DNA of 64,000 nucleotides from Marivirga harenae. GTDB taxonomy: Bacteria; Bacteroidota; Bacteroidia; Cytophagales; Cyclobacteriaceae. The notes under the pieces were generated by a model, which had not been told where the DNA came from, searched no databases, and was given only the letters and a program-made list of their open reading frames with translations. Shown here one piece after another: positions 1 to 64,000 of the stretch. The position numbers and the translations under genes were made by a program. Each line of letters starts with the position of its first letter. Within the stretch, counting starts at the first letter, position 1. Where the stretch lies: positions 2,377,501 to 2,441,500 of the forward strand of contig NZ_CP130565.1 of assembly GCF_030534335.1 (NCBI RefSeq). The letters are read 5' to 3'.

Positions 1-581
1 AACTGTGCCTCTATTTCATCATAGATATTTCGATTCGTTTCTTGTTCGAAAATATATCCGGCCAAATTAAAATCCCAATTACTGTATAGCCAATAACTAC
101 CGGGTTTAACAGATCCTCTTTCAGGTGCAAGTCTTCTGAAATCACCACCATTTGAGCCAGGTAAGAAAACTCCTGAACGTGCTGATATTAAGTCTTTGAT
201 AGTTGCTGATTGTTCAAGTTCAAGAAATGGAGTATGGTCTTCAATTTTCAATTCTTTAAGTGACTTATCAAGGTCAATGACTCCATTTTCCACATATTTC
301 CCATAAAGAATAGCCAATACACTTTTTCTACATGATGCGATATAGCTGTTTTCTTCTAAGTCCCCGAATTCAAGTACAACCTGTCCTTTATGAATAATGA
401 CCAGTCCAGTAATATAGGTGCTATCAATTATATAGCGAGTGAAAGTTCTACTATCTGCATCACCCCAACCTGCTTCCACCGGATTTTGATGAGTTGCCCA
501 ATTTATGTCTGGATAAATTTGAGCTTCACTAGAACAGCTTAATAAAATGGATGATACAAATAATATTAAAGTGATTCTCAT
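1..581 (-). CDS. Serine hydrolase, beta-lactamase family (C-terminus beyond window)
   Basis: The first 193 codons of a lipoprotein-type serine hydrolase of the class C beta-lactamase/penicillin-binding fold. The ATG is at 579-581 on the minus strand. A signal peptide ends in LLSCS (lipobox), so the protein is probably an envelope-anchored hydrolase. The catalytic SxxK motif is S83-C-R-K86, and the second motif is Y166-S-N168. Homologous families act on beta-lactams, D-amino-acid peptides or esters; the sequence does not say which. The gene follows an attC-like palindrome (599-663) in cassette-like order after the DUF4386 gene. The third KTG/HTG motif would lie outside the window. Fold is confident, substrate unknown. 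Confidence 0.85.
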   Translation of the reverse strand, partial: MRITLILFVSSILLSCSSEAQIYPDINWATHQNPVEAGWGDADSRTFTRYIIDSTYITGLVIIHKGQVVLEFGDLEENSYIASCRKSVLAILYGKYVENGVIDLDKSLKELKIEDHTPFLELEQSATIKDLISARSGVFLPGSNGGDFRRLAPERGSVKPGSYWLYSNWDFNLAGYIFEQETNRNIYDEIEAQ

Positions 582-598
582 AGTTCGTTTTAATAAAT

Positions 599-663
599 GC
601 CAACGGTGAGTATATGAAGCGTAGCGACCGAAAGGGAGCTATGATTTCATATATAGTGTTAGC
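599..663 (-). other. attC-like recombination site (a)
   Basis: On the minus strand the site starts GCTAAC and ends GTTGGC, with internal arms TATATGAA and TTCATATA and further imperfect pairing (CATAGC against GCGTAGC). The outer AAC/GTT boxes and the imperfect hairpin with unpaired bases are the signature of integron attC sites. It lies directly after the stop of the DUF4386 gene and before the next ATG, as in a gene cassette. Not checked with a covariance model. Confidence 0.55.
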
Positions 664-670
664 AAACGTT

Positions 671-1336
671 TTAATTAGTCTTTTCTATCAATGGATTTCG
701 TATCATAAATATTCCAATCCATAAAAACCAAAATATTTGACCAATTCCAAAAACCTCTGTAAAAATATCTAATGGATAAATTGTTAATATTCCTGCTACT
801 CCAACTAGAATACCCAAAAAAATTAGTGGTTTAGAAAACAAATGCCCTTTCAAGGCAGCTAGACTTAATAATAATACCCAAATTCCTCCAACTATTTCAT
901 TTCCACCACCAAGCCCTTCTGTAATGATATTAGTAGCGGAAAAAACTAACATTGCATTTTCAGGCTCTTTACTTCCCATTTCAATGATAGCGTTGAGACT
1001 TATATTATCTATCATCCCACCTGCAATAACCAACCCAGCCCAAATTACACCAAAAACAGATGTTATTTGTGAACTAATTAGTGAATAAGTTTTTAATCGA
1101 TGGTAGATTGCAATAACCAATACTACCAATACTATCCCAAATAAAATATAGCTGGTAAAAGTCAATAATGAAAAAGTCAGGTGATTCTCTGTTAGGAAGT
1201 TAAGTCTTTCATTTGCACTGGCAGTAGCATCTGGATATACTAGTATAGCTCCGTAAATAATGAAGGCAACGATATATATAAGTCCCTCAAAAATTGCGCA
1301 AGCCCCACCTATTTTTTGTAATTCTTTTTCATTCAT
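671..1336 (-). CDS. DUF4386-like integral membrane protein
   Basis: A 221-aa protein with about six hydrophobic segments (roughly residues 10-30, 52-76, 88-108, 125-160, 168-185, 195-213) separated by short loops. Length, the N-terminal GGACAIFEGLIY segment and the membrane pattern suit the DUF4386 family of inner-membrane proteins, whose function is unknown. It stands alone between two attC-like sites (599-663 and 1472-1600), as a single-gene cassette would. The start is the ATG at 1336. Family assignment is from pattern recognition and not verified by search. Confidence 0.7.
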   Translation of the reverse strand: MNEKELQKIGGACAIFEGLIYIVAFIIYGAILVYPDATASANERLNFLTENHLTFSLLTFTSYILFGIVLVVLVIAIYHRLKTYSLISSQITSVFGVIWAGLVIAGGMIDNISLNAIIEMGSKEPENAMLVFSATNIITEGLGGGNEIVGGIWVLLLSLAALKGHLFSKPLIFLGILVGVAGILTIYPLDIFTEVFGIGQIFWFLWIGIFMIRNPLIEKTN

Positions 1337-1471
1337 ATTTTTTGTTTTTTGAGTAAAAAAATTCAGAAACTATTTTGCTACTGCATTTTGCTTAATGTTT
1401 GCTAACAATTGAATAAACGCAATTATTGCCTTTAGCCTCTAGTTATTAGATATAAGCGCAGTGCTCTTTTG

Positions 1472-1600
1472 GCCTAACGTTCTTGTATATGAAAACTAGC
1501 GGATTTTACGCACTATTTTTTCAGTTTCAAATGACCTATAATTTATTGATATTCATTTATTTAAGCGAATAAACTACTATTTTTATATACGTTGTTAGCC
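1472..1600 (-). other. attC-like recombination site (b)
   Basis: On the minus strand it begins GGCTAAC and ends GTTAGGC, which fits the GTTRRRY consensus of an integron R' box. The arms contain GTATATAAAAATAGTAG and the complement of CTTGTATATGAAAACTAG, an imperfect pairing over about 20 bp, with a longer variable loop. It starts 5 bp after the stop of the esterase gene at 1606. Confidence 0.6.
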
Positions 1601-1605
1601 TTTCG

Positions 1606-2856
1606 TTATTTTTTATTTACCGCTTCAATTCTTTCTTTATAGTAATCTTTACCACTTAATTCAAAGGCCTTGTTTAAGTATTTTAAGGCATTCTCTTTGT
1701 CGTTTTGAGATTCATAATACTCAGCCATCGAATCATAGGCATTTGCACTATTTGGATTTTGTTTAATGTTCATTTCAAAAAACATGAAAGCTTTTTCAGG
1801 CTGTCCCATTTGCATATTCATATAGCCATAGCCATTTAACATTTCGTCTACCATTGGTGCAGTGGGAACACCAAAATGTTCGGTATAGATTTGTTCCTGC
1901 TCCTTCAATAGCGAAACCAATTCTTCTATAGGTGTTTCTGGATTATTAAATTTTTGAGGAGATTTGAACTGATACCATTGAAAAAGAAAAATCAGCCCAT
2001 CTCTTATTGTTGGTAGCGGTACAGTACCATGTAAATCCTCATGATAAACCTTCCATGAAAAGTTTAATTGATTTTGGCTCTTCGCAAGTTGGGAGAATTC
2101 TATTATAGAACGTGCAGGCAATGAGAATTCTGAAGTGTCACTCATTACATTATCAATAGTTATACTTTCATTTTGTATATGTAACATCTCTGCAGCAAGT
2201 GAAACAAAAAGCGATTTCCCATTGTAATCTTCCGTTTTAAATTTGTCTTTAGCTTGCTTTAATAATTTTTGGTTGTCCCAATCCAAAGTTGGATCTATGG
2301 CTATATAATTTTGAAAGAGATGTGCATGGTTAACCAACATATTTATGGTAAACTGCCCTGCATGGGAATGACCAATTAATGTGCGGTAGTTCATGGTTGG
2401 ATACTTACTATCAATATATGGGATGAGTTCCTCTTCCATAAATTTAGTAAAGGTTTCTGCACCTCCAGTTTCATAATCAAATGCACTCCCGCGTCTCATT
2501 TTTAGCTGCGAAGTAGTTAAATCTCTTGTTCGGTTCTTGCGATTAGAAACCCCAACAAGTATCATATGGGGCAGGTAATGCCCCCAGTAATTACCGTAAA
2601 CAGCTTCCAAAGTGCTTTCTAGTGAAAATCCATCCATTAGATAAATCACGGCATATTTTTCATCATTATCTGGCTGAAAATTATCTGGTAATCTTACCCA
2701 AAAGTCACGACTTTCACTCAAAGTTTTAGAAAATATGGAATCGACTATTCGATTTTGAAATTGCTCTGTTTGGGACTCAGTTGTTTGTGCAATTGCAGGT
2801 TGATTGACCATTAAAATCGATGCGATAAGTACTAATAAGTAGATGTAATGTTTCAT
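1606..2856 (-). CDS. Secreted alpha/beta-hydrolase (esterase D-like) with C-terminal TPR
   Basis: A 416-aa protein with a signal peptide (about residues 1-23, ending AIAQ), an alpha/beta-hydrolase domain of the enterochelin-esterase/esterase D type (about 35-290) and a C-terminal TPR-like helical repeat (about 345-415). The nucleophile elbow is G162-H-S164-H-A-G; HEDLHGTVP near residue 275 probably carries the catalytic histidine. It is a close paralogue of the gene at 9116-10387 and of the remnant at 17165-17362. The natural substrate is unknown; related enzymes cleave carboxylic or thioesters. It is followed by attC-like site (b), so it may be a cassette gene. Confidence 0.82.
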   Translation of the reverse strand: MKHYIYLLVLIASILMVNQPAIAQTTESQTEQFQNRIVDSIFSKTLSESRDFWVRLPDNFQPDNDEKYAVIYLMDGFSLESTLEAVYGNYWGHYLPHMILVGVSNRKNRTRDLTTSQLKMRRGSAFDYETGGAETFTKFMEEELIPYIDSKYPTMNYRTLIGHSHAGQFTINMLVNHAHLFQNYIAIDPTLDWDNQKLLKQAKDKFKTEDYNGKSLFVSLAAEMLHIQNESITIDNVMSDTSEFSLPARSIIEFSQLAKSQNQLNFSWKVYHEDLHGTVPLPTIRDGLIFLFQWYQFKSPQKFNNPETPIEELVSLLKEQEQIYTEHFGVPTAPMVDEMLNGYGYMNMQMGQPEKAFMFFEMNIKQNPNSANAYDSMAEYYESQNDKENALKYLNKAFELSGKDYYKERIEAVNKK

Positions 2857-3050
2857 TGATTTCTTTTGAATTTAAATACGTTAAAATAAAAATTATATTG
2901 GTTATTAGTTGTTTTTAATGAAGCCTAACAACTCAGTAAATGTAATATAAACATTAACCACAAGTACTTCATCGACTAGGTCTACCGCTATTTAAGGACT
3001 TTTTTAGAAGGTTGTTTTTGAATTAATATAAGTCATTAACCTATTTTCCT

Positions 3051-3182
3051 ACTAACGTTCTCTGCTATGAGCAGTAGCGTGGATTTCTACTTAACTTTGC
3101 AAGTACTCACCAAGCTGAAAATTCTGCAAGGAATTCCAAACAAGGCGAGAACAAGCAATTACTGCTAGCTATAATAGTTATA
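3051..3182 (-). other. attC-like recombination site (c)
   Basis: The plus strand reads ACTAACGTTCTCTGCTATGA at the left end. The right end, GCAATTACTGCTAGCTATAA, pairs imperfectly with GCTATGAGCAGTAGCG. The long interior is probably the variable loop. It lies 31 bp after the stop of the small lipoprotein at 3214. The rest of the 2857-3213 gap holds an isolated GTTAGGC box (minus strand, near 2921-2927) and otherwise nothing I can name. Confidence 0.55.
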
Positions 3183-3213
3183 CTTTCAAACTAAGACATT
3201 ATCTGTTTACTGG

Positions 3214-3582
3214 TCAATCTGTAAATTCAACTACGTTGGCACTTACAGTGAGTGTTCGTTTCGTGAAAAATGGAGGAAACCCACCAATATGTTCTTCGGT
3301 CACAATATTTATTAAGGCCTTAGAACCAGTCAAATTTGCATCTTTTACCATGGCACTGTAAGCATCTTGGTACAGTCGCCTTTTGTTAAGCCCACCAATG
3401 GCCAGAACATATGATACCTCAGAGGTACCGCTTACTTTTTCTACCACACTGAAATTATTACTGCCAAGATGTACCTGGGTAGTGTTTTGGTTCTGGTTCA
3501 GCATAAAGGAATGACTGACACCGCACGAGCTAAGGATGAACAACAAAGCTACTGAGGTAAATAGAATTGATCGATTTTTCAT
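3214..3582 (-). CDS. Small lipoprotein (DUF6567-like)
   Basis: A 122-aa protein with a lipoprotein signal peptide (lipobox SSCG, cysteine about residue 20) and a compact mixed domain containing AYSAMVKDANLTGSKALIN, followed by a beta-rich end. This resembles the DUF6567 group of Bacteroidota lipoproteins, whose function is not known. It is a single gene, followed by attC-like site (c). No operon partner is evident: the next gene upstream, DUF4249, ends 186 bp away. Call from recognition only. Confidence 0.6.
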   Translation of the reverse strand: MKNRSILFTSVALLFILSSCGVSHSFMLNQNQNTTQVHLGSNNFSVVEKVSGTSEVSYVLAIGGLNKRRLYQDAYSAMVKDANLTGSKALINIVTEEHIGGFPPFFTKRTLTVSANVVEFTD

Positions 3583-3768
3583 GTTTAATTTTTGTTTATT
3601 TATTGTTTACTATTGACTAATTGTTTTTAAGTTTAGTATGCTGATAATTCAAATCAATTGAGCTAAAAAAACTGTAATTATTCTGATTTATATATTGCAA
3701 CCTACTTTTCTATTCATTTTTGAATAGCATTTTTCTACTCGATTGGCAGATGTTAGACTAAAATGCAT

Positions 3769-4632
3769 TTAATCCCCTTTCTTAATCATAATACTTCTCG
3801 TTTGTACTGAACTAAACTGAATAAAGCCCAACGGTTTATTTTCAGGATTTGTGAGATTATTAATATTCGTAGAAGGATTCACCGGTGGTGCACTGAATAC
3901 GCCCCCGTCATTAAAAAGTAGATTGGTGAATTCTAAATAATATTGGTAAACATCTTCTTCTATGGCGTAAAATTCTAAAAAGATTTCATCTTCTTCTTCA
4001 AAAGAACCAGGAATGGGCAGTCCTTGAAATTCCTTTCCAAATAACTCAGAAGTCAAAATTGAATTCGAAATATCGTCTCTTGAGTTTTGAAGTGTATCAT
4101 TTACCGAAATATCTAATTTAAAATACTCCACACCCTCATTATTCAGTTTACCATTTACAAACAGAAAATAACCCTCTTCGAATACTGGCTGTCCCAATTC
4201 CATCAGCTCTTGATCAGACAAATAATAAATTGAGTCTACAGTGGGGTTTTCTAAGATTTTTCCTGTTGCTTCCAATAATTCTTCATTCGCTTCTATTTGA
4301 ATTTTATACGCTGATCCAACATCCAAAGTCAAGGAATCGGGTGTTTGATAGATGCTATCCTGGGTATTATAAAAAAAGCTACTAATCAGATTATCATTTT
4401 CATCTAGCAAACTGATGTCAGCATCTGTAACTGGGTTCATTCTACCAGTATCATAATAATTTAAACTTTGCGATACTCTGATTCGCTTAATCGTGTTTTT
4501 ATCAAGGATTTCGCCTTCAATTACTAACCTGGTGTCAGATTGCTCTAAGTCCAAATCAATAATGTTTTGGCAGCTCCAATTAAGTAGAACTGCAAAAAGT
4601 ACACTCAATATTTTATTTCTATTTGCTCTCAT
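3769..4632 (-). CDS. DUF4249 lipoprotein, partner of TonB-dependent receptor
   Basis: A 287-aa lipoprotein; the signal ends NWSCQN. The start of the mature domain (IDLDLEQSDTRLVIEGEILD) is the hallmark of DUF4249 proteins, and beta-sandwich segments follow. DUF4249 genes in Bacteroidota normally sit beside a carboxypeptidase-regulatory-like TonB receptor, as here: the receptor stop and this ATG overlap in TAATG at 4630-4634, implying translational coupling. Probably a surface or periplasmic accessory subunit for uptake by that receptor. The substrate is unknown. At 287 aa it is on the short side for the family, so the C-terminus could be trimmed. Confidence 0.85.
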   Translation of the reverse strand: MRANRNKILSVLFAVLLNWSCQNIIDLDLEQSDTRLVIEGEILDKNTIKRIRVSQSLNYYDTGRMNPVTDADISLLDENDNLISSFFYNTQDSIYQTPDSLTLDVGSAYKIQIEANEELLEATGKILENPTVDSIYYLSDQELMELGQPVFEEGYFLFVNGKLNNEGVEYFKLDISVNDTLQNSRDDISNSILTSELFGKEFQGLPIPGSFEEEDEIFLEFYAIEEDVYQYYLEFTNLLFNDGGVFSAPPVNPSTNINNLTNPENKPLGFIQFSSVQTRSIMIKKGD

Positions 4633-7010
4633 TAGTTAAAAGAAAAATTATAGGTTACGGAAGGAATAATTCCAAATAATGAAGTTCTCACTGCGGCTGG
4701 TCTAGTACTGGTTACTGGTCCATCTTGCGTTGGATCAAACCTTGGATTTTCATTAGTGACTTCTCTAAATTCTATTGAAAAGGGGTTTTGGCGGTTATAA
4801 ACATTATAAAATGAAAATGTAAGCTCATGATTGTAATGCTTCCACCTGCTATTCAATTCATATGTTAGCCCTAAATCCATGCGGTGAAAGTCAGGCATCC
4901 GGCTAGTATTTCTTTTACTATCATCATAAAAAGGAATACTCTGTCCATTCATGTTGTATCTTCCCTCTGGAAATGACACAGCTGCACCTGTTGCATATAT
5001 CCAATTTCCAGAGAAGGACAAGCGCTCAGAAAACTTATGCGATAGAACTAATGAAATATCGTGCGGCTTATCGTAGCGAGCTAAATAAGGATCTCCGCTT
5101 GCAACACCTTCAATTTGTCTTTGAGTTCTTGAAAGAGTATAACTTAACCAACCTGTTGTTTTTCCAATATTTTTCTTCAGCATGAACTCCGCTCCATAGG
5201 ACCATGCAATTCCATCTGCTACTGCGGTCTCTATTCTGTCATTAAGTAAAACGTCTTCTCCAGGAAGAAAATCTACCACATTTTGAAGCCATTTATAGTA
5301 CCCTTCCACTGAGATTTCCCATGCATTATCTTTTAGATTTCTGAAATAACCCACCGCGACTTGATCGCCAATTACAGGTTTGATATGATAATCAGCAGGA
5401 ATCCATCGATCGGTGGGAAAACCGGCAGTTGCGTTTGTTGCCACTTGCAAATATTGACGCATTCTATTGTAAGAAGCTTTCAAACTAGACTTGGAATTAA
5501 CCATATACCTAATTCCTAATCTCGGTTCAAATCCACCATAATGTTGAACGAGCTGACCTTCGTCAAAAACCTCAGTTCCTATTTGATTCTCTGCACTCTT
5601 TCTTAGACCTTCTTCATAAATAGATACCGAATCAGGCCCAATCTTTGCAAATGAGGAATACCGAACACCATATTCCAAACTCAATTTATCATTGATGGTG
5701 TGCTGATTACTCACATAAAGTGCTGTTTCTAATGCATAATCATTTTGGAGACTGAAGTCCTGAACATTGAAATCTTCCGATTTGATTTCAGCAGGAGCAA
5801 ATACATGGTTTATAACATTAGCACCAAAAAACAAGGTGTTATTATTATTTAGAAAATAATCGAAGTCAAGTTTTAGGTTGTACTCTTTTAAGCCTGAATT
5901 CCAATTGAAGCCTGATCCCGCAGAACTTATATCGAACCCATAGTCGAAATCACTGTAGAGTAAAGTAGTATTTAGAAATAATTTTTCATTGAAAAGATGA
6001 TTCCAACGGGTAGAAAAAGTGGCATTGCCCCAGTCAAAACCGAATAAATCTCCAAGACCCAATTTATCGCGACCAAAATAACCAGAAACGAAAATTTTAT
6101 CCTTATCGCTAAACCTGTAGTTAAATTTCGTATTGAAATCATAGAAATAGAGCGTGCTAGTACTTACGTCTTTATCTGGGTGAAAATTTAGGAATATATC
6201 AGCATAAGTTCTCCTTCCCGATAAAAGCAAAGAAGACTTATCTTTTACAACAGGAATTTCAGCTGTCAATCTGCTGCTGATACTACCAATACCTCCAGAT
6301 GCTTGCAATTTTTGATTATTTCCTTCCCTCATTTGAATGTCTAATATGGAAGAAATTCTACCGCCATATTTTGCAGGGATTCCACCTTTATAAATCTCTA
6401 CATTCTTTATTGCATCGGGATTGAAAACAGAAAAGAAGCCAAGAAGGTGGCTGGCATTATAGATAGTAGCTTCATCTAATAATATTAAATTTTGGTCAGC
6501 ACTTCCTCCTCTTACAAACATGCCGGAAGTGCCTTCCCCAGACGTAGAAATGCCCGGTAATAATTGTAGACTTTTAATTATATCGACTTCACCAAGAAGA
6601 GCAGGTATTGATTTAATCCTTTGAATTTGAAGTTTTTCAGTACTCATTTTTACTGAACTAACATTTTCATCACTTCGCGTTGCAGACACTACTACTTCTT
6701 CCAGTCTTGAAGCTTCCTCTTCCAAACTAAAATTTATTGAAATATCTTCTGTGACGTTTACTGTTACTTCGTTGATTGCATACCCCACATAGCTCGCTTT
6801 CAGCGTATACTCTCCTTTAGGTAATTCAAAGGAATAATAACCGTATATATTGGCAGCCATTCCTATACTAGGCTGGTTCTTATCAACCACTGTTGCTCCG
6901 ATCAATACTTCTCCCGATCTAGCATCTTTCACATATCCACTGATAGTATATATCTGGGCATGCAATTGTGATGTGCAGAAAAGTATCAAAATCAAAATTC
7001 TAAATTTCAT
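4632..7010 (-). CDS. TonB-dependent receptor with carboxypeptidase-regulatory-like N-domain
   Basis: A 792-aa outer-membrane receptor. The order is signal peptide (1-18), CarboxypepD-regulatory-like beta domain (about 22-105, starting YTISGYVKDARSGEVLIGAT), plug domain (about 115-235, with GMFVRGGSADQNLILLDEA), then a 22-strand-type barrel ending in an aromatic beta signal (SVTYNFSFN). It imports an unknown ligand powered by TonB/ExbBD, none of which is in the window. It is operonic with the DUF4249 gene downstream (TAATG overlap). Length and domain order match the DUF4249-linked receptor family. Confidence 0.93.
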   Translation of the reverse strand: MKFRILILILFCTSQLHAQIYTISGYVKDARSGEVLIGATVVDKNQPSIGMAANIYGYYSFELPKGEYTLKASYVGYAINEVTVNVTEDISINFSLEEEASRLEEVVVSATRSDENVSSVKMSTEKLQIQRIKSIPALLGEVDIIKSLQLLPGISTSGEGTSGMFVRGGSADQNLILLDEATIYNASHLLGFFSVFNPDAIKNVEIYKGGIPAKYGGRISSILDIQMREGNNQKLQASGGIGSISSRLTAEIPVVKDKSSLLLSGRRTYADIFLNFHPDKDVSTSTLYFYDFNTKFNYRFSDKDKIFVSGYFGRDKLGLGDLFGFDWGNATFSTRWNHLFNEKLFLNTTLLYSDFDYGFDISSAGSGFNWNSGLKEYNLKLDFDYFLNNNNTLFFGANVINHVFAPAEIKSEDFNVQDFSLQNDYALETALYVSNQHTINDKLSLEYGVRYSSFAKIGPDSVSIYEEGLRKSAENQIGTEVFDEGQLVQHYGGFEPRLGIRYMVNSKSSLKASYNRMRQYLQVATNATAGFPTDRWIPADYHIKPVIGDQVAVGYFRNLKDNAWEISVEGYYKWLQNVVDFLPGEDVLLNDRIETAVADGIAWSYGAEFMLKKNIGKTTGWLSYTLSRTQRQIEGVASGDPYLARYDKPHDISLVLSHKFSERLSFSGNWIYATGAAVSFPEGRYNMNGQSIPFYDDSKRNTSRMPDFHRMDLGLTYELNSRWKHYNHELTFSFYNVYNRQNPFSIEFREVTNENPRFDPTQDGPVTSTRPAAVRTSLFGIIPSVTYNFSFN

Positions 7011-7079
7011 GTGTTTATTATTTGTTATAAATCTCTCCCTACCTTAGGCAGAAAGTCTTAAGAATAATTATTGCTTATG

Positions 7080-7646
7080 TTAGAATTTATACCCTATGCG
7101 CAAATGCATATTTGGTTCTAGTCCACCTTTGTCTTCAGAATAACCTGCGCGCTTAGCAAATGTGAAACTGTATCCTATTCCGATACCTGCTTCATAATTG
7201 AAATGCTCTCCTAAATTTCTTCTAATTCCCCATGTAGGTATAATGGCGAAATCGCTTACCACAGGAGCATCGTCAGTATTAAACAGGGCTAAATCAGGAT
7301 GATAACTAGTTTTTAAGGCAATAAAATTGCCGCTATTTCCATCAATTCTTTTCGAATTCTTTGCGCGTTTTTTGAGATTGTAATAAAACCTCGGCTCAAT
7401 AACTATTACAGGGGTGAGGATAAACGGAGAGTTATAATCATCGTAATATGTAGTTTCCCAGATACCAAAATCAAATCCAAGCTCTGTTCTCAGTGCAAAG
7501 CTATTTGAAAGTTTCACTTCATTATATGCCCAAATTCCTAAAACTCCAGTTTGTAGTCCGAATGTTGATTGTTCAACGCTAGTATTTTGAGACTTGGCGA
7601 TTAAAGTTAGTCCGCACAATGTCAAGATTAATAATGTCTTTTTCAT
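7080..7646 (-). CDS. Outer-membrane beta-barrel protein (intact copy of duplicated module)
   Basis: A 188-aa protein with signal peptide (ending AKSQ) and alternating beta-strand pattern to a terminal GYKF beta signal, fitting a small 8-strand outer-membrane barrel of unknown function. Its first about 50 residues are nearly repeated by the truncated copy at 14795-14946. The upstream DNA (7680-8170) is likewise similar to the DNA upstream of that copy, including the end of an AraC-type regulator. So the gene belongs to a porin plus regulator module that was duplicated, with the regulator of this copy decayed. Confidence 0.72.
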   Translation of the reverse strand: MKKTLLILTLCGLTLIAKSQNTSVEQSTFGLQTGVLGIWAYNEVKLSNSFALRTELGFDFGIWETTYYDDYNSPFILTPVIVIEPRFYYNLKKRAKNSKRIDGNSGNFIALKTSYHPDLALFNTDDAPVVSDFAIIPTWGIRRNLGEHFNYEAGIGIGYSFTFAKRAGYSEDKGGLEPNMHLRIGYKF

Positions 7647-7858
7647 AATTCCATTTTTAAATTCCTATTTTCACAAAGTATCTCCAGTTATTCTTATTCT
7701 ATTTTTATTAAGGAGAAATGAATCATCTAATGATTATTCACTTTGCTTTATCGATTTGATATTGTAAAGATGGGGTGAAAAGGAAGCTGAATCGTCCTAA
7801 AATGAAATTCAGTACTTAATAATGATATTTAGTACCTTATGAGATAGGTTAAATTTGA

Positions 7859-8170
7859 TTATTCTTCACGCAGGCTTTGGGTGTCATTGCTTAGGGCTTT
7901 TTAAAGAAGTCATTGAATATCGATTTTGAATTAACACCTCGTGCATAGCTATTGCCAAAAAGGTAAGGATGCTTTTGGTAGGATTTAAAGCATCTTCTTT
8001 GTAGATCCTCAATCAAAAACTTTTGATGCTATCATTGAATTCTTAGACTTATTCGTTCATTGAGTAACGAAAGAAAGCCCACGACATGGTTTGTTTCTTT
8101 ACCAACCTTGGCCAAGTGTCATATCCTTGCTAGCTATTTTAGATGCTGTTAATCGTGGAAATACGACTTA
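7859..8170 (-). pseudogene. Decayed C-terminal HTH of an AraC-type regulator
   Basis: Conceptual translation of the minus strand gives fragments such as SLLNERI, NSKSIFNDFFK and AMTPKACVKNNQ. These align in order with the DNA-binding C-terminus of the regulator at 15104-16909 (WLLNERI, NSKSVFNTFFK, GMSPKAWLKANQN). Stops and frameshifts interrupt every frame, and nothing resembling the sensor half remains. It sits upstream of the intact barrel gene at 7080, mirroring the arrangement at 14795/15104. Clear as homology, approximate in its 5' limit. Confidence 0.75.
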
Positions 8171-8245
8171 AGGCCAAAAATGACATTCTCTTTTAAAGAA
8201 AGTTTTAAATTATGTTCACTTATTGAATGGTCATGATGGTTATGA

Positions 8246-8270
8246 TGACACGAGCTGAAAGCTCGTGTCA
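8246..8270. repeat. Perfect 11-bp palindrome with 3-nt loop (REP-like)
   Basis: TGACACGAGCT, loop GAA, then AGCTCGTGTCA. It is far more GC-rich than its surroundings and lies in a gene-free stretch beside a pseudogene. A similar element (10-bp arms, 3-nt AGA loop) occurs at 62257-62279. The shape suits a repetitive extragenic palindrome of the kind mobilised by REP-associated tyrosine transposases; no such transposase gene is in the window. Confidence 0.5.
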
Positions 8271-8300
8271 ACTAAGGAGGCCAAGGTTCTGGCTAAAAAG

Positions 8301-8335
8301 CTTTGCTGTCACACAGGACAGCTAAGTTTTTTTTT
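8301..8335 (+). terminator. Rho-independent terminator-like hairpin
   Basis: The stem GCTGTC/GACAGC (loop ACACAG), extended by CTT/AAG, is followed by nine T residues on the plus strand. No plus-strand gene ends here, so it may belong to the decayed region or to an unannotated transcript. Confidence 0.5.
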
Positions 8336-8412
8336 ACCATAGTTGTCATATATTTCAAAAATTTCCGAATTTGAACACTAGACCAATGTTTAATCCAGAT
8401 AAATCTCGATTA

Positions 8413-8961
8413 TTAAGGTTTACTAAGGAAGCCTCCGAATACTTGTCGATAAGATACACTTATTGCTGAAATAAAATATTTCGAAAAGTTAAATTCTAAA
8501 TTAACTCCTGGTTCAAAAATGAATAGGGTAGAGGATTCAATATCAACATTATTTTCTTCAATAGATACATTTCCAGCCATAAGATTGATAGGAATAGAAA
8601 AGTGAACAGGACTCACCATATTAAATATATATTCTCCAAAAACTCCTCCAGTGCCATAATTTAAAGTCAAAGAAGTACTTTCATTCCCATTTAAGTTATT
8701 TCCTAAGAAGTTGTTTTTACTAACTAAACGCTTTCCAATTCCCCCAAAAGCAAATTTATTATTAATAATAACTCCCCCTTTTCCTCCTATCGTTAGTCCC
8801 CAATCGCTGTTGATCTGAGTAGTTTCAATTAGTGGCCCACCATACCTACCAAAGGATAGGTTTTTTTTGCTATCATTTGATGAAAATAAGGTCTTGATTT
8901 CTTGCGAAAAACAAAAAGTAGAGGACATCATTAGTGAAATGATTAAAATCTTTTTTTTCAT
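8413..8961 (-). CDS. Outer-membrane beta-barrel protein, last strand lost by frameshift
   Basis: A 182-aa protein with a signal peptide (ending FCFSQ) and alternating barrel strands; function unknown. The open frame stops at GGFLSKP without the aromatic terminal strand that outer-membrane barrels need. The next frame continues at once with NNRDLSGLNIGLVFKFGNF and a stop at 8355-8357. That is a typical last strand ending in phenylalanine. A one-base insertion (or two-base loss) near 8420 therefore separates the gene from its beta signal. The original gene spanned 8355-8961. It could be a true mutation or a sequencing error. Confidence 0.6.
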   Translation of the reverse strand: MKKKILIISLMMSSTFCFSQEIKTLFSSNDSKKNLSFGRYGGPLIETTQINSDWGLTIGGKGGVIINNKFAFGGIGKRLVSKNNFLGNNLNGNESTSLTLNYGTGGVFGEYIFNMVSPVHFSIPINLMAGNVSIEENNVDIESSTLFIFEPGVNLEFNFSKYFISAISVSYRQVFGGFLSKP

Positions 8962-8980
8962 AATATATCTGTTTTTATGT

Positions 8981-9060
8981 GTTACAACGGCATACTGTAT
9001 GAGTAGAGGCTGAATGCTGGCTTTTCCGTTTCAAACTACTATACAGTTTGAGCGGGTTAC
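8981..9060 (-). other. attC-like recombination site (d)
   Basis: The arms CATACTGTATGAGTAG and CTACTATACAGTTTGAG pair imperfectly, and the minus-strand ends read GTAAC and GTTGTAAC. It lies between the esterase gene at 9116 (3' side) and the next gene, the cassette position also seen for site (b) behind the paralogous esterase. Confidence 0.5.
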
Positions 9061-9115
9061 AAACCTTAATATTTACTGCATCAACTTCCATTGCTAATAA
9101 AAAGATTAGCCTTAG

Positions 9116-10387
9116 TTATTTTCTTTTAAGTTCTTCAATTCTTTTCTTGTAGTGATCGTTATCACTTATTTCATCAGCTTTTTGCACATATTTTAAAGCA
9201 TTCGAAATATCATTTTGAGCTTCATAATAATCAGCCATTGAATCATAAGCATTTGCACTTTTCGGATAGTACTCAATAGCCAATTCGAAATACATTTTCG
9301 CTTTTTCAGCTTGTTGCATATCCATATTCATATAACCTGACATAGCTAGGAGTTCCTCAGGGTAAGGCGGTTTGTCATATCCAAAATGTTCATTGAGCTT
9401 TTTCTCTCTATATTTTATGATGCTATAAAGTTCTTCCTTTGGGGTGTCAAATGAATTTATTTTATCAGTATTTTCCATTTGATACCATTCAAATAGCGAA
9501 ATTAACCCGTCCATAATTGAAGGGAAAGGGACTGTGCCATGGATGTCGTTCGGATAAAATTTCCAGTCTAGCGATAAACCCTTCTTAGCATTTTGTTTAG
9601 CTATATTTGAGAAGGTAATATTAGACCTTGGGAATAAGGTATAGTCTGTGGTGTCTTGCATTACATTGTCTATCGTTATTTGCGAGTTCTGCATATGTAG
9701 TTGTCCACTCAATGATATAAATAAGGCTTTGTTTGTATAATTCTGGTTTGCAAATACGTCTTGAGCCTCTTTCAATAGCTTTTGATTGTCCCAATCTAGA
9801 CTTGGATCTATGGCTAAATAATTCGAAAATAAATCGGGTTGATTAAGTAGTGTGGAAATCGTAAATAAACCTCCATAGGAATGACCAATCAGGGTTCTGT
9901 AATTAGTGACTGGATATTTTCTTTCAATAAAAGGAATTAGCTCTTTCTCAATGAACTTCCTGAAATTGTCTGCCTCTCCGTTTTTTTCATTGAAGGGCAT
10001 ACCATATTTGGTGGTTATGGTGGAAGTAGTGAGGTCTCGAATCCTGTTTTTATCATTAGCAATACCCACAAGTACCATATCGGGTGTAAAACCACCGCTA
10101 TAATAATTTTGAACATCGTTTACAGTAGGTAGAAATATTTCTCCATCTAAAATAAATGCTACGGGGTATTTTTGATTTTTATCTGCATTATAGTTAGCGG
10201 GTATTTGCACATAAAACTTTCTTGACTCATCAAGTATTTCAGAATAGAGGCTATCCGCAACACCCACTTTTTGTAAAAATTGTTGATTTTGATTTATCTG
10301 AGCTTGTATGAATTCTTGAAAGAAAACAATGAACCCCATTGTCAATGCTATTTTTAATCCTTTTGTCATTTTATTGCTTTTATTCAT
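9116..10387 (-). CDS. Secreted alpha/beta-hydrolase (esterase D-like) with C-terminal TPR, paralogue 2
   Basis: A 423-aa paralogue of the gene at 1606 with the same layout: signal peptide (about 1-29), alpha/beta-hydrolase domain (about 40-295) with nucleophile elbow G168-H-S170-Y-G-G, a PNDIHGTVPFPS histidine segment, and a C-terminal TPR-like repeat. The elbow here is the canonical GxSxG with GG, whereas the 1606 paralogue has SHAG. Role inferred as secreted ester or peptide-ester hydrolysis; substrate unknown. A further copy exists as a remnant at 17165-17362. An alternative start is the ATG six codons downstream. The gene is followed by attC-like site (d). Confidence 0.82.
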   Translation of the reverse strand: MNKSNKMTKGLKIALTMGFIVFFQEFIQAQINQNQQFLQKVGVADSLYSEILDESRKFYVQIPANYNADKNQKYPVAFILDGEIFLPTVNDVQNYYSGGFTPDMVLVGIANDKNRIRDLTTSTITTKYGMPFNEKNGEADNFRKFIEKELIPFIERKYPVTNYRTLIGHSYGGLFTISTLLNQPDLFSNYLAIDPSLDWDNQKLLKEAQDVFANQNYTNKALFISLSGQLHMQNSQITIDNVMQDTTDYTLFPRSNITFSNIAKQNAKKGLSLDWKFYPNDIHGTVPFPSIMDGLISLFEWYQMENTDKINSFDTPKEELYSIIKYREKKLNEHFGYDKPPYPEELLAMSGYMNMDMQQAEKAKMYFELAIEYYPKSANAYDSMADYYEAQNDISNALKYVQKADEISDNDHYKKRIEELKRK

Positions 10388-10406
10388 TCTTGTTGTCTTT
10401 AATTTT

Positions 10407-10530
10407 GTATAACAGTATAAATATGTGTTTTATACGTTTTGAAGCACTTTTCTGTCCATCGGAGCTAAAGTTCGCCACGGAGAGAAAAACTTGCTGGCAG
10501 CCGTTCACCCGTCATAAACTATATGCGTCT
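10407..10530 (-). other. Weak attC-like site (e)
   Basis: The arms CGTCATAAACTATATG (10510-10525) and AATATGTGTTTTATACG (10420-10436) pair imperfectly. The minus-strand end has GTTATAC, but the other box is poor. Position after the 10551 gene and before the 9116 gene fits a cassette boundary. Confidence 0.28.
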
Positions 10531-10550
10531 TAAGTATAGAAATCATTAAA

Positions 10551-11003
10551 TTAGAGCATCTTTCCAGAGATTTCAGCTTGAGCATCTTTGCTACGACCCA
10601 TAATTGAACCAATGACCATTCCACCAATTAAACCTATAGAAATCCCTAACGAGCGTTCTATGTTAGATAAAATTGCAACTCCAAATAGTAAACCAAATAC
10701 TAATCCTAGTCCACCATATAAAGTTGTGTAATACCCTTTTGTAGTTAAGGAAAATGTGTCTTTTAAATATTTTTTAAAATCATTAATCGCTTTCTTGTAA
10801 TATTTTTTTCTGTTCACAGAGTTCGATTTAAAATTAAGATTATCTAATTCTGTTTCTATAGATTGAATATCATTTTCAGGTAAATCTTTCTTTTGTACAC
10901 TACTTATAATTTGAATAAATTCTTGGTAAACCTTTTTCTCAGATTTACTATTTGTCTCAGCTTCTAAACTTTCAAAAAAGTTAATTGCATTTTTAAGTGT
11001 CAT
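10551..11003 (-). CDS. Unknown protein with C-terminal membrane hairpin
   Basis: A 150-aa protein not recognised. The first about 90 residues are charged and helical, with a likely coiled tendency. Two hydrophobic segments follow (about 92-110 and 118-134), glycine-rich (GGLGLVFGLLFG, IGLIGGMVIGSIMG), which suggests a membrane hairpin with a cytosolic N-terminal domain. It follows the membrane protein gene at 11009 with a gap of only 5 bp, so the two are probably co-transcribed and may be one two-gene cassette. Confidence 0.6.
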   Translation of the reverse strand: MTLKNAINFFESLEAETNSKSEKKVYQEFIQIISSVQKKDLPENDIQSIETELDNLNFKSNSVNRKKYYKKAINDFKKYLKDTFSLTTKGYYTTLYGGLGLVFGLLFGVAILSNIERSLGISIGLIGGMVIGSIMGRSKDAQAEISGKML

Positions 11004-11008
11004 AATTT

Positions 11009-11407
11009 TTAAGCTTTTTTTTCTATTCTGGATGGATTAGTTATTAAGACATAACCAAATAGTATTGCGAAAACGGAATAGGCTACAGTTAACGAAATAA
11101 CTATTTCTGAATGGGTATGAATTTTAGTAATTATTTTAATTAGAGCTAATGCTCCAACTGCAAAATGCATGAAATTCCCAATAGCGATAGGCCTATTGTA
11201 AATGCCGCCAATTAGAGATCCTTTTGCCATCCAATTCAACATTGTGAATCCGAGATAAAGTGCACCTAATAATTGTAGTGACAAAATTGATATTGGGTTT
11301 GGTGTTGCGCTCAGACCTGAGATAATTTCATCAGGTATAAACGTGAAAGTGATTCCTAAAGCACCTAAAAAAATACAACTTGAAATCATTACTATTTTTA
11401 TGTTCAT
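11009..11407 (-). CDS. Small four-helix membrane protein, function unknown
   Basis: A 132-aa protein with four predicted membrane helices (about residues 5-25, 42-62, 75-95, 103-123) and almost no soluble domain. I do not recognise a family with certainty; it resembles small DUF4345-like or DoxX-like inner-membrane proteins only in general shape. It is the first gene of a probable pair with the gene at 10551 (5-bp gap). attC-like site (f) lies just upstream. Confidence 0.6.
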   Translation of the reverse strand: MNIKIVMISSCIFLGALGITFTFIPDEIISGLSATPNPISILSLQLLGALYLGFTMLNWMAKGSLIGGIYNRPIAIGNFMHFAVGALALIKIITKIHTHSEIVISLTVAYSVFAILFGYVLITNPSRIEKKA

Positions 11408-11424
11408 TCTTTTTATTTTGGAGT

Positions 11425-11555
11425 GTCAACCGGTTTTGTGTATGATCTTTTTGCGCGTTTAAGCAACTAATTTTGCAAATACCATCCGAATAGAAAATCA
11501 GAGTGGATTTTTGAAAGTAGGCTAGAACTAGCACTGAATTATACACTTTGATGCC
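11425..11555 (-). other. attC-like recombination site (f)
   Basis: GTGTATGAT (left) pairs with ATTATACAC (right). The minus-strand ends are GGCATC and GGTTGAC, weaker boxes than at sites (a) and (b). It begins 2 bp after the stop of the serine hydrolase at 11557, in cassette position. Confidence 0.45.
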
Positions 11556-11556
11556 A

Positions 11557-12984
11557 TTAGTTTGTTTTTACATTTATTTTTTCAATTCTGTTTATCATTT
11601 CTTCTGCATTTGTATTTTCAGGATTGAGTTCTAAAGATTTTTGATAGCTTATTTTTGATAATTCAAATTGGTTATTTAGGAAATAACTTTCACCCATACT
11701 ATCAAATGCATTTGATGAATTTGGGAATTCTGAGATAAGCAATGTGAAAATCCTAATGGCCTCTTCTGTTTGACCTTTCTTTATCAAATCATAGCCAAGT
11801 TGGTTTAATTCATTTTCATCCGAAAAATTATATTCCGAAAAATTTTGCTTTTTTAAGTTTTTATAAAGCTGAATTCCCTCACTAGTATTATCATAACATT
11901 TTTCTCTAATTGCGAGATAAATAGACTTCTGTGGTATTGAAAAGGAATTGCCTTTTAAAATATTTTCGACTGCATCAGTTATTTCTCGAAGCTTGCGGTT
12001 TTTATTATTTGTCATTAAAACGATTGATAAATCTTTTTTCACATTAAAATGGATAAAAGATTCATAATTGAAAGACGATCCATGATGTTGATGAATTAGC
12101 AAAGTGTCATTCTCAATTACCCCAATTCCTAAAGCAGAAGAACTTTCCTTAGAATGCGAATCAAATAAAGTAATTAATGATTTATCAGATATAAACTGTC
12201 CTGAATGTAAGTTGATTATCCATTTATACATATCATTTGCAGTAGGGTTTACCCAACCAGAGAATTCGATATCCATTTCTCTATCATTTACAAAAGCATT
12301 ATTAAATGCGGTTACTAAATTAGGGTTTTGAGTATCCGCGTCAATAATAGTATTTGTCATACCGCCAGGAATAAGTAGGTTTTTTTGAATGAAATCATTA
12401 AAACTCATTCCAGATACTTGTTCAATAATTCTTCTTTGTAGGAAAACATTATTGTTACTGTACAAGTAATCTGTGCCAGGTTTAAAACTTAGATGTTTAA
12501 TATTTTTTAATTCGTTATAGATATCATGGTCATTTTTAACATTGTTCCAGTTGATTCTTGGCAGTCCACTAGTATATTGAAGTAGATGCCTAATACTAAT
12601 GGTATTTGACCATTCTGGTAATTGCAATTCAAAATTTGAGATTTTATCATCCAGATGAAGTAACCCTCTTTCATTTAAAATCATTATCGCAACAGCGTTG
12701 AATTCTTTTGCTATAGAACCAATGTTAAATAATGAGTTTCTACTAAGTTTTTTTGATCTAGAGGCATCTGAATATCCAAATTCATTTTGATATATAATAT
12801 TATTGCCCTTTGCAATAAGAATATTCCCGTTGAATAATCCACGATCAAATGACACTTTCATCAATGTGTCTATTTGGTTTATTGTTGTTTCAGACAAATA
12901 CTTTGCTGTCGGATTGTTTTTGTTTTGACAGTTTGTGAAAAAGATTATTGATGTTAGAAAAAAGAGAGTTTTTATTTTATTCAT
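11557..12984 (-). CDS. Serine hydrolase lipoprotein with C-terminal TPR
   Basis: I start the gene at the ATG at 12982-12984. A TTG nine codons upstream also opens the frame, but the ATG starts a normal lipoprotein signal (MNKIKTLFF to TNCQ). The 475-aa product has a beta-lactamase/penicillin-binding fold with S90-I-A-K93 as the SxxK motif and a YSNN motif near residue 155, then a C-terminal TPR tail (about 375-475) like that of the esterases in this region. Probably an envelope peptidase or esterase; substrate unknown. The SRPBCC gene upstream ends 23 bp before the ATG, so the two may be transcribed together. Confidence 0.83.
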   Translation of the reverse strand: MNKIKTLFFLTSIIFFTNCQNKNNPTAKYLSETTINQIDTLMKVSFDRGLFNGNILIAKGNNIIYQNEFGYSDASRSKKLSRNSLFNIGSIAKEFNAVAIMILNERGLLHLDDKISNFELQLPEWSNTISIRHLLQYTSGLPRINWNNVKNDHDIYNELKNIKHLSFKPGTDYLYSNNNVFLQRRIIEQVSGMSFNDFIQKNLLIPGGMTNTIIDADTQNPNLVTAFNNAFVNDREMDIEFSGWVNPTANDMYKWIINLHSGQFISDKSLITLFDSHSKESSSALGIGVIENDTLLIHQHHGSSFNYESFIHFNVKKDLSIVLMTNNKNRKLREITDAVENILKGNSFSIPQKSIYLAIREKCYDNTSEGIQLYKNLKKQNFSEYNFSDENELNQLGYDLIKKGQTEEAIRIFTLLISEFPNSSNAFDSMGESYFLNNQFELSKISYQKSLELNPENTNAEEMINRIEKINVKTN

Positions 12985-13007
12985 TTTGATATTTATTGTT
13001 GACAGTA

Positions 13008-13505
13008 TCAATTAGATAAGAGCTCATCGATGCGACAGTAACCCATTTCCATTGCATCACCCATCCCAGTTGCCAAGGCTTCGTCACGTTCCTTTTTAGA
13101 ACCATATTCAATCAATGTTCTAACGTTGGTACTTTCACCTACTGGTTCAAAAGTTAATGTGACTACAGTACTTTTAGTGATTCCTCCTTTCGAACTTCCA
13201 ATCTTATGCTGCTCGTCTTGCACTATCTTTTGATGTGTTGCGATTTTACGAAAGGCGCCTGTAATGTCAATTTCTAATCCTTCTACTTCATTTCGAAAAA
13301 CGTTCCTATAGATACCACCGATTCGAAAATCTATTTCGCATATCGGCATTGACCATCCAGGAGGGCCAAGCATCCATTGACTAACCAAGCTTGTATTGGT
13401 GAAAGGTTTCCAGACAGATTCTACTGATGAATCAAATTTCCTTATTACCTCAACCTTTGTTTCAGAAAGGCTTATTACAACCGCTGGTTTCATATTTATC
13501 CTCAT
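13008..13505 (-). CDS. SRPBCC/AHSA1-like domain protein
   Basis: A 165-aa single-domain protein with the START/Bet v1-like pattern of AHSA1 proteins: VEVIRKFDSSVESVWKPFTN at the start, SQWMLGPPGW in the middle, and a C-terminal helix with MGYCRIDELL. Such proteins have a hydrophobic ligand cavity; no ligand can be inferred here. The ATG at 13505 has an alternative four codons downstream (13493). It lies upstream of the serine hydrolase gene with little spacing. Confidence 0.78.
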   Translation of the reverse strand: MRINMKPAVVISLSETKVEVIRKFDSSVESVWKPFTNTSLVSQWMLGPPGWSMPICEIDFRIGGIYRNVFRNEVEGLEIDITGAFRKIATHQKIVQDEQHKIGSSKGGITKSTVVTLTFEPVGESTNVRTLIEYGSKKERDEALATGMGDAMEMGYCRIDELLSN

Positions 13506-13593
13506 TTTTATGTTGTGTTAAAATTTCATCTTAGTTTAGTCTCAAGCGCAGTGGCCAAAAGAGTATTTCGTATGCTTATTATTGTAAGCCGTT

Positions 13594-14169
13594 TTATCTA
13601 AACTGTTTTGGTTTCATCTGTACACTCGCGTTTTCAACGATTTCCGAAATTCGTTTATTTCTTGTGTTATCTCTCTTAGCCGAAGCAACCCAGTAGAGAA
13701 ATCCCTTTTTAGAAGACTTATTTAGACTTTCAAAGTATTGCATTGCTCCTTTCTTTCTTCTTAGTTCTCGTTCTAGGTCTTCAGGTATCTCTAGCCTTTC
13801 AACAGTATCTAGAATTGTCCACGAGCCATTTTCTTTTGCGACTTCAATGCTTTTAAAGCCAGCATCTTTCATAAGTCCCTGGTCAATTAAGTTTTTTACT
13901 TTATCCTTATTCACTTTTGACCAATTACTTTTCGGCCTTCTTTTACTAAAATATTGTATGAATCGCTCATCATCTATTGTCTTTTTAGTGCTGTCAATCC
14001 AACCAAAGCAAAGAGATTCGTCAACAGATTCACTCCAACTGAGATTGAAATTTGGAGTGCTTCTTTTATAAAAAACCAACCAAACGGCATCCTTTTCTTT
14101 ATGATTCAATTCGAGCCAGTCTCTCCACTCTTCTCTACTACTTGGACAAATTTCTTCCGCTTCTTTCAT
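13594..14169 (-). CDS. YdeI/OmpD-associated family protein
   Basis: A 191-aa soluble protein. The N-terminal EEWRDWLELNHKEKDAVWLV and the following ESLCFGWIDSTKK are characteristic of the YdeI/OmpD-associated family, and the C-terminal basic helix (KRDNTRNKRISEIVE) also fits. Some family members have been linked to protection from cationic peptides or bacteriocins, but the molecular role is not settled. It follows the P-loop kinase gene (30-bp gap), so co-transcription is possible. Confidence 0.8.
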   Translation of the reverse strand: MKEAEEICPSSREEWRDWLELNHKEKDAVWLVFYKRSTPNFNLSWSESVDESLCFGWIDSTKKTIDDERFIQYFSKRRPKSNWSKVNKDKVKNLIDQGLMKDAGFKSIEVAKENGSWTILDTVERLEIPEDLERELRRKKGAMQYFESLNKSSKKGFLYWVASAKRDNTRNKRISEIVENASVQMKPKQFR

Positions 14170-14199
14170 TCTGAGTTCTCTAATGTTAAGTACTGGCTC

Positions 14200-14706
14200 T
14201 TATTCTTTAGGGTTGGTATCTATTATTACGGCATTCGTTAATTCGCTGTCTGTTGGCTTATGAAATTCCCCTTCCATAAAATCAAACATTCCTGCTGTTA
14301 CTTCGAATGAGAAAGTTGCACCTCTATTCACGTTTCTATCTAATACTCGTTTTCGTCTAAGTGGATGTTTTGCAGACACATAGTGTAATTGAATCTCTTT
14401 ACCGTTTTCCTCGGCTAATTGCAGGAATAATTTCCTTTTCTCTCGCTTAGTAAATCCAAGATCAAGTATCACATCACATCCTCGATTAGATATATCTTCT
14501 GATAATTCCCATATTAGTTTTTCGCATCTTTCAACTCTTTCCATAATCCATTTTAGATTCATTGACTTAGGAAGATCATCTCCATACAATTTCCACATCC
14601 AATTATCTATTCCCAAATGAATTCCTTTAACTTCGTCTGCTAATTTCTTTGAATATGTTGATTTTCCTGCCCCTTGAGGTCCAAAAACAATATGTATTTT
14701 ACTCAT
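14200..14706 (-). CDS. Small P-loop kinase/ATPase (zeta-toxin or phosphotransferase-like)
   Basis: A 168-aa protein opening with MSKIHIVFGPQGAGKST, a canonical Walker A motif (residues 9-17). The core VILDLGFTK resembles the Walker B strand of shikimate-kinase/zeta/chloramphenicol-phosphotransferase-type P-loop proteins, and HPLRRKRVLDRN is a likely lid arginine segment. It probably phosphorylates a small molecule; no partner antitoxin or resistance context is visible. Many such genes occur singly in Bacteroidota accessory DNA. Confidence 0.78.
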   Translation of the reverse strand: MSKIHIVFGPQGAGKSTYSKKLADEVKGIHLGIDNWMWKLYGDDLPKSMNLKWIMERVERCEKLIWELSEDISNRGCDVILDLGFTKREKRKLFLQLAEENGKEIQLHYVSAKHPLRRKRVLDRNVNRGATFSFEVTAGMFDFMEGEFHKPTDSELTNAVIIDTNPKE

Positions 14707-14794
14707 TCAGTTTTTCTTATTATGGTTTTTTCTTCCTGCTTGCACCTAACATCAGGATAACAGAGGCTCTGCTATATCACTTATATCACTAATG

Positions 14795-14946
14795 TTTTTT
14801 GGCAGTTTTACTTCATTGTAAAACCAGATTCCTAAAACTCCGGTTTGTACTCCGAACGTTGATAATTCAACACTTGTGTCTTGAGATTTGGCGAGCAAAA
14901 ATGGTCCGCGCAAAGTCAAGGTTAATAATGCTGTTTTCATATGCAT
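14795..14946 (-). pseudogene. Truncated copy of the outer-membrane barrel at 7080
   Basis: The first about 50 residues repeat those of the gene at 7080 (TSVELSTFGVQTGVLGIW against TSVEQSTFGLQTGVLGIW), then similarity stops at EVKLPKN and a short unrelated tail ends the frame at 14752. The barrel is missing, so this is a non-functional fragment. It ends near a minus-strand GTTAGGT box (about 14747), which could be part of a decayed attC site. The regulator upstream (15104-16909) is intact, the reverse of the situation at 7080. Confidence 0.75.
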
Positions 14947-15103
14947 TTTTTAGAAATTCGATTTCTGCAAAGCACTTCCCGTTATGATTCCTACCTCTGC
15001 TTTATCGAATTGATAATACAAAGATGGAGTGAAAAGGAAGACGAATCGTCCTGAAATGTAATTCAGAACTTAAAAGTGATATTAAAACCTGCTTTAAATA
15101 GGC

Positions 15104-16909
15104 TTAATTTTGATTAGCCTTCAGCCAGGCTTTTGGTGACATTCCTTCCTTATTTTTAAAGAAGGTATTGAATACCGATTTAGAATTGAAGCCGCTGTCA
15201 TAGGCTAGAGCTAAAAGGGTAAAGTGGCTATTTTCAGGATTTAGAGCAAGCGTTTTGAAGTGCTCCAAACGTAAACTATTGATGTATTCGTTGAAGTTTT
15301 GGCCGATTCGTTCATTCAGTAACCAAGAAATCTTGTTGCTGTTAATATTCAATTTTTCAGCTAGAGACCGTAAAGATAAAGAGGGGTTTAGAAACCAGTT
15401 TTCTTCCTTCATTCCTTTTTCTATAATGCCTAATGCTGTCTTGATTTCAGCATCTGCCATTAAGGCTTTAGTAGAGGTGATTTGTATTTGTATTTCAGAA
15501 TTAGGCGGCAATAGTTCTACACGGAAAGCAGTTTGTACCAAATCTTGAAATCGCTGATATTGATGTAAAGGTTTAAGCAGCGGAATATTCATAAAGTTTA
15601 TGATTTGACCGGTACGCATTTTGATGTTTTCTTCCAAAAAGTCCAATGCCATTTCGTGTTTCCCTAAATGGACCATCAAAAACAGTGGCCAGGGGAAAAG
15701 TGCTTCCCCAATCTCTTTTTTTATCATTGAACTAGCCCGGCTGATATCAACATTGATCTTATCTTCCGAATTGACCAGTTGGTACAATACTCGGCATTCT
15801 TCTGGTCTCTCTGCCAAAGGAGTTTTATCTAAGAAATTATTTAGTTTTTCGTAATCTTTCGTAAGAATTAAGCAGATTTGTTTTAATGCGATAGAATGTG
15901 TGAAATCAGGATTGATGCTCAATGAGGTCTCTAAACATTTAAGCGCTTCCGAATAGTCCTCTTTTAGATAGTAAATATTCGCTTTGGTAAAATAATGATT
16001 TGGAGACAAAGGGTTGATTCTTAAAATATTATCGGCATGCCATAGAGCTTTTTCGAAATAACCTATTGCCGTGTACAATTCGCATAAGCCTTCTTCTGCT
16101 TCCGTATAGGATGGATTAAGTTCTATTGCTTTTTGAAAAATCTTCTGGCCATTAATGAAATCCCAATGACCCCAAAAATGTAGTGTCGCTTGACCAAAAT
16201 GCCCTGTATAGGATTGTTTATCCAGCTTAAAACCTTTGTTAAGGTTCTCTTCTGACAACTGTAATAATCTTTTATTAGTTGTCCATGATCCATACATGGC
16301 ATAGCTATACACCAAACCAAAGAAAGGTAAAGCAAATGAGGGGTCTGTTGCTACGCATTGTTCATAGAGCGCTATTGAATTTACCATTCCTTGTCCATCC
16401 CACATTAAATGGTAGTAGCGACCTTTAAGATATAGGTCATAGGCTTCCATATTTTTAGTTGGTGCTTCAATTAAATGTTCTTGAATGTTGAGGTGACCAA
16501 AGTTTTCTCGGATCTGGTCAGCAATGCTTAAGCTGATTTCATCTTGTACTGCGAATATGTCCTCTAAATCGCGATCGAAATTTTTTGACCAAAAGTGAGT
16601 ACCGTCATCAGTACTGATCAACTGCGCTGTAATGCGAACCCTGTTTTTGGCTTTCCGTACGCTACCCTCCAAAACGGTACTTACTCCTAACTGATCACCA
16701 ATGGTTCGTACATCTATATTTTTATTCTTAAATGCAAAGGAAGATGTGCGGGCAATGACCTTCAGGCCTTTAACGGTGGTTAGGGCATTGATTATTTCTT
16801 CTGTAATGCCATCGCTAAAGTATTCGTTTTCAGGGTCAGCACTCATGTTAACAAAAGGCAGAACCACAATGGATTTATTGGATGATGATATGGACAGCTG
16901 GTCGTTCAT
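15104..16909 (-). CDS. Soluble TolB-like/TPR regulator with C-terminal AraC HTH
   Basis: A 601-aa cytoplasmic regulator without membrane segments. The domains are a TolB-like N-terminal domain of the adenylate-cyclase-associated type (about 12-150: SIVVLPFVNMSADPENEYFS, then VRITAQLISTDDGTHFWS), TPR repeats (about 165-450) and a C-terminal AraC/XylS-type double HTH (about 505-601). The ATG at 16909 is preceded by GAAGGAG with almost no spacing, and a stop lies 9 codons upstream, so no longer start exists. Likely controls the adjacent barrel gene, which is truncated here. The HTH is homologous to the remnant at 7859. Confidence 0.88.
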   Translation of the reverse strand: MNDQLSISSSNKSIVVLPFVNMSADPENEYFSDGITEEIINALTTVKGLKVIARTSSFAFKNKNIDVRTIGDQLGVSTVLEGSVRKAKNRVRITAQLISTDDGTHFWSKNFDRDLEDIFAVQDEISLSIADQIRENFGHLNIQEHLIEAPTKNMEAYDLYLKGRYYHLMWDGQGMVNSIALYEQCVATDPSFALPFFGLVYSYAMYGSWTTNKRLLQLSEENLNKGFKLDKQSYTGHFGQATLHFWGHWDFINGQKIFQKAIELNPSYTEAEEGLCELYTAIGYFEKALWHADNILRINPLSPNHYFTKANIYYLKEDYSEALKCLETSLSINPDFTHSIALKQICLILTKDYEKLNNFLDKTPLAERPEECRVLYQLVNSEDKINVDISRASSMIKKEIGEALFPWPLFLMVHLGKHEMALDFLEENIKMRTGQIINFMNIPLLKPLHQYQRFQDLVQTAFRVELLPPNSEIQIQITSTKALMADAEIKTALGIIEKGMKEENWFLNPSLSLRSLAEKLNINSNKISWLLNERIGQNFNEYINSLRLEHFKTLALNPENSHFTLLALAYDSGFNSKSVFNTFFKNKEGMSPKAWLKANQN

Positions 16910-16974
16910 CTCCTTCGATTCTTTATCTGGCTTCTGCTAATTGCCATTGGTTTTTTATGATTTTATTTTAATTA

Positions 16975-17100
16975 GCTATAAGGTTCTTGTATATGAGCAA
17001 TAGCAGATTTTAATCGGCTACTTTTCAGCTTACAATGTACATTAATTTACTGAAAAATGTTTTGAGTTAACACTCAAATCGCTATTGTATATTCAGCGAT
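16975..17100 (-). other. attC-like recombination site (j)
   Basis: TATATGAGCAATAGC (left) pairs with GCTATTGTATATTC (right). The minus-strand R' box is GAACCTTATAGC, one change from the GAACGTTATAGC expected by comparison with the other sites, so it may be inactive. It lies 3' of the esterase remnant, as sites (b) and (d) lie 3' of the intact esterases. Confidence 0.48.
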
Positions 17101-17164
17101 TCTTGGCTACTGGCTTTGTAATGGTTTTATTCTTTTTCTTTTGTATCGCGTTTATAGCTTCTTT

Positions 17165-17362
17165 AAGTTCTTTTTCTCTCTATGTAATGATGATAAAAAG
17201 GTCTTCTGTAGGAGTGTCAAATGATTTTATTTTATCTGTATTTGCCATTTGATACCATTCAAAAATTGAAATTATGCTGCCCATAATGGAAGGAAAAGGA
17301 ATTGTACCATGGATGTCCTTAGGATAAAATTTTCAATCAAAAGATAATCCGTTTTTAGCTGT
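17165..17362 (-). pseudogene. Remnant of a third esterase/TPR gene
   Basis: The minus-strand translation contains NGLSFD, a stop in place of tryptophan, KFYPKDIHGTIPFPSIMG, EWYQMANTDKIKSFDTPTED and REKELKEA. These match in order the segment of the 9116 esterase around its catalytic histidine (DWKFYPNDIHGTVPFPSIM, EWYQMENTDKINSFDTPKEE). Everything upstream, including the nucleophile, is gone and in-frame stops are present. This is a decayed copy, not a gene. Confidence 0.8.
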
Positions 17363-17400
17363 CTTATTTTTTTATTTTCCTATCCAATATTGACATATGG

Positions 17401-17946
17401 CTAGAACCTGTATCCCACATTGAATTGAAAAGAAAGGTTAAATCTAAAGGTATCAAACAGCTTTTGACTAGCAAATGCGGCATATGGAATATCGGACTTG
17501 TTACTATAGGTGTATAATCCAGTGCTGATATTCGTTCCAAGATACACTTTTTTAAATGCCGTGATTTCAATACCATAGCCCCCGTTTAAAAATAGGTAAT
17601 TGTAATCGGTAGGGTAGTAGGTGTCGCGAGCACTTTTGATGTATGAAAAGCGAGCTATCAGGTACATATTGAATTTATGCTCAGTTCCATTTGGAAAGTA
17701 TTTATAGTTAAACTCACCACTCATCAGTTTTTGAGATTTTCGGCTAAAAGGGTTGAAACCTAAACCCAATTCGAGTTGATTTTTTTCTTTGATATAGGTC
17801 AGGCTAGGTACAATCCGAATTGGATAGAGTTCACCATTCACACTAGAGTTTAAAGCGAATCCAAAACTTCCTTTGGAGTCACTTGACTGTGCAGTCGTTA
17901 CAAATGGCAGTAAGTTCATCAGTGTAAAAAGGATAAGGTATTTCAT
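17401..17946 (-). CDS. Small outer-membrane beta-barrel protein
   Basis: A 181-aa protein with a signal peptide (ending VTTAQ) and alternating hydrophobic strands ending FQFNVGYRF, a good terminal beta signal. Predicted to be a small outer-membrane barrel of unknown function. It follows the serine hydrolase gene at 17959 by 12 bp and so probably belongs to the operon 20090-17401 (acyltransferase, serine hydrolase, barrel). Confidence 0.7.
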   Translation of the reverse strand: MKYLILFTLMNLLPFVTTAQSSDSKGSFGFALNSSVNGELYPIRIVPSLTYIKEKNQLELGLGFNPFSRKSQKLMSGEFNYKYFPNGTEHKFNMYLIARFSYIKSARDTYYPTDYNYLFLNGGYGIEITAFKKVYLGTNISTGLYTYSNKSDIPYAAFASQKLFDTFRFNLSFQFNVGYRF

Positions 17947-17958
17947 TATTTATTTTTC

Positions 17959-18987
17959 TTAAAGTCCTTTTTCGAGGGATTTCAAAATTCTGCTGTATAC
18001 ACGTTCAAGTTCAAGCCAGAACCACTCCTTATCACTTGTATTCACGAATTGAATAACTATCGTATCAATATCGCTGTGGTAACGAGCAATACTGGTGTAT
18101 CCTGGAAGCCATCCTGTATGTTCATATTCATATACAGACGAATAAATAGCTTGTTCCTCATCGCTAAATAAACTTCCATCAATTAAGGCTCTAAGGAATG
18201 TACCCACGTCTTCGGCTGTTGCAATCATGGAGCCACCAGGTCTCGTATGATCCCAAGACTTTATGTCGGGTTCCCAGCCTTTTAAGTATCCACTCATGAC
18301 CTGATTGGAATCAACCTCACTATAGAGGCTATATGTTTCATCTAAATCGAGTGGAATAAGAATCTCATTCCGAATAAATTCATGATGAGAATACCCAAGG
18401 GTTCTGTCAAGAATTTCTCCCAACAACAGATAATTGGTATTGGAGTACGCATATTTTTTATTGGGTTTAAAATCCGCAGCTTTATCGTAGATCAATTCGG
18501 CTGTGGTCAAATAGCTTTCAGTCGTACCTCCATTGAATCCTGGTTCATAAATGAATTCTGGAATTCCACTACGGTGCGAAATCATCATTCTTAGGGTTAT
18601 TTGCTCAGCATATTCAATATGTGTGACCACTTCTGGGATAAGATCAACCAATTTTTGCTCTAGATCTAATGCTCCGGAAGCTATTAACTTTGTACATGCT
18701 GCAGCAATGTAAAGCTTACTGATACTCCCTATTTTGAATAAATCATGCGGATCAGCTGGTGTTTGTTCTTCTCTATTATTGAAGCCCGCACTGTAAAATG
18801 ACGACTTTCCTGATTGATTTACATAAACAATCATGCCATCAAACTTACCATCAACGGCTTTTTGCATTTCTTCCTCAATTGATCCTGGTATGTAAAAAAG
18901 ATCCTTTGAACATCCGCATAGAAAAACAAATACAAGAGTGACTCCTACAATGAGATGTGTTAATGCTCTTAATTGTGAATGTTTCAT
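17959..18987 (-). CDS. Serine hydrolase lipoprotein, beta-lactamase family
   Basis: A 342-aa lipoprotein (signal ending FLCGCSKD) with the class C beta-lactamase/D-alanyl carboxypeptidase fold. The SxxK motif is S88-I-S-K91, and a YSNTNY motif lies near residue 180. KPGGSM near residue 250 may be the third active-site region. The start overlaps the acyltransferase stop (ATGA, 18984-18987), showing translational coupling. A membrane acyltransferase and a hydrolase in one operon suggest addition and removal of an envelope modification, which is inference only. Confidence 0.85.
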   Translation of the reverse strand: MKHSQLRALTHLIVGVTLVFVFLCGCSKDLFYIPGSIEEEMQKAVDGKFDGMIVYVNQSGKSSFYSAGFNNREEQTPADPHDLFKIGSISKLYIAAACTKLIASGALDLEQKLVDLIPEVVTHIEYAEQITLRMMISHRSGIPEFIYEPGFNGGTTESYLTTAELIYDKAADFKPNKKYAYSNTNYLLLGEILDRTLGYSHHEFIRNEILIPLDLDETYSLYSEVDSNQVMSGYLKGWEPDIKSWDHTRPGGSMIATAEDVGTFLRALIDGSLFSDEEQAIYSSVYEYEHTGWLPGYTSIARYHSDIDTIVIQFVNTSDKEWFWLELERVYSRILKSLEKGL

Positions 18988-20090
18988 AACTTCCCTAATC
19001 TTATTTCCTTTTCTCCAGCAATTGAATTTTTACGAGAGCTTAACTTTTCTTTCGAGCCAAAAAGTGGTCCAATCCAACTAATCCTTCTTATGAGAAACTC
19101 AAAGCTTATAAAGCATCCTGCGAAAGTAGCTAAGATAACTGCAACTAATTTCGCAAAAGGATGAATACCTAATGGGAAAATTACCAAAGAAGCTAGATAC
19201 AGAAAAAACATATGAATTATGTAGATCGGATAGGCCGCACTGCTTAAATAGGTTAGTGCCTTGCTTGGGTGATTTAAATATTTGTGACCAAATCCGAAGA
19301 CCGTAAATATCCATAAATTAGATTCCACTGGGATGAGGTAATTCAATAGATCGGTTGTGAATCCTTGTATCCGCAAAAGATATAAGGTAAAAGCAATTGC
19401 CAGTGTTACCCATCTTAATTTGGTAACATTCTGCCAGAAATTTTGCCCTGAATAAACACATAAAAACCCAGTCAAAAAAGCAAGCATTCCTAACCAAAAA
19501 CCATGAGGTGTCATCGCATAAAGCTCGAAGTTTTCAGGTTGTACCAATAGCCCTTCTGCAATAAAGGGAATCATTAAAACTAAGAGCGCTATGGGTTTTG
19601 CCATGAATTTATTCAATGCTGAAAATAACTTGCTCTGCTGTTTACTCTTCAAGTAAAAGAACAATGGTGTGAAAATCAGGACATATATAAATATGTTACC
19701 CAAAAACCATAGATGAGCAGGATTTAGCATAAAAGATAAGTCCTGATGATAGTAGTATTGCCATAGCCAAACATGTAAAGGAACAATTACAAACATCCCA
19801 AAAATGAATGGTAGCAAAATCCGCTTTGATCTTTCTAACAGTAATCCTTTCCAACTGCGTCTTTGAATAGCAAAATAGACGCCCATTCCAGAAACAAAGA
19901 ATAACAAAGGAATTCTCCAGACATTAAGCATGGACATAGGAGTCCAAATCCATTCTAATGACTTGTCATTCTGAATAAAACCAATAAACACACCCCATGG
20001 CTGAAAGCCAATTGCTATATGGTATATTAACAATAAACCAATAGCAATGACCCTTAACCAATCAATATCATATCTTCTTTCTTTTAGCAT
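18984..20090 (-). CDS. Acyltransferase 3 family integral membrane protein
   Basis: A 368-aa protein with about ten membrane helices. The opening YDIDWLRVIAIGLLLIYHI and FFVSGMGVYFA motifs are typical of acyltransferase family 3 (OafA/MdoC type), which transfer acyl groups to surface sugars or glycans. The helix-1 histidine (about residue 24) is the conserved catalytic candidate. It is coupled to the serine hydrolase gene downstream by a 4-bp overlap. The acceptor is unknown. Confidence 0.87.
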   Translation of the reverse strand: MLKERRYDIDWLRVIAIGLLLIYHIAIGFQPWGVFIGFIQNDKSLEWIWTPMSMLNVWRIPLLFFVSGMGVYFAIQRRSWKGLLLERSKRILLPFIFGMFVIVPLHVWLWQYYYHQDLSFMLNPAHLWFLGNIFIYVLIFTPLFFYLKSKQQSKLFSALNKFMAKPIALLVLMIPFIAEGLLVQPENFELYAMTPHGFWLGMLAFLTGFLCVYSGQNFWQNVTKLRWVTLAIAFTLYLLRIQGFTTDLLNYLIPVESNLWIFTVFGFGHKYLNHPSKALTYLSSAAYPIYIIHMFFLYLASLVIFPLGIHPFAKLVAVILATFAGCFISFEFLIRRISWIGPLFGSKEKLSSRKNSIAGEKEIRLGKL

Positions 20091-20100
20091 TTGTTCCAGA

Positions 20101-20685
20101 TTATTGATGATTCTTAATCATTTCGGCTATAAGCTTCCTGTTTAATTTTAGTTGCTCATAATCTAATTTTAAACCCAAAGGCCCAAGATCTTTGCTGATT
20201 TGATCATACATAGGTTTTAATGCCTCAAATGGAGCCGAAACGGATTCAAAAGCAGTTGCATCATAAGAGTTTTTTGTTGAAGTCTCTGCACCTTTTTCAA
20301 GCAAAGCCTTGACAATTTCAACTCTACCGTAGAATGATGCTACATGTAAAGGAGTTGAGCCATCCGCACTTTTTGCGTTTAAATCAGCCCCACTTTCTAT
20401 TAGTAGTTTGGCTGCTTCTGTTTTTCCAAAAGTGGCTGCAATATGTAAGGGAGTTGAACCATAATCATCTTTTTCATTCAGGTTTGATTTTGCTGCAACA
20501 TGTTGTTTAATAACTTTTACATTCCCGAAGAATGCTGCTTCTTGAATAGGTGTACTTGGTTTTTCTTCTTGCTCAGATTTAGTACTTTTTTCCTCGCTTT
20601 GTTGGCAAGCTACCGTTGAGCTTAATGCAATTGTGATAGCTAATACATAAACTACTTTTGATGTTTTTAATTGAATTCTTTTCAT
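20101..20685 (-). CDS. Periplasmic ankyrin-repeat protein
   Basis: A 194-aa lipoprotein-type protein (signal region ending VACQQSEEKS, so probably lipidated). Ankyrin repeats span about residues 45-135; two complete repeats are clear (GSTPLHIAATFGKTEAAKLL and GSTPLHVASFYGRVEIVKAL), flanked by partial ones. Ankyrin repeats bind proteins; no partner is evident. It lies 10 bp upstream of the acyltransferase gene, probably as first gene of the operon running down to 17401. Confidence 0.85.
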   Translation of the reverse strand: MKRIQLKTSKVVYVLAITIALSSTVACQQSEEKSTKSEQEEKPSTPIQEAAFFGNVKVIKQHVAAKSNLNEKDDYGSTPLHIAATFGKTEAAKLLIESGADLNAKSADGSTPLHVASFYGRVEIVKALLEKGAETSTKNSYDATAFESVSAPFEALKPMYDQISKDLGPLGLKLDYEQLKLNRKLIAEMIKNHQ

Positions 20686-20899
20686 GATTTTAATTTTAAG
20701 TGTTAATAAATTTTTGATTTACACAAAGGTCTGTAGGAAACATGGATGACAGGTAGCAAGCATGCTTCAATAGATATAAGCCATGCATTTTGTATACAAA
20801 CTATGGAGAAGGACTATAAACTATGACGCAAACCCGTCAAATAAGCAGTTGTAAATGGTGTTTTAATTGCCGAATATTGCATATCAGCACAGCACTCTC

Positions 20900-22978
20900 A
20901 TGTTAGACTATCTAAACCATAAAAGCCCCTTTTTACAAAAGGTAGTAGCTATAATTCAAGATAATTTAGGCGATGAACACTTTGGCGTAACCGAGCTGGC
21001 CGAAGCTTTGAACATGAGCAGGTCTAACTTACTTCGCAAAGTCAAACAGGAAATAGGAGAGTCAGTAAGTGTATTTATTAGAAATGTTAGATTACAAAAT
21101 GCTCTTCAATTATTAAAAGAAAGTGAACTCACAGTTTCTGAGATATCATTTCGAGTAGGTTTCAGTAGTACCTCTTATTTTACGAAATGCTTTAGGGAAT
21201 TATATGGACATACTCCTGGAGATACATCAAAAATAAATATTGAAAGAGACCTAAGCGAAACTAGCAATCCTGATTCACAGAAAAGTTTAAGATTAAAACG
21301 ACCTATTCTGGTCGGAATAGTGATTCTCTCAATAGTAGCAATAGCACTTTTAGTAATTTACTATCAAAAGAATAATACCCCTTCAAAACTATTAGCCAAG
21401 TCGGTGGCTGTTCTGCCATTTAAAAATGATAGTGCCGACAGTACGAATGTCTATTTCATGAATGGATTAATGGAGGCAATATTAGACAACTTTCAGAAAA
21501 TTGAAGACCTAAAAGTAACCAGTAGAACTACCTCTGAAAAGTATAGAAATGATTTAAAGTCAATACCAGAGCTTTCAAGGGAGTTAAATGTCAATTATTT
21601 CGTTGAAGGCAGCGGGCAAAAAATCGGGGATGAAATTGTATTAACTATCCAATTGATTGAGGGACCAAGCGATAAACACCTTTGGTCGAAGCGATATAAA
21701 CGAGAGCTAAATGATGTTTTCGCGCTCCAAGCTGATGTAGCTAAAAGCATTGCCGCAGAAATCAATGCTGTAATCACACCAAAAGAACAAGAGCGAATAG
21801 AAAAAGTCCCAACCAATAATTTAGTGGCCTATGACTACTATTTAAAAGGACTAACCTTATTAAATGATGATACTGGGAATGGCCTGAAAGAAGGAATAGT
21901 TCAATTTAAGAAAGCGATTCAAGAAGATGGAGAATTTGCCAATGCCTACGCCTATATCGCAATCTCATATTATTATTTAGACCTTTTTCGAGAGGAAAAA
22001 CAACACACTGAAGAAATTAAGAACTATGCTGACAAGGCAATGCTTTTAGATGCTGACTTAGGTGAGAGTTTGATTGCCAATTCTTTATATTTTATGCAAA
22101 TCAAGGATTTTCGTAAGGCAGAGGAAGCCTTATTAGAAGTTTTGGAATATTATCCTAATGTAGCCTGGATTCACAATTTCTTGTCCGATATCTACGCCTA
22201 TATGCTTCCCAATACTAAAAAATATTTGATTCACGCATTGCAAGGGATTGAAGTAGCTATTTCAGACAAAGATTCTGTATCAGCAAGTATCACTTATTTG
22301 CATTTAAGTAATGCTTTGGCGCAAACAGGTTTTCTCGATGAGGCAGAAAAATATATTAAGAAATCGAAGGCCTATAATCCTCAAAATCATTATTCAAAAT
22401 ACCTCCATGAATATATTAAGCTTGGCCAGCATAATGATTTGAGACAAACTAAATTTGCGCTGATCGAAATCTTTAATCAGGACACGACTAAAATTGATGT
22501 GATCAGTGAAGTCGCAAAAGTCTGTTATACCTTAGAAGAGTACGAAGAGGCTTGGTTTTATTATGAAAAACTTATTTCAATCAGGTATGCTTTGAAATTA
22601 GATATTTATCATAATTATGATCTCAATATGGCATTTGTGTTAGAACAACTAGGAAGGGAACAAGAGGCTAAGAGCTTTTATGAGAGCTACTTGGCTTTTG
22701 CGGAAAAGGATCAATCTATTTATCAAGAATTAACTATGGCTGCCTATTTTGCAGCCAAAGGGGATATCGAAAAAGGCATGAACGGCTTAAAGGCATTTTC
22801 TAAACAGGATAATTATCAATATTGGTTCGTTCTATTTCTTGATAAGGACCCGATTCTATTAAAAATGAAAAATCACCCCGATTTTCAGAATACAGTACAG
22901 AAAATCCGAACCAAATTCTGGGAGAATCATAAAGAGATTAAAAAAATGCTTGTCGATAAAGATATTGTTCGAATGTAG
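20900..22978 (+). CDS. Membrane-anchored AraC-type regulator with TolB-like and TPR domains
   Basis: I start at the ATG at 20900; a TTG eleven codons upstream is less likely. The order in the 692-aa protein is AraC/XylS double HTH (about 1-105: FGVTELAEALNMSRSNLLRK and SEISFRVGFSSTSYFTKCF), one membrane helix (about 134-155), TolB-like domain (about 165-295) and TPR repeats (about 300-690). The HTH is cytoplasmic and the sensor probably periplasmic, a ToxR-like one-component design. The same modules occur in reverse order in the soluble regulator at 15104. It is the first plus-strand gene, divergent from the ankyrin operon, which it may control. Confidence 0.88.
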   Translation: MLDYLNHKSPFLQKVVAIIQDNLGDEHFGVTELAEALNMSRSNLLRKVKQEIGESVSVFIRNVRLQNALQLLKESELTVSEISFRVGFSSTSYFTKCFRELYGHTPGDTSKINIERDLSETSNPDSQKSLRLKRPILVGIVILSIVAIALLVIYYQKNNTPSKLLAKSVAVLPFKNDSADSTNVYFMNGLMEAILDNFQKIEDLKVTSRTTSEKYRNDLKSIPELSRELNVNYFVEGSGQKIGDEIVLTIQLIEGPSDKHLWSKRYKRELNDVFALQADVAKSIAAEINAVITPKEQERIEKVPTNNLVAYDYYLKGLTLLNDDTGNGLKEGIVQFKKAIQEDGEFANAYAYIAISYYYLDLFREEKQHTEEIKNYADKAMLLDADLGESLIANSLYFMQIKDFRKAEEALLEVLEYYPNVAWIHNFLSDIYAYMLPNTKKYLIHALQGIEVAISDKDSVSASITYLHLSNALAQTGFLDEAEKYIKKSKAYNPQNHYSKYLHEYIKLGQHNDLRQTKFALIEIFNQDTTKIDVISEVAKVCYTLEEYEEAWFYYEKLISIRYALKLDIYHNYDLNMAFVLEQLGREQEAKSFYESYLAFAEKDQSIYQELTMAAYFAAKGDIEKGMNGLKAFSKQDNYQYWFVLFLDKDPILLKMKNHPDFQNTVQKIRTKFWENHKEIKKMLVDKDIVRM

Positions 22979-23321
22979 TTTTGGCGATTTCAACAAAACC
23001 ACAATACTTGATAAGGGCATAAGCGATAAGTAATGTAAGCCAAAGTTTTCTTATTATCGAATCCCATTTCTTCGGTTAGAAATTTCTAAAAAGCCAATTG
23101 ATAATATTTAACAAATAAATAGGGCGAACATTGAAAAGCAGCTCGTTTGTAGTACTTAAATTTCATTTTGGCTTCATTAATACCAAGCACTTTTACGTTG
23201 TAAGACGGCACGACTTTAGGGGAAGAGACAAATCTTTCTTATCTAATTTCACATTTGGTCTTCTTACATCTTTTCCTTTACTCTTTATACATTTTTAAAA
23301 ACTATTTGCAATACATACTAA
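22979..23321. other. Gene-free stretch
   Basis: No coding frame, terminator or repeat that I can support. It separates the AraC/TolB-like regulator from the PadR operator. Confidence 0.4.
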
Positions 23322-23366
23322 ATTGTAGAACAAATATAATTTCTTTCCGTATATTTGTTCTACAAT
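23322..23366 (+). promoter_or_regulatory. PadR operator/promoter: perfect 17-bp inverted repeat
   Basis: ATTGTAGAACAAATATA at 23322-23338 and its exact reverse complement at 23350-23366, spaced by 11 bp. The right arm contains TATATTTG, a Bacteroidota -7 box (TAnnTTTG), 14 bp before the PadR ATG at 23380. The repeat therefore overlaps the promoter and is the expected site of autorepression. Confidence 0.8.
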
Positions 23367-23379
23367 TAAAAAGGTAATC

Positions 23380-23736
23380 ATGAAAGAGACAAAGCTCGGA
23401 GAATTTGAAGAGGTGATTTTACTGGTCGTAGCCATTTTAGGAGAAGAGGCATATTCACTAAAAGTTGCAGAAGAGTTTGAAAACCAAACCGGAAGAAGTG
23501 TTTCCATTGGTTCAGTGCATTCTACTATGGATCGTTTATCTAAGAAAGATTTTTTAAGCTCGGAAATGGGTGAACCTTCAGCTAACAGGGGAGGAAGACG
23601 GAAAAGAATTTATAAGATTACAGCTATCGGTCAAGAGGTATTGAAAAATTCGCAGGATTTCAAAGTGTCCTTATGGAATCAAATCCCTGGATTATCTTTA
23701 AATAAACTCTCTATTAATCATTTAAATCTTTCCTAA
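23380..23736 (+). CDS. PadR family transcriptional regulator
   Basis: A 118-aa protein made of one winged helix (about residues 8-95: EEVILLVVAILGEEAYSLKV, then SIGSVHSTMDRLSKKDFL). The short C-terminus fits the short PadR class that dimerises through its last helix. It probably represses its own operon by binding the inverted repeat at 23322-23366. Its stop overlaps the ATG of the permease (TAATG), the standard PadR/permease arrangement in Bacteroidota. Confidence 0.92.
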   Translation: MKETKLGEFEEVILLVVAILGEEAYSLKVAEEFENQTGRSVSIGSVHSTMDRLSKKDFLSSEMGEPSANRGGRRKRIYKITAIGQEVLKNSQDFKVSLWNQIPGLSLNKLSINHLNLS

Positions 23737-26360
23737 TGAAACCAGCACCTCCAAAGTTGGCCCAAAAGCTCTTGAAAAGCTTCCTAAGGGAAGAGCTTGC
23801 TGAGGAAGTCCTTGGTGATCTAGAAGAGAATTTTCATTCGAGGGTTGAAAACCGCTCTTTGATGAAGGCCAAGATCAATTATTGGTTTCAAGTGATCAAT
23901 TATCTACGCCCATTTGCTATTCAAAAATCAAAGTCATACAATTCAAATTATACTGACATGTTCAAAATTAATTTCAAAATTGGTTACAGAAACCTACTAC
24001 GAAATAAAGGCTATTCTTCTATAAATATTGGGGGCTTAGCAGTGGGCATGGCAGTCGCGATGCTAATTAGTTTGTGGGTTTATGATGAATTGACATTCGA
24101 TAGTTATCATGAAAATCATGACCGAATAGCTCAAGTGATGAAGCATCAGCAACTCAATGATGAAATCAGTATGCAAGCCGCGCTTCCAATCCCGCTTAAA
24201 GAAGAACTTCAATCTAACTACGGAGAAGGCTTCGATAAAATGGTTTTAGCATACTGGCCACAGAATCTAATTATCTCTCATGAAGATACAAAGATGACTT
24301 CAATTGGAAATTTTATTGAGAAGGACGTTATAGAAATGTTTTCTATTCATATGCTTAAAGGAGATGAAAAAGCATTGACAGAGCCAGGATCAATAATTAT
24401 TTCATCGAAATTATCTTATGCGCTTTTCAAAGATGAAAGACCAGTAGGTAAAATGATGAAAATTGATAATGAATTAGAAGTGATGGTAACAGGTGTATAC
24501 GCTGACTTTCCTAAAAATTCCAGTTTTTATGGAATTAACTTTTTTGCTCCCTGGAAACTTTACCAAAACTCACAAGATTGGATAAGAGAGGCAGCCGTAA
24601 CTAACGATTGGGGCAATAATTCATTTCAGATATTTGCTGAATTAGCTCAGGATACTGATTTAGAAAGCCTCAATCAGCAAATAAAGAGGGCAGGGTATAG
24701 CCATATTAGTGAGGAAGAAAAAGCCCAGAAACCAGAGGTTTTCCTTCATCCCATGAATGATTGGCATTTAAAGTCATCCTGGGAAAATGGAGTACAATCT
24801 GGAGGTTTAATTAAGTTCGTAAAATTATTTGCCATAATTGCTGGTCTAGTATTATTGCTGGCTTGTATTAATTTCATGAACTTAAGTACAGCACAGTCTG
24901 AAAGGAGAGCTAAAGAAGTGGGTGTTCGCAAGGCAATTGGATCTAGAAGAGGACAATTGGTGAATCAATTTCTTATTGAGTCCTTTTTAGTGGTCATCAT
25001 ATCCTTTGTTTTAAGCTTTTGTATCGTTCTCATAGCGCTGCCTTTCTTTAATGAATTAGTTGACAAAGACATCCAACTCCCGCTAAGTAGTCTTTATTTT
25101 TGGATTTTCTGCGGGAGTTTCATTTTTGGCACTGCACTGCTGTCTGGTAGTTACCCGGCATTCTATCTGTCTTCATTTCGTCCAATTTCTGTCCTAAAGG
25201 GATCCTTCAAAGCCGGTCCGTCCTCATTAATGCTTAGAAAAGTTTTAGTGGTTTTACAGTTTTCTGCATCTATTGTATTAATTATCGGTACATTATTTAT
25301 TCAAAAGCAAGTTGAATTTGCTAAGGACCGACCCATGGGATATGATGCTGAAGGTACCATTATGTTGTGGAGCAATTCCGCAGATTTTACTGGGAAGTTT
25401 GACGTGCTTCGGAATGAATTGAAAAGCAAAGGAGCAATTGTAGAATTGTCAGAATCATCTAGCCCATTAACACAGATATTCAGTAGAACCAGCAACTTAT
25501 CCTGGGAAGGAAAGGATAATAATTACGATGTTGATTTTGGGAAGATTGCAGTGACCCCGGAATATGGAAAAACGATTAATTGGAACATAATAAAGGGGAG
25601 AGACTTTTCCAGAGATATCACCTCTGATTTACAAGCAGTAATTCTAAATGAAAAGGCCGTACGAGAAATGGGCATTGCAGACCCAATAGGAAAGATTATT
25701 AGATCCGGAAGTGGTGAAAAAACTAAGGAACTGCGCGTAATTGGTGTCATCGAAAATTTAATTATTCAATCTCCTTTTGATGAAGTAACTCCTATTATAT
25801 TCTCTATGAGTAATAGTCCTATGAATTGTATGACCATGAGACTTAATCCAGAGCAAAGTACATCAGCTTCGATCGCTATAATTGAGGATGTTTTTAAGGA
25901 GCAGTTACCGTCTACACCATTGGATTTTACTTTTACTGATGAGCAGCATGGATTGAAATTTGCGAGTGAGGAACGTTTTGGTTCAGTAGCCGGCTTATTT
26001 GCTTTGCTAGCCATTTTTATTAGTTGTCTGGGTATATTCGGTATGGCCTCTTTTGTTGCAGAGCAGCGTACAAAGGAAATTGGAGTCAGAAAGGTATTAG
26101 GTGCTTCTGTCTTGAGTATATGGAAGATGATTACACAGAGCTTTCTCGTCTTGGTAGGTCTTTCATGTTTAGTCGCTATACCAATAGCGTATTATTTAGT
26201 TTCCGGATGGTTAGAAGGCTTTCAATATAAAACTAATTTACACTGGTCAGTCTTTGCCATAGCGGGCGTTGGAGCAATTGTGATTACGCTTGTAACTGTT
26301 AGTTATCATGCTATATCATCTGCCTTGGGAAATCCTATTAAAAGTTTGAAGGCTGAATAA
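23736..26360 (+). CDS. FtsX/MacB-type ABC transporter permease with PadR-linked N-terminal prefix
   Basis: An 874-aa permease. Residues 1-65 (KPAPPKLAQKLLKSFLREEL onward) form the soluble prefix domain found on permeases encoded beside PadR regulators. A MacB-type periplasmic domain follows the first helix (about 90-110), and FtsX-like blocks lie at about 365-480 and 750-870 (ACINFMNLSTAQSERRAKEV; GIFGMASFVAEQRTKEIGVR). It is a duplicated four-helix-block permease likely involved in export or envelope stress. No ATPase gene adjoins it, so it must use one encoded elsewhere or act without one. Confidence 0.92.
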   Translation: MKPAPPKLAQKLLKSFLREELAEEVLGDLEENFHSRVENRSLMKAKINYWFQVINYLRPFAIQKSKSYNSNYTDMFKINFKIGYRNLLRNKGYSSINIGGLAVGMAVAMLISLWVYDELTFDSYHENHDRIAQVMKHQQLNDEISMQAALPIPLKEELQSNYGEGFDKMVLAYWPQNLIISHEDTKMTSIGNFIEKDVIEMFSIHMLKGDEKALTEPGSIIISSKLSYALFKDERPVGKMMKIDNELEVMVTGVYADFPKNSSFYGINFFAPWKLYQNSQDWIREAAVTNDWGNNSFQIFAELAQDTDLESLNQQIKRAGYSHISEEEKAQKPEVFLHPMNDWHLKSSWENGVQSGGLIKFVKLFAIIAGLVLLLACINFMNLSTAQSERRAKEVGVRKAIGSRRGQLVNQFLIESFLVVIISFVLSFCIVLIALPFFNELVDKDIQLPLSSLYFWIFCGSFIFGTALLSGSYPAFYLSSFRPISVLKGSFKAGPSSLMLRKVLVVLQFSASIVLIIGTLFIQKQVEFAKDRPMGYDAEGTIMLWSNSADFTGKFDVLRNELKSKGAIVELSESSSPLTQIFSRTSNLSWEGKDNNYDVDFGKIAVTPEYGKTINWNIIKGRDFSRDITSDLQAVILNEKAVREMGIADPIGKIIRSGSGEKTKELRVIGVIENLIIQSPFDEVTPIIFSMSNSPMNCMTMRLNPEQSTSASIAIIEDVFKEQLPSTPLDFTFTDEQHGLKFASEERFGSVAGLFALLAIFISCLGIFGMASFVAEQRTKEIGVRKVLGASVLSIWKMITQSFLVLVGLSCLVAIPIAYYLVSGWLEGFQYKTNLHWSVFAIAGVGAIVITLVTVSYHAISSALGNPIKSLKAE

Positions 26361-26557
26361 GGGACTCAAGAAGAGACTCTGCGGCAAGTTTATTGAAGGC
26401 AACCGGATTTTTATAAATGATCATGAAGTTCCCATAGGTCAAACCTATAAGTCAAGTGTTAATAAACTGCTTTAATATAACTATTATCACATCTCGCCAG
26501 ATCCTTTAATAAATGTATTATTGAGCTTTTGATAAGATCAAAAGAGTCCTTGTTGTT

Positions 26558-27019
26558 TTACTCACCCTTTTCCATTCGTGTTTTCAACTGCATATGCAGC
26601 ATAGGATAAGGTTTACCTGAGGCATCTAATGCTGAACGGCCTATCACCTCAAATCCACAATGCTGGTAAAAGCCAACAGCCTGCTCATTTTGTTCATTTA
26701 CATCAACCTTGCTAACTTTTAAATCATTAATAGCATAAGTTAATAAGCTTTTGCCGATTTGCTTACCTCTGTCCTCAGGATGGATGAAAAGCATTTCGAG
26801 ATTATCTTCAGCAACACCAAGAAAACCGATAATTCTATTATTTTCATTTTTAATACACCTTAATTCAACGGCATCTAAATAGTTATTTAAGATGAGTGGT
26901 TTAAAGTAGGCAATATCAGCTTCTTTCAAGAAGTGATGTGTTGCCCTTACAGAAGCCTCCCAGACTTCTACTATTTCTAGGTAATTACTTTTATTTACTT
27001 TTTCTATTAGAGCGTCCAT
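26558..27019 (-). CDS. GNAT family N-acetyltransferase
   Basis: I place the start at the ATG at 27017-27019 (MDALIEKV). The frame also opens with a TTG 13 codons earlier, which would overlap the CPBP gene by 19 bp. The 153-aa product has the GNAT fold: HPEDRGKQIGKSLL is the acetyl-CoA-binding motif A and NEQAVGFYQHCGFEVIGRS is motif B. The substrate is unknown. It probably lies at the end of the run beginning at 32536. Confidence 0.88.
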   Translation of the reverse strand: MDALIEKVNKSNYLEIVEVWEASVRATHHFLKEADIAYFKPLILNNYLDAVELRCIKNENNRIIGFLGVAEDNLEMLFIHPEDRGKQIGKSLLTYAINDLKVSKVDVNEQNEQAVGFYQHCGFEVIGRSALDASGKPYPMLHMQLKTRMEKGE

Positions 27020-27039
27020 GTTTTTGAGAGTGATTAAAG

Positions 27040-27777
27040 TTATGCTAAAAGCTTCCAACCGGCAAAACCTACAATAATATAAAATAAATTACTTAAAATA
27101 TGAATAAGTATAGCCATTTTTAAAGAGCCGGTTCGCAAATAGATCCATCCCCAACTAATACTAAAAAGGAAGTACATAGGCCACAAAATCATAGGGCTGT
27201 GGCCAACTGTGAAAATAACTGAGGTAATCAAAATGGCTGCCCAGGCAGGTAATTTCTTGGCAATGGAAGATTGCAGGTATCCTCTAAAAACAACTTCTTC
27301 CATGATTGGACCAACAATGAGAGCCAAAAGTAAAAAGCCGCTCATTTCAAGTGCACCTCCATTTTCCTGAATAAAGCTAAACATTTTGGAACCGCCTCCG
27401 ATAATCCCGCCATAGTCATAGGCTGGAAGAATTACTGATCTGTATATCCATGCTAAAAAATGAGTTGATGCTAATACAGCTAATACCAATAAAACCGCTT
27501 TACTATTTTTGATTTTACTGGCTTGCAAACCTATCTGAGTGTAAAAAGAGTCTCCCGATTTTCTCAAATCCCACCAGAATAGCAGTAAAATCATGATGCC
27601 ACTCAGCAGGGTAGAAGATAATCCTATAATTTCTATAGGAGTGTCCGTATTTGGTGCTAACTTAAAAGCGTAGGAAATGATAATTCCTGCTAAAAGCTGA
27701 CATGCGTACATGGCAACTATAGCCAAAATTCCTCGCTTTATAGTTAATTGATGCTGTGTTGAACTTAAGTCTTTCAT
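27040..27777 (-). CDS. CPBP family intramembrane metalloprotease
   Basis: A 245-aa membrane protein with about seven helices. The catalytic motif is MEEVVFRGYLQ (EExxxR), and a second motif around HSPMILWPM supplies histidine for the CPBP/Abi active site. These enzymes cleave within or next to the membrane (Rce1-like); the substrate is unknown. It lies 20 bp before the GNAT ATG and 58 bp after the CocE-like gene. Confidence 0.88.
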   Translation of the reverse strand: MKDLSSTQHQLTIKRGILAIVAMYACQLLAGIIISYAFKLAPNTDTPIEIIGLSSTLLSGIMILLLFWWDLRKSGDSFYTQIGLQASKIKNSKAVLLVLAVLASTHFLAWIYRSVILPAYDYGGIIGGGSKMFSFIQENGGALEMSGFLLLALIVGPIMEEVVFRGYLQSSIAKKLPAWAAILITSVIFTVGHSPMILWPMYFLFSISWGWIYLRTGSLKMAILIHILSNLFYIIVGFAGWKLLA

Positions 27778-27835
27778 TTTATATGATGTAAATATTTTTA
27801 ATAAATCAGTAATAATGTCTTAAGGAAGAATTCCC

Positions 27836-30091
27836 TTATGGCTCTCGCCATAAAGGAATTCTTAATTTGCTTTCAGGGTGAAAATTGATAATTATAGGTT
27901 CATCAGCATCCTCTAAGTTTTCTAAACTTACCTCTTTTCCAGAACCGTAATTAATCTGTGAATTGGGATTTTTATTTCCGTTTATGACCGCTATCAGTCT
28001 ACTGCCAACAGCTATTTTTTTACTAATAATACGGGTATTGTTGAAAGTAAGGGTTGTTACCTTATTTGGAGTTAATAATTCTCTCTCCTCTATGCTTTTA
28101 GCATGACTAGCTCTGCCTATAATATAGCTTAAATGAAAATAACTTCCATCGGCCAGTAATTCATAGAGGTTGATGGAATAATCAAAATCTTGTTTATTGG
28201 TTGATACCTTAAACTCTCCTGTAAATGAGCCATTGATTACCACTTCCTCTTGAAAAGCATTGGTTTTGAAAACTAAACCGTCCTTCAAGTTTATATTATC
28301 TTTTATAATTGGCCAAGGGTAATAATCTGCATTGTTGGGTGTTGACCGATCTGCTAAGTCAATGCTAAGCTGAATAGGTTCAACTTCTTTGTTCATTTTT
28401 TTTGTAAGCTGAAAGGACGAATCCTTTTCATTAGAACTTAAATAGAATACTAAAGAATCATTACTCATTTCAGCAAGCGTTGGCCTATGCAACCACTTAT
28501 TCTCACCCATGACTTGAAAGTTTACCTTGTCTTTCAGTAAAATAGGTTTTTTCTTTCCTTTTAAGATATAATCGAACCACTCAAAAGCTAGCCCAGTTTG
28601 AATTTTAAGGTTGGCTACACTATCAATTTCATAGCCCCGTAAATTGGCGCTCGATTCAGTCTGGGCACCAAAATGATCATAAGGGCCAAGTAATAAATAA
28701 TGTTCAGCAGTTGGATTATATTTTAAATGCTCTAGATAATAATACATTGCGCCACGCTGACCATCATCATAATAACCTGTGGTTGTTAGAATTGGGATAT
28801 CAATATGAGCAAATTCCTCCTTATAAGGTATAAAGGCTTGCCAATAACTATCGTATGTAGGGTGGCTGATCCACTCTTGAAATAATGGATTAGGTACGCC
28901 ATCAATGGAATCCATCTTATTGTAAGCTAGGCCATTTGTATACCAAGTATTTTGCATTCTATTCCATCTAGCAGCATCAAAATTTGCACCATTATCTAAT
29001 AGCTTATTATTGGTTACAAAAGGAATCCATTTATAGGGGAAATTATGAAAGATATTGTTCTCCATGGGTACATCAAGCCCCGGTGCTGCAGAAACCGAAG
29101 GGATGATGGTTTTTAAAGCAGGATGTACTTTTTCTTTCATGGAAGCCCACTGACTAAATCCATTGTAGCTTCCCCCGTACATGGCTACCTTACCGTTACA
29201 CCAAGATTGTTTACTTATCCAATCTATGGTTTCATATACATCTTTGTATTCGTGTTTATAAGGCTCGATGGCATTGGTGCTTTTTCGCTTGCCACGAGAG
29301 TTGGCAATTACGCCAACATATCCCTTTGACGCTGCAATCATTGCTTGGTTTTTATTGGAATTATCTGCGTAAATAGTGAAGATTAAAATAGCAGGTAAAG
29401 CTGCTATATTTCTTTTTCGAACGGTGATGACCGAAATTTCAGCACTATCCCTTGCCGAGATAATAAGGGATTCTTCAATTAAGTACCTATCATTCTCATC
29501 TCTTTCTGTTTCCTCGAAAATAATAGGTTCGGTAAGGGAATACACATGATAGAGAAAATATGCATTTAGGATGCTCTTTGCTTCATCAGCCGTTAAAGTT
29601 TCCTCCGGAACACCTGCGTATTTAGCGTGAAAGTCATCTGTAAATTGAGCCACTCCATCATAGGTAGTGAAATTAACCGTAATGGTGGAGGCCATAATAT
29701 CAGTACATTTTTTTATATATTGTGAGAAGACAGAACGATAAGAGTCTTGGAAATTCTCGCCTGACTTATTTTGCTGAATCTTCGCTTTAAGATACAATTC
29801 GTATTGCGAGTAAGTAAGATGACCTTCCGAAGTATTTCCAGCTCTAATATTTCTAATGGTTTGGATAGCATCTTCATTGCGGCCAGCAATCATTTCATAT
29901 CTCAATCGCTCCCGATCGCCAATGCTTATGCCTTCAGCTTTAGTGTAGTCCAAGTAACGATTGGCCAAATTATTCATTGCCAGATCAAGCGCAGCTGTAT
30001 CATTTATTGCTCTTTTCTCAAAATCCAGATTTTGACTAAAAGCACTCATGCTGATACTTATTAAAAACAGTATAATTAGTAAATTTTTCAT
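27836..30091 (-). CDS. CocE/NonD family hydrolase (X-Pro dipeptidyl-peptidase S15-like)
   Basis: A 751-aa secreted protein (signal ending SAFSQ). After an N-terminal alpha-helical region (about 25-195) comes the alpha/beta-hydrolase of the S15/CocE family (about 210-560), with nucleophile motif GGSYNG near residue 310 (serine) and GPYDHFG near 475, the usual catalytic histidine context. A C-terminal jelly-roll domain (about 575-751) follows. Family members cleave ester or proline-peptide bonds. It lies between a lipoprotein gene (5-bp gap) and the CPBP gene. Confidence 0.9.
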   Translation of the reverse strand: MKNLLIILFLISISMSAFSQNLDFEKRAINDTAALDLAMNNLANRYLDYTKAEGISIGDRERLRYEMIAGRNEDAIQTIRNIRAGNTSEGHLTYSQYELYLKAKIQQNKSGENFQDSYRSVFSQYIKKCTDIMASTITVNFTTYDGVAQFTDDFHAKYAGVPEETLTADEAKSILNAYFLYHVYSLTEPIIFEETERDENDRYLIEESLIISARDSAEISVITVRKRNIAALPAILIFTIYADNSNKNQAMIAASKGYVGVIANSRGKRKSTNAIEPYKHEYKDVYETIDWISKQSWCNGKVAMYGGSYNGFSQWASMKEKVHPALKTIIPSVSAAPGLDVPMENNIFHNFPYKWIPFVTNNKLLDNGANFDAARWNRMQNTWYTNGLAYNKMDSIDGVPNPLFQEWISHPTYDSYWQAFIPYKEEFAHIDIPILTTTGYYDDGQRGAMYYYLEHLKYNPTAEHYLLLGPYDHFGAQTESSANLRGYEIDSVANLKIQTGLAFEWFDYILKGKKKPILLKDKVNFQVMGENKWLHRPTLAEMSNDSLVFYLSSNEKDSSFQLTKKMNKEVEPIQLSIDLADRSTPNNADYYPWPIIKDNINLKDGLVFKTNAFQEEVVINGSFTGEFKVSTNKQDFDYSINLYELLADGSYFHLSYIIGRASHAKSIEERELLTPNKVTTLTFNNTRIISKKIAVGSRLIAVINGNKNPNSQINYGSGKEVSLENLEDADEPIIINFHPESKLRIPLWREP

Positions 30092-30096
30092 CCTAA

Positions 30097-30699
30097 TTAT
30101 TTTCCGCTTTTGTAATCGTATAGTTCAAACATATAGGAACCATAGCCATCATCTTGAGCATGCTTGATGCTTGTTTTCAAAGCCGGTGCATACCAGTAGG
30201 TATCATTCATTTTACCACTTCCTGCTTTTGTATTGGTGAAAGTCCCTTTATGCTCAATCTTGTAGGCCATAAATCTTCCAGCAAGAACCACTACTTCTTC
30301 ATAAGAAACTACTTCTACCTCTTGATTGGTGATCATAGCTGTACCTTCAGCATTTTCCCACTTACTTTCAAAAGTCCACTTTTTACCTACCTCCAAAGGC
30401 CAATCGCGAAAAGGAGTGTTGCTTGTCTCTTCCTTGATGGTATTGGAAATCAGTACTGTGTCAGTACCATTCCAAAAGCCTAGGCTTCCTTCAAAGGCAA
30501 CAACTTCCCGTTTGTCTTGGCCTTCCCATCGGATTTTTTCGCCAGCAACACTTTTTTCCATCCAGGTCCATTGTTCTCCAATGTGATAGTCTTCTAAACT
30601 AGGTTTTTGTGCAGTTATACTTTCTTTTTCTTCTTTAGGGGCTGTATTACAGGCATATAGTAATGCCATGGTAATAAATATTACGCTATACTTTTTCAT
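30097..30699 (-). CDS. Lipoprotein of unknown function
   Basis: A 200-aa lipoprotein (lipobox LYACNT, cysteine about residue 16). The rest is beta-rich, with a tryptophan-rich start (GEQWTWMEKSVAGEKIRWEG) and a late VLAGRFMAYKIEHKG strand, typical of DUF3108-like or single-sheet envelope domains; no family is claimed. The 5-bp gap to the CocE-like gene implies co-transcription, so it may help that secreted hydrolase or respond to the same signal. Confidence 0.65.
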   Translation of the reverse strand: MKKYSVIFITMALLYACNTAPKEEKESITAQKPSLEDYHIGEQWTWMEKSVAGEKIRWEGQDKREVVAFEGSLGFWNGTDTVLISNTIKEETSNTPFRDWPLEVGKKWTFESKWENAEGTAMITNQEVEVVSYEEVVVLAGRFMAYKIEHKGTFTNTKAGSGKMNDTYWYAPALKTSIKHAQDDGYGSYMFELYDYKSGK

Positions 30700-30725
30700 G
30701 TTCAGATTTGTTAAGGTTTATACTA

Positions 30726-31448
30726 TTACAGGCTGTTCCACTTTTTGAATTTTGCAGACTGTCGATTAGATACGTCTAACTTTTCGCCAGTTGACAAGGT
30801 GATTTGCAGCTTATTATTAAAATAGGGATTTATTTCTGTTATGTATTCAGTATTAATAATTTGACTTCTATTGATCCGGAAAAACAAACTTGGATCCATT
30901 TTCTCTTCTAGAAGATTTAAAGACCTTTTGATTAAAACCGTTTTTCCATCAAAGTGTAGCTTTGCATAATTTTCCACCGACTCAATAAGGCTAATGCTTG
31001 AGATAGGGATAAAGTAGCAGCTTTCACCATCTTTAATGAAAATCTTTTTGTGTAATAAAAATGGTGCTGGGGATTCTTCTTCTCTTTTGGTAAATCCTTT
31101 TTTAATCTTCTCAATCGCTTTGGCAAACCTTTCCTCTCTAATGGGTTTTACGATATAATCCAAAGCGTTTACCTCAAATGCTTTTACTGCATACTGGTCA
31201 TAAGCTGTAGTAAAAACTACCTCAGGCACGGTACCCAATTCTTCCAAAAGATCAAATCCAGACTTTTTGGGCATATGTATGTCAAGAAAAATAATGTCTG
31301 GATGCGTACTTTCAATCAATGCTTTAGCTTTTTCTACATTACTTTCTTCTCCAATTATTTCAAATTCAGGATAGTTCTCAAGTGCCCTTTTTACCTCTTC
31401 TCGAGCCAGGCGTTCATCATCAATTATTATAGTTTTGTAAGTATCCAT
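30726..31448 (-). CDS. LytTR family response regulator
   Basis: A 240-aa regulator: receiver domain (about 1-120, phosphoacceptor D56 in IIFLDIHMP, acidic pair D10-D11) and a LytTR DNA-binding domain (about 140-240, ending NRQSAKFKKWNSL). It pairs with the LytS-type kinase gene upstream, whose stop overlaps this ATG in TAATG. The targets may include the lipoprotein and hydrolase genes immediately downstream (26-bp gap). Confidence 0.95.
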   Translation of the reverse strand: MDTYKTIIIDDERLAREEVKRALENYPEFEIIGEESNVEKAKALIESTHPDIIFLDIHMPKKSGFDLLEELGTVPEVVFTTAYDQYAVKAFEVNALDYIVKPIREERFAKAIEKIKKGFTKREEESPAPFLLHKKIFIKDGESCYFIPISSISLIESVENYAKLHFDGKTVLIKRSLNLLEEKMDPSLFFRINRSQIINTEYITEINPYFNNKLQITLSTGEKLDVSNRQSAKFKKWNSL

Positions 31449-32536
31449 TATTCAATAATTGGGATTGTTAATTTTGCTAGAACAGATTCATTCTCTATCT
31501 GATTTATTTCAAATTGTGCTGCTCCTTTATATTTCAGTTGAAGGCGATTTTTTAGGTTTTTTAACCCTATTCTATTATCACCCTCAATATTTAATGTACC
31601 AGGGTTTACTACTTTTATAACTGCTTTATTACCTTCCTTTTTAATAGATAGCTCAAGAGTCCCACCATCTAATTGCTTATCGATACCGTGCTTAAGTGCA
31701 TTTTCAACTAATAATTGTATACTCAGCGGCAGTATTCGTATATGATTCAGGCGCTCATCTACCTCCAGATTAAATTTTAGACGTTCTTCAAATCGCAATT
31801 TTTCAAGCTCTACATAGTCTTTTACTAGTCCCATTTCTTCTTCCAATGAAACTGTTGAATCTTGCGTTTCATAAAGAGATGAGCGTAGAATATCCGACAA
31901 TAAGTCTACTGCACGTCTGGCAATTTTAGGATTCTCAATAATAAGCGATTTGATTGAATTGAGAGAGTTAAATAGGAAGTGAGGATTTAATTGAGCCGAT
32001 AAATTATCGAACTGTGCCTGCTTAGCTATTAGAGATAGTTGTGCATTCATCTTTGTTGATTGTACTTCTCTTTGGTAAAAGTGGTACAAATGATAGGCAA
32101 GTAGCCAGATGCTCATATGTCTCAAACCAGTTATTAGTACAGGATTCCATACAAAAAACGGGTTCCAAACGAAGAGTTCTTTAATTGAATCGTTTTGTCT
32201 ATCTGCTAAATATATATAGATTGATGTTTTTATGTTCATAATGATCATGAACATAATGGAGAGTATGATAAGGGCTGGGATGAGTTTCCAGATTAAATCC
32301 TTTATATTCAATTGGTTCCACTTTCTTTTTACTGCCATGGTTCTGTATGCATGCGTGATGGCAATACAAATAGCCACATCAAAAATATAGTTGATAATCG
32401 CATCAGATAATTCAAAATCATCTCTAAATAGAGCAATATAGAACCAGAAAAGGGACACTAATCCCCATCCAAAAAACTGACACTTCCAATAAAGAGAGTT
32501 GCTTTTATTCTGCGCTATGTTTAAAGTTTTTGTCAT
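31448..32536 (-). CDS. LytS/YehU-type sensor histidine kinase
   Basis: A 362-aa membrane kinase: four or so helices in the first 150 residues form the sensor, followed by a His_kinase domain with LNPHFLFNSLNSIKSL (H-box with the phosphorylated histidine in PHF), LLVENALKHGI (N-box) and NRIGLKNLKNRL (G-box). No periplasmic sensor domain is evident, so it may sense a membrane state. It is translationally coupled to the LytTR regulator. Confidence 0.95.
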   Translation of the reverse strand: MTKTLNIAQNKSNSLYWKCQFFGWGLVSLFWFYIALFRDDFELSDAIINYIFDVAICIAITHAYRTMAVKRKWNQLNIKDLIWKLIPALIILSIMFMIIMNIKTSIYIYLADRQNDSIKELFVWNPFFVWNPVLITGLRHMSIWLLAYHLYHFYQREVQSTKMNAQLSLIAKQAQFDNLSAQLNPHFLFNSLNSIKSLIIENPKIARRAVDLLSDILRSSLYETQDSTVSLEEEMGLVKDYVELEKLRFEERLKFNLEVDERLNHIRILPLSIQLLVENALKHGIDKQLDGGTLELSIKKEGNKAVIKVVNPGTLNIEGDNRIGLKNLKNRLQLKYKGAAQFEINQIENESVLAKLTIPIIE

Positions 32537-32576
32537 TGATGAATCAAATTAAGACAATAATAAGTAAGTTAGAAAG

Positions 32577-32584
32577 CAAAAGTA
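32577..32584 (-). promoter_or_regulatory. TAnnTTTG -7 promoter box of the LytS/LytTR operon
   Basis: The minus strand reads TACTTTTG about 40 bp upstream of the kinase ATG, with TTTATTT about 19 bp further upstream in place of a TTTG -33 box. This suits the main sigma factor of Bacteroidota. Confidence 0.45.
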
Positions 32585-32784
32585 CAGGAGCGTAAATAAA
32601 CGGAAATTAACGTTATAAATTGACCTAATTTTAACTGTAAAGCTTTGCTAACTTGCTTTTTATCATTTAAAATGACTCTTCTTGACTCAAGGAAAGATTA
32701 AATACATCTAATTTCTAGTCCTTTTTTAAAAATTCAATGACTTGAATACAAATCCCGCGTGTTGTGAATGTTAAGGTAAAGAAA

Positions 32785-32881
32785 CTATTGTGGTGGTGGG
32801 GGTGGGCGAGGAACCCATGCACCAATGTAGATTACGGGTATATCATTTTTTAAGTGGTTGAGATAATCTTTGTTAGATAAT
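32785..32881 (-). pseudogene. Orphan 3' end of a proline-rich protein gene
   Basis: The minus strand carries an open frame ending NDIPVIYIGAWVPRPPPPPQ and TAG, which reads as a natural protein C-terminus. The frame closes after about 32 codons with no ATG. The G-rich plus-strand tract here is simply the reverse of its proline codons. Probably a fragment left by deletion. The rest of the 32.6-33.0 kb gap shows nothing else. Confidence 0.35.
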
Positions 32882-33008
32882 TCTCTTTACAGCTAACGCA
32901 TATATTGTTTGCTATTACAAAAGTTTTTATTTCTGCTTCAAACTGTTGGTTCAAAACTATAGCCTTTTAATCCAATTCTATTCTAATCTTATTTCTGTAT
33001 AATTTCCG

Positions 33009-33016
33009 TATCTTTG
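33009..33016 (+). promoter_or_regulatory. TAnnTTTG -7 promoter box of the MarR gene
   Basis: TATCTTTG lies 21 bp upstream of the MarR ATG at 33038, in AT-rich DNA, the normal Bacteroidota housekeeping promoter shape. Confidence 0.5.
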
Positions 33017-33037
33017 TTGTTATACTAATTATTAAAA

Positions 33038-33472
33038 ATGCAAGAAGCAGAGAAGTACAGTCGGTATTCATTTTTGTTAGATAAAACAGCCAGAAGGGTA
33101 AAGCAGTATGCAAAACAAAGATTTAGGGAATTAGGCTGGACTATCACCATTGACCAATGGGCCGTGCTAAAGCAGCTTTATGATAAAGGAGAACTCAACC
33201 AGCGGGAATTGGCAAGCAATACTTTCAAAGATCACCCAACCATGACCCGTATTATTGATTTATTAAAAGCCAAACAGTTGATCGTCCGCAAGCCTCATCC
33301 CAATGATAGAAGGAGCTTTATGATTGCCTTAACCATAAACGGTAAATCAATGGTAGAAGAATGCTTGCCTGAGGTGCAGAAAATTAGAATGAAAGCATGG
33401 GAAAATCTGTCGCCAGATGATTTTCAAGAGTTCAAAAGAATTCTGGAGAGCATCTATCATAATTTAGCTTAA
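33038..33472 (+). CDS. MarR family transcriptional regulator
   Basis: A 144-aa winged-helix regulator: LNQRELASNTFKDHPTMTRI is the recognition region and KQLIVRKPHPNDRRSFMIAL the wing with the usual D/RR signature. Targets cannot be told: no plus-strand gene follows, and the convergent PD40 gene shares overlapping stops. MarR proteins commonly respond to phenolic compounds or oxidants; here only the family is supported. Confidence 0.93.
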   Translation: MQEAEKYSRYSFLLDKTARRVKQYAKQRFRELGWTITIDQWAVLKQLYDKGELNQRELASNTFKDHPTMTRIIDLLKAKQLIVRKPHPNDRRSFMIALTINGKSMVEECLPEVQKIRMKAWENLSPDDFQEFKRILESIYHNLA

Positions 33473-34470
33473 GGGTCAACTTTATCAATGCCCACATAAT
33501 AGAGATCAAAGCCGCCAAGTCCAACAGGTCTATTGGAAGAAAATATCATGAAGTCATTTGTAAAGTCAGGTCCCATCGGGTGAATAATCGGGCGGTATTC
33601 ATCATGTTCTGAATTGATTCGCGACCCAAGGTTTTGTGGTTCAGTCCATTCTCCATTAATATTTTCTGAATAGTATAAATCAAAACCTCCAAATCCACCG
33701 GCTCTATCTGAAGCAAAGACCATAAAATCTTTGATAATAAAAGGGCATTTATCATTTGCAGAAGAATTAAGTGCATCTATTTTACGAATGCTTTTGTCTG
33801 ACTGATCATTAAGTTTGTCAACCAGGTCATGGGAATTATCAAGCTCGACATTGAAGATATCAAATTGGCCGTTCCTATTGCTGCACCAATATATTTGACT
33901 ACTATCCTTATTGAATGTAGGGTAATAATCATCAAATGGAGAATTTAAAATTGGGACATTATAGATGGAGTCATAGTCTTGATTATTAAGGTCGTGGATG
34001 AATTTTATGTCGAAATCACCTGATTCGTCATTAGCAAATAGCAATAACAGCTTTCCGCTTGAGTGAAAATTCTCTGTCATGTAAGGGCCTAACTCGTTAC
34101 TACTAGAGTTTGTTTTTCTAAGAACCTTGTCTATCTCTGCTGAATTTATTAAGTAGTCTGAGTTAGAGTTTTTTATTTCCTCTACAGTCAATTCTCCAGT
34201 TTCTTTTGAAAAGTATATGTAGATGGGTTTGTAAATGATGTCAAACTCCCCACCACTTGATCGCCTATTAGATGAAAAGCACAATGGGAAGGATTCTCCA
34301 AATCCAGGAGCAGCAGAATTATAATCATCAAATTCGGAATTTACTGCTTCAAAGTTTTTGGGAAGGACGCTAATTGTTGCTTCATGATAATTGTACATGG
34401 TACTATTATCGCAAGAGTATATTACAGATAATAGGAAGATTGTAACAAAAAGTCTTTTAGTATTGGTCAT
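33469..34470 (-). CDS. PD40-repeat (TolB-like propeller) lipoprotein
   Basis: A 333-aa lipoprotein (lipobox IYSCDN). It contains PD40/WD40-like beta-propeller units typified by SSNRRSSGGEFDIIY, CSNRNGQFDIFNVEL, ASDRAGGFGGFDLYYSE and SSNRPVGLGGFDLYYVG. These occur in TolB and in T9SS-associated OmpA-fused proteins; the OmpA domain is absent here. Probably an envelope scaffold. Its stop overlaps the convergent MarR stop (33469-33472), so transcription may collide. It lies upstream of a T9SS-related locus. Confidence 0.85.
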   Translation of the reverse strand: MTNTKRLFVTIFLLSVIYSCDNSTMYNYHEATISVLPKNFEAVNSEFDDYNSAAPGFGESFPLCFSSNRRSSGGEFDIIYKPIYIYFSKETGELTVEEIKNSNSDYLINSAEIDKVLRKTNSSSNELGPYMTENFHSSGKLLLLFANDESGDFDIKFIHDLNNQDYDSIYNVPILNSPFDDYYPTFNKDSSQIYWCSNRNGQFDIFNVELDNSHDLVDKLNDQSDKSIRKIDALNSSANDKCPFIIKDFMVFASDRAGGFGGFDLYYSENINGEWTEPQNLGSRINSEHDEYRPIIHPMGPDFTNDFMIFSSNRPVGLGGFDLYYVGIDKVDP

Positions 34471-34746
34471 CTCAATTAAAAAGTATGTGTTTTAAAACGT
34501 GAAAGGATCTGGTTATTTAATACATCTTAGATTTACTTTACGTGCTATAGACTCACCGAAGTTATGATAGGTTGGAAGATTATGTACGAGCTAGGTTAGA
34601 TAAATTTAAGACAGCTTCATAACATAGTTTAGTATTGTCTATTTTGTAATTCTGTCACTATTATTGGTTATGAGTAGGCGCTTTCACACCTTTTATAAGA
34701 TAGAAATGAAACCAATATTATTCAAAACGCAAAAAAATGCAGCGAA

Positions 34747-35706
34747 TTACATAAAGTAATTAAACTTAGGGCATTTTACATCATCGTGAATATCTCGTAG
34801 CCGCACTCTATAATTAAGCATAAATTCGTGGGTTCCATTGGATGCGGATCTGATAGCTGAGGTAGTCCAATCATAAGAATAACTAAAATGAAAAGATTCG
34901 CTCAACTTGAAATCTATATAGGAAACCACTGCATCTATATTTCTGTATGACACTCCAACATTGAGTAAATCATAAAAAATTACACTGGTGTTGATGTCAA
35001 AATTCAGTGGAGCTCCTTCTTGACCTCTGATCAATACTGAAGGCTGAATATGCACTGTTTTTTCAAGATTTAAAGGTAGCATCAAACCACCATTTAGATA
35101 ATAGTACCGAGCGGATCGTATTTCATTCAAGGCACTTTCGAAGGAAGTATCCCCAAATCCATTATTCAATAGAAAAGGAACTGAAAATCCCGCAAAAAGC
35201 GTTTTATTATAAAAGTAGACTCCTGTCCCAAAGTTTGGCTTTAAGTTACCTGTTACGCTCGCAAAAGAATTATCAGCGATATCATCTAAGTTGAGATTAC
35301 CAAAATCTGCAGATAGAATATTGAGGCCAGCTGACACACCCATTGCCAATTTGCCTTTAGGTGTTTTAATAATGAATGCATAACTGCCGTATATATTCTG
35401 ATTTGAATAGCTACCGATTCGATCATCGTTGATTAACAGCCCTAAACCCATTTTCTCGTTCATCAGGGAAGTATGAGCGCTAAAAAACAATGTCTTTGGA
35501 GCACCATCAAAGTTTACCCATTGATTCCTGTACATTGCAGACGCACTCAATTGAACGTGGCTTCCAGCATAAGCGGGGTTTAAAATTAACCCATTGAAAA
35601 TGTACTGAGAATAAATAGGATACTGTTGTGCTTTTAAAACACCAGACATTGACAATAATGCAATTATTAAATATAAAGTCTTAATATTAAGAAATTTGCT
35701 ATACAT
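34747..35706 (-). CDS. PorP/SprF family T9SS outer-membrane protein
   Basis: A 319-aa outer-membrane protein: signal peptide, then QQYPIYSQYIFNGLILNPAY, the diagnostic start of PorP/SprF proteins, and a beta-barrel with IGSYSNQNIYGSYAF. In Flavobacterium, SprF is needed for surface delivery of the type B-sorted adhesin SprB. The gene follows the 2047-aa type B-sorted protein by 5 bp, so it is probably its dedicated partner. Confidence 0.93.
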   Translation of the reverse strand: MYSKFLNIKTLYLIIALLSMSGVLKAQQYPIYSQYIFNGLILNPAYAGSHVQLSASAMYRNQWVNFDGAPKTLFFSAHTSLMNEKMGLGLLINDDRIGSYSNQNIYGSYAFIIKTPKGKLAMGVSAGLNILSADFGNLNLDDIADNSFASVTGNLKPNFGTGVYFYNKTLFAGFSVPFLLNNGFGDTSFESALNEIRSARYYYLNGGLMLPLNLEKTVHIQPSVLIRGQEGAPLNFDINTSVIFYDLLNVGVSYRNIDAVVSYIDFKLSESFHFSYSYDWTTSAIRSASNGTHEFMLNYRVRLRDIHDDVKCPKFNYFM

Positions 35707-35711
35707 TAATT

Positions 35712-38700
35712 TTAATTTACTATTTCCAAATAACCATTTTGAGGCTTAGAACCGTCATTCTTTTCAATCACATAAAAATAAGTGCCATCTGGTAAATTAT
35801 CCCCTAATATATTAATACCCTTGTTAGAAACACCATCGAATTTGGTATTATTGTTATCATAACCTCTTGCTTCATATACTAAAGTCCCTGCTCTATTGTA
35901 TATTTTCACGTTATTGTCAGGATATTGAGATATGCAATCAATTTTGAAAAAGCTATTCGAACGGTCTCCGTTTCTTGAAATACCATTAAAAGCAGTAATT
36001 TCTGCCTTAATACTGACTTCTCCTTCCACTGTACAGCCATTTGCGGTTTGTACACTAACAATATAATCTCCTGCTGGAACACCTGTTAGATTAGGTCCGG
36101 TATTAATAAAGGTACCAAAACTATTGTACCATTCGATTCTGCTAATATCTACAGCGGTAGTTACAAAAACAGTGGCAGACCCATTATCATTATTGCATGT
36201 GGACGGTTCAAATTCGGTCATTATTTCCGGAAACACCAAGTCTTCAATAATTTCGGCTGTTACAGCTTCAGAGCTACAACCATTTCTTGTATCTGTTGCT
36301 ACAACTGTATACTCGCCAGCTGATAAGTCAGTAACTCTATCCCCGGTTGTAAAAGGAGTACCATTTGCATTATCACCTCTAAACCAGCTAAATCTGTAAT
36401 TGCCAGTATTACCTCCTACATCAACCCTTAATGCGCCATTATCAACTATACAATGGGTGTCATTACTTACTACCTCAACGGTGGGTTGAGCCACTGTAGG
36501 GATCTCGGAAGTTATCGTGATACTTTCTTCATTTGTACATTGCGTTAGATTGTCCGTAACCCTCACAGTATAAGTAATGTCTTCCATTTGTGAAAATTCA
36601 GGACCGATGTGGACCAAACTTCCATTAGAAGTCGTTCCTTCAAACCATTCAAATGTATATCCAATAAAAGCACCATCAACGCTTACTTTAGCTGCACCAT
36701 TTGCCAAAGTTAAGTCGCAAACCGTAATTGGAGCAATTTGATCAATTGTGAGTGGAGGAGTTACCTGATCATTTGTAATAATAACTGTTGCCGTATTTTC
36801 GCAAAAAGTATCAGTATTATCTGTGGCTGTAACGGTGTATTCTCCTTCAGGAAGTGAATTTACCTGTTTAGTAGTTCCAACCGTGTTTCCATTTGCGTCT
36901 ATCCAATTGTATGAATAATCTCCAGGAGAACTTACTGTTGCGAATACTGACCCATTTGGACTATCGCAATTTGTAACTGGAGTTGCTGAAGCTGAGATAT
37001 TTACTGAATTCTCTTCTGTGACCAATTCATAGGTTTCAGTATAAATACAGTTTGAAATACTATCTGTAATCTTAACTGTATAAAATCCCGCAGCCAAGTT
37101 TAAATATTCGCTCCCACTATTTGCGATGGCACTAGTAGTATCTTGTCCGTTATACCAATCATAAGAAAAGGAAGTGCCTGCAGCAGTAGCTGTTACTCTT
37201 AAAAACCCAAATGCAGCATCTGGGGAAGGTAGTACACATCTTTCCGGATTTCTAAAATCTAAAGAAATGGACGGCTCAACGATATCATTTTCTATAGAGA
37301 ATTCAATTAATGACGTTGCACAGTCGGAATTAGAATTTGTTGCTCGAACAAAGTAAGAGCCTTCAGCAAGAGCACTTATAGTATTTGAATTGTTTGGCGT
37401 TGATGCATCAGGCAATATATTCATATTGGCATCATACCATTCAAATGTATAGTTATTTATGTCTCCTACAACTCCATTTTCATAAACGTTGGTTATTGTA
37501 GCTTCACTGTCATTAATATCACAACGAGTGATATTGGAGATTTCCAGATCACTTGATGGAACAGAAATCGCAACAGGATTATCATTAATACTGAAAGTAC
37601 GAATGGTTGAACATTGTGTAGAGTCATTGAATACTTCAACAGTATAACTACCTCCAATTAAATCTGTAGCGATTTCACCATTAGTTCCGGCAGTATTTCC
37701 GATGTTAGTTCCCAACGGAGTAGTAGTATCATTTCCCTCGTACCAATTAATAGTGTAAAAGGATGGTGATGCCCCATTATCTATATTTAGCTCTAAGGAT
37801 CCATTTGCTAATGGATTGCTACAATTCGTGTTGGGTATATTGCTAATTACATTCACGACAGGGTCTGTAGCATCAAGTTCTATTTCTGCGAAAGAATAAA
37901 CCGAGCAATTATTTAGTGAAGCATCGGCACGTGCTTCAATAATGTAATCCCCATCTCCAAGTCCAGTGAAGGTATAAATGGAATCTCCAGCAATGCCTGC
38001 TTGACTTGCTATTGGTGGAACGTTCACATCATCACCAAGATATAGGTATACAGTATAATTAGCTTCATCAAAACCAGTTAATGCTGTTGGAGTTAAATCT
38101 ACTGTAATTGCTCCATCTGTATTGGGTACACAGGTCGTTGCATTTGTGATCGAGACCGTTTCCAAATTATGAGCATCGGCAAAAGGTAAATTAAAAATTT
38201 GAGAATTGGAACAGCCATTATCTAAATCAGTTGCAACCACTGTATATAGGCCGGATACTAAATTATTAGCTTGGGAAGAATTAACGCCACTTTCCGATAA
38301 AAAAGGGGAGCCAGCTGTTGAAGTGCCACTATACCATTCCAATAGAAATCCGGAGGTATTATTAGGTGAATTTGCTACTACTTGCAAAATACCATCTTGA
38401 GACGAACAAGAGGTTGGAAGCGCAATCACTGCATCGTTCTGAGTAATAGCAATAATCGCTTGATCGATAACTTCAATAGTAACTGCATCAGCTAAACAGT
38501 TCCGGGTATTATGAAATGCTTGAACTGTATAAAATCCAGGTTCAAGATTATCTAAAACATTTCCAGTTTCACTAAAGTCAGTCGAGGCTTTTACTTGATT
38601 ACCCTCATACCACGAAAATGTATAGTCACTCACATCATCTAAATCAACGCTAGCTTCCACTCGGCCGTCAAATGGAGAGCAGGTAGTTACCGGATCTGCG

Positions 38701-41700
38701 TTCACGCTGAGTACTGGTTGTATTATATTATTTACCACCGTCACTCTATCGGTTACAAAACAGCCAGTATTAGTATTAGTAACTTGTGCAGTATAATCTC
38801 CTGCACCAAGACCATTTAATGAAAGTCCTGTTCCTATAACCGCTGAGCTTGTATTAGCTCCAGCAAACCACTCAATAGTGTGGTCCGCAGTATTTCCGAT
38901 AATTGACACAGCTACCGTACCGTTAGGAAGGCTACTGTCACATGAATTGTTTTCAGTACTAGTAATATCATCAATCTCAGGATTAACAGTTTGGTCAACC
39001 ACAACTGTGACCAAGTCAGATTCGCAATTTGTATTGTTATCGATTGCTTTAACTGTATAGCTTCCTTGAGGTAAGTTATTTACCGAGCTACCAGTAAAGT
39101 CAGGCGTTGGTTTTTCGCTGCTGCCAATGAACCATTCAAAAGTATATCCTGCAGTTGACCCATCCACATTGGCACTTAGACTTCCAGAATTGATATCAGA
39201 ACAAACAATATCTGTTGCTGTAGGGGAGACTACTGGTATTACCGTTTCGTCTGGCACCTCCATGGAAGCAATGGTTTGACATCCCGTGGCTTTATCGGTC
39301 ACTAGCACGGTGTAAGTAGCGGACTCTAAGCTATTCGCTACATGACTATTGCTAATCTGTAAACCACCACCCACTGTGTTTCCTTCATACCATTCGTATT
39401 CAAAATCACCCACGGGGTCATTTCCATTTACCGCTACTGTCAACTTTCCATTAGGATTTTTACAATTGTCATTGCCTCTATCCACCGTAATTTCTGCCTC
39501 AATTGTTCTTGTGCTGTCAGTAATTACCACTTGAACGGTATCCGAACTACATCCGGCTATTTTGTCATTGGCGAAAACTGTATAGGTTCCAGCATTTAGT
39601 CCTGTATAGATTGAACCCGTGTAATCAGGTGTTCCAGTGGCAGTTGTTCCATTAAACCAGAAGAAGTCATAATCAGAAGTCACTTCTGAACCGCCAACTA
39701 ATCTAAATACCCTAGCGGATCCATTAGGAGCAACACTTCCTGCTGAACAAGTGATATTGTTAGTAGTTTCAGTTGACAGGGCAAAAGGTATCGGATTAAC
39801 CTCCGCTGAAACTATGTTGTTGTCATAATCGCACTCCAAGAAATTGGAATTAGGAAAGCTAATTGGTGTAGGTGTAGTTGAACCATTGTCGTTCAATGCA
39901 GCATAGAGTGTAAATTGCGCACCTGTTCCGTTTACTACTAAGTCAATTGCAGAACCAGTTGTTCCCACAGTGAAATTATTTAATGTTATAAAAACAGTAT
40001 TCAATTTATTGGTTCCGGCCACCATAGGATCGCCATCGTAAAATGTTACTGGAACGTCACCAGATAGCGGAACATCCCCAATATTTTCGAAGTCAAAGCT
40101 TACTGTAAAATCTTCTTCCGGGCAATTAGGAGGAGATACATCAAAAGAGGATTCAATTATCGTTAAATCTGGTGATGCATAAGTTGGACAACCATCAGAA
40201 CTAAGAAATGGAGATTGATTTAAAAAACTGTTCAAAGGTCGACTAGGACCACTCGTACAAACTCCTGTTGAAAAAACCGCTTGATGCTTTTGCTGGTTTC
40301 TTGGGACAGTCAAATCGTCATTGATATTTACATTGAAATAGCCATGTTGATTCCATAATCGTCTTGCCGGTACCCACGGTTCACCAGCAGATTTGTAAAT
40401 TCTGACTTCGGCATCTGTATATAATGATAAGTTTCTTCCTGGAGTAGTAGAACTGAAATTTTCACTAGCGCAAGTGACGCAAATCTCAGTAGAACCATCA
40501 GCATCTACATCTGCCACTATTGGGTATTCTACCGATGTCCTGGAGCGGCAATGAATTTGAGTATTGACACTCCCATCATTTCCATTAATGATATATAAAT
40601 AGTCTTCGTCTCTGTACACCACTTCAGATTGGCCGTCACCATTAAAGTCAAACAAAGTACATCCCGTAATGCCCGAAGTTTCTTCATTGACTTCAGATGG
40701 CGCTGGATCACCAAATTCATCTACCCATAGAGAGTTCCAATTTTCATCTAACGCATATAGATATTTACCTGAAACAAAGGCTGCGTTTAATTGCCCGTCA
40801 CCATCTAAATCTGCAATATTAACCCTTCCCATTCCTCGTCTCCAACCAAATTGGTAATCACCAGTACCTATGGGATCATTAAAAACTTTTACCAAATCGT
40901 TTGTTACGTCCCAAAAGAACACGCTGGACACATTTCCGCCATTTGCGCCTGTTACGATAACATCAAGATTTCCATCAAGGTTATAGTCTGCAACAGATGT
41001 AGTTGCACTTTGTGCAGATTGATATCCTCCATTTTTAGTTTGGTATGTAGCAGGCATGGTCTTAATAAGTGTTAAAGTACCTGCATCGGCTGTTCTGGCA
41101 TTTAATTCGACAGCGTAAATTTTATTTCCAAGCACTAATTCCAAGTCCTCATCACCCATGATGTCTACGGCAACTGCTCCGCTCGGAATACTATTCCAAT
41201 TTGTACCTGAATTTTGTACTAATCTAACTCCAGTCAGCGGATCTCTGATTTCATCCTTATAGTACATTTCGGCTTGACCGTCACGATCAAAATCTGCGAA
41301 ACTTAGAAAAACTGGATCGTTGTATAGCCTTTCTGATGTCCAAAGTAAATTCAGTTCACAATCGAATGCTTTAATAGTAAAATTATTCCATCCGTTTTCG
41401 TTTATAATAAAGACTTCTCCACAATTGTCATCTGAAATGTTAATCATGGAGGCCGATCTAAAGGAGGGATTATTGGTTGTAGCCTGATGTTTAATTGTTG
41501 CGTCATCACCATTGAGGAGGTATATTCTGTCATCGTCATAGGTAGTTGACAATATTTCAGGAATCCCATCTCTATCTAAGTCTCCGATGGCAATTCTGCT
41601 CAAGTTTAATGAAGCGTCATTTCTTGATTGATAGCCAAGTTTGAGTGAAAATTGAGGAAATGCATTCGGTTCTGCTTCACAAGATGCATCGTTTCCAAGA

Positions 41701-41855
41701 TAAAAGCCGTCACAGGCAGTATTGTCAGTACAATCGCCATCGAAACAGTCAATGAACCCATCACCATCGTTATCGATTCCATCGTTACAAATTTCTTGTG
41801 CGAGTAAATTTATTGAAAATAGGGGGAAGAATAGTAGAAGTAAAATCTTTTTCAT
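35712..41855 (-). CDS. Giant T9SS type B-sorted surface protein with SprB-like repeats
   Basis: A 2047-aa secreted protein. The order is signal peptide; MopE-like metal-binding segment (ICNDGIDNDGDGFIDCFDGD, about 21-50); FG-GAP/VCBS propeller repeats (about 75-470, with DRDGIPEILS-type loops); a linking beta region (about 540-700); fourteen SprB-like repeats (about 700-1945, each with an EWY-G core and G-YTV-A-D-C end); and a T9SS type B sorting domain (about 1955-2047, ISRNGDRSNSFFKIDCIS, then NLPDGTYFYVI). Such proteins act as cell-surface adhesins or gliding filaments. Operonic with PorP/SprF at 34747. Confidence 0.95.
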   Translation of the reverse strand: MKKILLLLFFPLFSINLLAQEICNDGIDNDGDGFIDCFDGDCTDNTACDGFYLGNDASCEAEPNAFPQFSLKLGYQSRNDASLNLSRIAIGDLDRDGIPEILSTTYDDDRIYLLNGDDATIKHQATTNNPSFRSASMINISDDNCGEVFIINENGWNNFTIKAFDCELNLLWTSERLYNDPVFLSFADFDRDGQAEMYYKDEIRDPLTGVRLVQNSGTNWNSIPSGAVAVDIMGDEDLELVLGNKIYAVELNARTADAGTLTLIKTMPATYQTKNGGYQSAQSATTSVADYNLDGNLDVIVTGANGGNVSSVFFWDVTNDLVKVFNDPIGTGDYQFGWRRGMGRVNIADLDGDGQLNAAFVSGKYLYALDENWNSLWVDEFGDPAPSEVNEETSGITGCTLFDFNGDGQSEVVYRDEDYLYIINGNDGSVNTQIHCRSRTSVEYPIVADVDADGSTEICVTCASENFSSTTPGRNLSLYTDAEVRIYKSAGEPWVPARRLWNQHGYFNVNINDDLTVPRNQQKHQAVFSTGVCTSGPSRPLNSFLNQSPFLSSDGCPTYASPDLTIIESSFDVSPPNCPEEDFTVSFDFENIGDVPLSGDVPVTFYDGDPMVAGTNKLNTVFITLNNFTVGTTGSAIDLVVNGTGAQFTLYAALNDNGSTTPTPISFPNSNFLECDYDNNIVSAEVNPIPFALSTETTNNITCSAGSVAPNGSARVFRLVGGSEVTSDYDFFWFNGTTATGTPDYTGSIYTGLNAGTYTVFANDKIAGCSSDTVQVVITDSTRTIEAEITVDRGNDNCKNPNGKLTVAVNGNDPVGDFEYEWYEGNTVGGGLQISNSHVANSLESATYTVLVTDKATGCQTIASMEVPDETVIPVVSPTATDIVCSDINSGSLSANVDGSTAGYTFEWFIGSSEKPTPDFTGSSVNNLPQGSYTVKAIDNNTNCESDLVTVVVDQTVNPEIDDITSTENNSCDSSLPNGTVAVSIIGNTADHTIEWFAGANTSSAVIGTGLSLNGLGAGDYTAQVTNTNTGCFVTDRVTVVNNIIQPVLSVNADPVTTCSPFDGRVEASVDLDDVSDYTFSWYEGNQVKASTDFSETGNVLDNLEPGFYTVQAFHNTRNCLADAVTIEVIDQAIIAITQNDAVIALPTSCSSQDGILQVVANSPNNTSGFLLEWYSGTSTAGSPFLSESGVNSSQANNLVSGLYTVVATDLDNGCSNSQIFNLPFADAHNLETVSITNATTCVPNTDGAITVDLTPTALTGFDEANYTVYLYLGDDVNVPPIASQAGIAGDSIYTFTGLGDGDYIIEARADASLNNCSVYSFAEIELDATDPVVNVISNIPNTNCSNPLANGSLELNIDNGASPSFYTINWYEGNDTTTPLGTNIGNTAGTNGEIATDLIGGSYTVEVFNDSTQCSTIRTFSINDNPVAISVPSSDLEISNITRCDINDSEATITNVYENGVVGDINNYTFEWYDANMNILPDASTPNNSNTISALAEGSYFVRATNSNSDCATSLIEFSIENDIVEPSISLDFRNPERCVLPSPDAAFGFLRVTATAAGTSFSYDWYNGQDTTSAIANSGSEYLNLAAGFYTVKITDSISNCIYTETYELVTEENSVNISASATPVTNCDSPNGSVFATVSSPGDYSYNWIDANGNTVGTTKQVNSLPEGEYTVTATDNTDTFCENTATVIITNDQVTPPLTIDQIAPITVCDLTLANGAAKVSVDGAFIGYTFEWFEGTTSNGSLVHIGPEFSQMEDITYTVRVTDNLTQCTNEESITITSEIPTVAQPTVEVVSNDTHCIVDNGALRVDVGGNTGNYRFSWFRGDNANGTPFTTGDRVTDLSAGEYTVVATDTRNGCSSEAVTAEIIEDLVFPEIMTEFEPSTCNNDNGSATVFVTTAVDISRIEWYNSFGTFINTGPNLTGVPAGDYIVSVQTANGCTVEGEVSIKAEITAFNGISRNGDRSNSFFKIDCISQYPDNNVKIYNRAGTLVYEARGYDNNNTKFDGVSNKGINILGDNLPDGTYFYVIEKNDGSKPQNGYLEIVN
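36020..39760 (-). repeat. Fourteen SprB-like protein repeats inside the giant adhesin gene
   Basis: Each unit is about 85-100 codons and encodes a strand pair around YTFEWYEG-type sequence and a closing GSYTVKAIDNNTNCES-type strand. Units diverge substantially (for example IEWYNSFGTF, VYLYLGDDVN), so the array is old, not a recent tandem expansion. Confidence 0.85.
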
Positions 41856-42130
41856 GACAATGTGAATTTACGAATCAATACAATTTAAGGATTTAATTGA
41901 GATGCATATTAATCAAAAGATTTTTTACAGACTTTATAAATTATTTGATATATATGTTTTATGTAATGAAATGGTAATAATTAAATAAAAATACTATTGT
42001 CTATATTTTCTATTAGCAGCATTGATTTTTAGTTTAATTTAAGATTTTATAAGCTAATTTCATGTTTCAAGAGACCATTACAGTTGGTACAAGCATCAAT
42101 AAATTGACACCAAGCTATCATTACCTTTAA
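41856..42130. other. AT-rich intergenic region
   Basis: 275 bp separating the adhesin start from the 3' end of the PorT-like gene. Very AT-rich; it must hold the adhesin promoter, but no box is clear. Confidence 0.3.
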
Positions 42131-42958
42131 TTAATTCTTATAATATAATTTCTTCTCTTTTTTACCCTTATTTATAATGTCAAACATATAAGCAACTGAA
42201 ATCTGTATCGCTTGATTTCTCGCTCGCAAATCATCCTGATATGCTATTACGTTAGTAAATCTTCCTTTTTCATTAGCCATATAGCTATGACCCCATTCAT
42301 ACCGAAAATCTATTATTAGTGATTGACCTGGAACTGGTTCTACCACTAACCCAGTTGAAACTATTAGACCAACTTGGACTCTGTTAAATTCCTCATAATA
42401 CAATCCGCCAAATTTGGGGCTTGCGGGCTTACTATCAAAAATTATTTGGTATTGCAGTTCTTGCAAACTTTCTTCCTGCAGTTCTACAGACTTCAAAATG
42501 CCTTTTCCACCAAGCCAAAAATTCACATTTGGCCCAGCCCCTACGTACCATTTAAAGGATCTAGCCCCTAGTGAACCGTTAAAATCTAATTTATAAACAA
42601 CAGGAGTATTTATGAAATGGTACTTAGCATAATTCTGAAGAGATGCATCGGTTATCCCATCTATTTTTTTTCCATTTTGAGCATACATGATATCAAGCTG
42701 AAGAGTAAATCTTTTTTGTACTTTTACAGCACCAGTAAAGCCTGCACTATACCCATAGAAAAGAGATTTATCATAATCCTCAGAAGCAAAATCATCATAT
42801 TGTAACCATGAAGTCCTTGCGCCTGCCTTGGCACCGATATATACTTGAGCATCTATTTTTGAAATATTAAATAAATGTAAAACCACTAATGAGATAGTGA
42901 TGAATACGGCTTTATAGCTGATTGTAAAGATACTTTTAGTGATTTCGAGTCTATGCAT
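42131..42958 (-). CDS. PorT-like outer-membrane beta-barrel protein
   Basis: A 275-aa protein; I start at the ATG at 42956-42958 (MHRLEITKS), because the frame above it opens only with a GTG and adds an odd 14-residue head. A signal-like helix ends KIDAQ. The body is a small barrel with YIGAKAGARTSWLQYDDFA at its start and IQISVAYMF at its end, in the style of PorT/OMP_b-brl_2. It stands in a T9SS-rich locus, so it may assist the neighbouring adhesin systems, which is inference. Confidence 0.75.
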   Translation of the reverse strand: MHRLEITKSIFTISYKAVFITISLVVLHLFNISKIDAQVYIGAKAGARTSWLQYDDFASEDYDKSLFYGYSAGFTGAVKVQKRFTLQLDIMYAQNGKKIDGITDASLQNYAKYHFINTPVVYKLDFNGSLGARSFKWYVGAGPNVNFWLGGKGILKSVELQEESLQELQYQIIFDSKPASPKFGGLYYEEFNRVQVGLIVSTGLVVEPVPGQSLIIDFRYEWGHSYMANEKGRFTNVIAYQDDLRARNQAIQISVAYMFDIINKGKKEKKLYYKN

Positions 42959-43152
42959 AAGCAGGAACGATTCCAACCCTAAAACTAAGTAATTGTGCAC
43001 ACTATCCTTTAAAAAATGCTGAAAAAATTTTTAAATTTGTTATTTAAGTAATGTTAATTGAGTATGTATTTAATATATTGTCATTTTTTATTATTCTAGT
43101 AGTAGATTTATAAAATTTTATAGAAGGAAAGTATAAAAGTCACCTCTTTTTT

Positions 43153-44454
43153 ATGTCCAAGTTTATCTTTGCATGTTTATTTTTTCAACTTGTTACCGGA
43201 CTTTCCTCAGTAGCTCAAGAGCTACCTGTTTATAATCATTTTTACTTGACTCCTTATTTATATAATCCTGCCGAAGCTGCGGCAAGTCCATATAGAAATA
43301 TATCCTTGAATCAAAGACTGCAATGGATGGGTGTGGAGGGAGCACCTATGGTTTCCACCTTAACATTTGAATCGCCATTTGATTATAAAAAATACGGGTT
43401 AAGCGCCACACTAAGGAATTTTAGTCGAGGGCTTATAACTACAACCGATTTTTTAGCCACCTATTCCTATGCAGTCAATTTAACTAAATCCTCCTCAATC
43501 CGATTCGGAATTTCAGCTGGTGTAACTTCCAATAGTATTGATTTTTCTCAAATTCAGGACTTAAGCGATCCCGCAATAAATAATTTTCTGGACAATAATG
43601 TGCAACCGATTTCCAATGTTGGATTTAAATTGGAAACCGCTAGTGGTATTAATATTGGAGCCGCTTTGCCAAGACTCTTTAAACTGCAGTATGCCAATAC
43701 ACAAAATTTTGAAGCTTTCGAAATATCGCCCTTTGAGGAATTCACCATCATGGCTTATTATAAAAAGCCTGTAGATTATAAACTCGTTACTAGAAGAACT
43801 GGTCGGTTTAAAAGAACTGTCAAGTTGGAGGATGTGTATGCTCCCTTGCAGATTTATGCGCTTTATCAGTATTCTCAATTTGATGGGCAGAGAATAGAAT
43901 TGCTGAGTACTTTAAATTTCAATGAAATTTTCTGGATTGGAGGATCCTATAGGCTTAACTACGGGATGTCAGGAATCGTAGGTTTCAATATGCAGAAACT
44001 GTCTCTAAGCTATGCATATGAACCTTCAAGTAAATTAGTTGATGGAATTGCTAACGGTTCGCATGAAATTCAACTTAACATCAAAATAGGTGATAAAATC
44101 AAAAGGCTAGTCGAAAGACCTAAATTGAAATCTCTAGAAAGAACAGAAGAAAGAGCTCCAAGATTTTCCAGTCAGGATGTACAGCTAGGGGGTGATGAAG
44201 GTGAAATTAAAGATAAAAAATACTATGTTGTTGTAAAAGAATTTAATGATTTCAATTCCGCTGATCTACTAGTGAAAAAGTTGAAAAAAGATGAAGATAT
44301 CACAGCAGATATATTTTTCAACAAGCAAAATGGAGTTTATTATGTATATATTTATGAAACTTTCTCCAGAAGAGAGGCAAATAAAGAGAAGAGTACAGCA
44401 GAAGAAATAACCAATTTTAAAAACATTAAAGTCATTATTGTGGATGTTAATTAA
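43153..44454 (+). CDS. PorP/SprF family T9SS protein with SPOR-like C-terminus
   Basis: A 433-aa protein: signal peptide, then QELPVYNHFYLTPYLYNPAE (PorP/SprF start) and WMGVEGAPMVSTLTFESPF, a barrel to about residue 320, a charged linker, and a C-terminal domain (about 355-433) of SPOR type (YYVVVKEFNDFNSADLLVKK, GVYYVYIYETFSRREAN). SPOR domains bind denuded peptidoglycan, so this version could tie the outer-membrane partner to the wall. It is upstream of the type B-sorted protein at 44483 (28-bp gap). Confidence 0.9.
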   Translation: MSKFIFACLFFQLVTGLSSVAQELPVYNHFYLTPYLYNPAEAAASPYRNISLNQRLQWMGVEGAPMVSTLTFESPFDYKKYGLSATLRNFSRGLITTTDFLATYSYAVNLTKSSSIRFGISAGVTSNSIDFSQIQDLSDPAINNFLDNNVQPISNVGFKLETASGINIGAALPRLFKLQYANTQNFEAFEISPFEEFTIMAYYKKPVDYKLVTRRTGRFKRTVKLEDVYAPLQIYALYQYSQFDGQRIELLSTLNFNEIFWIGGSYRLNYGMSGIVGFNMQKLSLSYAYEPSSKLVDGIANGSHEIQLNIKIGDKIKRLVERPKLKSLERTEERAPRFSSQDVQLGGDEGEIKDKKYYVVVKEFNDFNSADLLVKKLKKDEDITADIFFNKQNGVYYVYIYETFSRREANKEKSTAEEITNFKNIKVIIVDVN

Positions 44455-44482
44455 TGACGCTTAAATCCATGTATGGGCCTAT

Positions 44483-47400
44483 ATGATGAAATTCAATCCA
44501 AAATATTATCTTCTATTATTTTTTGTAATTGTTGCTAATGATGTATTTGGCCAAAGCTCATTTATAGAATCTGTTGATCCAAAAAATGGATATGCAGGCC
44601 AGATTGTAAATATCACCGGTGTGGGTTTAGAGGATGCTAATAGAGTTTTTTTTGGTAGTGTTGAAGGAGAAATAGTGAGTGTAAGCGAACAGCTAATAGA
44701 AGCAAAGGTGCCTAGTGGTGCTACTTTTGATAATGTTACTGTTTTAAATTCTACTACTCGTTTATACTATAGCGGTGAGCATTTCATCCAAAGCTATGGA
44801 GGGGAACAAGGCTTGGAAAGTACGGATTTTGATCCACAGATTGATATCTTTGCAGAAAGTGGTTTGTATGATGTAACGATCAGCGATCTCGATGGTGACG
44901 GTAAAAATGATATAGTAGGAGCAAATTCAAATTCTAATTTTGCTACTGTATTAAGGAATCTAAGTACTCCTTCAAATATAAGCATGGTGAAAACCAATCT
45001 TAATATTGGAACACCTGGATTAAATAATACAGCTGGTGATCTAAATGGTGATGGTAAACCAGAAGTAGTTTTCACTGAAGGAAATGATGGGAATAGATTA
45101 CTAATCTTAGTTAATTTCAGCACTCCCGGCAATTTTTCTTTTACGCTTCAAACGCTGACTGTGGCAGGTGCTTCAACTAAACGGGTCGTAATTAAGGATA
45201 TGGACCTCGATGGAAAACCAGACCTGGTTGTTTCAAATCAAACAGGTAATAAAATTTTTATTGTTAAAAATACATCAAGCGGAGGAAATCTTTCCTTCGA
45301 TAATAATATTATTGAGCTCACCGTAGGGAATGCCGGTAGTACCGCGGGTTTGGATGTGGAAGATTTAAATGGAGATGGGAAGCCTGAAATAATATCAAAT
45401 CAATTTCTCACCGATGGGGGAGGCTTTTATGTAGCCACTAATACCAGTACGCCTGGGAATTTTAACTTTGAAAGCTTTGTTCAGTTTAATACTGCAGGAA
45501 CATTTGTAAACCTAAAAGTTGGTGATGTAAATCAAGATAATAAACCAGATATCGTAGCCACACTCTTTCTGAGTTCTTCTGTTGCAGTTTTTATTAATCA
45601 AACAAATGGAACTGGAAATCCCCCTCAATTTAGCTCCGCTCAGAATTTATCTTCTGACCTAAGGCCATGGGGCTTAGATTTTGGAGACATGGATGGGGAT
45701 GGAAATATGGATATAATTGTTTCTACCATTGGTGCCAACAAGAGTGTTAATGTTTTGAATAATGCGGGCTCAGGAGGACTGAATTTCCCCAAGGTTTCTG
45801 TTCCCGTAACCTTTATCAATAGAAATATTAAGGTAGCGGATATTGACGGAGATAGTAAACCCGATATAGTTTTCTCAAGTGTGGATGATGAGAGCAATAA
45901 TATATTGGCTTCAAATATTTCAATACTGCGAAATAACAGATGTATTACCCCTGTCATCACTCCCGAAGGCCCAATCAATTCTTGCCAAGGAAACCCTGTT
46001 GTGTTAGAAACTCAAGATATAGATGGTTTAACTTATGAATGGCGTCAGGATGGATCTATAGTGAAATCAGGAACCGAAAACTTCATAGAATTAGATGATA
46101 TTTCAGAATCTGGGAGCTATACAGTGTCTATTATTTCTGACGGAGGGAGTTGCAACGAAATGTCTGATGCCATAGAGGTTAATATCTTATCCTCTGGATC
46201 CTTAGCAAGTGCAGATATAAGTTCAAATGATCCAGTATGTACCGGAGGTACTCTTACCTTAAATTCAACTGATGTAGGCGCAACCAAATATGAATGGCGT
46301 GGACCGCAAGAATTTTCTGCAACTGGAATAAGCGTTAATGTTGATAATTTTAATGTCAATAAAGCGGGACGTTATTTTCTTGATGTTTATGCGGGTTCAT
46401 GTGTCATCGAAACCAAGAGTATAGTAGTGGATGTCATTTCTGCTCCTAAATTTTCCATAGCGCGTACTGGAGCAGGAACCTATTGCCAAGGAGAGACAGT
46501 TGTCCTAAGCATTTCGCCATTTGACAATGATTTTGCATACCAATGGTATGAGGGTGCTAATCCAGTTTCAGGTGAGACTTCCGAAAGCTTTAACCCGACT
46601 TCTTCTGGTAGTTACTATGTGGAGATCACCGATCAAATTAATACTTTTTGCCCGAAGGTTTATTCTGATACGCTGGAAGTTTCCTTTTTAGAACCGCCCC
46701 AAGTTGATTTTGAGTTTGTTTCCAATGTTTGCCTTAATGTGCCTGTTTCTTTTTCGGATGAATCAATTGTAGCAGATCAATCGATTGCTCAGTATGTATG
46801 GGATTTTGGGGATGGAAATGTTTCAAATAATCAAAATCCTACTCATGCTTATAATGAAGCTGGTACTTTTGAGGTTTCTTTAGAAGTCTCGTATGACGGA
46901 TTTACTTCTTGTTCTTCACAATTTTCACAGCAGATTACTGTAAATGCTGCACTTAATGCAGTTATTAATACTTCTGCCACTTCTATTTGTGAAGGAGATG
47001 AAGCAGTGCTTTCAGTGGATGGTAATTTTCAATCTTACCAGTGGGATACCGGAGCCACTACACCAACAATTTCTGTAAATGCAGGAGGTACTTATTCAGT
47101 AAATGTCACAGATCAAAATGGATGTGAAGGCTCTGCTAATATTTCAATAGGGACTTTCGCAATTCCTGATGTGGAATTATTTGCTTCCGCTACTTCCGTT
47201 GGTACCGGTGAGACGGTTTCAATATCTGCTTCCGGACTCAGTGACTATGAGTGGTTTGCCGATTCGGTATCTTTGAATATTACTGATGATGAGATAGAAT
47301 ATACTCCAGAAGTAAGCACCTTGATAAGAGTGGAAGGCTTTGATGAAAATGGTTGCTTTGGAAGCGCTGAAATATTGATTACTGTTGATGAAACTGATGT

Positions 47401-47671
47401 AGGAGATAGGTTAGTTCCGATGAAGTTCTTTTCACCCAATAACGATGATATTGCGCAGTTTTGGGAAGTGGAAAACATTGAAAGTCTGACTCAGTGTGGA
47501 GTTGAAATTTATGATCAAAAGGGAAACAAAATTTTTGAAGCTAAACCTTACAACAATGACTGGGAGGGCACAGCTAATGGTAGCCCTGTCCCAGATGGGG
47601 TCTACTATTTTGTAATCAGGTGTGACGGAAGTGGAATAGCAAGATCAGGTAGTATTACATTACTGAGATAA
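44483..47671 (+). CDS. T9SS type B-sorted multidomain surface protein
   Basis: A 1062-aa protein: signal peptide; IPT/TIG domain (about 25-105); seven FG-GAP/VCBS repeats (about 130-480; DLDGDGKNDIVGAN, DLNGDGKPEVVFTE, DIDGDSKPDIVFSS); Ig-like domains; a PKD domain (about 770-830; VWDFGDGNVSNNQNPTHAY); further Ig-like units; and a type B sorting domain (about 975-1062; MKFFSPNNDDIAQFWEVENI, then PVPDGVYYFVI). Probably a surface adhesin delivered through the T9SS with the PorP/SprF protein at 43153. Confidence 0.94.
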   Translation: MMKFNPKYYLLLFFVIVANDVFGQSSFIESVDPKNGYAGQIVNITGVGLEDANRVFFGSVEGEIVSVSEQLIEAKVPSGATFDNVTVLNSTTRLYYSGEHFIQSYGGEQGLESTDFDPQIDIFAESGLYDVTISDLDGDGKNDIVGANSNSNFATVLRNLSTPSNISMVKTNLNIGTPGLNNTAGDLNGDGKPEVVFTEGNDGNRLLILVNFSTPGNFSFTLQTLTVAGASTKRVVIKDMDLDGKPDLVVSNQTGNKIFIVKNTSSGGNLSFDNNIIELTVGNAGSTAGLDVEDLNGDGKPEIISNQFLTDGGGFYVATNTSTPGNFNFESFVQFNTAGTFVNLKVGDVNQDNKPDIVATLFLSSSVAVFINQTNGTGNPPQFSSAQNLSSDLRPWGLDFGDMDGDGNMDIIVSTIGANKSVNVLNNAGSGGLNFPKVSVPVTFINRNIKVADIDGDSKPDIVFSSVDDESNNILASNISILRNNRCITPVITPEGPINSCQGNPVVLETQDIDGLTYEWRQDGSIVKSGTENFIELDDISESGSYTVSIISDGGSCNEMSDAIEVNILSSGSLASADISSNDPVCTGGTLTLNSTDVGATKYEWRGPQEFSATGISVNVDNFNVNKAGRYFLDVYAGSCVIETKSIVVDVISAPKFSIARTGAGTYCQGETVVLSISPFDNDFAYQWYEGANPVSGETSESFNPTSSGSYYVEITDQINTFCPKVYSDTLEVSFLEPPQVDFEFVSNVCLNVPVSFSDESIVADQSIAQYVWDFGDGNVSNNQNPTHAYNEAGTFEVSLEVSYDGFTSCSSQFSQQITVNAALNAVINTSATSICEGDEAVLSVDGNFQSYQWDTGATTPTISVNAGGTYSVNVTDQNGCEGSANISIGTFAIPDVELFASATSVGTGETVSISASGLSDYEWFADSVSLNITDDEIEYTPEVSTLIRVEGFDENGCFGSAEILITVDETDVGDRLVPMKFFSPNNDDIAQFWEVENIESLTQCGVEIYDQKGNKIFEAKPYNNDWEGTANGSPVPDGVYYFVIRCDGSGIARSGSITLLR

Positions 47672-47685
47672 TAAAAGACATCTTG

Positions 47686-48207
47686 CTATTCTTCAGCTAA
47701 AACTTTTGCTTTTTCCTTTTCAAATTCTTTTTGAGTGATCACTCCATCTTCAAGTAACTTCTTAAGTTGAATAAGCTTCTCATATTTTTCCATATTGCTT
47801 TCTGTAATCGAGCGGGTATTATTGAATTCTAACGGAATGAGCTGAAAATTATAGTAATTGTCATACTGGGTAACGGCTCCGCTTGCAATATCAATTCCCC
47901 AAAAAAGTGGATTAAAGAAATTAATTATGGAAACGGTATTGAATCTAGCGTCCAATTCATATCCAAACTTTTTGTATCCGTCTAGCTCAAATTGTATTTC
48001 CTTTCCACCATAAAGCAAGGCATCTAATTCTCGATCAACTTTCACTTTAGCAGGAGTTACTCCTAAATTTTGCCCGTCAATTACAATTTTTGCTCCTTGC
48101 GGATTCGAATCAATAGATACTTTTTGCTTTGTACCTGTGAAAATGGTTGCGCAACTTGAGCAGGCAATCAAAGCAACAAAAAGCGAAATAGCGTACATTT
48201 TTCTCAT
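47686..48207 (-). CDS. PEGA/SHOCT domain lipoprotein
   Basis: A 173-aa protein with a lipoprotein-type signal (CSSCATIF) and a short PEGA beta domain (about 28-70: VSIDSNPQGAKIVIDGQNLG). The C-terminal helical motif YEKLIQLKKLLEDGVITQKE (about 142-170) is a SHOCT oligomerisation motif. This combination is common in small Bacteroidota membrane-linked proteins of unknown role. Confidence 0.82.
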   Translation of the reverse strand: MRKMYAISLFVALIACSSCATIFTGTKQKVSIDSNPQGAKIVIDGQNLGVTPAKVKVDRELDALLYGGKEIQFELDGYKKFGYELDARFNTVSIINFFNPLFWGIDIASGAVTQYDNYYNFQLIPLEFNNTRSITESNMEKYEKLIQLKKLLEDGVITQKEFEKEKAKVLAEE

Positions 48208-48325
48208 GGTTTGTAATTTAAGAGGTGTCTAAATAGTTTATTTCTAAATGAGCAAATTTTATGCCTTTCAGCTTGAGTTGAGAATTTTATAATGATATTA
48301 ACAGATGTAGAGGATGGCCTTCTCG

Positions 48326-48820
48326 CTAATTTTCTCCGTAAAGCAAATGCTCGAGTTGAGTATTGTAATCATATTGCAAGTCTTCCTCCATTTTAGAAAT
48401 CGTTTTTCTAATAGAAAGGACCAATCTTTCGTACAGATTATGTAAAACCGTATTTTCCTTAATGGAAGGAGATAGAGTCAGCAACTTTTGGCAAAAGTAC
48501 ATAAGTAATTCAACTTCAGTAGTTTTCTTTTTGGAGTAACGTATGTATTTCCTGGTGATCCTAAGCACTTTTCTTACTGTTTTCTTCATCCAGTAATAAT
48601 TTTGGTTATTGATTTCAGAGAATTGTAGGTCGATTTCAGTTTTTACCGATTGGATATAGCCTTCTTCATCAGAAGCTTCAAAGAGGAGATAGGTGAGGAG
48701 TTCTTTATTCTCCTTTTTAAATCGGGATAAGCTTAAGCATAAAGATTGCAGGTCTTCTTCTGATTTGTGTTGTAATTCCTTTTTGATTTCTGATAATGTA
48801 GCTGCTTTCATTTTACTCAT
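48326..48820 (-). CDS. Unknown helical soluble protein
   Basis: A 164-aa protein not recognised. It is almost wholly alpha-helical and strongly charged, with helices such as KKELQHKSEEDLQSLCLSLS and MKKTVRKVLRITRKYIRYSK and no signal peptide or membrane segment. Possibly a HEAT-like or scaffold fold. It stands alone between the PEGA lipoprotein and the divergent lipoprotein gene at 48968. The start could be the second methionine (MKAATL). Confidence 0.55.
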   Translation of the reverse strand: MSKMKAATLSEIKKELQHKSEEDLQSLCLSLSRFKKENKELLTYLLFEASDEEGYIQSVKTEIDLQFSEINNQNYYWMKKTVRKVLRITRKYIRYSKKKTTEVELLMYFCQKLLTLSPSIKENTVLHNLYERLVLSIRKTISKMEEDLQYDYNTQLEHLLYGEN

Positions 48821-48967
48821 GATTTATAACGGCAAGCAACAAAATCATTAGCGGATTAAAATGCTACTATTAAAGAGGATTTATTTTTAAGAGTTTTCTA
48901 ATTCTACGCTCGCTTTGCTCTGGTCATTAATTGATATTCTCTTCTATAATTATTACCTTAATAGAAT

Positions 48968-49666
48968 ATGAAGAGTCTTTTTGTTTTATTGGGACTATTT
49001 TTTCTTTTTCAGTCATGCATCGAGGATGAAGATTATTTTGTAGCAAATGGTAGAGTTGAAAGGATCATTAATAGAGATGGAGTGGCTGGTCAAACTGTTA
49101 AATTACAAGTATTGCAATACTACGAATCAGGACTCCTAGGCGGTAAAAGAGAAATTGATCACATAGATGTAACTACCGATGCCAATGGTAATTTTAGCGC
49201 TTTGATGAAAGACGCTTCTAATATCTCCATCTTTGCCCCTACCAAGCAAACAGATACTTCAAGCGGTTATGATGGCGTGTTTGAAGCATATGATAGTGTT
49301 ATTATAAAAATAAATAGATTCGTAAAATTGGAAGTTTCTGTTAAAAATACTTCTCCCTTTGATTCTAATGATTATTTGCATATCTCGTTATTCTCTAATA
49401 CAAGCCAAAATTTCATGACTGAAGTTGAAAATTTCGGAGTAAATAACATTCATCATCCAGCCGATGGAAGTGGTCTTGTAGCCTGGGATGAAACGTCATG
49501 GGTAGGGAAAAATGTAAATTCGGTTGTATCTTATAATGTCCCTGAAAATTCTACGGAAGTTACAATAGTATGGACAAAACGAAAAAATGGAGTAGAAACA
49601 TCTGGTGTCAGCGAAAATATTTCTCTGCAGTCTAATCAAGTTAATTCCTTCACATTTGAATATTAG
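48968..49666 (+). CDS. Surface-type lipoprotein of unknown function
   Basis: A 232-aa lipoprotein: signal ending LFQSC, followed directly by IEDEDYF. Acidic residues just after the cysteine match the Bacteroidota lipoprotein export signal for surface exposure. The rest is a beta-sandwich-like domain beginning with a carboxypeptidase-regulatory-like strand pattern (VERIINRDGVAGQTVKLQVL). No family can be named. Confidence 0.7.
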   Translation: MKSLFVLLGLFFLFQSCIEDEDYFVANGRVERIINRDGVAGQTVKLQVLQYYESGLLGGKREIDHIDVTTDANGNFSALMKDASNISIFAPTKQTDTSSGYDGVFEAYDSVIIKINRFVKLEVSVKNTSPFDSNDYLHISLFSNTSQNFMTEVENFGVNNIHHPADGSGLVAWDETSWVGKNVNSVVSYNVPENSTEVTIVWTKRKNGVETSGVSENISLQSNQVNSFTFEY

Positions 49667-49784
49667 AAAGCTGAAAAGCTGCGAAAAGCTCAATTACTGA
49701 TCTTAAGGTGAAGTTGAAAGAGAGCAAATACACAGCTAAATTCTCTGAGTATTAGACGAAAGCAACATGCTTTTAAAACAAAAA

Positions 49785-49810
49785 AAGCTTCAGTAGAGAT
49801 ACTGAAGCTT
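49785..49810 (-). terminator. Rho-independent terminator, minus strand
   Basis: Perfect 10-bp stem AAGCTTCAGT/ACTGAAGCTT with a 6-nt loop. On the minus strand it is followed by seven T residues. No coding gene ends just before it in that direction; the tRNA-like 3' end at 49811-49830 does, which is what one expects behind a tRNA. Confidence 0.65.
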
Positions 49811-49830
49811 AATTTTGTGGGCCCACCTGG
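49811..49830 (-). other. tRNA 3'-end-like fragment/palindrome (possible attachment site)
   Basis: The minus strand reads TCCAGGTGGGCCCACA, which fits the 3' half of a T stem (CCAGG) joined to an acceptor strand (TGGGCCC) as in tRNA-Ile-type genes, and is followed by a terminator. No other tRNA part is present upstream. It includes the palindrome GTGGGCCCAC (49817-49826). Such orphan 3' ends are typical att scars of elements integrated at tRNAs. Rests on resemblance alone. Confidence 0.38.
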
Positions 49831-50063
49831 ACCACACTAAAACCTTATTTAAAACTGATAATCAGTTGCTTATGATTTGAATGGTTTAAAAGGGCACGAA
49901 TAGGGTACTAAAAATTTAATCGTTTTTGTTGCCAAATATCGGCTCTGTTTGAAGCTAAAACTGTCAAAGAACGTTTCTTTGTTATACTAAATATACGCAA
50001 AAAAGGGCAAATTTTATGAATAAAAGGCGGGAAAATTTCTGGATTAGAACCTAAAAATTTGGC
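49831..50063. other. Gene-free flank of the 50-52 kb cassette
   Basis: No supported gene. The stretch contains GGGCACGAATAGGGTACTAA, a shape that could be a recombinase arm site, but no integrase follows. Confidence 0.25.
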
Positions 50064-50261
50064 TTAATCTGTAAGGTATTCCTGGACTGTTTCAGCATCT
50101 ATTCCAGTGTAATCTGCGAACTCGGAAACGGTTATGAGCTGGTGCTTTTCTTTTCCTCTTCTTTCCCGAATCTTCTCTAGTAGCCTTCTTCCGGTGCGTT
50201 CACTCTTACCTGTTATGCGCTGAATGTCCTTTGGGTATATGACGGTTCTTTTTAAGATCAT
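50064..50261 (-). CDS. 65-aa putative HTH protein of the 50-52 kb cassette
   Basis: A 65-aa protein with two helix-turn-helix-like halves: VIYPKDIQRITGKSERTGRR looks like a recognition helix pair, and VSEFADYTGIDAETVQEYL a second helical unit. It has no membrane segment. It is divergent from the 256-aa gene at 50443, with a 180-bp gap holding an AACGG/CCGTT hairpin, so it may regulate that cassette. The gene is short, but the residue pattern is protein-like and the ATG is good. Confidence 0.6.
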   Translation of the reverse strand: MILKRTVIYPKDIQRITGKSERTGRRLLEKIRERRGKEKHQLITVSEFADYTGIDAETVQEYLTD

Positions 50262-50442
50262 TACTTCATACTTTATCTATACTTTATCCATAAGGATGCT
50301 ATACACTAATATAGCCAATTTCTTGAAAGCTTTAACGACAATAATTGCCAATTAAGACAACACGACCTTTAACGGAAGTCCGTTTTTGACAAACGCTATT
50401 TGAGAGAATACTTTGGTGGCTCATCAAATATTTTTTTCAATT

Positions 50443-51213
50443 ATGGCAAGACAAAAAGGAATTATCAAACTTAAAGGAAAGATCGGAGATTTGTCTTTCT
50501 ACAAAACGAAAGATGGCTACTTGGCTAGAGAAAAAGGGGGCATTGACAAGGAGCGTATGAAGAACGATCCAGCTTTCCAACGGACTCGAGAAAATGGCGC
50601 TGAATTTGGAAGAGCTGGAAAAGCTGGCAGGCTTTTGAGAACTTCTGTTCGTCCTTTGCTTTTGAAGGCGGCTGATGGTCGAGTGGCCAGCCGAATGACT
50701 CGAGAAATGGTGAAGGTCGTGAAAAGCGATACATCCAACGATAGAGGCGAAAGAACGGCTACTGACGGTGATATTGAATTGCTGAAGGGCTTTGAGTTCA
50801 ATCAAAGTGGAAAGCTGAATGCCACCATATATGCGCCTTTTACGGCTGCTATTGATCGAGCAACTGGGGAAGCAACGATAAACATTCCGGCTTTTATTCC
50901 GCAGAATACTTTTGCTGCTCCTGGAGGGGCAAGTCATATGCGTTTGGTGTCAGCTGCAAGTAAAGTAGATTTCGCAGAGGAAACATTCAGTCTGGGTACT
51001 GATGAAAGCAGTGAGCTAGCCATTGGACCACAAACTGAAGCGGCTATCACTTTAACCGCCACAGTTCCTTCTGGTGGAAAAGAACCGATCTTTTTGCTCT
51101 TTGGTGTAGAATTCCTTCAGGAGGTGAATGGGACAATGTACCCGCTTAAAAATGGTGCATACAATGCCCTTGCATTGGTGGAGATTGACAATACTATTCC
51201 TGGACCTTTATAG
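50443..51213 (+). CDS. 256-aa unknown protein, first gene of the cassette
   Basis: I start at the ATG at 50443 (MARQKGIIKLKGKIGDLSFY); the frame above it opens with TTG only. The 256-aa protein has no signal peptide. Its first 90 residues are basic (KDGYLAREKGGIDKERMKND, FGRAGKAGRLLRTSVRPLLL) and the remainder a beta-rich domain (FTAAIDRATGEATINIPAF, PIFLLFGVEFLQEVNGTMYP). No enzyme motif is visible. The architecture would suit a structural or nucleic-acid-associated protein. Co-directional with the DUF5675-like gene 9 bp downstream. Function unknown. Confidence 0.8.
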   Translation: MARQKGIIKLKGKIGDLSFYKTKDGYLAREKGGIDKERMKNDPAFQRTRENGAEFGRAGKAGRLLRTSVRPLLLKAADGRVASRMTREMVKVVKSDTSNDRGERTATDGDIELLKGFEFNQSGKLNATIYAPFTAAIDRATGEATINIPAFIPQNTFAAPGGASHMRLVSAASKVDFAEETFSLGTDESSELAIGPQTEAAITLTATVPSGGKEPIFLLFGVEFLQEVNGTMYPLKNGAYNALALVEIDNTIPGPL

Positions 51214-51222
51214 AATTAGGAA

Positions 51223-51885
51223 ATGAGTTTTGAACTTATTCGAAATTATAGGTCAAGCGGAACCAATGGAACTTTAAGGTATGGCAGTGAAAAAATCTGC
51301 CATACCATTGAACTTCCTTGGAAGGACAATGAAGTAAATGTCAGTTGCATTCCTGAAGGTAGATACCTTTTGGAGAAAAGGATTACGCATGAAAGGGGAT
51401 TTCATCTGATATTGAAAAGTGTTCCAGGAAGGAGTTGGATTTTAATCCATCCTGCTAATGATGCCCGAACAGAACTGGAAGGCTGCATTGCACCAGTCTC
51501 GGAGCTAACAGGAATAGGAAAAGGAAGTCGATCGGGTGAAGCCACGGACAGGCTTTTGGAAATCTTTGAAGAGGCTCAAGAGAAGCAGAATCATATTTAC
51601 ATCACGATTAAAGAGAAATCAGCTATGAATATTTTAGAAAGGGTAAAAAAGCCCACTCCAAATTTATTTAGAAAATTGCGGACTGTCGGTTTGGTATTGG
51701 CAGCTGCAGGCGGTGCCATTCTAGGTGCTCCAATCACTTTGCCAGCTGGATTGATTACAGTTGCAGGATATCTGACTGTTGGCGCTAGTGTTCTGACTGC
51801 GGTCAGTCAGGTGACGGTGGATGATGAGGTCAAAATACCTCCACTGCCTGAGGTAAAAAACAAAGGAGATGCAAGTCCACGGTAA
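51223..51885 (+). CDS. DUF5675-like protein fused to a membrane hairpin
   Basis: A 220-aa protein. Residues 1-135 fit DUF5675 (CIPEGRYLLEKRITHERGFH, then H76 in WILIHPANDAR and C88 in ELEGCIAPV). The spaced histidine and GC pair recalls the HxG/GC active site of L,D-transpeptidases, suggesting peptidoglycan-related chemistry, but this is inference. Residues 145-200 add two hydrophobic segments (TVGLVLAAAGGAILGAPITL, VAGYLTVGASVLTAVSQVTV). Its 3' end overlaps the 60-aa holin-like gene by 17 bp. The fusion of an enzyme-like domain with a holin-like tail is unusual. Confidence 0.75.
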   Translation: MSFELIRNYRSSGTNGTLRYGSEKICHTIELPWKDNEVNVSCIPEGRYLLEKRITHERGFHLILKSVPGRSWILIHPANDARTELEGCIAPVSELTGIGKGSRSGEATDRLLEIFEEAQEKQNHIYITIKEKSAMNILERVKKPTPNLFRKLRTVGLVLAAAGGAILGAPITLPAGLITVAGYLTVGASVLTAVSQVTVDDEVKIPPLPEVKNKGDASPR

Positions 51886-52051
51886 GGCTGGCACAGCTGG
51901 TGGAACAATCCTTACGGTGCTGGTCAATTTGCAAAGTGCTGATATTATCAAGACTTGCATTTTGGCAGCTGTCGGAGCATTAGTTAGTTTTTGTATGTCC
52001 TTGGCCATGAAATGGGTGGTCAAGAAAATCAAGAAGAAAGGCCGTAGGTGA
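51869..52051 (+). CDS. 60-aa holin-like membrane protein
   Basis: A 60-aa protein with two hydrophobic segments (about 13-24 and 28-50, the second IIKTCILAAVGALVSFCMSL) and a highly basic C-terminus (KWVVKKIKKKGRR), a size and charge pattern typical of phage holins or small hole-forming proteins. It overlaps the DUF5675 gene in another frame, so translation is probably coupled. Its stop lies inside the terminator loop at 52048-52054. Confidence 0.65.
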   Translation: MQVHGKAGTAGGTILTVLVNLQSADIIKTCILAAVGALVSFCMSLAMKWVVKKIKKKGRR

Positions 52052-52070
52052 GCACTACGGCTTTTTTTTT
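52041..52070 (+). terminator. Rho-independent terminator ending the cassette
   Basis: The stem GCCGTAG/CTACGGC (7 bp, loop GTGAGCA) is followed by nine T residues. It closes the plus-strand transcript of 50443-52051; the holin-like stop codon is in its loop. Confidence 0.88.
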
Positions 52071-52221
52071 CAATTTAGCATTCCTATTGAATTACTATGG
52101 CGTTGATTGCATTTAATAATGTAATCAAGAATCAAAAAGGCTTAACGAATCTTTTCATTCTAAATCATTGAGTAATTTTTTTTACCCTGGGGAAATAGTA
52201 GTCTTAATTAATGAAATTGCT

Positions 52222-53811
52222 TTATAAGCTTACTTTTAAAAACCTGCAAAATCTATTGTTTTTATGACCGTATAAAATGAGCTGATTATTATCATTTAAA
52301 TAAGTTGCTTGTGGTCTTATTGTAACATCTGTTTGGTCGCTAGTCAATAAAATATCTCTAGACAATTCACCTGATTCATCAATTTTTACCAAAACAGCTT
52401 TTGTGTCAACCATTTTTCCCGTAAAATTTTTATTGCTTTTTCCTATATTGGTAAATAAGCAATAGATAGAGCCATTTAACTCTGTGATATAGTACGAATT
52501 TGATAAAGTTTCGAGCGCTGTTGTTTCCTGAGCTTTTTCAATTCTATAAATTGATTTTATTGTACCATCCTTTTGTATGTCAACTACAGCAATATCGTCA
52601 GTGTGATTTACGATTGAATAACTTGCATGACCTGGAACAGATTCTTTTTTCTGCTGATTTACGGTCCTCTCTCCGCTTAAGATATAACCCCCATCCTCTT
52701 TAACTATTAGGTCTTTTAATGTAAATCGGTAGGCATCATATTGATTATCATTGGACATTAAACCATTTGATTTATCCTCAATATTACTTGGTTTCTCAAA
52801 GCCATCAGTTAGGATTTTTTTATCTAGTTTTATGACATTACCTGAATCATTCAGCCTCATAACTGCAGCTCCTTCTGGTGTAGTGGTTACCTTTGGACCA
52901 TAAAAGCCCGCAACGATTAGTCCAGTTTGACCCGTGATGAAATCTGCACTAATGAAGAACTTACCAGGAACTGTCAGACTAATGTTGTCTGTTTTTCCGT
53001 TTTTGAATAGCACTAATCGAATTTCATAGTTAGCGGAATAAGATAAGCTCTTACTTGATGACAGCAAACCATTTCTCTTTAAGTCAGTACTGTTTTTAAG
53101 ATTCTGATTATCAGAAAAATAACGAGTTAGCAGATATACGTCCCCTGTGTTGCTCACTCTAAACTGATCAAGTTGATAAATGCCATCGGACATATCTAAA
53201 GTACCATTCCAAGTTCTAATTTCCATCATGTTTTCATCAAAAACAGAATATCCAAAACTCTGTATATAACCTTCTGAATCTACCAAAGTGTAATTGATGA
53301 GGATTTTTGATTGGTCTGGAGATACTTCAAATGTAAAATTTGCATCGTCATACTTTAAATCACGTGTATCAATTGACAGGACTTTTTCATTTTCTTTGAT
53401 TAACTCCTGTTTATCAGTATCCAATGAATAGGAGCCTAAGACAATTTCATCTTTATTCTGAAAAGAACTGAAAATCCATAAATTGTCATTAAAAGAAACT
53501 GCTTCCGAAAACACCCCTTCCTTTTTACCATTTCTAAATTCAAGAGGTATTAATTTTTCCATTTCAGAATTGTGATTGACAAATCCAATACTATGAAAGC
53601 TTGCTCCACCCATCATGGGAACTGAGAGGATACTTGAATATGGAATTAGTAAATAATAAGTACCTGCCTCGTTTGAAAAAACAGGTTTAGCATCAGCCCA
53701 TAAAGTTTGACTTTTTTGTTTGATCATTGGGCCTGCCGTAGCATCCTGAGAAAAAGCTGATTTGCTTCCAAGCAGGAAGATTACTGCCATTAAAATATAC
53801 TTCACTTTCAT
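52222..53811 (-). CDS. Secreted protein of unknown function
   Basis: I start at the ATG at 53811 (MKVKYILMAVIFLLGSKSAF), where a good signal peptide begins; the frame above it extends 24 codons without merit. The 529-aa product is beta-strand rich throughout (for example ETFSLGT-like spacing absent, but DQFRVSNTGDVYLLTRYFSD and GGYILSGERTVNQQKKESVP present), like a propeller of unmatched family. No catalytic motif is recognised. It is a single gene following the gap that contains the structured element. Confidence 0.65.
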   Translation of the reverse strand: MKVKYILMAVIFLLGSKSAFSQDATAGPMIKQKSQTLWADAKPVFSNEAGTYYLLIPYSSILSVPMMGGASFHSIGFVNHNSEMEKLIPLEFRNGKKEGVFSEAVSFNDNLWIFSSFQNKDEIVLGSYSLDTDKQELIKENEKVLSIDTRDLKYDDANFTFEVSPDQSKILINYTLVDSEGYIQSFGYSVFDENMMEIRTWNGTLDMSDGIYQLDQFRVSNTGDVYLLTRYFSDNQNLKNSTDLKRNGLLSSSKSLSYSANYEIRLVLFKNGKTDNISLTVPGKFFISADFITGQTGLIVAGFYGPKVTTTPEGAAVMRLNDSGNVIKLDKKILTDGFEKPSNIEDKSNGLMSNDNQYDAYRFTLKDLIVKEDGGYILSGERTVNQQKKESVPGHASYSIVNHTDDIAVVDIQKDGTIKSIYRIEKAQETTALETLSNSYYITELNGSIYCLFTNIGKSNKNFTGKMVDTKAVLVKIDESGELSRDILLTSDQTDVTIRPQATYLNDNNQLILYGHKNNRFCRFLKVSL

Positions 53812-53922
53812 ATTTTTTGATTTATATAAACAGTAAATAAAAGTAATTGATGGCAATAACCAAATAGAAATATATAATTTCATTTAAATGATTGGTTTAT
53901 GTTATGACTCCCTGATGCAAGC

Positions 53923-53958
53923 AAAAAAATAAAAACCTGGCAGGCAAAACCCACCAGG
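53923..53958 (-). terminator. Rho-independent terminator, minus strand
   Basis: On the minus strand CCTGG with inner GG, loop, CC with CCAGG (7 pairs) is followed by TTTTTATTTTTTT. It could end the structured RNA proposed at 53960-54260 or a long 3' tail of the TonB-receptor transcript. Confidence 0.55.
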
Positions 53959-53959
53959 C

Positions 53960-54260
53960 AATAAAACTAAAACGGCAATGGCGAGAAATTAATCTCAAAC
54001 CACAAAAACCGAAGGAAATAATAACCTTCAGACTGAACACGAAACCGCGTTAAACTAAACGCTGGACGAAGACGAACGTACGCCACCAACCACCGGCTGG
54101 CGATGCGCACTCTAAAAATTAATTTAAACATAGTGCGCATCCACACAGGACCGGTGAGATAGATGCAAGAGCAGCACATAAAAAATACTTCCGCCATCTG
54201 GCGGAGGAGATTTTTTTTGTAGCCGGCAAAGCGAACTCTTGCATCTTTCTCATCCGCATG
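53960..54260 (-). ncRNA. Candidate structured non-coding RNA
   Basis: No real gene fits this 300 bp. It holds GATGCGCACT at 54102-54111 with its exact complement at 54132-54141 (20-nt loop), a GAGATAGATGCAAGAG arm at 54156-54171 paired with 54236-54251 (15 of 16), extending to about 19 pairs outward to 54153/54254. Inside it is a CTTCCGCC/GGCGGAGG hairpin (54188-54207) beside a T8 run, and a GAAGG/CCTTC hairpin lies near 54011-54029. The DNA is GC-richer than its neighbours. A minus-strand terminator lies at 53923-53958. Class and strand are uncertain. Confidence 0.35.
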
Positions 54261-54690
54261 CCTGTAACTTTCACTATGTTTGGATTGATTTTTTCACTGT
54301 CCTGGCGCAGCGAAATTGGCTCGAAGCTTAATAGAAAAGCAAGCAATCTTGTAGGAAATCAGCTATGAAAATCTTCCGATTGACACCAACTTATCCTTTA
54401 AGCTTAGTACTAAGTTTTTCAGTCGAACTCAATATAAATCTCCTGTTTGACTAAAATATGGAAAGTTTTAGCGTGAAATCACAGGTGAGTACTTAACTCT
54501 AAGAAAAAGTTATTGTCAGATCAGAATCAATGTTAGATTTAAAAGTTCCTTTTTCTTTAATTAAAATACACATTAAGCAGGATTTGGGCCGTGCTTTGCC
54601 CACACTTAGACTTATATTAGTTTTGTCAGTTTTCAAAAAATCTTCTGACCAGAATTTTATTCAGAGATATTGTTAAAATATTCCTGCAAG
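54261..54690. other. Gene-free stretch
   Basis: Nothing identified apart from a small TGGGC/GCCCA hairpin near 54590. It separates the structured element from the TonB-receptor stop. Confidence 0.35.
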
Positions 54691-57234
54691 TTAGAGTGTT
54701 ATTCTAAACATTAAATTGGGAGTAAGTCCCAATCCTTTTTCTTTTACTTTTTGAATTTCCTCCGATTTATTGATAATGTAGTACTGGTTAACAACATTTG
54801 TTTGATCAGTGAAATTCCATAGGGCAAAACCGACTTGCGTCCGAATCTTATCACCCATCATGAAATGATATTTAGCTGATAAGTCAGGACGAAGATAATG
54901 TCCTAATCTACTGCTATTTGGTGTTTGATAGTTAATACTTCCATCGCTGATAGGAGATAAATTTTCTGGTTCAGTTATAGGTCTGCCACTTTGATAATTT
55001 AGTCCAACTGAAAAGTCTAATTTGTTCATGCTATAACTGACACCTAAAGTTGAAGCATGTCTAATATCAAGATTGTTCGGAAATTGGCTAGGTCGTAATG
55101 ATTTAAAATCATATATATTTTTTGAATAGGAATAGGTGGTCCAATAATTAAGATCTTCTATCCTATGATTAAGTAATATATCAATACCTCTAGAAATGTA
55201 GCTCCCTGAACTTCTTACAAATTCCAACTGATTTTGAAAACCCTGGCTAGAGGTAATTATTCCGTCCACTTGCTTTAAATAGCCTTCAACACTAAGCAAT
55301 ATGTCATTTTTCTTGTAATGAGCCCCCAGTGAAACTTGTCCACTGGTTACTATAGGTATGTCATCCTCATTGACCAGAACCCAACGTCTTTTCTCCACAC
55401 CTAAGAAATCTGTTTGAAAATCTATAATTTGGGTGGTTACCTGACTCTTAGCTTCTCCTAATAATTCGATTGTAATATGATCCGTTATGAGTTGATTAAG
55501 AGCGAAACGAGGCTCGAAGCGAAACTTATTAAATTCTTCAAAATAGTTAACTCTCAATCCAAATCGACTCAATGTCTGACCACTACTTGAGTTAAAGGCG
55601 ATTTCTGTAAATTGTCCATGAATGTTAAGCACTTCCTTAGTGAACTTTCGGAAATTCGGATTATTCAAATCATCTAGATTACTGACCCCTATTTCATTAA
55701 ATTGATAACCAGTTTGCAATTTGAAATGATTAGATAATCTCATATCTAATGAGGATTTTACACTGACATCCAATACTTGGTTTTCTTGAAGAAAACGCTG
55801 GTTATTTGGGATATCGAAGTTTGTGGAGACTAAATTATAGGAAGAAACAGCCAAAGAAGAGGAGCTTGTCACAAAGTCACTCCATACACGTTCGTATTTG
55901 ACAGTTGCGCCTCGATTTGACTGTTGGAGTTCACTGTTTTTTGATTCTTGCCTGACAGATGGTGATTCACTTTCCTCGTATCCTATCTGGTTGAAAATGT
56001 TTATGTAACTTATTCTTAACTTATCTCGCCTAGAAATATCGTACAGTAATTTGCCACTGTAGTCGTAGAAATAAAAATTTTTGTTTGTGGCAAGTGTATC
56101 CGTTCCACTCACAAATTTTGATACCTCACTATCTCTAAAGGCACGGTCAAAATAATTACTAAAGGTCGGAGAGTTAACCACTTCGGCAAATGATCTCCTA
56201 GCAGAAAAATGTAGTCCTATCTTGTCACTTACAGGTATTTTTAGATATGCATCTGCATTTAACATATTGATTCCTGCCCCGGCCTCAAACTCTTTATCTA
56301 CCTTATCAAAGGTTTTCAGATCTATTATGCTGGAGATGCCTTCACTATATTTTGCAGAACTTCCGTTTTTTATTAGGCGAACTTTTTGGATTAAATAGGG
56401 ATTAAAAGCCGAAATCAAACCAAAAAAGTGACCTGTCTTATACATTTTAATACCCTCCCATAATATCAAATTCTGATCGTTTGTACCACCTCTTACATTA
56501 ATATCCGACACTTTTTCATTTATACTATGGATACCTGGCAACTTTTGCACAGTATGTAGAATATCGGGCTCAGTTAGGCCAGGGAGGATTTCTGTTTCCT
56601 GGAGATCAATACTTAGCGAACCGTCTGCTTTTTTGTCAATTCCTTTTACTAAAAAGTTCTGAACAGTAACTTCTTTAAGCATAGTAATAAGAGGTGCAAG
56701 ACCTATTTTCGCACAGTCTCCCGCCTGAAGTTTCGGCACTGCTATCTTTTTCGATTGGTATCCCAGGTATTGAACTACTAAACTGTCGCCAAATGTAGCA
56801 TCTTTAATTAAAAACTTTCCGTATTCGTCAGATATGGCAATTCCACCTTTAATCATCACTGTAGCTCCTTCCAACACCTCTTTAGTCTCAGCATCAAATA
56901 GGATACCACAGAACGTTTGCAGATTTGAATCAATTTTAAGGATGGTTATGAATCTTTCATTCAGAATTTCAAATTTGAGATCAAAATTTTGTTCGATCTC
57001 TGCTATACAAATTTCTAATTTTTCACAAGAAGGATATTTGTCGAGGTGTAAGTCTCCTATATGGTCATCAACATAGCTAAATTTTACATCAAATGCCTGT
57101 TCAAGAGAATCCAGCACTCTATTCAAGGGTATGGGTTTATCAGTTTGATCGGCAACCTGTCCTAAGCATTCATTAAAACTGAAGATGATGCTTAAACTAG
57201 ATAGTACTACATATATTTTTAAACTAATTTTCAC
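54691..57234 (-). CDS. STN-domain TonB-dependent receptor (FecA-type signalling)
   Basis: An 847-aa receptor: signal peptide (about 1-25), STN domain (about 35-100: PLNRVLDSLEQAFDVKFSYV), carboxypeptidase-regulatory-like domain (about 108-185: FCGILFDAETKEVLEGATVM), plug (about 200-315; INVRGGTNDQNLILWEGIKM) and a beta-barrel ending LTPNLMFRITL. The STN domain is the usual handle through which such receptors contact the FecR partner, encoded just upstream with an 11-bp overlap. The ligand is unknown. Confidence 0.95.
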   Translation of the reverse strand: MKISLKIYVVLSSLSIIFSFNECLGQVADQTDKPIPLNRVLDSLEQAFDVKFSYVDDHIGDLHLDKYPSCEKLEICIAEIEQNFDLKFEILNERFITILKIDSNLQTFCGILFDAETKEVLEGATVMIKGGIAISDEYGKFLIKDATFGDSLVVQYLGYQSKKIAVPKLQAGDCAKIGLAPLITMLKEVTVQNFLVKGIDKKADGSLSIDLQETEILPGLTEPDILHTVQKLPGIHSINEKVSDINVRGGTNDQNLILWEGIKMYKTGHFFGLISAFNPYLIQKVRLIKNGSSAKYSEGISSIIDLKTFDKVDKEFEAGAGINMLNADAYLKIPVSDKIGLHFSARRSFAEVVNSPTFSNYFDRAFRDSEVSKFVSGTDTLATNKNFYFYDYSGKLLYDISRRDKLRISYINIFNQIGYEESESPSVRQESKNSELQQSNRGATVKYERVWSDFVTSSSSLAVSSYNLVSTNFDIPNNQRFLQENQVLDVSVKSSLDMRLSNHFKLQTGYQFNEIGVSNLDDLNNPNFRKFTKEVLNIHGQFTEIAFNSSSGQTLSRFGLRVNYFEEFNKFRFEPRFALNQLITDHITIELLGEAKSQVTTQIIDFQTDFLGVEKRRWVLVNEDDIPIVTSGQVSLGAHYKKNDILLSVEGYLKQVDGIITSSQGFQNQLEFVRSSGSYISRGIDILLNHRIEDLNYWTTYSYSKNIYDFKSLRPSQFPNNLDIRHASTLGVSYSMNKLDFSVGLNYQSGRPITEPENLSPISDGSINYQTPNSSRLGHYLRPDLSAKYHFMMGDKIRTQVGFALWNFTDQTNVVNQYYIINKSEEIQKVKEKGLGLTPNLMFRITL

Positions 57235-58126
57235 TAGTTAAGATTATCTCTTTACCGTTAATCTTGTATGTGAGATTCAAAGGAGCTGTAAGTGCTTTTA
57301 ATGCCAGTTCAAGGTCATTATGCTGAAAACTGCCCGTAAATAAGACCGTGGTATCAATTCCTTTAGTGGTCACTTCTACATCATACTGCCTTTCTAATTC
57401 AGCTATGATGTAAGAGTAAGGCAAGCTGTTAAAACTGCTTTCATTTAAGAGCCATGACGGGCGATCCTCTAGCTTAACATTTGACACTACAGCTGCCCTA
57501 TTTAGAGCACTAAACATCTTACCAGCAGTGAGAATTTCTTTTTTACTTTCATATTCTACTTGAACTTTTCCTTCAAAGCAAACTATTTCAAAATATTCAT
57601 CCCTTATTTTTACATTAAATTTTGTTCCTAAAACGCTTACTGTACCCAATGATGTTTCGATATCAAATTTTGAACCTTTCGTCACCTCAAAAAAGGCTTC
57701 CCCCCGCAATTCAAGACTTCGATTATTTTGCCAACTAAAAGAGTTGTAGTTTAGATCGCTTTGAGCATTCATTAAAACTCTTGATGAGTCAGGAAGGTAA
57801 AATTCCGACTGATTTGCCAGCTCCGTTTGTAAATGGACTGTTGACACGGAGTAGAAAACTCCATAACCAATCACTGCTATTAATAGTACCGCAGCAACTT
57901 TAAGCAAGGGTTTAACCCAATTAAAGGAGACAATTTTAGCCCCTTTCAATTTAGACTTTACTTCCGCATATTCCTCTTCAGAGTTATAGTCAGGTGCCTT
58001 AAAATATTTAAGATGGTCATCAATTTTCTGAAGGTCAGTATAATCTTGCGTTTTTTCAAACGCTTGGCGCTCTTCTTCAGAGAGTGTTCCTTCTAACCAT
58101 TTTTGTATGTAGTCTTGCTGTGTCAT
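57224..58126 (-). CDS. FecR family anti-sigma factor
   Basis: A 300-aa protein: cytoplasmic N-terminal sigma-binding region (about 1-65, with LEGTLSEEERQAFEK), one membrane helix (about 71-92), a periplasmic FecR domain (about 100-190, SSRVLMNAQSDLNYNSFSWQ; ELRGEAFFEVTK) and a C-terminal STN-contact domain (about 225-300). It controls the ECF sigma factor encoded upstream and receives the signal from the STN-type receptor downstream. Confidence 0.95.
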   Translation of the reverse strand: MTQQDYIQKWLEGTLSEEERQAFEKTQDYTDLQKIDDHLKYFKAPDYNSEEEYAEVKSKLKGAKIVSFNWVKPLLKVAAVLLIAVIGYGVFYSVSTVHLQTELANQSEFYLPDSSRVLMNAQSDLNYNSFSWQNNRSLELRGEAFFEVTKGSKFDIETSLGTVSVLGTKFNVKIRDEYFEIVCFEGKVQVEYESKKEILTAGKMFSALNRAAVVSNVKLEDRPSWLLNESSFNSLPYSYIIAELERQYDVEVTTKGIDTTVLFTGSFQHNDLELALKALTAPLNLTYKINGKEIILTSEN

Positions 58127-58182
58127 AGTTTCTCATATATATAACAGATGAGTTTTAGAATCTCCTACCCAAATTCTTCAAT

Positions 58183-58710
58183 TTATAACCCGTCCACTTT
58201 TTCTCTTATCAAACTGAGTGCTTTGTATATCCTTTTTTCTACTGCTTTACGTGAAATTCCCAACATATCAGCGATTTCCTGATGCTTTTTACCATCGATA
58301 CGATTGAGTAAAAAAGTTGCCCTTAAGTCTTCACTGAGGGAATTGATAGCATTTTGTAAAGTTTGCATGTACTCATCTTCCTCCAATATGAATTCTGGAG
58401 ATTCTACTGTATAGCTTTTAGGCTTAATATCTCTGAATTTCGTAGCTGTTTTATTCTTTGCAATATCATTGAGCATATGATTATTTGCCACTGTAAAAAG
58501 AAAAGACTTTGCTTTCGGGTAACTTACCTTTGCGCAATTATTCCATAATTTAACAAAAGCTTCCTGAACTACGTCTTTAGGATTTAGTGCTTCGCCAAAT
58601 TTGTAATAGAGAAAATTATGTAAGTCTTTTGAGTATTTAGCAAATAGTTCACTGAATACAGATTCCTTGCATACATCTAGATTTTCTTCTGGCAGTTGGC
58701 TTTTTAGCAT
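58183..58710 (-). CDS. FecI-like ECF RNA polymerase sigma factor
   Basis: A 175-aa sigma-70 family ECF factor with region 2 (about 20-70: NPKDVVQEAFVKLWNN) and region 4 (about 120-170: HQEIADMLGISRKAVEKRIY). Together with FecR and the STN receptor it forms a cell-surface signalling system. It probably drives the shared promoters at 58861, 60235 and 61277. A TAGGAAAATCCTA palindrome lies in its upstream region at 58774-58786. Confidence 0.95.
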   Translation of the reverse strand: MLKSQLPEENLDVCKESVFSELFAKYSKDLHNFLYYKFGEALNPKDVVQEAFVKLWNNCAKVSYPKAKSFLFTVANNHMLNDIAKNKTATKFRDIKPKSYTVESPEFILEEDEYMQTLQNAINSLSEDLRATFLLNRIDGKKHQEIADMLGISRKAVEKRIYKALSLIREKVDGL

Positions 58711-58860
58711 TCTTATCTAAAGAAGTTAATTTTTTTTTAAAAGTGTTAATATAAGTGAAGATTCATTTTTTTGTAGGAAAATCCTAATTTAGCAGCTTTT
58801 GTAGTGTAATAATGATGTAGCTTTAAAGACTAAAAAAGAATAGGGATAATTTTATTTTTT

Positions 58861-58890
58861 GGTAGGAATTTATCATGTTCATCTGTTCTA
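58861..58890 (+). promoter_or_regulatory. Putative ECF promoter 1
   Basis: GGTAGGA at 58861-58867 and CTGTTCTA at 58883-58890; the first G to the first C is 22 bp, identical to promoters 2 and 3. It leaves a short 5' leader of about 25 nt to the lipoprotein ATG at 58919. Confidence 0.7.
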
Positions 58891-58918
58891 TTAGTGTAGG
58901 CCAAAAAACTACGCCATC

Positions 58919-59959
58919 ATGAAATATTTAGGTCAATTATTTTCTATATTAATTTTGAGTCTCATTTTCGGCCTTTACGGTTGTCAAGAAGAAGCGCAGG
59001 AAATAGTTACTCCTATGCCTACGGAAATAATTTCACTTGAATCAAAAAGCGGAGAGTTTCTTTTCCGTATTAGTCAGCAGCAGGGATCTGGTGACAATAT
59101 AATTGATGGTAGCAGTTGCACTTCAATTGTATTTCCATTTACAGTTATTATCAATGGAGCTTCAGTTGAAATTACTTCAGAAGATGATTTTGACCTTATT
59201 GAAGATATCATTGATGAGTTAGAAGATGATTCGGATAATATTGAAATTCAATTCCCCATCGAGGTTTCTCTACCTGATAATACCGTGGTGACTATAGCAA
59301 CTATGGATGAGCTTGAAGACCTACTTGATGAATGCGATGATGACGATGATATTGAGTGTTTGGATATTGTTTATCCAATTACATTTTCCATTTATAATCA
59401 AATAAGAGAACAAGCTAGTACAACCACCATAGAAAACGATAGAGAACTTTATCAATTTCTTGATCAGATAGAAGATAGTGAAATTGTAAGTCTTATTTAC
59501 CCAATTGATTTGGTCTTATTTAATAATGACATGATCAGCATTAACAGCAATCAAGAACTAGAAGCAGCCGTTGAATTATATGAAGATAGTTGTGACGAGG
59601 ATGATGATGATCATGATATAGATGTTACTGAACTGAACAATATTTTAAAAGAAAGCATTTGGATGGTGGCGAAGTATGATTCTGCTGCTGTCGATAAATC
59701 CGGTTTTTTTATAGGTATAGATATCAGTTTTCTAGACGACAATATATTACTTGCAAAAACAGACTCAGAAGAAATTGATGGCGAATGGGAAACCAGCGGT
59801 GATGACGGATTTTTGCAGCTTTCCACTGAATTTGATTCGGACGGTAACTTAAATTTACTTAACAGAGACTGGAAACTTGAACATTTTAACAATGACTCTA
59901 TAAAGATTACGGCATTGGATACTGATGAAGTAATTAATGTTATAATGACTGTTAAATGA
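58919..59959 (+). CDS. Acidic surface lipoprotein with internal repeats
   Basis: A 346-aa lipoprotein (signal ending LYGCQEEAQE, acidic after cysteine). Between residues about 65 and 225 lie four related units, each with a VYPITFSIYNQ-type strand pair and an acidic helix such as DDFDLIEDIIDELEDDSDN. The C-terminal 100 residues (SIWMVAKYDSAAVDKSGFFI onward) look like a lipocalin-type barrel. The strong negative charge suggests cation or cationic-protein binding. It carries promoter 1 and is followed by a strong terminator. Confidence 0.75.
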   Translation: MKYLGQLFSILILSLIFGLYGCQEEAQEIVTPMPTEIISLESKSGEFLFRISQQQGSGDNIIDGSSCTSIVFPFTVIINGASVEITSEDDFDLIEDIIDELEDDSDNIEIQFPIEVSLPDNTVVTIATMDELEDLLDECDDDDDIECLDIVYPITFSIYNQIREQASTTTIENDRELYQFLDQIEDSEIVSLIYPIDLVLFNNDMISINSNQELEAAVELYEDSCDEDDDDHDIDVTELNNILKESIWMVAKYDSAAVDKSGFFIGIDISFLDDNILLAKTDSEEIDGEWETSGDDGFLQLSTEFDSDGNLNLLNRDWKLEHFNNDSIKITALDTDEVINVIMTVK

Positions 59960-60147
59960 AAGACCATTGAAGCTAAGAATCAAGCTATGGGTAAGTTTGA
60001 ATATTCCTGCAAATGATCTGCAGATATTGAATGGTGGTACTAAAAAGCAATTTTTTTCATCTGAAGTAAATGGCGACCAGACCCCTCTTAAATAAACAGT
60101 GCAAGACCGAAAAGTCTTATTAACAGCAAATAAAGTAAATCAACGGA

Positions 60148-60178
60148 TAGGGAGATCAAAACTGATCTCCCTATTTTT
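60148..60178 (+). terminator. Rho-independent terminator of lipoprotein 1
   Basis: Perfect 11-bp stem TAGGGAGATCA/TGATCTCCCTA with a 4-nt loop and six T residues. The preceding TAAAGTAAATCAAC and the stem core are shared with the terminator at 61182, pointing to a duplicated transcription unit. Other parts of 59960-60234 hold nothing else. Confidence 0.92.
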
Positions 60179-60234
60179 TATTCAGGGGTAAGACTAATAG
60201 CCACTAAAAAAAAAGCAAATAATTTTAAATATTA

Positions 60235-60265
60235 GGTAGGAGTTTGATGAGCTTATCTGTTTTAT
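60235..60265 (+). promoter_or_regulatory. Putative ECF promoter 2
   Basis: GGTAGGA at 60235-60241 and CTGTTTTAT at 60257-60265, again 22 bp from the first G to the first C. The leader to the ATG at 60366 would be about 90-100 nt. Confidence 0.75.
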
Positions 60266-60365
60266 AATTAGTGAATGCAAAACAAATAGTTCGAAATCAT
60301 TACAAGAGCATTTTAGCAATTCACCATTCATTAAAAAAACAATTTTTAACTAAACAAATAATAAG

Positions 60366-61157
60366 ATGAAAATGAAGCCTAGTTTTATGAATTTAATAAT
60401 GAGGAGTTCTATGTTTGCAATAGCATTGGCTATTGGCTTATTTCTCCAAAGCTGTAGTCAGGAAAATGTGGACGTTGCGGATGCACAGGTGGCGCTACAA
60501 ATGAAAGCACAAACTAATCAATCGGTTGTTAATGCTAGAAGCAATAATACAGGATATGTATTCACTGAAATACTGCTTGGTGTTACAGAATTAGAGTTTG
60601 AAACCCTGGAAGAAGCTGAAACGGAAGATGAAGAAGGTGAAGATGAGCAGGAAGAAGTGGAATTTGAGGGAGAGTTTATTGTAGACCTCATTAGAGGAAC
60701 AAGTACCCCTGATTTTGGTGTGGCTGAGATTGCACCTGGCATCTATGAAGAGATCGAAATTGAAATGGAACCAATCCTTGAGGGAGGGTATTCAATTTTT
60801 GTTGGGTTTGATTTTACTAACTCGAATAATGAAGTTGTTTCTGTGGAATACGGCAATAGTGATGAGCTTGAGTTTGAAGTGGAAAACGAGACTGGATTTG
60901 TCTTGGATGGAGGTGCTTCAAACCGAATGTTAATTTTGCTAAATTTAGACACGCTGTTTTCAGGAATTGATTTAAATACAGCGACAGCCGACAACGATGG
61001 TGTCATTAGAATCAATGAATCTTCGAATGTTGATATTTTAGAAGCAATTGCCTCAAACTTAGACCATATCTTAGATGCTGGTGAGGATGATGACGAGGAT
61101 GGAGATATTGACGAGGATGAGGAAGAGGAGGAAGAGGATGAAGATACAGAGGATTAA
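60366..61157 (+). CDS. DUF4382-like lipoprotein with acidic tail
   Basis: A 263-aa lipoprotein (signal ending FLQSCSQEN). A DUF4382-like beta domain occupies about 50-235 (GYVFTEILLGVTELEFETLE, then ATPGIYEEIEIEME-like strand), and the C-terminus is a run of acidic residues (DDDEDGDIDEDEEEEEED within the last 30). Related in sequence to the next gene (61398) and in charge to the previous one. Presumably envelope-exposed; possible cation-binding. Confidence 0.75.
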   Translation: MKMKPSFMNLIMRSSMFAIALAIGLFLQSCSQENVDVADAQVALQMKAQTNQSVVNARSNNTGYVFTEILLGVTELEFETLEEAETEDEEGEDEQEEVEFEGEFIVDLIRGTSTPDFGVAEIAPGIYEEIEIEMEPILEGGYSIFVGFDFTNSNNEVVSVEYGNSDELEFEVENETGFVLDGGASNRMLILLNLDTLFSGIDLNTATADNDGVIRINESSNVDILEAIASNLDHILDAGEDDDEDGDIDEDEEEEEEDEDTED

Positions 61158-61181
61158 GAAAAGCAATTAAAGTAAATCAAC

Positions 61182-61216
61182 AAAAAGGGAGATCAGTTTT
61201 GGTCTCCCTTTTTTTA
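61182..61216 (+). terminator. Rho-independent terminator of lipoprotein 2
   Basis: 11-bp stem AAAAAGGGAGA/TCTCCCTTTTT with a 10-nt loop and a long T run. Its GGGAGATCA core repeats that of the terminator at 60148. Confidence 0.9.
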
Positions 61217-61276
61217 TTCAAGTACAAGGCTGCAATCCAATTTTTGTAAAAAAAGCAAAATAATAGGGAATGTGAG

Positions 61277-61307
61277 GTAGGAGTTTTTAGAGCTCAGCTG
61301 TTTTATA
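61277..61307 (+). promoter_or_regulatory. Putative ECF promoter 3
   Basis: GGTAGGA at 61277-61283 and CTGTTTTAT at 61299-61307, exactly 22 bp from the first G to the first C and otherwise unlike in spacer sequence. About 85-90 nt of leader to the ATG at 61398. Confidence 0.75.
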
Positions 61308-61397
61308 GATTGTGAAGAGAATAGGTTTTTAAAAAACTAATTGCCGAGGCCCTTCAGAAATTCTAAACCAATTTTAAACAAACAAAATTTAATCCTT

Positions 61398-62090
61398 ATG
61401 AAAAATTATTTTAAGTCAATCCCAGCATATTTCGTAGCTTCAGTACTCATTTTTAGTGCATGTAGTGAAGATGCAGAAACAACTCAGCCAACGGTGCAAA
61501 TGCAATTTAATACAGTTAATACTGCCGCATCTGTCCCTTCTAATTCACGTGTAGCAGCAAACTCGCTTGAATTTACTTCTGGTTCTATTACTTTAACCGA
61601 AATTGAATTTGAAGCAGAGACGGACGAAGGGGATTCAGTTGAAGTAAATATTCAACAAAACGTAGTGATAGATTTTGCTACAGGAGCAACAAGCCCGGAC
61701 CTTAGTAGTCTCGTTTTCCCAGCCGGAACCTTTGCTGAAGCACGTGTAGAATTAGAATTGTTAGATGAGAATGAAATACCTTCAGTTTTATTAGAAGGGA
61801 CATTTATAGATAGTAATAATGAGTCACATCCAGTTAGATTTGAATTTAACTCAGGTGAAACATTTGAGGTTGAGAAGGAAGGTAGTATTACTTTTTCTGC
61901 GGGAGCAAATGCGGTTGCTGAGGTGACCTTCGACCCTACTGTTTGGTTTGCCGGAGTAACAAGCGGCATGCTAGAAAGAGCTACAAAAATAGAAGGCGTG
62001 ATCGTTATCAGTGAAACTAGTAATGAGGAGATTTTTGATATTGCTGCAGATGGCCTAGACCTAGCTACCGAAGTAGAAATTAAATTTTGA
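61398..62090 (+). CDS. DUF4382-like lipoprotein 2
   Basis: I start at the ATG at 61398 (MKNYFKSIPAY), where the signal peptide begins; the frame above it is open but featureless. The 230-aa lipoprotein (lipobox FSACSEDAE, acidic after cysteine) shares the GSITLTEIEFEAE and FATGATSPDLSSLVFPAGTF strands with the gene at 60366 but lacks its acidic tail. Same promoter, so probably co-regulated. Confidence 0.78.
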   Translation: MKNYFKSIPAYFVASVLIFSACSEDAETTQPTVQMQFNTVNTAASVPSNSRVAANSLEFTSGSITLTEIEFEAETDEGDSVEVNIQQNVVIDFATGATSPDLSSLVFPAGTFAEARVELELLDENEIPSVLLEGTFIDSNNESHPVRFEFNSGETFEVEKEGSITFSAGANAVAEVTFDPTVWFAGVTSGMLERATKIEGVIVISETSNEEIFDIAADGLDLATEVEIKF

Positions 62091-62200
62091 TAAATTTCAA
62101 ATTCTCCAAATAAGAACTGGTGAGGAACACTCGGCTAGTTTAAATAATTCATCCTAAAAATTGTCAACTTATTTTAGGACGAGACAAAAAAATTGGAAAG

Positions 62201-62230
62201 GCCGCTGTTTAAATAATCAGCGGCTTTTTT
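62201..62230 (+). terminator. Rho-independent terminator of lipoprotein 3
   Basis: The stem GCCGCTG/CAGCGGC (7 bp, loop 10 nt) is followed by six T residues. Confidence 0.88.
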
Positions 62231-62256
62231 AGATATTATGGTTTTGTGTCTATGAG

Positions 62257-62279
62257 GGCACAAGCGAGACGCTTGCGCC
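62257..62279. repeat. REP-like palindrome 2
   Basis: GGCACAAGCG, loop AGA, CGCTTGCGCC: 10-bp arms with one mismatch. Same size class and loop length as the palindrome at 8246. Lies in a gene-free stretch after the terminator. Confidence 0.45.
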
Positions 62280-62660
62280 AGCGGAGCCTTGGGAGCCTAA
62301 AAGGCCGCTTCCTTTTGCTTTTTTACCTCTTTATCTGCTTAACAGAAAAAAAGCAAAAGCTATGAGGGAAGGATTGTGCGGGTAAGTGTTAGTCGTCATA
62401 AAAAAGTGTGCTATTCATTTTGACCTTTAGTACATATTTTTTTGTTTTGTGCCATCAATTTGAGCGTACTACTGAAAATGGTATAAAACTTAAGTTGTTA
62501 GTGCTAGCGAAAGCAGCTTATAACCAAAACCCACAAAGTGAATATTATTGACTTGAACTCACCCGGGATGATTTCACTTCTATAAAGTATTCATTTGTGA
62601 TTTTTCATGGTATCGGAAAATTGGTATTAATAAATTTTCTAAAACTAATAAAAGATAAAA
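62280..62660. other. Gene-free stretch
   Basis: GC-rich just after the palindrome (AGCGG/CCGCT repeats, to about 62310), then ordinary AT-rich DNA. No coding frame or second ECF promoter box is seen, and no GGTAGGA precedes the gene at 62661. Confidence 0.4.
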
Positions 62661-63629
62661 ATGAAGAATTTAATATTCAACTATACTCTGATTCTGTTAT
62701 CAGTTTTTCTAATCGCTTCATGTAACAATGAAGAAAAAGTTTTACCGAAAACTGTAGTAGAGAATACAAAATTTAAAATGTTGAAACTTGAGGACAATAT
62801 AGTTTCTTTTGAAACGATGGATGACTTTAGTGAATTTTTACAAAAGGCAAATGAAGAAGAAAAATTCTTAGCTGAATTCAAAGAGCAGTTTACTGGATTT
62901 AAATCAAATTATGAGGCTTATGAGGCAATCACGGCTTCGCAAGTTGAAGATATAATTTCAAATCCGGCAGCATATGAATCGTATGCGAAAATTGTTGAGA
63001 ATAATGGTGAAAAGTATTTAGAGCCAATTATAGATGATGCTAACATCAGGACTGTTTTGAATGAAAAAGGGATTTTGAAAATTGCCAATAGGTATTATAA
63101 GTTCACTTATGAAACTGTCTATATATCCAAAGATTTTTCCGATTTGGATGCAGAAAACTCAATGCGAACAGCTAATGTTGAGACCATCGATGTAGTTAGA
63201 GGTAATGGTGATACAATGCGTAGACCAAACGAAGACTGTAGACAGGATTACCAAAAGAAAACATGGCTTAGAACATTGGATTGTAGATTCAGAGGTAGAC
63301 TTTGGACTACAAATATTGGTTCTCTGTATAGTGGGATAGGCGCAAATACAACGCACTATGTAAAAAAAGCAGGTATTTGGTACAGAGACAAAGCGCCAAT
63401 GCTAAGATTAAAATATGATGTTAATTATACTCAGTCTACCCCATATGGAAATATTCCTTTAACTGACTCGTTTGACTCAGGTGAAGAAAATGATGTACGG
63501 AGAATTGACGAAACATTCGAATTTTGTCTTAATGCTAGTTGTGAATTTAGCTTTGATGATGCTACTTCATATCATTCAGGTAGAGGGGATGCAGGAAATA
63601 ACTTTTGGAGTTGTAATTTAAATATATAA
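62661..63629 (+). CDS. Lipoprotein of unknown function, coupled to a TonB-receptor-like gene
   Basis: A 322-aa lipoprotein (lipobox IASCNNEEKV). The N-terminal half is helical and acidic (FSEFLQKANEEEKFLAEFKE). The C-terminal half is rich in cysteines and aromatic residues (NEDCRQDYQKKTWLRTLDCR, FEFCLNASCEFSFDDATS), perhaps disulphide-linked. Its stop overlaps the start of the TonB-receptor-like gene (TAATG, 63627-63631), so it is likely that receptor's accessory subunit. Confidence 0.75.
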   Translation: MKNLIFNYTLILLSVFLIASCNNEEKVLPKTVVENTKFKMLKLEDNIVSFETMDDFSEFLQKANEEEKFLAEFKEQFTGFKSNYEAYEAITASQVEDIISNPAAYESYAKIVENNGEKYLEPIIDDANIRTVLNEKGILKIANRYYKFTYETVYISKDFSDLDAENSMRTANVETIDVVRGNGDTMRRPNEDCRQDYQKKTWLRTLDCRFRGRLWTTNIGSLYSGIGANTTHYVKKAGIWYRDKAPMLRLKYDVNYTQSTPYGNIPLTDSFDSGEENDVRRIDETFEFCLNASCEFSFDDATSYHSGRGDAGNNFWSCNLNI

Positions 63630-64000
63630 TGGCTAAAGAGTTATATAAATTAGGAGGGGGCAAGCATATCATCTTGCTCCTTCTTTTTATAATGTGTTTT
63701 AGTTTTCTTAAAGCCCAGAATATTCAAATTTCGGGTTATTTAACAGAAGAAGAGTCAAATCAGCCAGTTCAGGCAGCACTCTATTTAAATCACCAAGATG
63801 AAGGACTAACAAGTAATAGTTCGGGTTTCTTCACCTTTCCTTGGCAGGCCCATCAAACCTTAATTTTAGAAATATCTTCTTCAAGTCATGAGAGGAAGGT
63901 TATTAGTTTCAAGCCGAAATCGGATACTCTTATCTATATTAATATGAAAGCCATAACATTGGAAGAGGTAGTGGCTAAAGCCAACAAAACTGAAGTAGCA
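63629..64000 (+). CDS. TonB-dependent receptor-like protein (N-terminus, continues beyond window)
   Basis: The first 124 residues: ATG at 63629-63631, a signal peptide ending FLKAQ, then a carboxypeptidase-regulatory-like domain (IQISGYLTEEESNQPVQAAL, SNSSGFFTFPWQ) and the typical short link LEEVVAKANKTE leading toward a plug. The window ends inside the gene. The overlap with the preceding lipoprotein gene indicates one operon. Confidence 0.78.
   Translation, partial: MAKELYKLGGGKHIILLLLFIMCFSFLKAQNIQISGYLTEEESNQPVQAALYLNHQDEGLTSNSSGFFTFPWQAHQTLILEISSSSHERKVISFKPKSDTLIYINMKAITLEEVVAKANKTEVA

Follow-up and report, generated by a model that had tools for sequence, protein, structure and literature searches.

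The window, by which we mean the whole stretch of 64,000 nucleotides of Marivirga harenae DNA that was analysed, contains a compact cassette of four genes (Table 1). The gene for a 65-amino-acid HTH protein is divergent in orientation relative to an operon that encodes a 256-amino-acid protein, a 220-amino-acid protein in which a DUF5675 domain is fused to a C-terminal double-hydrophobic hairpin, and a 60-amino-acid holin-like membrane protein. All of the features named in an earlier note on this DNA (the four genes including the fused hairpin, a tRNA 3'-end fragment, and terminators) were present at the places described there.

Table 1 Features of the cassette and of the adjoining island DNA in the window.
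Feature	Position	Strand	Basis
Terminator-like hairpin adjoining the tRNA 3'-end copy	49785..49811	-	Sequence
attL core GTGGGCCCACCTGGAC, copy of the tRNA-Met(cat) 3' end	49817..49832		Identical 16 bp within the tRNA-Met gene
Repeat pair GGGCAC-x5-GGGTAC adjoining attL	49892..49908		Pair present in all aligned genus copies
65-aa HTH protein	50064..50261	-	Weak HTH_17/excisionase matches, below cut-off
256-aa protein, family-less hallmark gene of the module	50443..51213	+	ORF, relatives
220-aa protein, DUF5675 plus C-terminal two-helix membrane hairpin	51223..51885	+	Pfam E 2e-26
60-aa holin-like membrane protein, overlapping the 220-aa gene	51869..52051	+	Weak PHROG holin match, E 0.01
Right-hand terminator of the cassette, limit of the homology shared by cassettes	52041..52070	+
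Variable island cargo	52222..64000		ORFs; gene names by inspection
Block 1 of the conserved non-coding region	53923..54374	+	nhmmer, 507 bits
Weak form of the covarying hairpin (model R1)	54153..54252	+	cmsearch, 41.4 bits, E 2.4e-6
Remains of block 3 in the non-coding region	62287..62390	+	nhmmer, E 3.4e-30

Conservation and distribution of the cassette

Domain and profile searches assigned the HTH, 256-amino-acid, and 60-amino-acid proteins to no family above the cut-off. The HTH protein is a candidate excision factor or regulator on the strength of its subthreshold sequence matches. The 256-amino-acid protein starts with M-A invariably across 54 relatives. The holin match of the 60-amino-acid protein was weak and was obtained with the window protein, and no holin match was found for its relatives in profile searches. 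Low-threshold matches of the cassette to Rfam, all of them below gathering scores, were dismissed for those scores and as biologically implausible. Median dN/dS values among the Marivirga copies were 0.049 for the HTH gene, 0.072 for the 256-amino-acid gene, 0.119 for the DUF5675 gene, and 0.09 for the 60-amino-acid gene. Values in this range indicate strong purifying selection, and all four cassette genes are therefore working genes.

The genome holds three copies of the cassette, the window copy and two others with DNA identities of 87% and 84%, as well as a solo left-end fragment. The gene for the 256-amino-acid protein was detected in 8 of 10 Marivirga genomes (one to three copies each), in 102 of 295 genomes of the family, and in 32 of 395 genomes sampled over the phylum Bacteroidota, and 377 stretches containing it were confirmed in the species collection. 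Among 74 distant loci, from which the closest species had been left out, the HTH gene was present in 59, the DUF5675/hairpin gene in 55, and a gene for DUF6943 in 37. The order HTH, 256-amino-acid, DUF5675, membrane hairpin, 60-amino-acid, DUF6943 was kept in the distant loci, as was the strand pattern, with the membrane hairpin being encoded by a gene separate from that for DUF5675 in many genera. The recurrence of the gene set in Bacteroidota, which the earlier note had proposed as a check, was thus found in loci of many genera; together with the two further copies in the genome and the low dN/dS values, it places the cassette beyond chance. Two genomes of the same family (G162 and G182, genus g74) each yielded 44 to 49 first-look candidates for the 256-amino-acid gene, nine of which were scored in each, and copy number in these genomes may be very high. 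No relatives of the 256-amino-acid protein were found in the viral_contigs set or in GenBank phages, and no phage match was found for the membrane hairpin.

Attachment sites, islands, and an excised circle

On the left, homology between copies begins with a short core, of which there are three types, and then a paired repeat, xxxCAC-AAT-GxxCAC; on the right, it ends at the cassette terminator or, in most genus copies, continues into a shared non-coding region. The core sequences are 3' ends of tRNA genes. The tRNA fragment described in the earlier note is real and now constitutes attL, given that its sequence, GTGGGCCCACCTGGAC, recurs in a tRNA-Met(cat) gene at 67230-67304 in extended window coordinates, 3.2 kb past the window end, so that the window island measures approximately 17.4 kb. 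In every copy the position beside attL is occupied by a hairpin that differs from copy to copy, and the hairpin in the window is probably the former terminator of the host tRNA gene, displaced to attL. The paired repeat of the window, judged by its sequence, is a candidate for integrase arm sites, and a similar repeat is also located beside attR of another cassette copy (copy a). In 17 of 53 loci, compared with none of 298 control windows, a tRNA 3'-end piece lay 199 to 384 bp past the HTH gene, as counted with a library of only 21 tRNAs. The position of the cassette beside an attachment site is therefore general.

Copy a forms the end of a 30.8-kb island, and its core pairs with an intact tRNA-Pro(tgg) gene at the far end. 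From attR, this far end encodes a recombinase with Arm-DNA-bind_5, SAM_5, and Phage_integrase domains, a 403-amino-acid protein, an HTH_17 excisionase-like protein, a protein related to phage proteins, here labelled Rep, and a DnaC-like helicase loader. Three related species have the same end block, two of them at tRNA-Pro and one at tRNA-Met. The islands are thus bounded by attL, a tRNA 3'-end copy beside the cassette, and by attR, an intact tRNA gene beside the integrase gene. A tyrosine integrase gene adjoins the tRNA gene in copy a and in three relatives; none was found beside attR in the window copy, the integrase end of which has been lost. Lacking both the integrase and a strong hairpin, the window copy is probably immobile unless helped.

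The 25,320-bp circle "plasmid p1" of Marivirga sp. BKB1-2 (L144, NZ_CP129969.1, 1-25320) is collinear over its full length, in permuted form, with a chromosomal region of the same strain that ends in a repeat of approximately 120 bp. Alignment of the junctions revealed that attP of p1 consists of the left part of attR and the right part of attL, with the change-over point located inside the tRNA-Met end, AAAGTGGGCCCACCTGGGCT. As judged from these alignments, p1 is the excised circle of the chromosomal island, with a junction such as site-specific excision leaves; the comparison concerns one assembly, in which the circle and the chromosomal copy differ by 2% and by many small gaps. The cargo of p1 includes genes for a DEAD-box helicase and endonucleases. 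Adjacent genes for a nucleotidyltransferase-like protein and a TIR-like sensor in the cargo of copy b (L006:9876-11833) resemble, by inspection, a CBASS-like defence system.

The cargo of the window island, also named by inspection, comprises genes for a 553-amino-acid protein, a TonB-dependent receptor, a FecR-like protein, a sigma factor, and lipoproteins. Over 4.1 kb, this cargo matches that of a tRNA-Pro island in M. sericea at 96% identity, and 5.1 kb beside copy a at tRNA-Pro is 95% identical to tRNA-Met cargo in another species. The same tRNA-Met flank was present in other Marivirga species, several of which have an attL-type repeat 20 to 30 kb away, and on this sequence comparison the tRNA-Met site is a hot spot with differing contents. 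An empty tRNA-Met site was sought in genomes G003, G004, and G007, in which the flanking genes were mismatched or the contig was too short. Degenerate partial cassettes adjoin full ones at L006:4109-4363, L034, and L036:3042-3329 (oriented region), and suggest that elements have inserted and decayed there more than once.

The cassette is almost certainly the attachment-site-proximal end of tRNA-targeting integrative elements. The idea of a self-contained element has therefore to be abandoned: the cassette itself is real, but it is one end of integrative elements that measure approximately 17 to 34 kb in Marivirga, far larger than the interval of about 2.3 kb considered in the earlier note, with the integrase, excisionase, and replication genes belonging at the other end, which has been lost here. 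Among the island genes scanned, no capsid, portal, terminase, or tail genes were recognized, in agreement with the earlier note, which saw no phage genes nearby. No relaxase was found among the backbone and cassette genes scanned, and the 403-amino-acid protein is without a family.

A conserved hairpin in the non-coding region

Whereas the genes of the cassette had been listed correctly, a conserved non-coding hairpin module that belongs to the same set had been overlooked. The hairpin, with a core of approximately 100 nt within a stem of 200 to 260 nt, is located in the non-coding region of the element and recurs in loci of Cytophagales, Flavobacteriales, and Chitinophagales. In the alignment, 95.2% of cells pair, and covariation was 0.391, compared with 0.136 for shuffled alignments (0.391 being reached by 0 of 500) and no more than 0.108 when the partners were slid. 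On the plus strand, G.U pairs far exceed A.C pairs, and two U.G pairs among them are invariant or nearly so, a pattern that suggests folding of the plus strand. The covariance model gave five matches in the genome, all of which lie in the three islands and on the strand of the 256-amino-acid gene; in elements that have both, the hairpin always has the orientation of this gene. The weak version in the window had an E value of 8.7e-6 in the whole-genome search. In four loci with the non-coding region, no Rfam family (GOLLD and ROOL among them) matched at its gathering score.

In genomes G003, G122, and G221, the cassette is missing and the hairpin is accompanied by DUF6943 and DUF6266 genes, so that a sister type of island exists. 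Both types share the DUF6943 gene and the hairpin, and one of the sister islands likewise lies by a tRNA gene, for tRNA-Thr; the DUF6266 gene, however, stands in the place of the 256-amino-acid gene and in the orientation opposite to that of the hairpin. End modules of the DUF6266-DUF6943-hairpin type were observed at L165:5313-6766, L164:8289-9742, and L167:5595-7103, and some such loci have, by inspection, mercury- or metal-type cargo nearby. Homology of the 256-amino-acid protein to DUF6266, suspected from an alike N-terminal pattern, was not supported by hhalign, which detected none with the shallow profiles available.

Possible functions and relation to known elements

The structure model for DUF5675 had pLDDT values mostly above 90 over residues 1 to 130, and the 17 best rows in VIA-align were all YkuD-type L,D-transpeptidases or carboxypeptidases, with Z scores of 8.9 to 5.1, compared with 2.5 for the next, unrelated row. 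DUF5675 is thus predicted to adopt the YkuD L,D-transpeptidase fold. The catalytic motif of such enzymes is H...GC. In 40 relatives of DUF5675, H76 and G87 were invariant and C88 was conserved in at least 90%, and H76 together with G87-C88 fits this motif. The transpeptidase-like nature suspected for DUF5675 is thereby upheld at the level of a predicted fold and conserved H76 and C88. The YkuD-fold enzymes Pgp2, Csd6, DpaA, and Tlde1a share the predicted fold and the motif with DUF5675, which differs from them in being a minimal domain with no obvious signal peptide and with a membrane hairpin joined to it or encoded next to it. The model for the 256-amino-acid protein had a mean pLDDT of 72 and a C-terminal beta-sandwich, and fold searches against PDB and viral libraries returned generic beta-sandwich rows and no informative match.

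Relatives of DUF5675 were found in 137 phage records, some of them beside membrane-protein genes; in Salinibacter and Vibrio phages they adjoin genes for transmembrane proteins, a placement that, by analogy, a lysis enzyme might have. The records include the 5-kb Microviridae genome MW202581.1 (L182), in which the relative, at 7-384, is a candidate for the lysis gene in this group of viruses. A wall-enzyme fold, a membrane hairpin, and a holin-like protein make up a combination of the lysis or release type, as had been supposed for the cassette, and a release role is suggested by this combination and by the phage relatives. We tentatively regard a release or lysis module as a plausible identity for the cassette, one that falls somewhat short of being probable.

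The proposed route begins with excision by Int and Xis, which would join the two ends of the island into a circle that might then replicate by means of its own Rep and DnaC-like proteins. The HTH protein would control either excision or the cassette operon. The 256-amino-acid protein, the YkuD-fold enzyme, the membrane hairpin, and the holin-like protein would act together in release, with the membrane proteins perhaps giving the wall enzyme access to peptidoglycan, and the element would leave through lysis or inside a helper-dependent particle or vesicle. Replication, transfer, or packaging might depend on the non-coding hairpin as a signal in single-stranded RNA or DNA. We lean slightly toward the view that the cassette is the end module of a phylum-wide family of tRNA-targeting elements and acts in excision, replication, and release in this manner.

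The operon might instead constitute an abortive-infection or anti-competitor device, which the HTH protein represses until a phage or rival element appears and with which the wall enzyme and membrane proteins then kill the cell. Across genera, the module has a fixed place beside the attachment site and is linked to the hairpin/DUF6943 block, which speaks for a core function and against cargo and renders such a device rather improbable despite the divergence of the operon from the regulator gene, the absence of the set from phages, and the presence in the islands of other likely defence cargo such as that of p1. Equally improbable is a maintenance or exclusion module that, by a change in the wall or membrane or by control of excision, would allow the island to persist and would exclude rivals without lysis. 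YkuD-fold enzymes usually modify peptidoglycan and do not lyse cells, which would suit this role, as would the repeated insertion at the same sites that tandem arrays and remnants indicate; the tandem arrays, however, speak against strong exclusion, and a membrane hairpin with a small holin-like protein whose gene overlaps that of the enzyme is a lysis-type set. DUF5675 is common in phages, but we consider it very improbable that the cassette stems from prophage lysis genes, now domesticated or decayed, and has no part in mobility, in view of the dN/dS values of 0.05 to 0.12, the fixed position beside the attachment site in many genera, the lack of recognized phage structural genes among the genes scanned, and the negative searches for the 256-amino-acid protein in viral sets. 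A free-standing 2.1-kb transposable unit, compatible with three copies in the genome and with cassette homology that stops sharply on the right, at the terminator, in all copies, was dropped on the finding of attL and attR and is scarcely credible, given that homology continues into the non-coding block in most genus copies, that the recombination site is on the left only and the excised circle is 25.3 kb, and that the geometry of attL, attR, and attP fits a large island.

Among described elements, the nearest counterparts are satellites and islands. Those that target tRNA genes, including tycheposons, PICIs, and PICMIs, have been reviewed (PMC11389934), with PICMIs also treated separately (PMC10803314). 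Like the Marivirga-type islands, these elements have a tyrosine integrase, tRNA insertion, variable cargo, a small replication module, and no recognized conjugation genes. The named satellites make use of helper-phage particles, whereas no capsid or terminase was recognized in the genes scanned of the Marivirga-type islands, which are set apart by the wall-enzyme/holin-like set adjacent to the attachment site, the 256-amino-acid hallmark protein, and the covarying hairpin. An excisable 10-kb genomic island at tRNA-Arg of Riemerella anatipestifer, with gene content reported as mainly hypothetical, likewise belongs to Bacteroidota and has a tyrosine integrase and a circle excised from a tRNA site (PMC6764341). 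Marine Charybdis elements (PMC12324425) differ in hosts and gene content. Open-access papers on DUF5675, DUF6266, DUF6943, or Bacteroidota satellites and islands contained no description of the element and, as the earlier note had presumed, no existing name for the system. The kind of element, a tRNA-targeting integrative element, is thus known, and the module and the hairpin appear undescribed in the open-access literature that was searched. It is a more doubtful proposition that the islands represent a new class, phylum-wide in range, of satellite- or virus-like Bacteroidota elements that integrate at tRNA genes and have their own lysis set and single-strand hairpin signal, in which the 256-amino-acid protein (DUF6266 in the sister type) would be the core of the exit route.

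A considerable fraction of Bacteroidota genomes have islands whose ends are marked by the module, in some cases at least nine in one genome, and islands with cargo for defence, metal resistance, and transport thereby gain exact borders. Through the module, several unnamed families (the 256-amino-acid protein, DUF5675, DUF6943, and DUF6266) are connected, together with a new covarying hairpin, to a single kind of mobile element, and a fold is assigned, by prediction, to DUF5675. How such islands spread without recognized conjugation or capsid genes becomes a directly testable question.
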